Assembly (NCBI GenBank): GCA_910592005.1
Contig: CAJVPP010001224.1
Span: forward strand, 1 to 21,647
Length of the DNA stretch: 21,647 bases
Direction: 5' to 3'
From: Funneliformis mosseae
Taxonomy: Eukaryota > Glomeromycota > Glomeromycetes > Glomerales > Glomeraceae
The notes under the pieces were generated by a model. That model was not told where the DNA came from, did no database searches, and worked only from the letters and a program-made list of their open reading frames with translations. The position numbers and the translations under genes are program-made. Shown piece after piece: positions 1 to 21,647 of the stretch; position 1 is the stretch's first letter; each line of letters opens with the position of its first letter.

Positions 1-2
1 AA

Positions 3-1738
3 TATTTTCAAGAATTTCTTTCTTCATTAAATTCTTATTATACTTTACCAAATGAAAAAAATATTAAATTGATGATTCATCAAGCTTATGATTGGACAGA
101 AACAAGCATGAAAGAATTATTACTATCATCTGCAAAGTATATTTCATTTACAACAGATTTGTGGACTTCAAGAGCCAAACATGGTTATATTGGTATTATT
201 GCTTCTTTTATGGATAATAATTTTAAAATTTATGATATATTACTAGAATGCAAATATTTACCTTATCCTTATGATGCTATAACAATCAAAGAATCTTTAA
301 TTAGTTTAATTAATAGTTGGAATTTTCAAAATAATATTGTAGCTATAACTAGTGATAATGGAAAAAATATGGTAAAAGCAATATCATATTTACCTTCTAT
401 TAGTAGAATTCCATATTCAGCACATACTCTCCAATTGGTAGTTGGTAAAGCATTAGAACCAACTATTATTTTTATTGCACGTGCAAAACGTTTAATTAGA
501 TTTTTTCAATATCCTAAACAACTTGAGCATTTATTAGCAACACAAAAAAATCTGGGTTATATAAATGAAGTTGGAGTAATTCAGGATGTATCTACAAGAT
601 GGAATTCCTCATTTTTAGCTTGGGAACGTCTTCTTTACTTAAAGGATGCTATTGATCAATTGGCAATTGATTTAACATGTGATCAGGACAATAATATTAA
701 AAAAGATGGACGTCGATTAAAAAAATTTAACCTTTCTGATGAAGAATGGATTTTTATGGAAAATTTAGTTGATTTACTTGGTATATTAGAAGAGGCAACC
801 ACAATTTTAGGAGGAAGCAATTATGTTACACTTAGCTTAATGTATTCTACAATTTCAGAATTAAAAAATCATTTTTCAAGTAATAATAACAATACCGAAA
901 ATATTGATCTTACAAATAATACAACTATTTTGGATAATGAAGAAGAAGAGGAAGATTATTTTGAAGAATCAGATAATAATATTGATGAGATAGTCAATCC
1001 TATTACACATCATCGAATTAATATTAATCAACCTATGACTACAGAAGGAATAATTGATCAGGTTAAATCTATAATTTCACAAGCTTTAGACAAATATTGG
1101 AATGTACCTTCCGAAATTGGTCTTAAAGCTTCATATTTGGATCCAAGGTTTAAAAATTTATTATTTACTACAAGAAAAGAGAAACTTAAAATTGAAGAAA
1201 TTCTTCATAATGAATTGCAAGAGATGATTGAATCATCATCTCTAATAACTTTATCAGTTTCGCCAAATGAAAATTTAAATACTATAACCAATGGTAAATA
1301 AGTAATTAATTTATTTTTTAAAAAATGATAGCATATATTTTAACCATTTAATTTTTTTATTAATTAGATGATTCAATTACAACACGAAAATCTCGATCGC
1401 GAAATACACTTTTTAAAAAAATTTTTTTAAATGCAGTTGCTAGTGACAAAACAAATGATGAAATAGTTAATTACAGTAATATGAAGTGTGCTGAATATAA
1501 TACTGATCCAGGTGAATGGTGGAATGAACGAAAAATGGTTTTTTCAAATTTATCTGAATTAGCATGAAAATATCTTCCTATAATTGCTACATCTGTTCCA
1601 AGTGAACGCTTATTTTCAGATACAGGAAATTATATTTCAATTTGACGTACACGCCTTGACCCAAATTTACTTTGTTGCATGATTTTTTTGAAACGAAATA
1701 TGAAAGTTTTGGATATATTTCCTCCAGAAGAAATCTGA
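3..1738 (+). pseudogene. hAT transposase, near intact, two exons, two TGA stops
   Basis: The reading frame is open from base 3, so the N-terminus (probably a BED zinc finger) is missing; a first ATG inside the window lies at 72. Exon 1 (3-1293) carries the hAT RNase H-like core: first Asp in FTTDLW (156-158), second Asp in TSDNGKN (354-356), an AHTLQL block where the usual CxxH is SAH, and the RWNSS block near 597-611. An Asp/Glu-rich loop lies near 930-1000. After a 74-nt intron, exon 2 (1368-1738) has the likely third acidic residue (Glu at 1460-1462), the GEWW block and the C-terminal dimerisation block SVPSERLFSDTGN. The frame continues exactly across the intron. Two TGA codons (1565-1567, 1643-1645) interrupt exon 2 where related proteins usually have Arg or a similar residue. 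It would act as a cut-and-paste nuclease in the nucleus. It is probably inactive, but only two base changes separate it from an open frame. Confidence 0.85.
1294..1367 (+). other. Intron in hAT transposase
   Basis: The donor GTAAAT follows the G of a split codon and the acceptor is ATTAATTAG. Removing 74 nt joins NTITN to DDSITTRKSRSRN in frame and leads into the dimerisation domain. The ORF that appears to stop at 1301 is simply reading into this intron. Confidence 0.8.
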
Positions 1739-2017
1739 TTATAATAATTAGCAAAATATAATAGCTGGAATAAAAGTCAATACAATTTGTCATCATTGCT
1801 AATAATAAAAATAAGTTCGAAATATATTTTTTTTGTTTTAATTAATGAAATAATATAAATTAACAATTTAGTTCTTTAAACTAATCGGTTATCCGAATGA
1901 TCTGAATAATTTGAATAATCGTCATTAATCAACGATTAATTTGAATAATAATCGATTATAAATTTTATGAACGATTGATTAATCGATTACAAAATTTTTG
2001 ACTGATTCGGACCTCTA
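1739..2017 (+). repeat. hAT 3' subterminal region
   Basis: This AT-rich stretch contains repeated CGATTA motifs in both orientations (AACGATTAAT, AATCGATTAT, AACGATTGAT, AATCGATTAC between about 1930 and 1990). The GAATAAT motif also recurs near 1902-1950. Clustered short motifs inside hAT ends are typical transposase-binding subterminal repeats; that role is inferred. No gene is seen here. An ORF on the opposite strand at 1587-1796 is antisense to exon 2. Confidence 0.5.
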
Positions 2018-2284
2018 GCATTAATGTACTAATGGTATATACTTCTTTCTTTGAAATATCTAGTGTATAGTAAAACTATATATAGGTTAATCTTGCAATA
2101 GATCTTACCAATTTGTCTTTTAGACCTTATGGAATAAATGAGTTTCTATGATACAAATAATAAGTTTATTAGAAATTTTTATTTTATTTAATAAATATTA
2201 ATTTACTTTGATCCAATAAAGAATGAAAAATTAATTTTATTTACCTTATTTATATAATGAAATGGCTTTCTCAAATCTTGAATA
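2018..2284. other. AT-rich spacer, no gene seen
   Basis: There is no open frame with recognisable content and no RNA gene. The stretch lies between the presumed hAT right end and the start of the tandem array, and its last part already resembles a degenerate array unit. Confidence 0.6.
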
Positions 2285-3700
2285 GATAGCAAACTGGATT
2301 CTGTAAGTCTTGGATCATTTTAAAGTAAGTTTTACAAACAAAAATTTTATTAAATTTTTTTTTTTTAAGAAAAAATCAAACAACTAACTAACAACTATAC
2401 TTATTTTCTTGTAGATGTAGTGGTCTTTCAAGCCTTGGATCTGTCTAGAGGTAAGTTCTACAAAAAAAATTTTATTAATTTTTTTTTTAAAAAAAAATCA
2501 AATAACTAACTAATAACTATACTTACCTTCTTATAGCTATTTAATGTAGAGATCCTTCAAGCTTTAGATCTATCTGAAGGTAAGTTCTACAAATGAAAAA
2601 TTTATTAAAATTTTTTTTTTTTAAGAAAAATCAAACAACTAACTAACAACTATGCTTATCTTCTTGTAGTTATTTAATGTAGCAATCCTTCAAGTCTTAG
2701 ATCCGTCTAGAGGTAAATCCTACAAAAAAATTTTATTAATTTTTTTTTAAGAAAAATTAAACAATTGACTACAATTACTTACCTTCTTATAGCTATTTAA
2801 TGTAGCGATCCTTCAAGTCTTGGATCTATCCAGAGATTAGTCCTACAAACGAAAATTTTATTAAATTTTTTTTTTTTAAGAAAAAATCAAATATCTGACA
2901 ACTATGCTTACCTTCTTATAGATATAGCAATTCTTCAAATCTTGGATCTGTCTGGAGGTAAGTCTTACAAAAAAAATTTTATTAATTTTTTTTTTAAAAA
3001 AAAATCAAACAACTAATTAACATTTATGCTTACCTTTTTGTAAATGTAATGATTCTTTAAGTCCTAGATCCATCCAGAGGTAAGTTCTACAAATGAAAAT
3101 TTTATTAAAATTTTTTTTTTTAAGAAAAATCAAATAACTAACAACTATACTTACCTTCTTGTAGCTATTTAATGTAGTAATTCTTTAAGCCTTGAATCCA
3201 GAGGTAAGTCCTACAAAAAAAATTTTATTAACTTTTTTTTTTAAGAAAAAAAAGAATCTTAACTACAAACTATATTTACCTTCTTGTAGTTATTCTTTAT
3301 TGTAACAACCCTTCAACTCTTAGATTTGTTTAAAGATAAATCCTACAACAAAATTTTATTAATTTTTTTTTTTTAAGAAAAGATCAAACTGATTACAATT
3401 ACTTACCTTCTTGTAGCTATTCTTTGATTCTTTAATCCTTAGATCATTGAAGGTAAGTCCTATAAAAAAAATTTTTTTTTAAAAAAAAAAAAAATTATCT
3501 AACTACCAACTATACTTACTTTTTTGTAGTTAGTAGCCTTGGATCATTAGTGATAAGTTCTAAAAAATTATTATTAAGTAATTATTTTTTTTTTTAAAAA
3601 AAAAATACTAAATATAGTTACTTCTTTTTTATAGCTTTTGGATTCTTTAAATCTTGATTTCAGAGGTAAGTCTTTAGGATATTTTTTTTTTTAAAAAAAA
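2285..3700. repeat. Tandem array of ~120-bp units, 11-12 copies
   Basis: The motif GGTAAGT (or a close variant) recurs on the plus strand at 2325, 2451, 2580, 2713, 2836, 2958, 3080, 3204, 3335, 3453, 3553 and 3666, a spacing of 100-133 bp. Each unit has a conserved 36-45 bp block with CTTCAAGYCTTRGATC, then (G)GTAAGTYCTACAAA, then a T-run followed by an A-run, then an AACTAAC-type stretch, then ACTTACCTTCTTGTAG. Units at the right end are shorter and more diverged. Two unit types differ by a 7-bp insertion in the core (60 versus 53 bp). The array is delimited by eye; the leftmost unit (2285-2340) is degenerate. I know no named satellite with this structure. Confidence 0.85.
2405..3671 (-). 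other. Candidate mini-exon/intron series inside the array
   Basis: Read on the minus strand, blocks 3671-3622, 3559-3520, 3459-3407, 3342-3280, 3210-3155, 3086-3034, 2963-2912, 2842-2783, 2719-2660, 2586-2527 and 2457-2405 are separated by gaps of 62, 60, 64, 69, 68, 70, 69, 63, 73 and 69 nt. Every gap ends in AG, usually as TTTTTTTGTAG, and nine of ten start with GT, usually GTAAGT or GTAAGC (the exception, at 2659, reads ATAAGC). Three adjacent blocks are exactly 60 nt. One frame of the blocks reads roughly LTSRQIQDLKDRYIK, with stops where other units have CAA or CAG. However, a stop next to LQE is shared by nearly all units that have the 7-bp insert. The series may therefore be a spliced non-coding RNA, a decayed repeat-protein gene, or a satellite that only mimics introns. 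Confidence 0.4.
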
Positions 3701-4309
3701 ATCCATCTTATTGGAAAAGTGATTAATAATAAACTTATTTTTTTTATATTTGCCTATATGTTATATTTGTTATCTTGCTTTTTAATTTATAGAATTAGAA
3801 TAATTGTGTTATTTAAAGATCATTTGTATATTCTGAAGATTACAAGTGACTGTCGACGACCTTATATATGCTTATATCTTCTGGTTGGTCAGTCAATGCA
3901 TCCTTCTACGTTTACTTATTAGTGTTTGAGGTTGCAGGATCTGGGATTTGCAAATGATCTAAGGATTATACTTTTATTTATCCTTAAAATAAAATCAAAA
4001 AGGGATTTAAATACATATTAGCAATTTTTTGTATATAGTATTGACTTATATTGAATTTTATGCTTTATTCAATATTTTTTTTGCTAAAAATTAACATCAC
4101 TATACTATTGTATCTTTAATCTATATCAAGTATATAAATCAAAATTTTAACTGTTTATTAATTTAAATTCTTTAAAGTTACAGAGATTTTGATAAATTCA
4201 TTATATTATCAATTTATTTTTATTTATTTTTTTTTTAACATGATATTTAAAATGAAAAACTTTGATTTTCATAAAAAAAAAAAATTCTCAAATAATAAAT
4301 TTAAAAACA
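3701..4309. other. AT-rich spacer, no gene seen
   Basis: The stretch has no recognisable coding remnant on either strand and no RNA gene. A 67-codon plus-strand frame at 3719-3922 is hydrophobic and AT-driven and has no homolog that I recognise. The DNA separates the tandem array from the end of the minus-strand hAT gene. Confidence 0.55.
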
Positions 4310-4733
4310 TTATTTAAAAGGAACTTCTAATTTCTTAAAAAGTGATTTTAAATTCCATTTTGCATTAGGATCAATTGCAGGATGAACAAAATTATTAATT
4401 GTTATAGATTCTTTTTCATTCTCAAATTACATATCAAAATCATTAAAAATTTCTTCTTCTAGAATTTTCACCTATCCTTCTAAATATTTACCAAATTCTT
4501 CTAAATAATCTGTTTTCTCATATTAGATAAATCTTTCTCTTTTAATTCTTCTTCTAAAGAAAATTTTTAACATTTTTGGTTTCTTTATCATTTTCATTAT
4601 CATTTATATCAGAATGTTCAGTACTATAAGTGTCAATTGTAATATTTAATGGAGTTGAAGAAGAATTGGATTTAAAATGATTATTCTATGTAATATTTGC
4701 TCTTAATTTACTCATGTCAAGTACTTTTACTGA

Positions 4734-4780
4734 CTAAAAAAAAATTAGTATTTATTAATTTTTAATATATAAACACTTAC
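4734..4780 (-). other. Intron in minus-strand hAT pseudogene
   Basis: A 47-nt intron: donor GTAAGTG, branch-like TACTAAT just before the T-run, and acceptor TTTTTTTTTAG. It lies right after the dimerisation block and joins it to SVKVLDMSKLRANI-like sequence. Confidence 0.6.
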
Positions 4781-5456
4781 TGTTAAATGATTTCATCGAT
4801 TTGTTTGCAAAAAATCTATGCAATTCTAAAAACATTCAACAGAGGCTGCATTCATACAAATTTCAAATATTTTATAGGCAATTAAGCCTAATTCATTAGT
4901 AAATACCTTTGCAAAATACCAATATCACTATTAAATTGTTTATATGTATCATAATTAAATGGATATTTTTCTAAGTGAAAATTATCAAATTTACGTAAAA
5001 TATAGATTGGTTCCTTTTCAAATTACGTTTGATAATAATAGATTAACCATTTTTCAAAAGTAGTATAATTAATTTTTACATTATCTTTAAATCGTTTCAT
5101 TTGATATTCAAGATGTAATAGACATGATAATAAGAGAAGTGGCTGCTCCCAATTATTCTATCTTTTTTTTAATCTAATTAATAATCTTATTGAAAGTTGT
5201 AAACTAGTAGTGGTATTATTACTCCAAAATTGAACAAGATATGTAAGACTATATATTACTTAAAATAAATGACTTTATTTTGTTATAAAATATTTAAGAT
5301 TTTATAATAAGGATATAATATTTTTACAATTATATTTAAATTGTTCCAAAATGTATTAGAATTAATAATTTCAAAAATACTATGAGTAATAGTTGAATTT
5401 TCTTATTTTTGTCGTCAAGTTTGATCAAAGGGTAGTTTATATGTAATAGCAAGTAA

Positions 5457-5525
5457 CTAAAATAAAAATAAATCAATAAATAAATTATTTACAATTAATA
5501 AAATTAATTTTTTTATACAATTTAC
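5457..5525 (-). other. Intron in minus-strand hAT pseudogene
   Basis: Donor GTAAAT, acceptor TTTATTTTAG, 69 nt. Splicing joins the RIQKALQ segment to LLAITYKLPFDQT, which matches the continuous order expected for this transposase lineage. Confidence 0.6.
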
Positions 5526-5828
5526 CTGTAAAGCTTTTTGTATTCTTAAAAGACTTATACATACTTCATAATAACTATTTTATTGGGTTTCTTCTGGAGC
5601 TATTATTGCATAATATTTACCATCATAAATATTTTTTTGTAATTCATATAACTTTGCAATAAAAAATTTATTGTTTGAATTTCTAAATAAGTCACAAGTC
5701 GAATAGTACTATTCAATAATAATTTTAATTCAGTTGATTTTTTAAATATTTTACCTACACAAAGATTAAATTGATATGCAAAACAGGATAAAAAAATAAT
5801 TTTTCTATTTGAGATTCTTAATTATCGT

Positions 5829-5914
5829 CTAAAATTTTATAAATGATAAATTTTATTTTATTAATAATAAAAAGTCAAATTTATAAAATTTTGTAATTTA
5901 AATTAAAAATATAC
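5829..5914 (-). other. Intron in minus-strand hAT pseudogene
   Basis: Donor GTATAT, acceptor AAATTTTAG, 86 nt. Splicing joins AYAAA-R to R-stop-LRISNRKIIFLSCF, which restores the expected second-Asp to CxxH-like order of hAT proteins. Confidence 0.6.
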
Positions 5915-6867
5915 CTGGCTGCTGCATATGCACTGACACTATCTATTACAACAGTATAAACATTAATTTTTTTATTTTTTAATTCCAAAATCATGGTTTC
6001 TGTTTTTTTAATTACTTCAACATGTGTTTCTCTTTCTAAACTAATATCAATTGCTTTTCCAAACATATGGTCTTCCTTTTAATATAATAATAATAATACC
6101 TAATAACTGTTCATTTTTTACATTAGTCCAACTATCAAATATAAGAGTTACTCTTACTGGATTTTCAGAAAATGCTTCTTCCATTATTTTATTACTTTCA
6201 AAAACAGCATCTTTTAAAATTTGTTCACCAAGAATCTAATGATCAGAAAGATTGAGTGAAGGATTAAGAAACTTAAATAGTTCTTTTACTTCAGATTTGT
6301 TAATCCAGTTTAAAGACTATTTACAAAAAACTGTTAATCGAATTAATAATATATTAAATTTTTGTGTATTTTGTTTTGATAATGGTCTAATAATATAATT
6401 ATCAAGTAGACCGTATGATGATGATTGTATAATAAGTTTTTGTGATGAATTAGAAAATGATGATTTTGAAGATATAGATAAAGTATCACAAGAAGAATCA
6501 GATTATAAATCTATAAAAAAATAATATTAAATAATTGTTTTATATAATAAAAATTAAAAAAAAAAATCAATAAAAATTTTTACATGATAATTTATTTTCA
6601 GACTGTAAATTATTATTGCATTTTGATAATAAAAAATTTTATTTCTTATTTCAGATATTGTTTTTTAACAAAATTTATACATTTTTTTAAATAGAATAAT
6701 ATTCTATCTGTTTTATTAGGAAAAAAAAATTTTTTTCCTTCTTCTTCACCTAATACTTCAATACAATATTTACAATAAATTTTAAGATTACTTGAATTAA
6801 TTTTTTCTTTTATTTTAATAATATATTTATCTAAAACTGTTGGTAAGATAAGCATTTTAAAATTCAA

Positions 6868-7112
6868 ATAATTGTAATTTTAAAAAATAAAAAGTAAAAG
6901 AAAATGTGAGAATAAATTTATCTGATCTATAAAAAAATAAGAATTGATTGGTTAGGATATAGCTAGAACATATCTGAAATTAAAATTTTAGTAAGAAATA
7001 TCCTTATGATAATCAATAAGCTAAGACATTGTGGAATACAGATATTAGGACATATCTCAAAATATCCTATATCTAAATCTATATGACAGACTTTGTCCTA
7101 TATACATCATTG
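6868..7112. repeat. Possible hAT subterminal motifs, no gene
   Basis: This region is upstream of the minus-strand hAT gene. A TAGGAYAT motif or its reverse (ATATCCT/GTCCTATA) occurs at about 6953, 6998, 7045, 7062 and 7095, in both orientations. Such clusters fit subterminal repeats of the neighbouring transposon, but I found no matching terminal inverted repeat, so the call is tentative. Confidence 0.3.
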
Positions 7113-7310
7113 GGCTTAGTTGCCTCTAAACTGTAATATAATATAATAGGCCTGATTACCTTTAAACTGTAATGTAACGTGATAGACTTAGTTACCTCTA
7201 AATTGTAATGTAATATAGTAGACCTGGTTGCCTCTATTATACTATCTTCTGGATTAGTTACCTACGTTGATAGACTTTCAAGATTAGTTATCTATATTGG
7301 CTAACAATAC
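7113..7310. repeat. 36-bp minisatellite, then 30-bp spaced copies
   Basis: Units start at 7113, 7149, 7185 and 7221 (36-bp period), with the core RRCYTRRTTRCCTYTAAAYTGTA. Shorter derivatives start at 7251 and 7281 (30-bp period) with GATTAGTTACCTA. The first three units match each other at most positions. No gene is associated. Confidence 0.75.
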
Positions 7311-7399
7311 CTCACTCACTGCTAAACTACTCAAACTATCTTTTCCTTTTTTTTTACATAAACTAACAAATTACCTATTTATATAAAATAAATTACATA

Positions 7400-7790
7400 A
7401 AAAGGTATAACTAATATATCTAATATGTTAATTATATCTAATATGTCAGCTATGTCTAATATATCAGTTATATCATATATGTCTAACATGTCTAATATGT
7501 CAGTTATATCATATATATCTATTATACCTATAGATGAGGGACGAAACCCCTTAATAACAGTCGAAACTTAGACGAAACTATATTAAAATCATAATAAGGG
7601 ATACGACGAAACCCATTTGATACGACGAAAGCCGAAACTGTCGAAACTATATTAAAAACATAGAAAAGGGTATGACGAAATTATTTTGAGGAGGTTTCGG
7701 CAGGCATCTATAATTATACCTAATATATCATTTATGTTGATTATGTCTAATATGTCATATATGTCAGATATGTTATCTATATAAATTGAT
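7400..7790. repeat. Degenerate TCTAATATGTC short-motif repeat
   Basis: Many variants of TCTAATATGTC, CAGTTATATC and ATATATGTC alternate on both sides of the small transposon at 7529-7712. The period is irregular (about 10-26 bp). This is simple-sequence-like DNA into which the small element was inserted. Confidence 0.6.
7529..7712. mobile_element. 184-bp MITE with 8-10 bp target duplication
   Basis: The element starts TATAGATG and ends CATCTATA, a perfect 8-bp inverted pair. The inverted repeat extends imperfectly to about 22 bp, through GACGAAACCCC on the left and the reverse of GGTTTCGGCAGG on the right. It is flanked by a direct repeat ATTATACC (7521-7528 and 7713-7720), which can be read as 10 bp because the next two bases, TA, also match. 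Inside are eight same-direction copies of CGAAA (7542, 7562, 7573, 7607, 7626, 7633, 7642, 7676) and one inverted copy near the right end. A segment of about 40 bp is also duplicated at an offset of 69 bp. An 8-bp duplication fits hAT; 9-10 bp would fit Mutator-like elements. It has no coding capacity. Confidence 0.8.
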
Positions 7791-7888
7791 TATCCTTCTA
7801 CATTATATAAGCTATGTCACATTTATCCATTCATAATACTACTTTTACACAATTAAATAATAAATGAAAAAAATAAAACTCTAATGTG

Positions 7889-10235
7889 ATGGCTAATCAT
7901 AATAATAAAAGTCATACTTCTTTTTTTTCTGAAGAGACAAAAATAATTCTAAATTAGTATATTGTAAAATATGTGAGCTTAATTATTTAAAAACTAATAA
8001 CAAACTCTATGTATATATCTAGAAAGGTGAAAATATAATAAGTATAATAAACCATTTACGAGATAATCATAATATAATCAAGAAAAATTATACTTAACAC
8101 TTGAATAAACATGACGAGATACAATTATTTTAAATTTAAATATTATTGAATTTTAAGAATTTATCTAATATTAATAGCTGCTAATTTATTTATTAGTCAA
8201 AATTTAATTAAAATAAAATTCCCAATTATTACAATAATGCAATAATAGCACTATAATGTTCAATTAAAAGATAAGACTTTTTAGCGAGAAAATTAATACA
8301 ATTTATTGTTCATTTAAACTTACTCCTTTATATTTTAGAGAATAAGTTTTTTCATGATTTTATTTTCGCATGTAAGCTGGGATTTTTCATTCCATATGTT
8401 AAAACTGCTAAAAGGCTAATACATAAAGTATATAATTGGAGTTATGATCAACTAAGCTTATTACTTCAAAGTAGCATAATAAGTATTCATTTGACTACTG
8501 ATTTATAGACTACAAAGTCCTAACATGATTATTTAGGTATTACAGCTTTCTGGTTATCTTCTGATTTTAAGTTTTGAGAAGCTTTTCTTTTTTGCAACTA
8601 TCTTTCATATCCATATACTGGAGAAGTAATTAGTGAAAAATTATTTAAAATAATTTCTGAATGGTGTCTTCAAACAATGGTTTTTATCATTTTTACAGAT
8701 AATGATTCTAATATGATAAGGAGAATAAGATTATTAAATAATAATTATATTAGTAATATAGAACGTTAACCTTATACAGCATATACTTTACAATTATCAA
8801 TTTAAGAGGAACTAAAATAATGTAAAGCTATTCATCATTATGTCAAAAGTTTGCAAACTTTTTTTCGACTTTCTAAGCAGACTCAACGTTTACGTAAAAT
8901 GTAAAATAATCAAATTAAAGGAGATTTTATTCAAAGTCTTCTTGATCTTTTAACAGATATTAAGATACAATAGAATTCTATCTTCTGGCTTAAAAGTGCA
9001 TTCTAAAATTGCATAACTCAATGAGATTTATTTTAACTTTGCTTCTTTCAGAAACAGATTGTGCTTTCAAAAAGAAGATGAAAAATTAGAACAGCTTTGC
9101 TTATTAGTTGCAGAAAAGAGTAATACATATTTTTTTTATTTAACTTTATTATCAATTATTTTATTTTATTTTTTAATATACAAAATAGATAAATTTCATA
9201 TTTTAAATACAATTCAAATTTTTAACTCTTATTATTTATTTATTTTATAGATTTATACAAAATGTAATAAAACAATTAGAACTGATCAAAATTATGACTT
9301 AGTATTTGTGTGATACAAGCTATTTTACTTTTAATCTTATTCATCTTTTTATGATATCTCTTAAAAAACAATTTGCTTCAAGATCAGATAAAGAAGAGAC
9401 AATTAAATCTTATCTAAATCTTATCTACGAAGAAAATTATGAAGAAAGTGATGATAAAATAACTGATAATGATATATCTACTGCTGATACTCAACAATAA
9501 TAGCAATATGCATATCGACAATTTCATCAAAGAATGAAAATCTGCGACTAAAGAAGATAAATTCGAATAAGACCAATTAGAAAATAAATAAGAATTGAAA
9601 GTATTGAAGATAAAAATCAAATTAAATATTTACTATTAGTTGATATTATTAGATTGATTAAAAATGTTCAAGCTGTAATTTATTTTTCATTAAATGAATT
9701 ATAGTCTGTTCTAACTGATAATACTTTAATTGTCATGTTTTTTGATCTGAGGTTTAAACATTTTAATTAGATAACTCTAGATAAACGTGATAAAGTATTT
9801 TAATTAGTAAAAATAAAATATTATGTATTAAAATTAAGTCTTCATATTATAGATAACACAAAACTGACAGAAAATAAGTATCAGAATAATGATGACAATA
9901 ATTTTTTTCACAATCTTGAAGGTGATTGTATACAAATGATTACAGATGATGATGACAAAATATCACACTATAAAAATATAAAGAATATTAAAATTAAAAA
10001 TGATCCTTTAACCTGGTAAGTAAATTATAGGAATAGTTTTTCCATTTTAATGTAACTTGCAAGAAAATATCTTTTGATTTCAATCACTTCAGTGTTAAGT
10101 GAACAATTATTTTCTGATGCTGAAAATCATATTTCTGTAAAATAAATGTGCTTATTACCTGATTTAGTAAATAAGGTATTATTTCTAAAACGCAATAATA
10201 TTCATTTTGAAATGTTTCCACCTTAAGAAATTTAA
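7889..10235 (+). pseudogene. hAT transposase with BED finger, heavily decayed
   Basis: Starts at ATG 7889-7891 and can be followed to the C-terminal FPP-EI stop, the same ending as the first hAT copy. Order: a BED finger (YCKICEL, then, after a frameshift, INHLRDNHN with its His-x4-His) at about 7950-8090; FACKLGFFIPYVKTAKRL; first Asp in TTDL-stop-T (8500-8502); second Asp in FTDNDSN (8698-8700); PYTAYTLQL; the RWN block as Q-stop-N (8969-8976); an acidic loop near 9420-9500; and the dimerisation block SVLSEQLFSDAEN (about 10088-10125). More than fifteen in-frame stops and several frameshifts are present. Compared with the first hAT copy here, stops sit at Trp (TAG 8506-8508 and 8971-8973) or at likely Gln codons. 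This lineage would be a nuclear cut-and-paste transposase; this copy is dead. Confidence 0.8.
9120..9250 (+). other. Possible intron in decayed hAT
   Basis: A 131-nt, extremely AT-rich stretch begins GTAATA after LLVAEK and ends TTATTTTATAG. Transposase-like sequence resumes afterwards. Neither side is conserved enough to prove splicing. Confidence 0.35.
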
Positions 10236-10600
10236 TAATTAACACTTGTTATTATAGTTAATACTTAATAATTAATTCTTTTAATTTTTAAATTTTAAAT
10301 TTTAATAATTTTAAATGTAATAGAATTACTTATTAATTAAACATTTAAATAATAAATAATAAATATATTAATTGAATAATTAAATTTTAAATTAATTATT
10401 TATTGATTTAATCTACATTTTTATTATTATTTTTTTTATTTATTATTTTATTATATTACAAAAAAGTAATGATAAGCTATAAAAATATATTGATAATCAG
10501 TTTATCAGTTTCTCATTTTATCATTTATCAGTTTTAACTGATTTATCGATTTATCAATTCAAACTGATATATAACAGTTCCAATTTTTATAACATGAATA
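10236..10600. repeat. AT-rich 3' flank of hAT with inverted motifs
   Basis: No gene. From about 10485 to 10580 the motif ATCAGTTT and its reverse AAACTGAT occur repeatedly, with ATTTATC in between. This looks like a subterminal repeat region of the preceding hAT element. A terminal inverted repeat could not be matched to the left side, so the element boundary is unknown. Confidence 0.4.
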
Positions 10601-10639
10601 AAACCAGTTTCTAAAATTAAAACTAGTTCAACCTTTAAT

Positions 10640-11040
10640 AGGGATTATGCAAATATCAATGAAAAAGATCAATCAAATATCTTTTTAATATCTTTTCATT
10701 ATTTATTACTTGTAATTGAAAGTATAGAAAATTTTAGTCTATATAGAAGATATTGGCAATTTTCAATAGAAAGAATATGTAAAATACTAATTCTATTAGT
10801 TAAATCATAAATACATTCTTATGCAAATCTTTAGAATAATATAATTTTAAATGAATAATTCAATTATTTAAAATTTAGATAAAGAAAAAAAGATATAAAC
10901 TTCTTATAGAATTTTTAGTTCTATTTTATATGATGAATATGAATTTTATTCACTATTCAAAAAATATGGTTTAACTTTAGCAGAATTAAAAAAATTGAAG
11001 GATATTTATACAGCTATTATAAGTTAGAAAAAAAAAACAG
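10640..11040 (+). pseudogene. Fragment of DUF4218/Plavaka-type transposon protein
   Basis: The translated stretch contains ISFHYLLLVIESIENF, then YRRYWQFSIERICKIL and VKS, with YANL shortly after. This matches the order I recall for DUF4218-like and Plavaka-type (CACTA-related) transposon proteins, in which an FHYLLH block is followed by a W-x-FPMER block. Stops fall at S-stop-I, L-stop-N, E-stop-F and R-stop-R, consistent with lost Gln or Arg codons. A frame change near 10930 allows a further stretch, YDEYEFYSLFKKYGLTLAEL, to be read. The fragment is about 130 codons of a much larger protein and is not functional. The family assignment is from memory and should be tested with a profile search. 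Confidence 0.5.
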
Positions 11041-11719
11041 GTAAAATTTATAAATCTGATATCTAACACTAATTTTGTTTTAAAATAGGTTTGATATGCA
11101 TATATGAATTTTAACTAGTGCTTAGCGTAAATCAGAGACCTTTAATATAAATTTTAATTCATACTATATGAATTAATATGAATATTAGTAAACAAATCAA
11201 AATATTGATATTTTCTGATATGTATAAAATATTTTATTGATATTAATATTTATTTTTTTTTGATATTTTTAGTATATTTAGCAATAGGCATACATATAAA
11301 ATACAATTTTGTTATAAATAATAATTTAAATAAAATTTTATATAATATTAAATATTGCAATCATTGATAAATAAAAGGTTTTCTGATAATATAATACTAT
11401 AGTATAATATCTAAGTAATATAATATAATACAAATTTCAATTATATGTAACAAATTATTTGCATTTACTCAAGATGATATAAATTCAAAATAGCCTATTC
11501 TAACATATTACAAGGTGATTTAAAATTATTTTCTACATATAATTAGTTATCATACCACCTTTTTCTCGTAACTTTTATATTTTAAATATTATTTTTTATT
11601 GAATTAGCATGTCGCAAAAGTTTTTAAACCTATAATAAATTTAATTAATAAAATGTAAAGAAGATTTTGTGCAATTAAAAAAAGCTTTGATTTAAATATT
11701 TAACTTACTCTATTAGACC
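11041..11719. other. AT-rich region, no gene seen
   Basis: No coding remnant was recognised. Small inverted repeats occur, for example AATTCATA-CTA-TATGAATT near 11156-11174. There are also long runs of A and T. Confidence 0.5.
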
Positions 11720-12300
11720 TCTATTGCTTATTTACACATAAAGTATATGATTTAAGCTTTTTTTTTGACAGATAAATATTTCTATCTTTTTCTTCTTGTA
11801 CTTTCTCTATATCTGATTCAGAAACTTTATCTGAATGATAACCTAAATTACCAATAATTTTTTTTTAAATTTTTAATCTAATTATTTCATAACAATAAAG
11901 GTTATAATCTATAAGCATCTGATCTTTATTTTTTACCATATGCTAAAACCCTCTTTAGCGTCTTTCTTTCTTCTTTTATAATAAAAATATTATTACAAAT
12001 ATAATTATATTAATTAAAACTAATACTTACGTCTTTTTTTCTAGTATTTATACTAGTTCTTTGTTTATTTGCCTTCAATTTCAGAAGATCTATTAAAATA
12101 ATATATGTATTCCTTCAATAACGATAAAGATTCTATAAAACTTTCTTTATTTCTATATTAGTATACTGAAATTTAGGATTGAGTGTTTTCTTTATAGCAA
12201 GAATGCTATTTTAAATTGTATTCACCTCAATGTCTGTCTAATGATTTTTATAGTTTATTACTAAAAAACTGTTTAAACCTTTTAATATTTGTATAATATT
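11720..12300 (-). pseudogene. Unrecognised decayed gene, two exons
   Basis: The minus strand gives a long, biased frame: a first part with NSILAIKKTLNPKFQYTN and LKLKANKQRTSINTRKKD, then a likely intron (11973-12030; donor GTAAGT, acceptor ATAAAAG, 58 nt), then a part with YHSDKVSESDIEKVQEEKD and YLSKKKLKSYTL. Stops interrupt it at about six places, several where Trp or Gln would fit. The basic region followed by a YHSD-SESD acidic stretch is reminiscent of an expanded family of uncharacterised glomeromycete proteins, but I cannot name a function. The limits are approximate. It may be a host gene-family relic rather than a transposon. Confidence 0.35.
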
Positions 12301-12849
12301 ATCTCACAATAAAAAGTAAAATTAAACAAATAAAATAATTAAACACCCTTTATTAATATTTAATTAACTTATACTAATTTAAAATAATTTCTTATATTTG
12401 TGATTCATTAGTTCTAAAACTTTCTGAGCTTTATATAGATATAAATATAAGTCTTTTTGTAAGTTAAAAAAAACAGACTAATGACTGTATAAAAATCTCT
12501 CTTTTGTAAAAGATAGTGTAATACTACTTTTTATCTTGTATACTTCTCTTATCTCTTTATTTCTTATTTTTTTTATATTTTATTATCTTATTATTTTCTT
12601 TTTATTTCAATAAAGTATTTCTTATTCTATATCGTAAACTCTTTATAATTATTGTGAAAACTTCAACTTGTGATTAAAGTTGCTTATATTTAATAAACTT
12701 AACTTAACTTAATAAACCCAGTAGTAAAACTATTAAGTCTAATGTAAAACTAATTAGAATTATACGTAAACTATAAAAGAGTCAGCCCTTAAACATCATG
12801 TCTAACAGTTGCAATTTGAAAGATTGCATGTTAACATTTAGCAATAATG
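12301..12849. other. AT-rich region, no gene seen
   Basis: There is no supported coding sequence. A short tandem of CTTAA (CTTAACTTAACTTAATAAAC) sits near 12697-12717. Confidence 0.5.
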
Positions 12850-13310
12850 ACAGGATCTTCTTCTCCTATTTCATATTACTACAAAACTGAAATACCTATT
12901 GATGTACTCTTATGAATACGTTTTATATATTTGATGATCTTTTAAAATATTAAAAATTCATTATCAACTATACGCTAAAATCAACTGCAATATTAGAACT
13001 GCAAAATCACTCACTAAAGATTCTTTCTGTTTTACTTATAACTCTAGTACTGATTTCTCTGAATTTTTAAAAGCCTTTCAAACTTTCTTTAAATGGGCTG
13101 TTAACAATCTTAAAGCACAATAATATATAGATAAAAGTTTAACTGCATTTGAGCAAGCTATCACTGTGCTAATTATTGATCTCTAATGAGTATGCTTTTG
13201 ATAAGCTTTATGCTCTTTCATTATAATTAACTACCTCTTACTACAGTTAGCCTCTTTATAATGAAGTAAACATCTAGACTAATTGGACTTTTATTATAAA
13301 AAAATTTAAT
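12850..13310 (+). pseudogene. Unrecognised decayed coding fragment
   Basis: A plus-strand frame with protein-like composition begins MTGSSSPISYYYKTEIPIDVL (ATG near 12848), is broken, and resumes around 13004 with SLTKDSFCFTYNSSTDFSEF and FKWAVNNLKAQ, then LTAFEQAITVL and, after a one-base shift, EYAFDKLYALS and NEVNI. Stops occur at likely Gln positions (Q-stop-Y, L-stop-L, S-stop-P, I-stop-T). I do not recognise the family. The gag-like mix of helices and aromatic residues could fit a retroelement structural protein, but that is a guess. Confidence 0.35.
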
Positions 13311-13316
13311 AACACA

Positions 13317-13357
13317 ATAATGAATAATTCAGTATATTATATTGAATTATTCATTAT
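13317..13357. repeat. Perfect 15-bp inverted repeat, 11-nt loop
   Basis: ATAATGAATAATTCA (13317-13331) is followed, after 11 nt, by its exact reverse complement (13343-13357). It lies between a plus-strand fragment and the end of the minus-strand Tigger remnant. It could be a remnant of transposon ends or a chance AT-rich palindrome. Confidence 0.7.
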
Positions 13358-13559
13358 AGTATTATCAATTTTTTTACATTATATTATATTAAATATTTAT
13401 TATACTAAAAATTTAGAAATTATATTTATTATAATACAATATTAGGCATTTATATTTCAAAAAAGAATCACACACGGTATATTATTAAATGTATTACAAA
13501 AAGAAATAAAACTATATTTAAACATACCCTAATTAATATTTTCGCTTAATTACTATTAA

Positions 13560-14166
13560 CAAAATTATCAAGATTTGTTTATTTTGCAGAAATAAACTGT
13601 TATTTCAAGGCTTTCTTCTTTAATTTTTTAATGAGTTTTAATTCTTCTTTTATCATATCAAAATAATCCTCTTATTATTTCAGATATAAAATTATTTTTT
13701 CATAATATTTAGTAGCTTTATTATGAGTCACAAGGGATAAAGAATCTGAAGATTCTTTTATTTTTATTTCTTGGTTAGTAGGAAAAACTGCTTTTAAAAT
13801 TTTCTTATTAGACAAAATTTTTGTTGTAATTTCATCATTATCATATTGAACAAATTCATTAGCTTCAAAAGGATCTTCAATATCAACCTTATCAATTAAT
13901 TCTTAAATTTTATCTAATTATTGTAAATGTGTATAATAGACTTATTTATCAACATTTATATCAATTTCGCTATCATCATCATCATTAGATAAAATATTTG
14001 CCTTCAACTAACAATTATTAATTATAACTTATGTAATATTATTTTATGCATGTGAAACATACTTGATATATTTTTTAATATCAATATTAATAGGCTTAAT
14101 ACTGTATTCATTATATTTATCAAAAACTTTAAGTCAATAATTATGTAAAAATAACTTTCGATATTG
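13560..14166 (-). pseudogene. Tigger/pogo (DDE_1) transposase C-terminal remnant
   Basis: The minus strand reads QYRKLFLHN, then VFDKYNEYSIKPINIDIK, then VSHA-stop-NNIT-stop-VIINNC-stop-LKANILSNDDDDSE, an acidic stretch, and a tail ending AK-stop-TNLDNFVNS. This is the region after the DDE catalytic domain of Tigger/pogo-type transposases, where W-x2-V-x3-TI-x-NCW-x2-T/A-GI is diagnostic; here both Trp positions are stops (TAA and TAG). The DDE domain itself is absent, because LINE sequence abuts at about 14170. The sequence immediately before QYRKL ends TTTTTTTTAGGCA, like an intron acceptor, so the catalytic exon may simply have been lost or displaced. The fragment cannot function alone. 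Confidence 0.65.
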
Positions 14167-14169
14167 TGC

Positions 14170-16256
14170 CTAAAAAAAATAAAATTATGTAAATAAACGT
14201 AAACTTTTAGTGAGAATTTTTACAAAAGTTTTGCGTGTGCATTTAAATAATATAATAGAACAGATTTTGACTATATTATATTTCCAATCTATAGGTTTAG
14301 AAATAGGATATATACTATATGTGCAATTTTCTATTCTGGGGGAATATCTTCAAGTGTAAAGCATCTTTTAATAAGATCTCAGAGAAGTGATTGCATCAGT
14401 AGATCTAGATACTTTAGGCCTGCCACTTTGTTATTAGGAAGTTGTGATAGAACTTTTAACTATTCTTCTAAAGTAGGTAATTGTATGATATTAATAAAAT
14501 ATAACTTTAGTATATCAGACTTTAGTTGGTATTGTTCTAACCATCTTTCAAATAGAAGGGTGTCAGAGATGTTAAAATAGCATAGTTTTGAAAATAGTCA
14601 TTAACTTTTTATTTGATAATATTGGGATCATTAATTAGTATATGCGAGTCTTTTGCATCTTTAATTACCAGTCTATCAATTACAATTAATTTTTTGTACC
14701 TTTCTAAAGTTAATTAGATCATCTTATCTAGGTTAGTATCAAATTGTAGATAACATTAATAAATATAATACTTGATTTTGTATAGCTTAATTTAATTTCT
14801 TCTGTTTGTGATAACACTTTGATATTGTGGTATAGTTTGAGAATAGTTTTTTTAGTTTCTTTTATATTTTTCTCATAGATAATAGCTGGTAAATTGGGTG
14901 ATAAAATTGTTAATGATCTGAGTGTCATTTATTCATTCATCTCTTATGAGCTATGTTTTTTGATTTTATTAGTTTTAACTTAAATTTGAGAACAATATTA
15001 TTGAGGCTTTTTAAACAGCTATAGAAGGTGACGATATTACTGTGTTTCAGTTATTTTTAGTCTGCTGAGACCTAACAAAATGATAAAGTTCTCATAGCGA
15101 TACTCATGATAGAAATTTTAATCTCTTTCTATATGTGATTCATCGTATTGTAGGTCTGAGATAACAAAGTCAATTTTTCCATGTAGTATTACTAGTAATA
15201 TTTGTCTAATGATTCTATGAATACTGTTCACTTGGTAGATATCATAGAAGTCAGTTTGAATTTCTTTTTTTTGTGCATTTTCTTTTAGAATTTGCTTTTT
15301 GCATAGTCTTAAAATTGGCAAAGAAACTTATTAAGGTATTATGATCTAATTTGTATAATAGTGATTTTGAGAGGGTACAGTATAGAAACTCTATTATAAA
15401 ATTTAGCAAGATGAAGATTCCATTTATTCTATTGGATAAGCTATTATCATTATTGTTAATATTGGATGGGAAAAAAGTAGATAGGTTATCTTCTAGGTTG
15501 TTTTTTTAAAGATTTGAGAAGTTTCTTTATAAAGTCTATTAATTAAATGAAATTCCCATTCTATCTTGCTATAGTTTTTTAGTTTACTATAGTAGATATT
15601 AAGGTTAGTATTAAAGTCACTTATAATTAACACATGAATATTATCTTTGATATAATTATCTATTAAGTCTAGAATTTGTTTTTGTAGAAGTCTTCTTTCA
15701 TGTATATAGGAAAAATTTCTAGTATTAGCTTAGATATAATATGAAAAGATTCTTAGTTTTAGGTGTCTCTTAGCATTATATTTATATATATTAGTCTGAG
15801 AAATACAAAGTTTGTTCTAACTATGTATTTACTCCATTTTTTTGAAATAAGTAGATACACTCCTACATATGGAGTTGATGATTCTAGATTGCTCCAGTAA
15901 TAATTATATAAAATGTATTTTTTAAATTTAATAATGGTATTTTTTGTGTGTCTTATTTCAATTAGACTGATTATATCTAATTCTTTAATTTTACAATATT
16001 CTAAGATTTGGTTAGCTTTAATTATGTCTGTGAATTCATATATGCTTCTAATATTGTGGGTAGCGATCCTAATAATGTCACTGTTTATTATCTTTTTAAT
16101 ATTAATATGATCTGGTATTTAGATATTATTGTTTATAAATTTATTGTTGAATCTCTATTATTAAGGAATATTTGTTTTTTGTATATTGATAAAAGTTGAT
16201 ATATTATTTTTGTAAGTATTGAAGTTCCCGTTATTAGTAAAAAAACTCTAGTTCAT
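14170..16256 (-). pseudogene. LINE ORF2: APE endonuclease and RT start
   Basis: An ATG at 16256 opens 23 nt before the end of ORF1. The endonuclease domain (about 16085-15480) shows IATHNIRSI (the conserved Asn), LDIISLIEIRHTK (catalytic Glu block), TPYVGVYLLISKKWSKYIV and, after a frameshift near 15760, LIISDFNTNLN, equivalent to the GDFN motif. A degraded stretch holding GKIDFVISDLQYD (15321-15118) follows. The reverse transcriptase begins at about 14580 with LKVLSQLPNNKVAGL, RCFTLEDIPPE, IYPISKPIDWK and RKTFVKILTKSL, matching the finger region of LINE reverse transcriptases, then stops at about 14170. The catalytic YxDD palm is absent. ORF2 would nick DNA and copy the element's RNA at the target; this copy cannot. 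Confidence 0.7.
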
Positions 16257-16278
16257 TGATTCACCTGATGTATATGTA

Positions 16279-17650
16279 TTATAATTTTTGAGCAGGCTCA
16301 CTATTATGATTAGTGAAATTATTAAATTGAGTATCCAATTGAGCTAAGTATACTTTGATCTAATTCTTGTAGTTTGTTTAGGATAAGTGTTAACAAGTTA
16401 TTGGTTGAAGCTGTATTCTGAAAATTATTATTATTGAATGAATGTTGATCCTTGTAGTTTGTATAACTGTATTGTGTTGCTGTGTTGACTTTCTCTAAAT
16501 TTTGGTCCTGATACTGAACAGTGTCTTTAGAATTGATTTTTCTTTGAATGTATAGTGTCTTATTAATTTTATAATTGTTGAATATATTACGAGTATTAGA
16601 GAAAATGTGTAATGATTGTTCTATTTTATCATCGCTATAAACTTTATTGAGTACTCTGAGTCTTTTATTTAAGATACAACTATTGTAAGAAATATGTTAG
16701 TTATATATATTAGTCATATTTTTTTCTATGTAAAATGTCATGTAAGTAATATTTTTGTAAAAGTAACATGATCTGACCTCAAAATATTTAAGTGTTCTAA
16801 AAGCTTCTATTGATATTATTTTATTAGAAAAGCCTTTAAATCCTGCTATAAAGTTATTTTATTGTTTAAGTTCTTCGATTATAGTGTGATGTGAGCACAT
16901 TGAATAACTTATCCGTTAATATTATGTGCTCATGCTAAATTCATCTGTTTTGATTTAGTTAGTTTTTTAAAGAAAATGATGATATTATGAGATGATTTAT
17001 ATCTATATCTATATTTATTTTCAATATTTTTAATATTTCTATAATATAAAAACGTACAGAAAATATGATTGTTATTTATATTAGTTGGAACTGCTTTGAG
17101 TCTGTATATGAAAGCATGATTATAATTATTACTATTATTAATTTCACAGTCTAGATTAAATAGAATGTCAGAGTGTTGTATAATAATATCATCTATTGCT
17201 TCTAGTAAGAGTTTTCTATTGTTGAATTTGATAAAAATTTGAGCATTGCTATTATAAAAATGCCAGCCAATATTTACAAAACCTGATTTTTGTGCGAAGA
17301 GATTATTCAATAGTTCTAGTTTCTCTTCTCAACTTTCACCTTTTATTGTAAAAACTAATATAAAAGCAAACACGTGATTGGTCTTATGAGTAGATTTTAT
17401 ATGTGAATTATTATGCATTGAATGACGTAGGTCATCTTTTGATAACTGTCTATTATTTACTTGATTTGGATTGTATAATAATACATTGATAGTGTCAGGT
17501 AGTACTTGTTGATCGTTTATAGGTTGTTGATTATGTTATATAATAAGCGTATATGTATTTTATTTGGTAAAGGCAGTGATATTTATTACCTAATAAAATT
17601 TTATTATTAGCATCTACTCCCAACTCTCAGATAAGATATTCTGATTACGT
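16279..17650 (-). pseudogene. LINE ORF1 protein remnant
   Basis: The longest clean part is 126 codons (17310-16930), with NLFAQKSGFVNIGWHFYNSN, AQIFIKFNNRKLLLEAIDD and a basic C-terminus. In the same frame upstream are NQQPINDQQVLPDTINVLLY, then KTNHVFAFILVFTIKGES before a TGA. Downstream, after a frameshift near 16910, come HHTIIEELKQ-stop-NNFIAGFKGF, a segment with RVLNKVYSDDKIEQSLHIF, and an Asn/Gln-rich stretch ending LNKLQELDQSI. In LINEs, ORF1 binds the element RNA and packages it. I infer ORF1 from its position before the endonuclease and from resemblance to Rhizophagus LINE proteins, not from a diagnostic motif. About five stops and two or three frameshifts are visible. Confidence 0.5.
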
Positions 17651-18039
17651 GTATATAGATCATTTACCTTTTATAGAATCATACATCAGTTAAAAGAAAT
17701 AAATTAAAAAATTTTATTATTGAATGGCTTAAATATTTCAGTGAGAAAATTTAAAAGATGTTCTAAAATAAAATTATATTATAAATAAATATTTTAAAAT
17801 CTAAAATCGTATTCTAAAAATTAGTTTTCTATAATCATATTAGTGTTCTATCAGTTATACACTGATAATCATGCGAGATGTATCTCATGATAATCACATT
17901 ACTGTGAAAAGAAAGTTTTTTGCATCTACAAAAACTAGTTTCAGATCTCTATAATGCATTCAATTTTTTTAACACTTTCGCTGCAAAACCTTTTTCAAAA
18001 AAAAGCATCAATATTATATTAGAATAAAATAAATCATCA
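17651..18039. other. Spacer with a bulged hairpin, no gene
   Basis: No coding remnant is secure. A near-perfect inverted repeat occurs at 17863-17896: TGATAATCATGCGAGA, a TGTA loop, then TCTCATGATAATCA (one mismatch and a 2-nt bulge). Confidence 0.5.
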
Positions 18040-20247
18040 AATCTTTTTTTTAGCCTTAAGTTTAACAAGAAACTAATATATAAGTCACTAGCAAATAAGT
18101 ATCAGGATTTCACAAATGCTTATATATATAGCATTATAGTTAAGACAGAAAGTGATACACCTAATCATGTTGAAGTTTATTACGAATCTACACAAAAATG
18201 AAACAAGATCAAATTTAAGAATAAAACAAAAATTGATAATATTATTAGAAATTACCTTAATATACCATTTGATCTATATAATATACAAACTTTGAAACCA
18301 AGACGTCCTGTATCTAAAGAAAATTCCATCCTAGCTTCTCCTATTATTTATCCAGTGGATCCTGTATCAGAAATTCCTATTAATGCATCAGCTCAAAAAA
18401 AGGCAGCAAATGAAATAGCAACAGCTAAGAAGAATCTTATCAAATTTGAATAAATCTATAATATTATAACTGATCCTTAATTTTGGCATAAAACGTATAT
18501 AAAGATAGAGAATCTCTGAGCTAAAATCAAATCTAACAAAGAGAGAATTACTAAGTTACAAAAGAATGCAAGTTATGCTTGAAAATGCAAAGAAAAAAAA
18601 AAAAATACTTATCAAAACTCAGAAAGTAATACAATATGACAGGCTCAGTTATCCTTCACTTCTTTTTAAGCATCTAAGTTTACATGACCATATTTATGAT
18701 TCAATCAAGTTTGGAACAGTAGATGAAAAAAGAAGGAAAGAAGTAGTTAAAGTTCAGATAATCAAAATCTGCGTAAGAATCTTGAAGAAAACTACAATAT
18801 TTATATAGCGAGAATAATACTAAACAATTATCTGCTACCTCGATAAGCTAATTCAATTACTGCTAAGACACATCATCATCCAGCATTAGTTGCAGTAGCC
18901 AGAGTTTCACATACAGAAATACGAGAACATCTTGACAAATACTATTACCTTGCATCTGTTAAATGTATAAAGAAATTTGCTTCACTATTTGCTGATGTGA
19001 GTATTGTTATTTCTTAAGATAATAAAGCAAAGATTGGTCTAGGTGTATCTGCAGTAAGAAGGATATTTCAAACGTTACAATTAGTAAATAAACCTATAAG
19101 CGTAGCAGATTATGATTTTCCTGCAGGGTTTGGATAAAAGCTAATTTCATCAGTTTATTTTATGATAAAACTGAATGAAAAAAATGATGATCTATGAACG
19201 GGACAGCTTGCTATGTTTGTATATCATCAGTGGTCCTTTGATACATCTTCACTTACGCATATGGAGGATCTAGAATGCTTCACCTAAGATTCCTAATATG
19301 ATGATGTACTGAAATTTAATGGAGAAATCTGATCAATCTGAGTGCTATTAGTCGACAGAGGACCAGATGAAAATCTAAGGTATCTAAAAAATATAAAAGT
19401 TTATTGTCAACTCTTTAAAAAATTCAACCTGGATTACCTGAGCATATGAATGCATGACTTAGGACAATTCAAGTATAATTCTGTAGAAAGGAGAATAGTG
19501 ACACTATCTGACAAGTTAGCAGATGTTATGTTGCTAATAAATCACTTTGGAGTGTACTTAAACATGCAAGGTAAAGTGATAAATCCAGAATTAGCTCTTC
19601 AAAATTTAAAATATGCTAAAGAGACACTTTGTGACATTTGGAATCACGATTTGATCTTTAGAAAACATGTAGATGTTAAGTATATTGAAGAGTCCAAAAA
19701 TCCATTTAAAAATCTGCAGTTTGAAAGTACAGATAAAGAGAAAGCGGAAGAATTGAAAAAATAAGAAAAATGAAAGAAACAAGAGAAGAAAAAAACAACT
19801 GACTTAACTGAATGTTTTGTATTATGATCATAGATTAAAAACTATTGCAATTTGTGCCAGTATTTTCTCGATATTAAACGATACACAAATATAAGCTGCT
19901 GTGAGCTACCTTGTGCAAAAGAAACCATAGAATTCCTTTAAGTAAATGATGGTTTTTTGCCTCCTATCACAAAAACAAAGGATGGTTATTATACAAATCC
20001 AGTATATCTTCTCAAGTATTATGATCGTTTAAAAGTTCCTGGATATGATTTACACTGTCTATCGCTTAACAGAACAACTTATTCACGTTTTTGCTGCTTT
20101 GAATGTAACAAATACTTTCCAACTTTCACCTTTTTGACAAATCATAAACAAACAAAACATTCTTGTAGACGATTTAAAGGAAAATCTAAAAGTCAAATTA
20201 AGCAAAATTCTTTGACTATAGATGATTTTTCGCTTCTTCCTTTATAA
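18040..20247 (+). pseudogene. DDE-transposase-like gene with C2H2 finger, decayed
   Basis: One frame can be followed for about 700 codons, with a compensated excursion between the A-run at 18589 and about 18758, where another frame reads QYDRLSYPSLLFKHLSLHDH. Landmarks are HHHPALVAVARVSHTEI; DNKAKIGLGVSAVRRIF (Asp 19018-19020); SVADYDFPAGFG; LLVDRGPDENLRYLKNIKV (Asp 19354-19356); and QFKYNSVERRIVTLSDKLAD (Glu 19486-19488). These resemble the Asp, Asp and N-x-VE elements of DDE nucleases. Cys-rich NYCNLCQ and SCCELPC follow, then a C2H2 finger (C-F-E-C, 12 residues, H-x4-H) near 20096-20160, and a terminal stop at 20245-20247. About fifteen stops occur, many at Trp, Arg or Gln of the expected protein. 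I recall many similar proteins in Rhizophagus, but no named superfamily. A polyadenylation-like AATAAA lies at 20308. Confidence 0.6.
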
Positions 20248-20335
20248 CAAAGAGAGAAAATTCTTTTATTAAATGAAAGATCTTTATGAGAATATGTTTC
20301 AGATAATGAATAAATGTCTTTTATATGTATGCATA
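20248..20335 (+). other. 3' flank with AATAAA
   Basis: A short AT-rich flank after the DDE-like gene. GAATAAATG near 20307-20315 could have served as its polyadenylation signal. Confidence 0.35.
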
Positions 20336-20465
20336 CGTAAATTCTAAATATATGCATTTTAAATTTTGTATTCTAAATGTATACACTCTAAATGTATGCG
20401 TTCTAAATGTATGCATTTTAAATGTAATGCGTTCTAAATGTACGGATTATCTAAATGACATGTGT
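20336..20465. repeat. ~15-bp tandem repeat TTCTAAATGTATGCAT
   Basis: Seven or so variants of TTCTAAATGTATGCR follow each other with a 14-18 bp period. They differ by small indels and A/G changes. It lies directly behind the DDE-like gene. Confidence 0.75.
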
Positions 20466-20611
20466 TAATAAATTTGTTAAGCCACAGTTATCAATAATCA
20501 CGTGACCAATTTATTACGTAACGAATAATTATATCATGTGATATATTTTAATATATGTAATCTAAGAATTTTGCTTACCCTTCCACCTCCTAAAAAATTG
20601 CCTAATAAATG
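20466..20611. promoter_or_regulatory. Intergenic region with palindromic sites
   Basis: TCACGTGA (20498-20505, an E-box core CACGTG) and TTACGTAA (20514-20521, a bZIP-like half-site palindrome) lie 8 bp apart in otherwise AT-rich DNA. Both would be downstream of the neighbouring genes, so a regulatory role is speculative. Confidence 0.25.
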
Positions 20612-21266
20612 TCATTGCCTTAATATTTGTAATAATGTTGTTATTTGATTAGTTTTATATAATACGTTTGTTTGTTTAAAATTATTTAACACGTTCATTA
20701 TTTTATTTTTGATGATACTTTTAGACATATTGTTTTTGTTTATATTGTTATCTTTTAAAACTAAAGTAGAAGAAGAAAAGGTAATAAGAAAAGATGGAAG
20801 AAAATTGTGTCTTTGATATGAATTGTCTATTGATATATCATCTTTCTCTAATATATTCATATATTGCGAAAAATTCTTGTCACTAAAAACAAAAATAATA
20901 TCATTATCGTTGTATAAAGTTAAGATGTTGTTAATATATTAATAACTAACTTTTAGGTGTTTTTGTATTGTGATCATTAATACCAGTTTCATGAATGATG
21001 TAGAAAACTGTTTTTGTGATATTTTCAATAAAGTTATTGTTTAAAAAGTTGTTTTTTAAGGTGAAATCTTTGGGGAAGATTTTATCATATTCAAAGTTAA
21101 GTTGTCTAACTAGTCAAAGAATTTCTGATGTTTGAAAAGAAAGAAATTCTGTAATAACGATATCTCGTTTCTCCAAGTTTAGCGTAATAAGTAATTTCAA
21201 GTTTTGAAAATCTTGTAAATTTTTGTCAAAAAAACCTTTAAAGGATACGAGTATAGTATTAGTCAT
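20612..21266 (-). pseudogene. Unrecognised two-exon gene remnant
   Basis: Exon 1 starts at ATG 21266-21264 and reads MTNTILVSFKGFFDKNLQDF, LLITLNLEKRDIVITEF, LNFEYDKIFPKDFTLKNN and VFYIIHETGINDHNTKTPK, with one TGA after TSEIL. A 68-nt intron (20950-20883; donor GTTAGT, acceptor TTTGTTTTTAG) follows. Exon 2 holds DKNFSQYMNILEKDD and runs 82 codons from an internal Met at 20860 to TGA at 20612-20614; it is rich in Asn, Lys and Ser. Exon 1 is one base out of phase with exon 2, so either a base has been lost or the true junction differs. I recognise no domain. The even codon-like composition and the intron suggest a real gene once; the stop and phase error suggest it is now broken, although a sequencing error could explain one of them. 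Confidence 0.45.
20883..20950 (-). other. Candidate intron in unrecognised gene
   Basis: Donor GTTAGT, a CTTAAC branch-like site and acceptor TTTGTTTTTAG, 68 nt. The flanking coding frames do not join in phase, so the exact junction is uncertain. Confidence 0.5.
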
Positions 21267-21647
21267 ATTTAAAATAATTTTTTTTTAAAAGTTTTATTAT
21301 TTTTCTTCAAAAATTTTAATATTTGTTTTTGTTAATAAAAGTGTTTTGAAAATTTTGAAAAAGAGTTTTTCAGTGATTAACTTTCTTTACATCTTGCTAT
21401 ATTCAGTTAGACTTTCCATTATATTATTGCAAATTCTTATTTATTTATTTATTTTCGCTTAACGTTAACATTATTCTGATGAAATTTACTAGTTTCGTTT
21501 CTATTATATTATTTCGGCTTAAATTAAATGATCGACAATAAAATTTCCTTTTTTGGAGTTTTGTAACACCTTGGTGCAACACTCATTTGGATTTTCACAA
21601 GGACAAAAATTTCCTTTTTTGGATTTGTGTAACAACACGTGATCGTA
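21267..21647 (-). promoter_or_regulatory. Upstream region with two CArG boxes
   Basis: This region is upstream of the minus-strand gene. A direct repeat of about 29 bp (21540-21568 and 21606-21634) each contains CCTTTTTTGG, a perfect CC(A/T)6GG CArG box (21547-21556 and 21613-21622), the binding consensus of SRF/Mcm1-type MADS proteins. They lie about 280 and 350 bp before the ATG. A CACGTG E-box sits at 21636-21641. Function is inferred from motif match only. No gene is seen in the stretch. Confidence 0.4.

What the first reader, a model, noticed from the sequence alone, without database searches (positions are those of the whole stretch)
2405..3671. Tandem array that looks like 11 mini-exons and 10 introns on the minus strand
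In plus coordinates, gaps of 60-73 nt separate blocks of 40-63 nt. All ten gaps end in AG, mostly TTTTTTTGTAG, and nine begin with GT, mostly GTAAGT/GTAAGC. The splice-like signals are among the best conserved parts of each unit. I know of no described satellite whose repeat unit is exactly one small exon plus one small intron. It could be a spliced non-coding RNA gene grown by exon duplication, or the relic of a repeat-protein gene.
Basis: partly seen in the sequence, partly recalled or inferred. Interest (0 to 1): 0.8.

Follow-up and report, generated by a model that had tools for sequence, protein, structure and literature searches.

The report
Splice-like repeat array inside a transposon
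In the genome of a root-symbiotic (arbuscular mycorrhizal type) fungus, a row of 120-base repeats that each look like a tiny exon plus a tiny intron turns out to be cargo of a dead DNA transposon, and related repeats ride in another kind of transposon too, which raises the untested possibility that transposons keep them so that their RNA can be spliced.

Summary
In detail: on the minus strand 11 blocks of 40-63 nt and 10 gaps of 60-73 nt; 9 of 10 gaps begin GT, 10 of 10 end AG. It is not a stand-alone gene. The array is the tandem-repeat block near the 3' end of a decayed hAT/DUF659-type DNA transposon (window about 7113 down to 2021). Homologous units occur in all 40 other stretches fetched from this 82-Mb genome: in two hAT groups and a pogo/Tigger group with TA target sites, including ~800-bp non-autonomous elements; six loci stay unassigned. 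No long open spliced frame appeared in the 21 loci modelled, and no protein relative was found. Units typically carry AGGTAAGT-like donors at both ends, facing outward, so they read acceptor-exon-donor on both strands; that grammar occurs 70 times in 47 kb of array and never in 189 kb of flanks. Donor Gs suffer transitions 0.5-0.6 times as often as C/G sites in the same context, but other changes at donors are not rarer in two of three groups: a mixed signal. Best reading: transposon-borne, two-strand splice cassettes; splicing itself is untested, and a neutral repeat is nearly as likely. Internal tandem repeats in transposons are known; a splice-competent unit shared between superfamilies I did not find described.

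The parts
2021..7113 (-). Decayed hAT/DUF659-type DNA transposon that contains the array; 5' end inferred at 7113 (CAATG..., CAGTG... in copy L009); 3' end missing in the window (homology to L010 and L012 stops at about 2021)
   Evidence: 87% identity to C1426 (L011) over 4.8 kb and to C3661 (L009) over 3.9 kb, ending at 7111 and 7105; ends compared by eye
4310..6450 (-). Broken transposase coding remains (DUF659 part and C-terminal end ...KWNLKSLFKKLEVPFK*); upper limit approximate
   Evidence: translation; weak DUF659 match, E 0.061; homologues of copy L011 at E 6e-91, mostly annotated DUF659
2333..3672 (-). Tandem array: 11 mini-exon-like blocks plus one more unit, period about 122 bp
   Evidence: 11 and 12 profile hits
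3344..3672 (-). First three units of the array; their nearest relatives are the first three units of L011 and L009 (90-93.5%)
2280..2332 (-). Decayed unit beyond the 3' end of the array (AACTTACTTTAAAATGATCC...)
2449..3671 (+). Seven exact AGGTAAGT donors on the plus strand (2449, 2578, 2956, 3078, 3202, 3451, 3664), each at one end of a block; plus-strand acceptors such as CTTCTTGTAG at the other end of most blocks
2521..3408 (-). Four exact AGGTAAGT donors on the minus strand (2521, 2777, 3149, 3401) and near-matches in the other units

Best explanation
The array is the internal tandem-repeat block of a dead hAT/DUF659-type DNA transposon in a Glomeromycotina-type fungus. Its 120-bp unit belongs to an old repeat superfamily carried by different DNA transposons of this genome. 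A unit is a splice cassette: a 30-60 nt core with AGGTAAGT-type donors at both ends that face outward, and TAG acceptors, so that on either strand it reads acceptor - mini-exon - strong donor, with intron-length spacers between units. SHOWN: the repeat anatomy, its place inside transposons of two superfamilies, lack of a usable reading frame in the loci modelled, and the two-strand grammar. INFERRED: when such an element is transcribed, by itself or from a host gene in either orientation, the host spliceosome uses the units as exons and introns; this was weakly selected, plausibly because well-spliced transcripts escape surveillance or premature termination. Unit number changes by ordinary tandem-repeat gain and loss. 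In the window copy everything is decaying, mostly by C-to-T and G-to-A change. Odds: about 0.95 transposon-internal, 0.85 non-coding, about 0.3-0.35 that splicing of the units is or was used (lowered a little on re-checking); the score is for the whole.
For: Transposon: 4.8 kb and 3.9 kb of 87% identity with copies on two other contigs and a CAGTG-type terminus in one; homologues of the L011 transposase pieces at E 6e-91, among them R. irregularis, R. clarus and Diversispora proteins. Second hAT group (L016, L020, L040, L041, L046, L047): hAT transposase matches on the array's strand and ending before it, from E 6e-55 (L016) to only 4e-5 (L047). pogo/Tigger group: DDE_1 E 5.9e-13 (L018) and HTH_Tnp_Tc5 E 2.7e-7 (L031); terminal repeat CAGTCAGACCTCTCTAAATGC with TA outside at 13 of 13 5' ends and 16 of 16 3' ends located; 5' flanks of ten copies differ. 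Two-strand cassette: ACTTACCT N{20,45} AGGTAAGT at 62 places in the genome against 2 for the reversed control; 70 matches to two relaxed grammars in 47,237 bp of array sequence and 0 in 189,027 bp outside; both readings seen in the window's group, the pogo group and families B, C and D. Donor transitions: 20/184 against 433/2147 in ApG context and 32/192 against 239/873 in GpG context, each p 0.002. Non-coding.
Against: No RNA data were available, so no junction is shown. The counts are not independent (units share history), and column by column the donor Gs are low but not alone. Changes other than C-to-T/G-to-A at donors are not rarer than in the exon in the window's and pogo groups. The acceptor G is about average. 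The inverted ends show no clear compensatory changes. Only one of the two readings is found in the second hAT group, and one site in family E. Families B-E were found with the palindrome itself, so their sharing it is partly circular. The introns inferred in this genome have weaker donors (GTAAGT in 2 of 15) and none has ACTTAC or CTTAC in its last 40 nt. The window's transposase has no match at E <= 1e-3 to the 120 hAT proteins, so its hAT label rests and DUF659.
Confidence: 0.46

Rival explanations
1. Neutral internal minisatellite of DNA transposons. The unit descends from a piece that contained exon-intron-like signals, was duplicated in tandem inside a transposon and passed between transposons by nested insertion or recombination; the splice-like letters do nothing.
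For: Tandem repeats inside DNA transposons and MITEs are well known (PMC9659126 passages). The acceptor G is average, other changes at donors are not rarer in two of three groups, no clear compensatory change in the inverted ends, unit number differs between copies, C and G sites decay everywhere.
Against: Transitions at donor Gs are fewer than at context-matched sites in all three groups; the two-strand grammar is absent from 189 kb of flanks and kept in diverged kin (found by that very grammar); the unit lives in different transposon superfamilies.
Confidence: 0.4
2. Relic of a repeat-protein gene with one mini-exon per repeat (for example an effector of the SP7 kind) captured by transposons; 51-nt phase-0 exons reading like DLPLNDPSLEESGSYKK would be the coding ancestor.
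Against: Synonymous and non-synonymous transitions decay alike; no longer open chain in the 21 loci modelled; no protein with such repeats at E <= 0.1 among 5.8 billion; the window's units are mostly 53 or 60 nt, and the 60-nt units listed have stops in all frames.
Confidence: 0.07
3. Free-standing spliced non-coding RNA gene grown by exon duplication.
For: Anatomy as described; gap lengths like introns inferred in this genome.
Against: In the three groups that I could assign, the array shares its flanks with transposon copies; six loci were not assigned and could still differ.
Confidence: 0.04
4. Array of binding sites for a host DNA-binding protein (chromatin, replication or transposition factor) for which the inverted ACTTACCT/AGGTAAGT ends, not splicing, are what is recognised.
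For: Inverted ends kept across families; shared by different transposons, so the binder would be a host factor.
Against: The conserved word is the complement of the U1 snRNA 5' end (recalled), and TAG acceptors sit at fixed places on both strands, which binding alone does not predict.
Confidence: 0.07

Closest known systems
Tandem repeats riding on DNA transposons (Xenopus miDNA4 in a Tc1/mariner MITE, central tandem repeats of DINE Helitrons, Tetris TIR-220; as listed in PMC9659126, passages seen)
   Same: Short tandem repeats internal to class II elements and spread by transposition, including in MITEs
   Different: Here the unit is one exon-like core plus one intron-length spacer with splice signals on both strands, and homologous arrays sit in hAT and pogo elements of one genome
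hAT transposons with DUF659 transposase of Glomeromycotina
   Same: Transposase homology, CAGTG-type 5' terminus in one copy
   Different: I know of no described hAT element with such an array (recalled); target-site duplication could not be tested
pogo/Tigger elements (DDE_1, Tc5-type HTH, TA target)
   Same: Transposase domains, TA at both ends, CAGT terminal repeat, short non-autonomous derivatives
Transposons that carry their own splice sites (maize Ds and dSpm; introners) - recalled, no call
   Same: Element DNA provides splice sites that the host could use
   Different: Those remove the element as an intron; here many internal cassettes with both signals on both strands, and no use shown
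SP7-like effector genes of AM fungi (PMC11333574: outline, section 6 and passages seen)
   Same: Imperfect repeats, AM fungi, an intron before the first repeat
   Different: No long open frame here; no sequence comparison to SP7 was possible

Membership tests
hAT DNA transposon (window element) | hAT-type transposase | tested here: met
   Broken; homologues of the L011 copy at E 6e-91, most with DUF659 and one annotated HAT C-terminal dimerisation. Weaker: own Pfam match only E 0.061; no match at E <= 1e-3 to the 120 hAT proteins
hAT DNA transposon (window element) | Short terminal inverted repeats, CAGTG-like | tested here: inconclusive
   5' end CAGTG in L009, CAATG in the window, not in L011; a ...CACTG end in L010; the two ends come from different copies
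hAT DNA transposon (window element) | 8-bp target-site duplication | not testable with these tools
   No fetched copy of this group holds both ends
pogo/Tigger element (related arrays) | DDE_1 and Tc5-type HTH transposase | tested here: met
   E 5.9e-13 (L018) and 2.7e-7 (L031); other members assigned by terminal repeats or homology
pogo/Tigger element (related arrays) | TA target site at both ends and terminal inverted repeats | tested here: met
   TA outside 13 of 13 5' ends and 16 of 16 3' ends located
Transposon-internal tandem repeat | Tandem units inside element boundaries in independent insertions | tested here: met
Spliced mini-exon array | GT-AG boundaries at each unit | tested here: met
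   9 of 10 GT and 10 of 10 AG in the window
Spliced mini-exon array | Splice junctions in RNA | not testable with these tools
   No RNA reads available
Repeat-protein gene | Open frame through the spliced units | tested here: not met
   21 of 41 loci modelled; best repeat-type chains 5-6 exons, 75-80 residues; window units with stops
SP7-like effector | Signal peptide, hydrophilic repeats with conserved island, intron before first repeat | not tested
   No SP7 sequence was at hand; not filed as a member
Conserved RNA hairpin | Compensatory changes between the inverted ends | tested here: not met
   Changes on the two sides look independent; the matching script misplaced some right ends in the window's group

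The most novel reading that the evidence does not exclude
Unrelated DNA transposons of this fungus share a transferable, orientation-independent splice cassette: arrays of strong donors and acceptors on both strands that make any transcript crossing the element look efficiently spliced, so that it escapes splicing-coupled RNA silencing (as described in Cryptococcus, where poorly spliced transposon RNAs feed RNAi; PMC5851062 passages) or premature polyadenylation in an AT-rich genome.
Probability: 0.13. Interest if true: 0.88.

Novelty: new variant of a known kind. Interest (0 to 1): 0.58.

Why it matters
If the units are spliced, this is a repeat whose selectable feature is the splice site itself, carried by transposons of different superfamilies; it would give a natural, many-copy test of whether transposons use splicing to escape host defence, and a source of ready-made mini-exons for new genes. 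If they are not spliced, it is a striking case of how a satellite-like repeat can mimic gene structure and mislead gene finders in AM-fungal genomes.

Tried and rejected
Rejected: repeat-protein gene (the open 5-6-exon chains in L016, L020 and L025 are the best case for it); Rfam family (no match in the window at gathering thresholds); tRNA (0); RNA hairpin from the inverted ends (no clear covariation); recent local homogenisation (units within a locus are no more alike than between loci, 0.807 over 283 pairs against 0.806 over 845); ACTTAC as the usual branch site of this fungus (0 of 15 introns inferred). My first thought that families B-E have unrelated cores was too strong: a later comparison shows weak DNA similarity of D and E to the window's family and of B to L042, so they are diverged kin rather than independent inventions. 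Literature: the searches showed no described splice-unit repeat in transposons; I saw listings and starts of abstracts, plus passages of five papers (PMC11333574 with section 6, PMC8786786, PMC9659126, PMC8647823, PMC5851062); only the held open-access library was searched. Dumesic 2013 was seen only as cited in PMC5851062. PMC8647823 (passages) says that RIP signatures were not detected in Gigaspora margarita, so I call the decay only RIP- or deamination-like.

Nothing came of: the 5' terminus of the second hAT group (a sharp ...AGCTCTA 3' end in L016, L020, L040, L046, no matching 5' end). Gene models were made for 21 of 41 loci only. Of 18 exon boundaries in five housekeeping loci, 3 gave no intron by the rule and were dropped; the rule prefers GTAAGT-like donors. 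L038 (one unit) fell outside the group counts.

Full report
WHAT WAS CHECKED. The window is contig C1224 of an unnamed 82-Mb, 4154-contig genome. It is AT-rich (17-31% GC in 1-kb windows), and the named protein hits of its transposases are Glomeromycotina: Rhizophagus, Ambispora, Funneliformis, Diversispora and others. The reported structure is there. On the minus strand, ten gaps of 60-73 nt separate eleven blocks of 40-63 nt; nine gaps begin GT and all ten end AG (two donors placed by hand). Exact AGGTAAGT occurs 11 times, all in the array, against 0.4 expected. Seven of these are on the plus strand.

WHERE IT LIES. DNA searches with two-unit or three-unit probes found homologous units on many contigs (the tool calls its counts lower bounds). 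I fetched 40 stretches on other contigs and with the window analysed 41 loci; a unit profile hits all 41 (L038 only once), with 304 hits and 226 complete units. Comparing flanks shows that the arrays travel with transposons. The window array is in an element whose 5' end I place at 7113 and whose homology to other copies stops at about 2021; it is 87% identical to C1426 over 4.8 kb and to C3661 over 3.9 kb. Its minus strand holds a broken transposase ending near 4310, about 640 bp before the array. Pieces of the C1426 copy, joined with X, find DUF659 proteins at E 6e-91, which places it with hAT-type elements; the window's own piece matches the Pfam model only weakly (E 0.061), and none of the 120 hAT proteins found matches it at E <= 1e-3. 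A second group (L016, L020, L040, L041, L046, L047) has hAT transposase matches on the same strand before the array: E down to 6e-55 in L016, only 4e-5 in L047. A third group has pogo/Tigger transposase domains on the other strand, with the array on the 5' side of the transposase, terminal repeats CAGTCAGACCTCTCTAAATGC, and TA outside all 13 5' ends and all 16 3' ends that located. Of the ten copies with both ends, nine are 730-810 bp long with three or four unit hits and one (L018) is 3.9 kb with transposase remains; the 5' flanks of ten copies differ. Six loci (L013, L014, L042, L043, L045, L048) were not assigned, although L013 shares the 3' end of the window's group at 68%.

IS IT CODING. 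In the window's group the exons are mostly 53 nt, or 60 nt with stops in all three frames in every listed case; of the 8 window units listed, 4 have stops in all frames. A search for the best open spliced chain in 21 loci gave short products: mostly low-complexity or unrelated ones, but 75-80 residues of repeat-like sequence over five or six exons in L016, L020 and L025, the best case for a coding past. Transitions decay equally at synonymous and non-synonymous sites (means 0.28 and 0.25, p 0.34; 0.24 and 0.22, p 0.41). A query of ten such exons found no protein at E <= 0.1. I therefore reject the protein reading for the window and hold it unlikely for the family.

WHAT IS CONSERVED. A and T columns are better kept than C and G columns, which change mostly by C-to-T and G-to-A. 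Within each neighbour context donor Gs show fewer transitions: 20/184 against 433/2147 for ApG and 32/192 against 239/873 for GpG, p 0.002 each. Units share history, so these p values are too small; by columns the effect is modest. Against this, other kinds of change at donor columns are not rarer than in the exon in the window's group (9/237 against 65/2546) or the pogo group (47/453 against 244/4576), only in the second hAT group (4/320 against 270/3247). The G of the acceptor is about average. Between groups the exon consensus differs at 7-9 of 51 sites, the donor at 0 of 5, the first ~20 intron sites at 6-8 of 20-22 (Fisher p 0.05-0.36): suggestive only.

BOTH STRANDS. The block starts with ACTTACC and ends with GGTAAGT. 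On the minus strand a TAG acceptor stands just outside the left end; on the plus strand a TTGTAG acceptor stands just inside. So each strand offers acceptor, mini-exon and donor. The strict palindrome ACTTACCT N{20,45} AGGTAAGT occurs at 62 places in the genome, against 2 for the reversed control. Of the 50 places listed I count 18 of the window's family and 32 others. Fetched examples of the others (L049-L055) are again arrays or array-like rows with the same ends (TRF gives periods of 122 in L049 and 120 in L053, none in L051). Some show weak DNA similarity to the window's family (for example L053 and L010, 66% over 499 bp, E 4e-9) and are best seen as old relatives. Relaxed forms of the two grammars match 70 times in 47,237 bp of array sequence and never in 189,027 bp outside; since the forms were written after seeing the arrays, this shows specificity, not independent discovery. 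Both readings were found in the window's group, the pogo group and families B, C and D; only one reading in the second hAT group, and one site in E. Of 15 introns inferred in housekeeping genes 13 are 56-99 nt, 2 have GTAAGT donors and none has ACTTAC near its end, so the array signals are stronger than usual.

HOW IT COULD WORK. Shown: a transposon-borne tandem repeat without a usable frame and with splice-like signals on both strands. Inferred: that transcripts across it are spliced, and that this helped the elements. Fungal precedent for a link exists: in Cryptococcus poorly spliced transposon transcripts feed RNAi (PMC5851062, passages). Strong donors on both strands would make any transcript across the element a good splicing substrate, whichever way it is inserted. 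Suppression of premature polyadenylation by U1 binding is an alternative (recalled). A neutral minisatellite remains nearly as likely.

EVOLUTION. Units of the window's group are as different within a locus as between loci, so the array was already diverse before the copies spread; the first three units correspond in position between window, L011 and L009. Unit numbers differ (22 hits in C3661, 11 in C1426, 12 in the window), although the C1426 array stops within 80 bp of its contig end. How homologous arrays came to sit in hAT and pogo elements is unknown: nested insertion, recombination or capture.

COMPARISON. Internal tandem repeats in DNA transposons are known (PMC9659126, passages). I found no description of a splice-competent unit or of one shared by superfamilies in the searches named under Tried and rejected. 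SP7-like effectors (PMC11333574) were considered; their defining features could not be tested and no membership is claimed.

Noticed in passing
window 3-1301 (+): Uninterrupted 432-aa part of another hAT transposase, 93% identical to a database protein; named relatives are from Rhizophagus, Ambispora, Funneliformis.
   Followed up: partly
window about 8260-10250 (+): Another decayed hAT-looking stretch (by eye) in which likely Gln and Trp codons read TAA/TAG, i.e. C-to-T and G-to-A decay; suggests deamination or a RIP-like process, although RIP is reported as undetected in Gigaspora margarita (PMC8647823 passages).
   Followed up: no
window about 15762-16118 (-): 119-aa open stretch (ATHNIRSIYEF...) that looks like the endonuclease of a non-LTR retrotransposon (by eye only).
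   Followed up: no
window 7119-7236, 7406-7531, 20341-20442: Further tandem repeats: 36 bp x 3.3, 9 or 18 bp units, and 15 bp x 6.8; the first lies right outside the 5' end of the transposon.
   Followed up: no
L050 (C459), flank of the array: Inverted pair ATATAGTGAT ... ATCACTATAT beside a family B array, perhaps another transposon type that carries the cassette.
   Followed up: no
L042, oriented 3707-4499: Open frames resembling a Crinkler-type protein next to an array locus (by eye only).
   Followed up: no
C302, C930, C1254, C2875 and others: Further sites of the ACTTACCT...AGGTAAGT palindrome with varied cores that were not fetched; the superfamily is probably larger than described here.
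   Followed up: no
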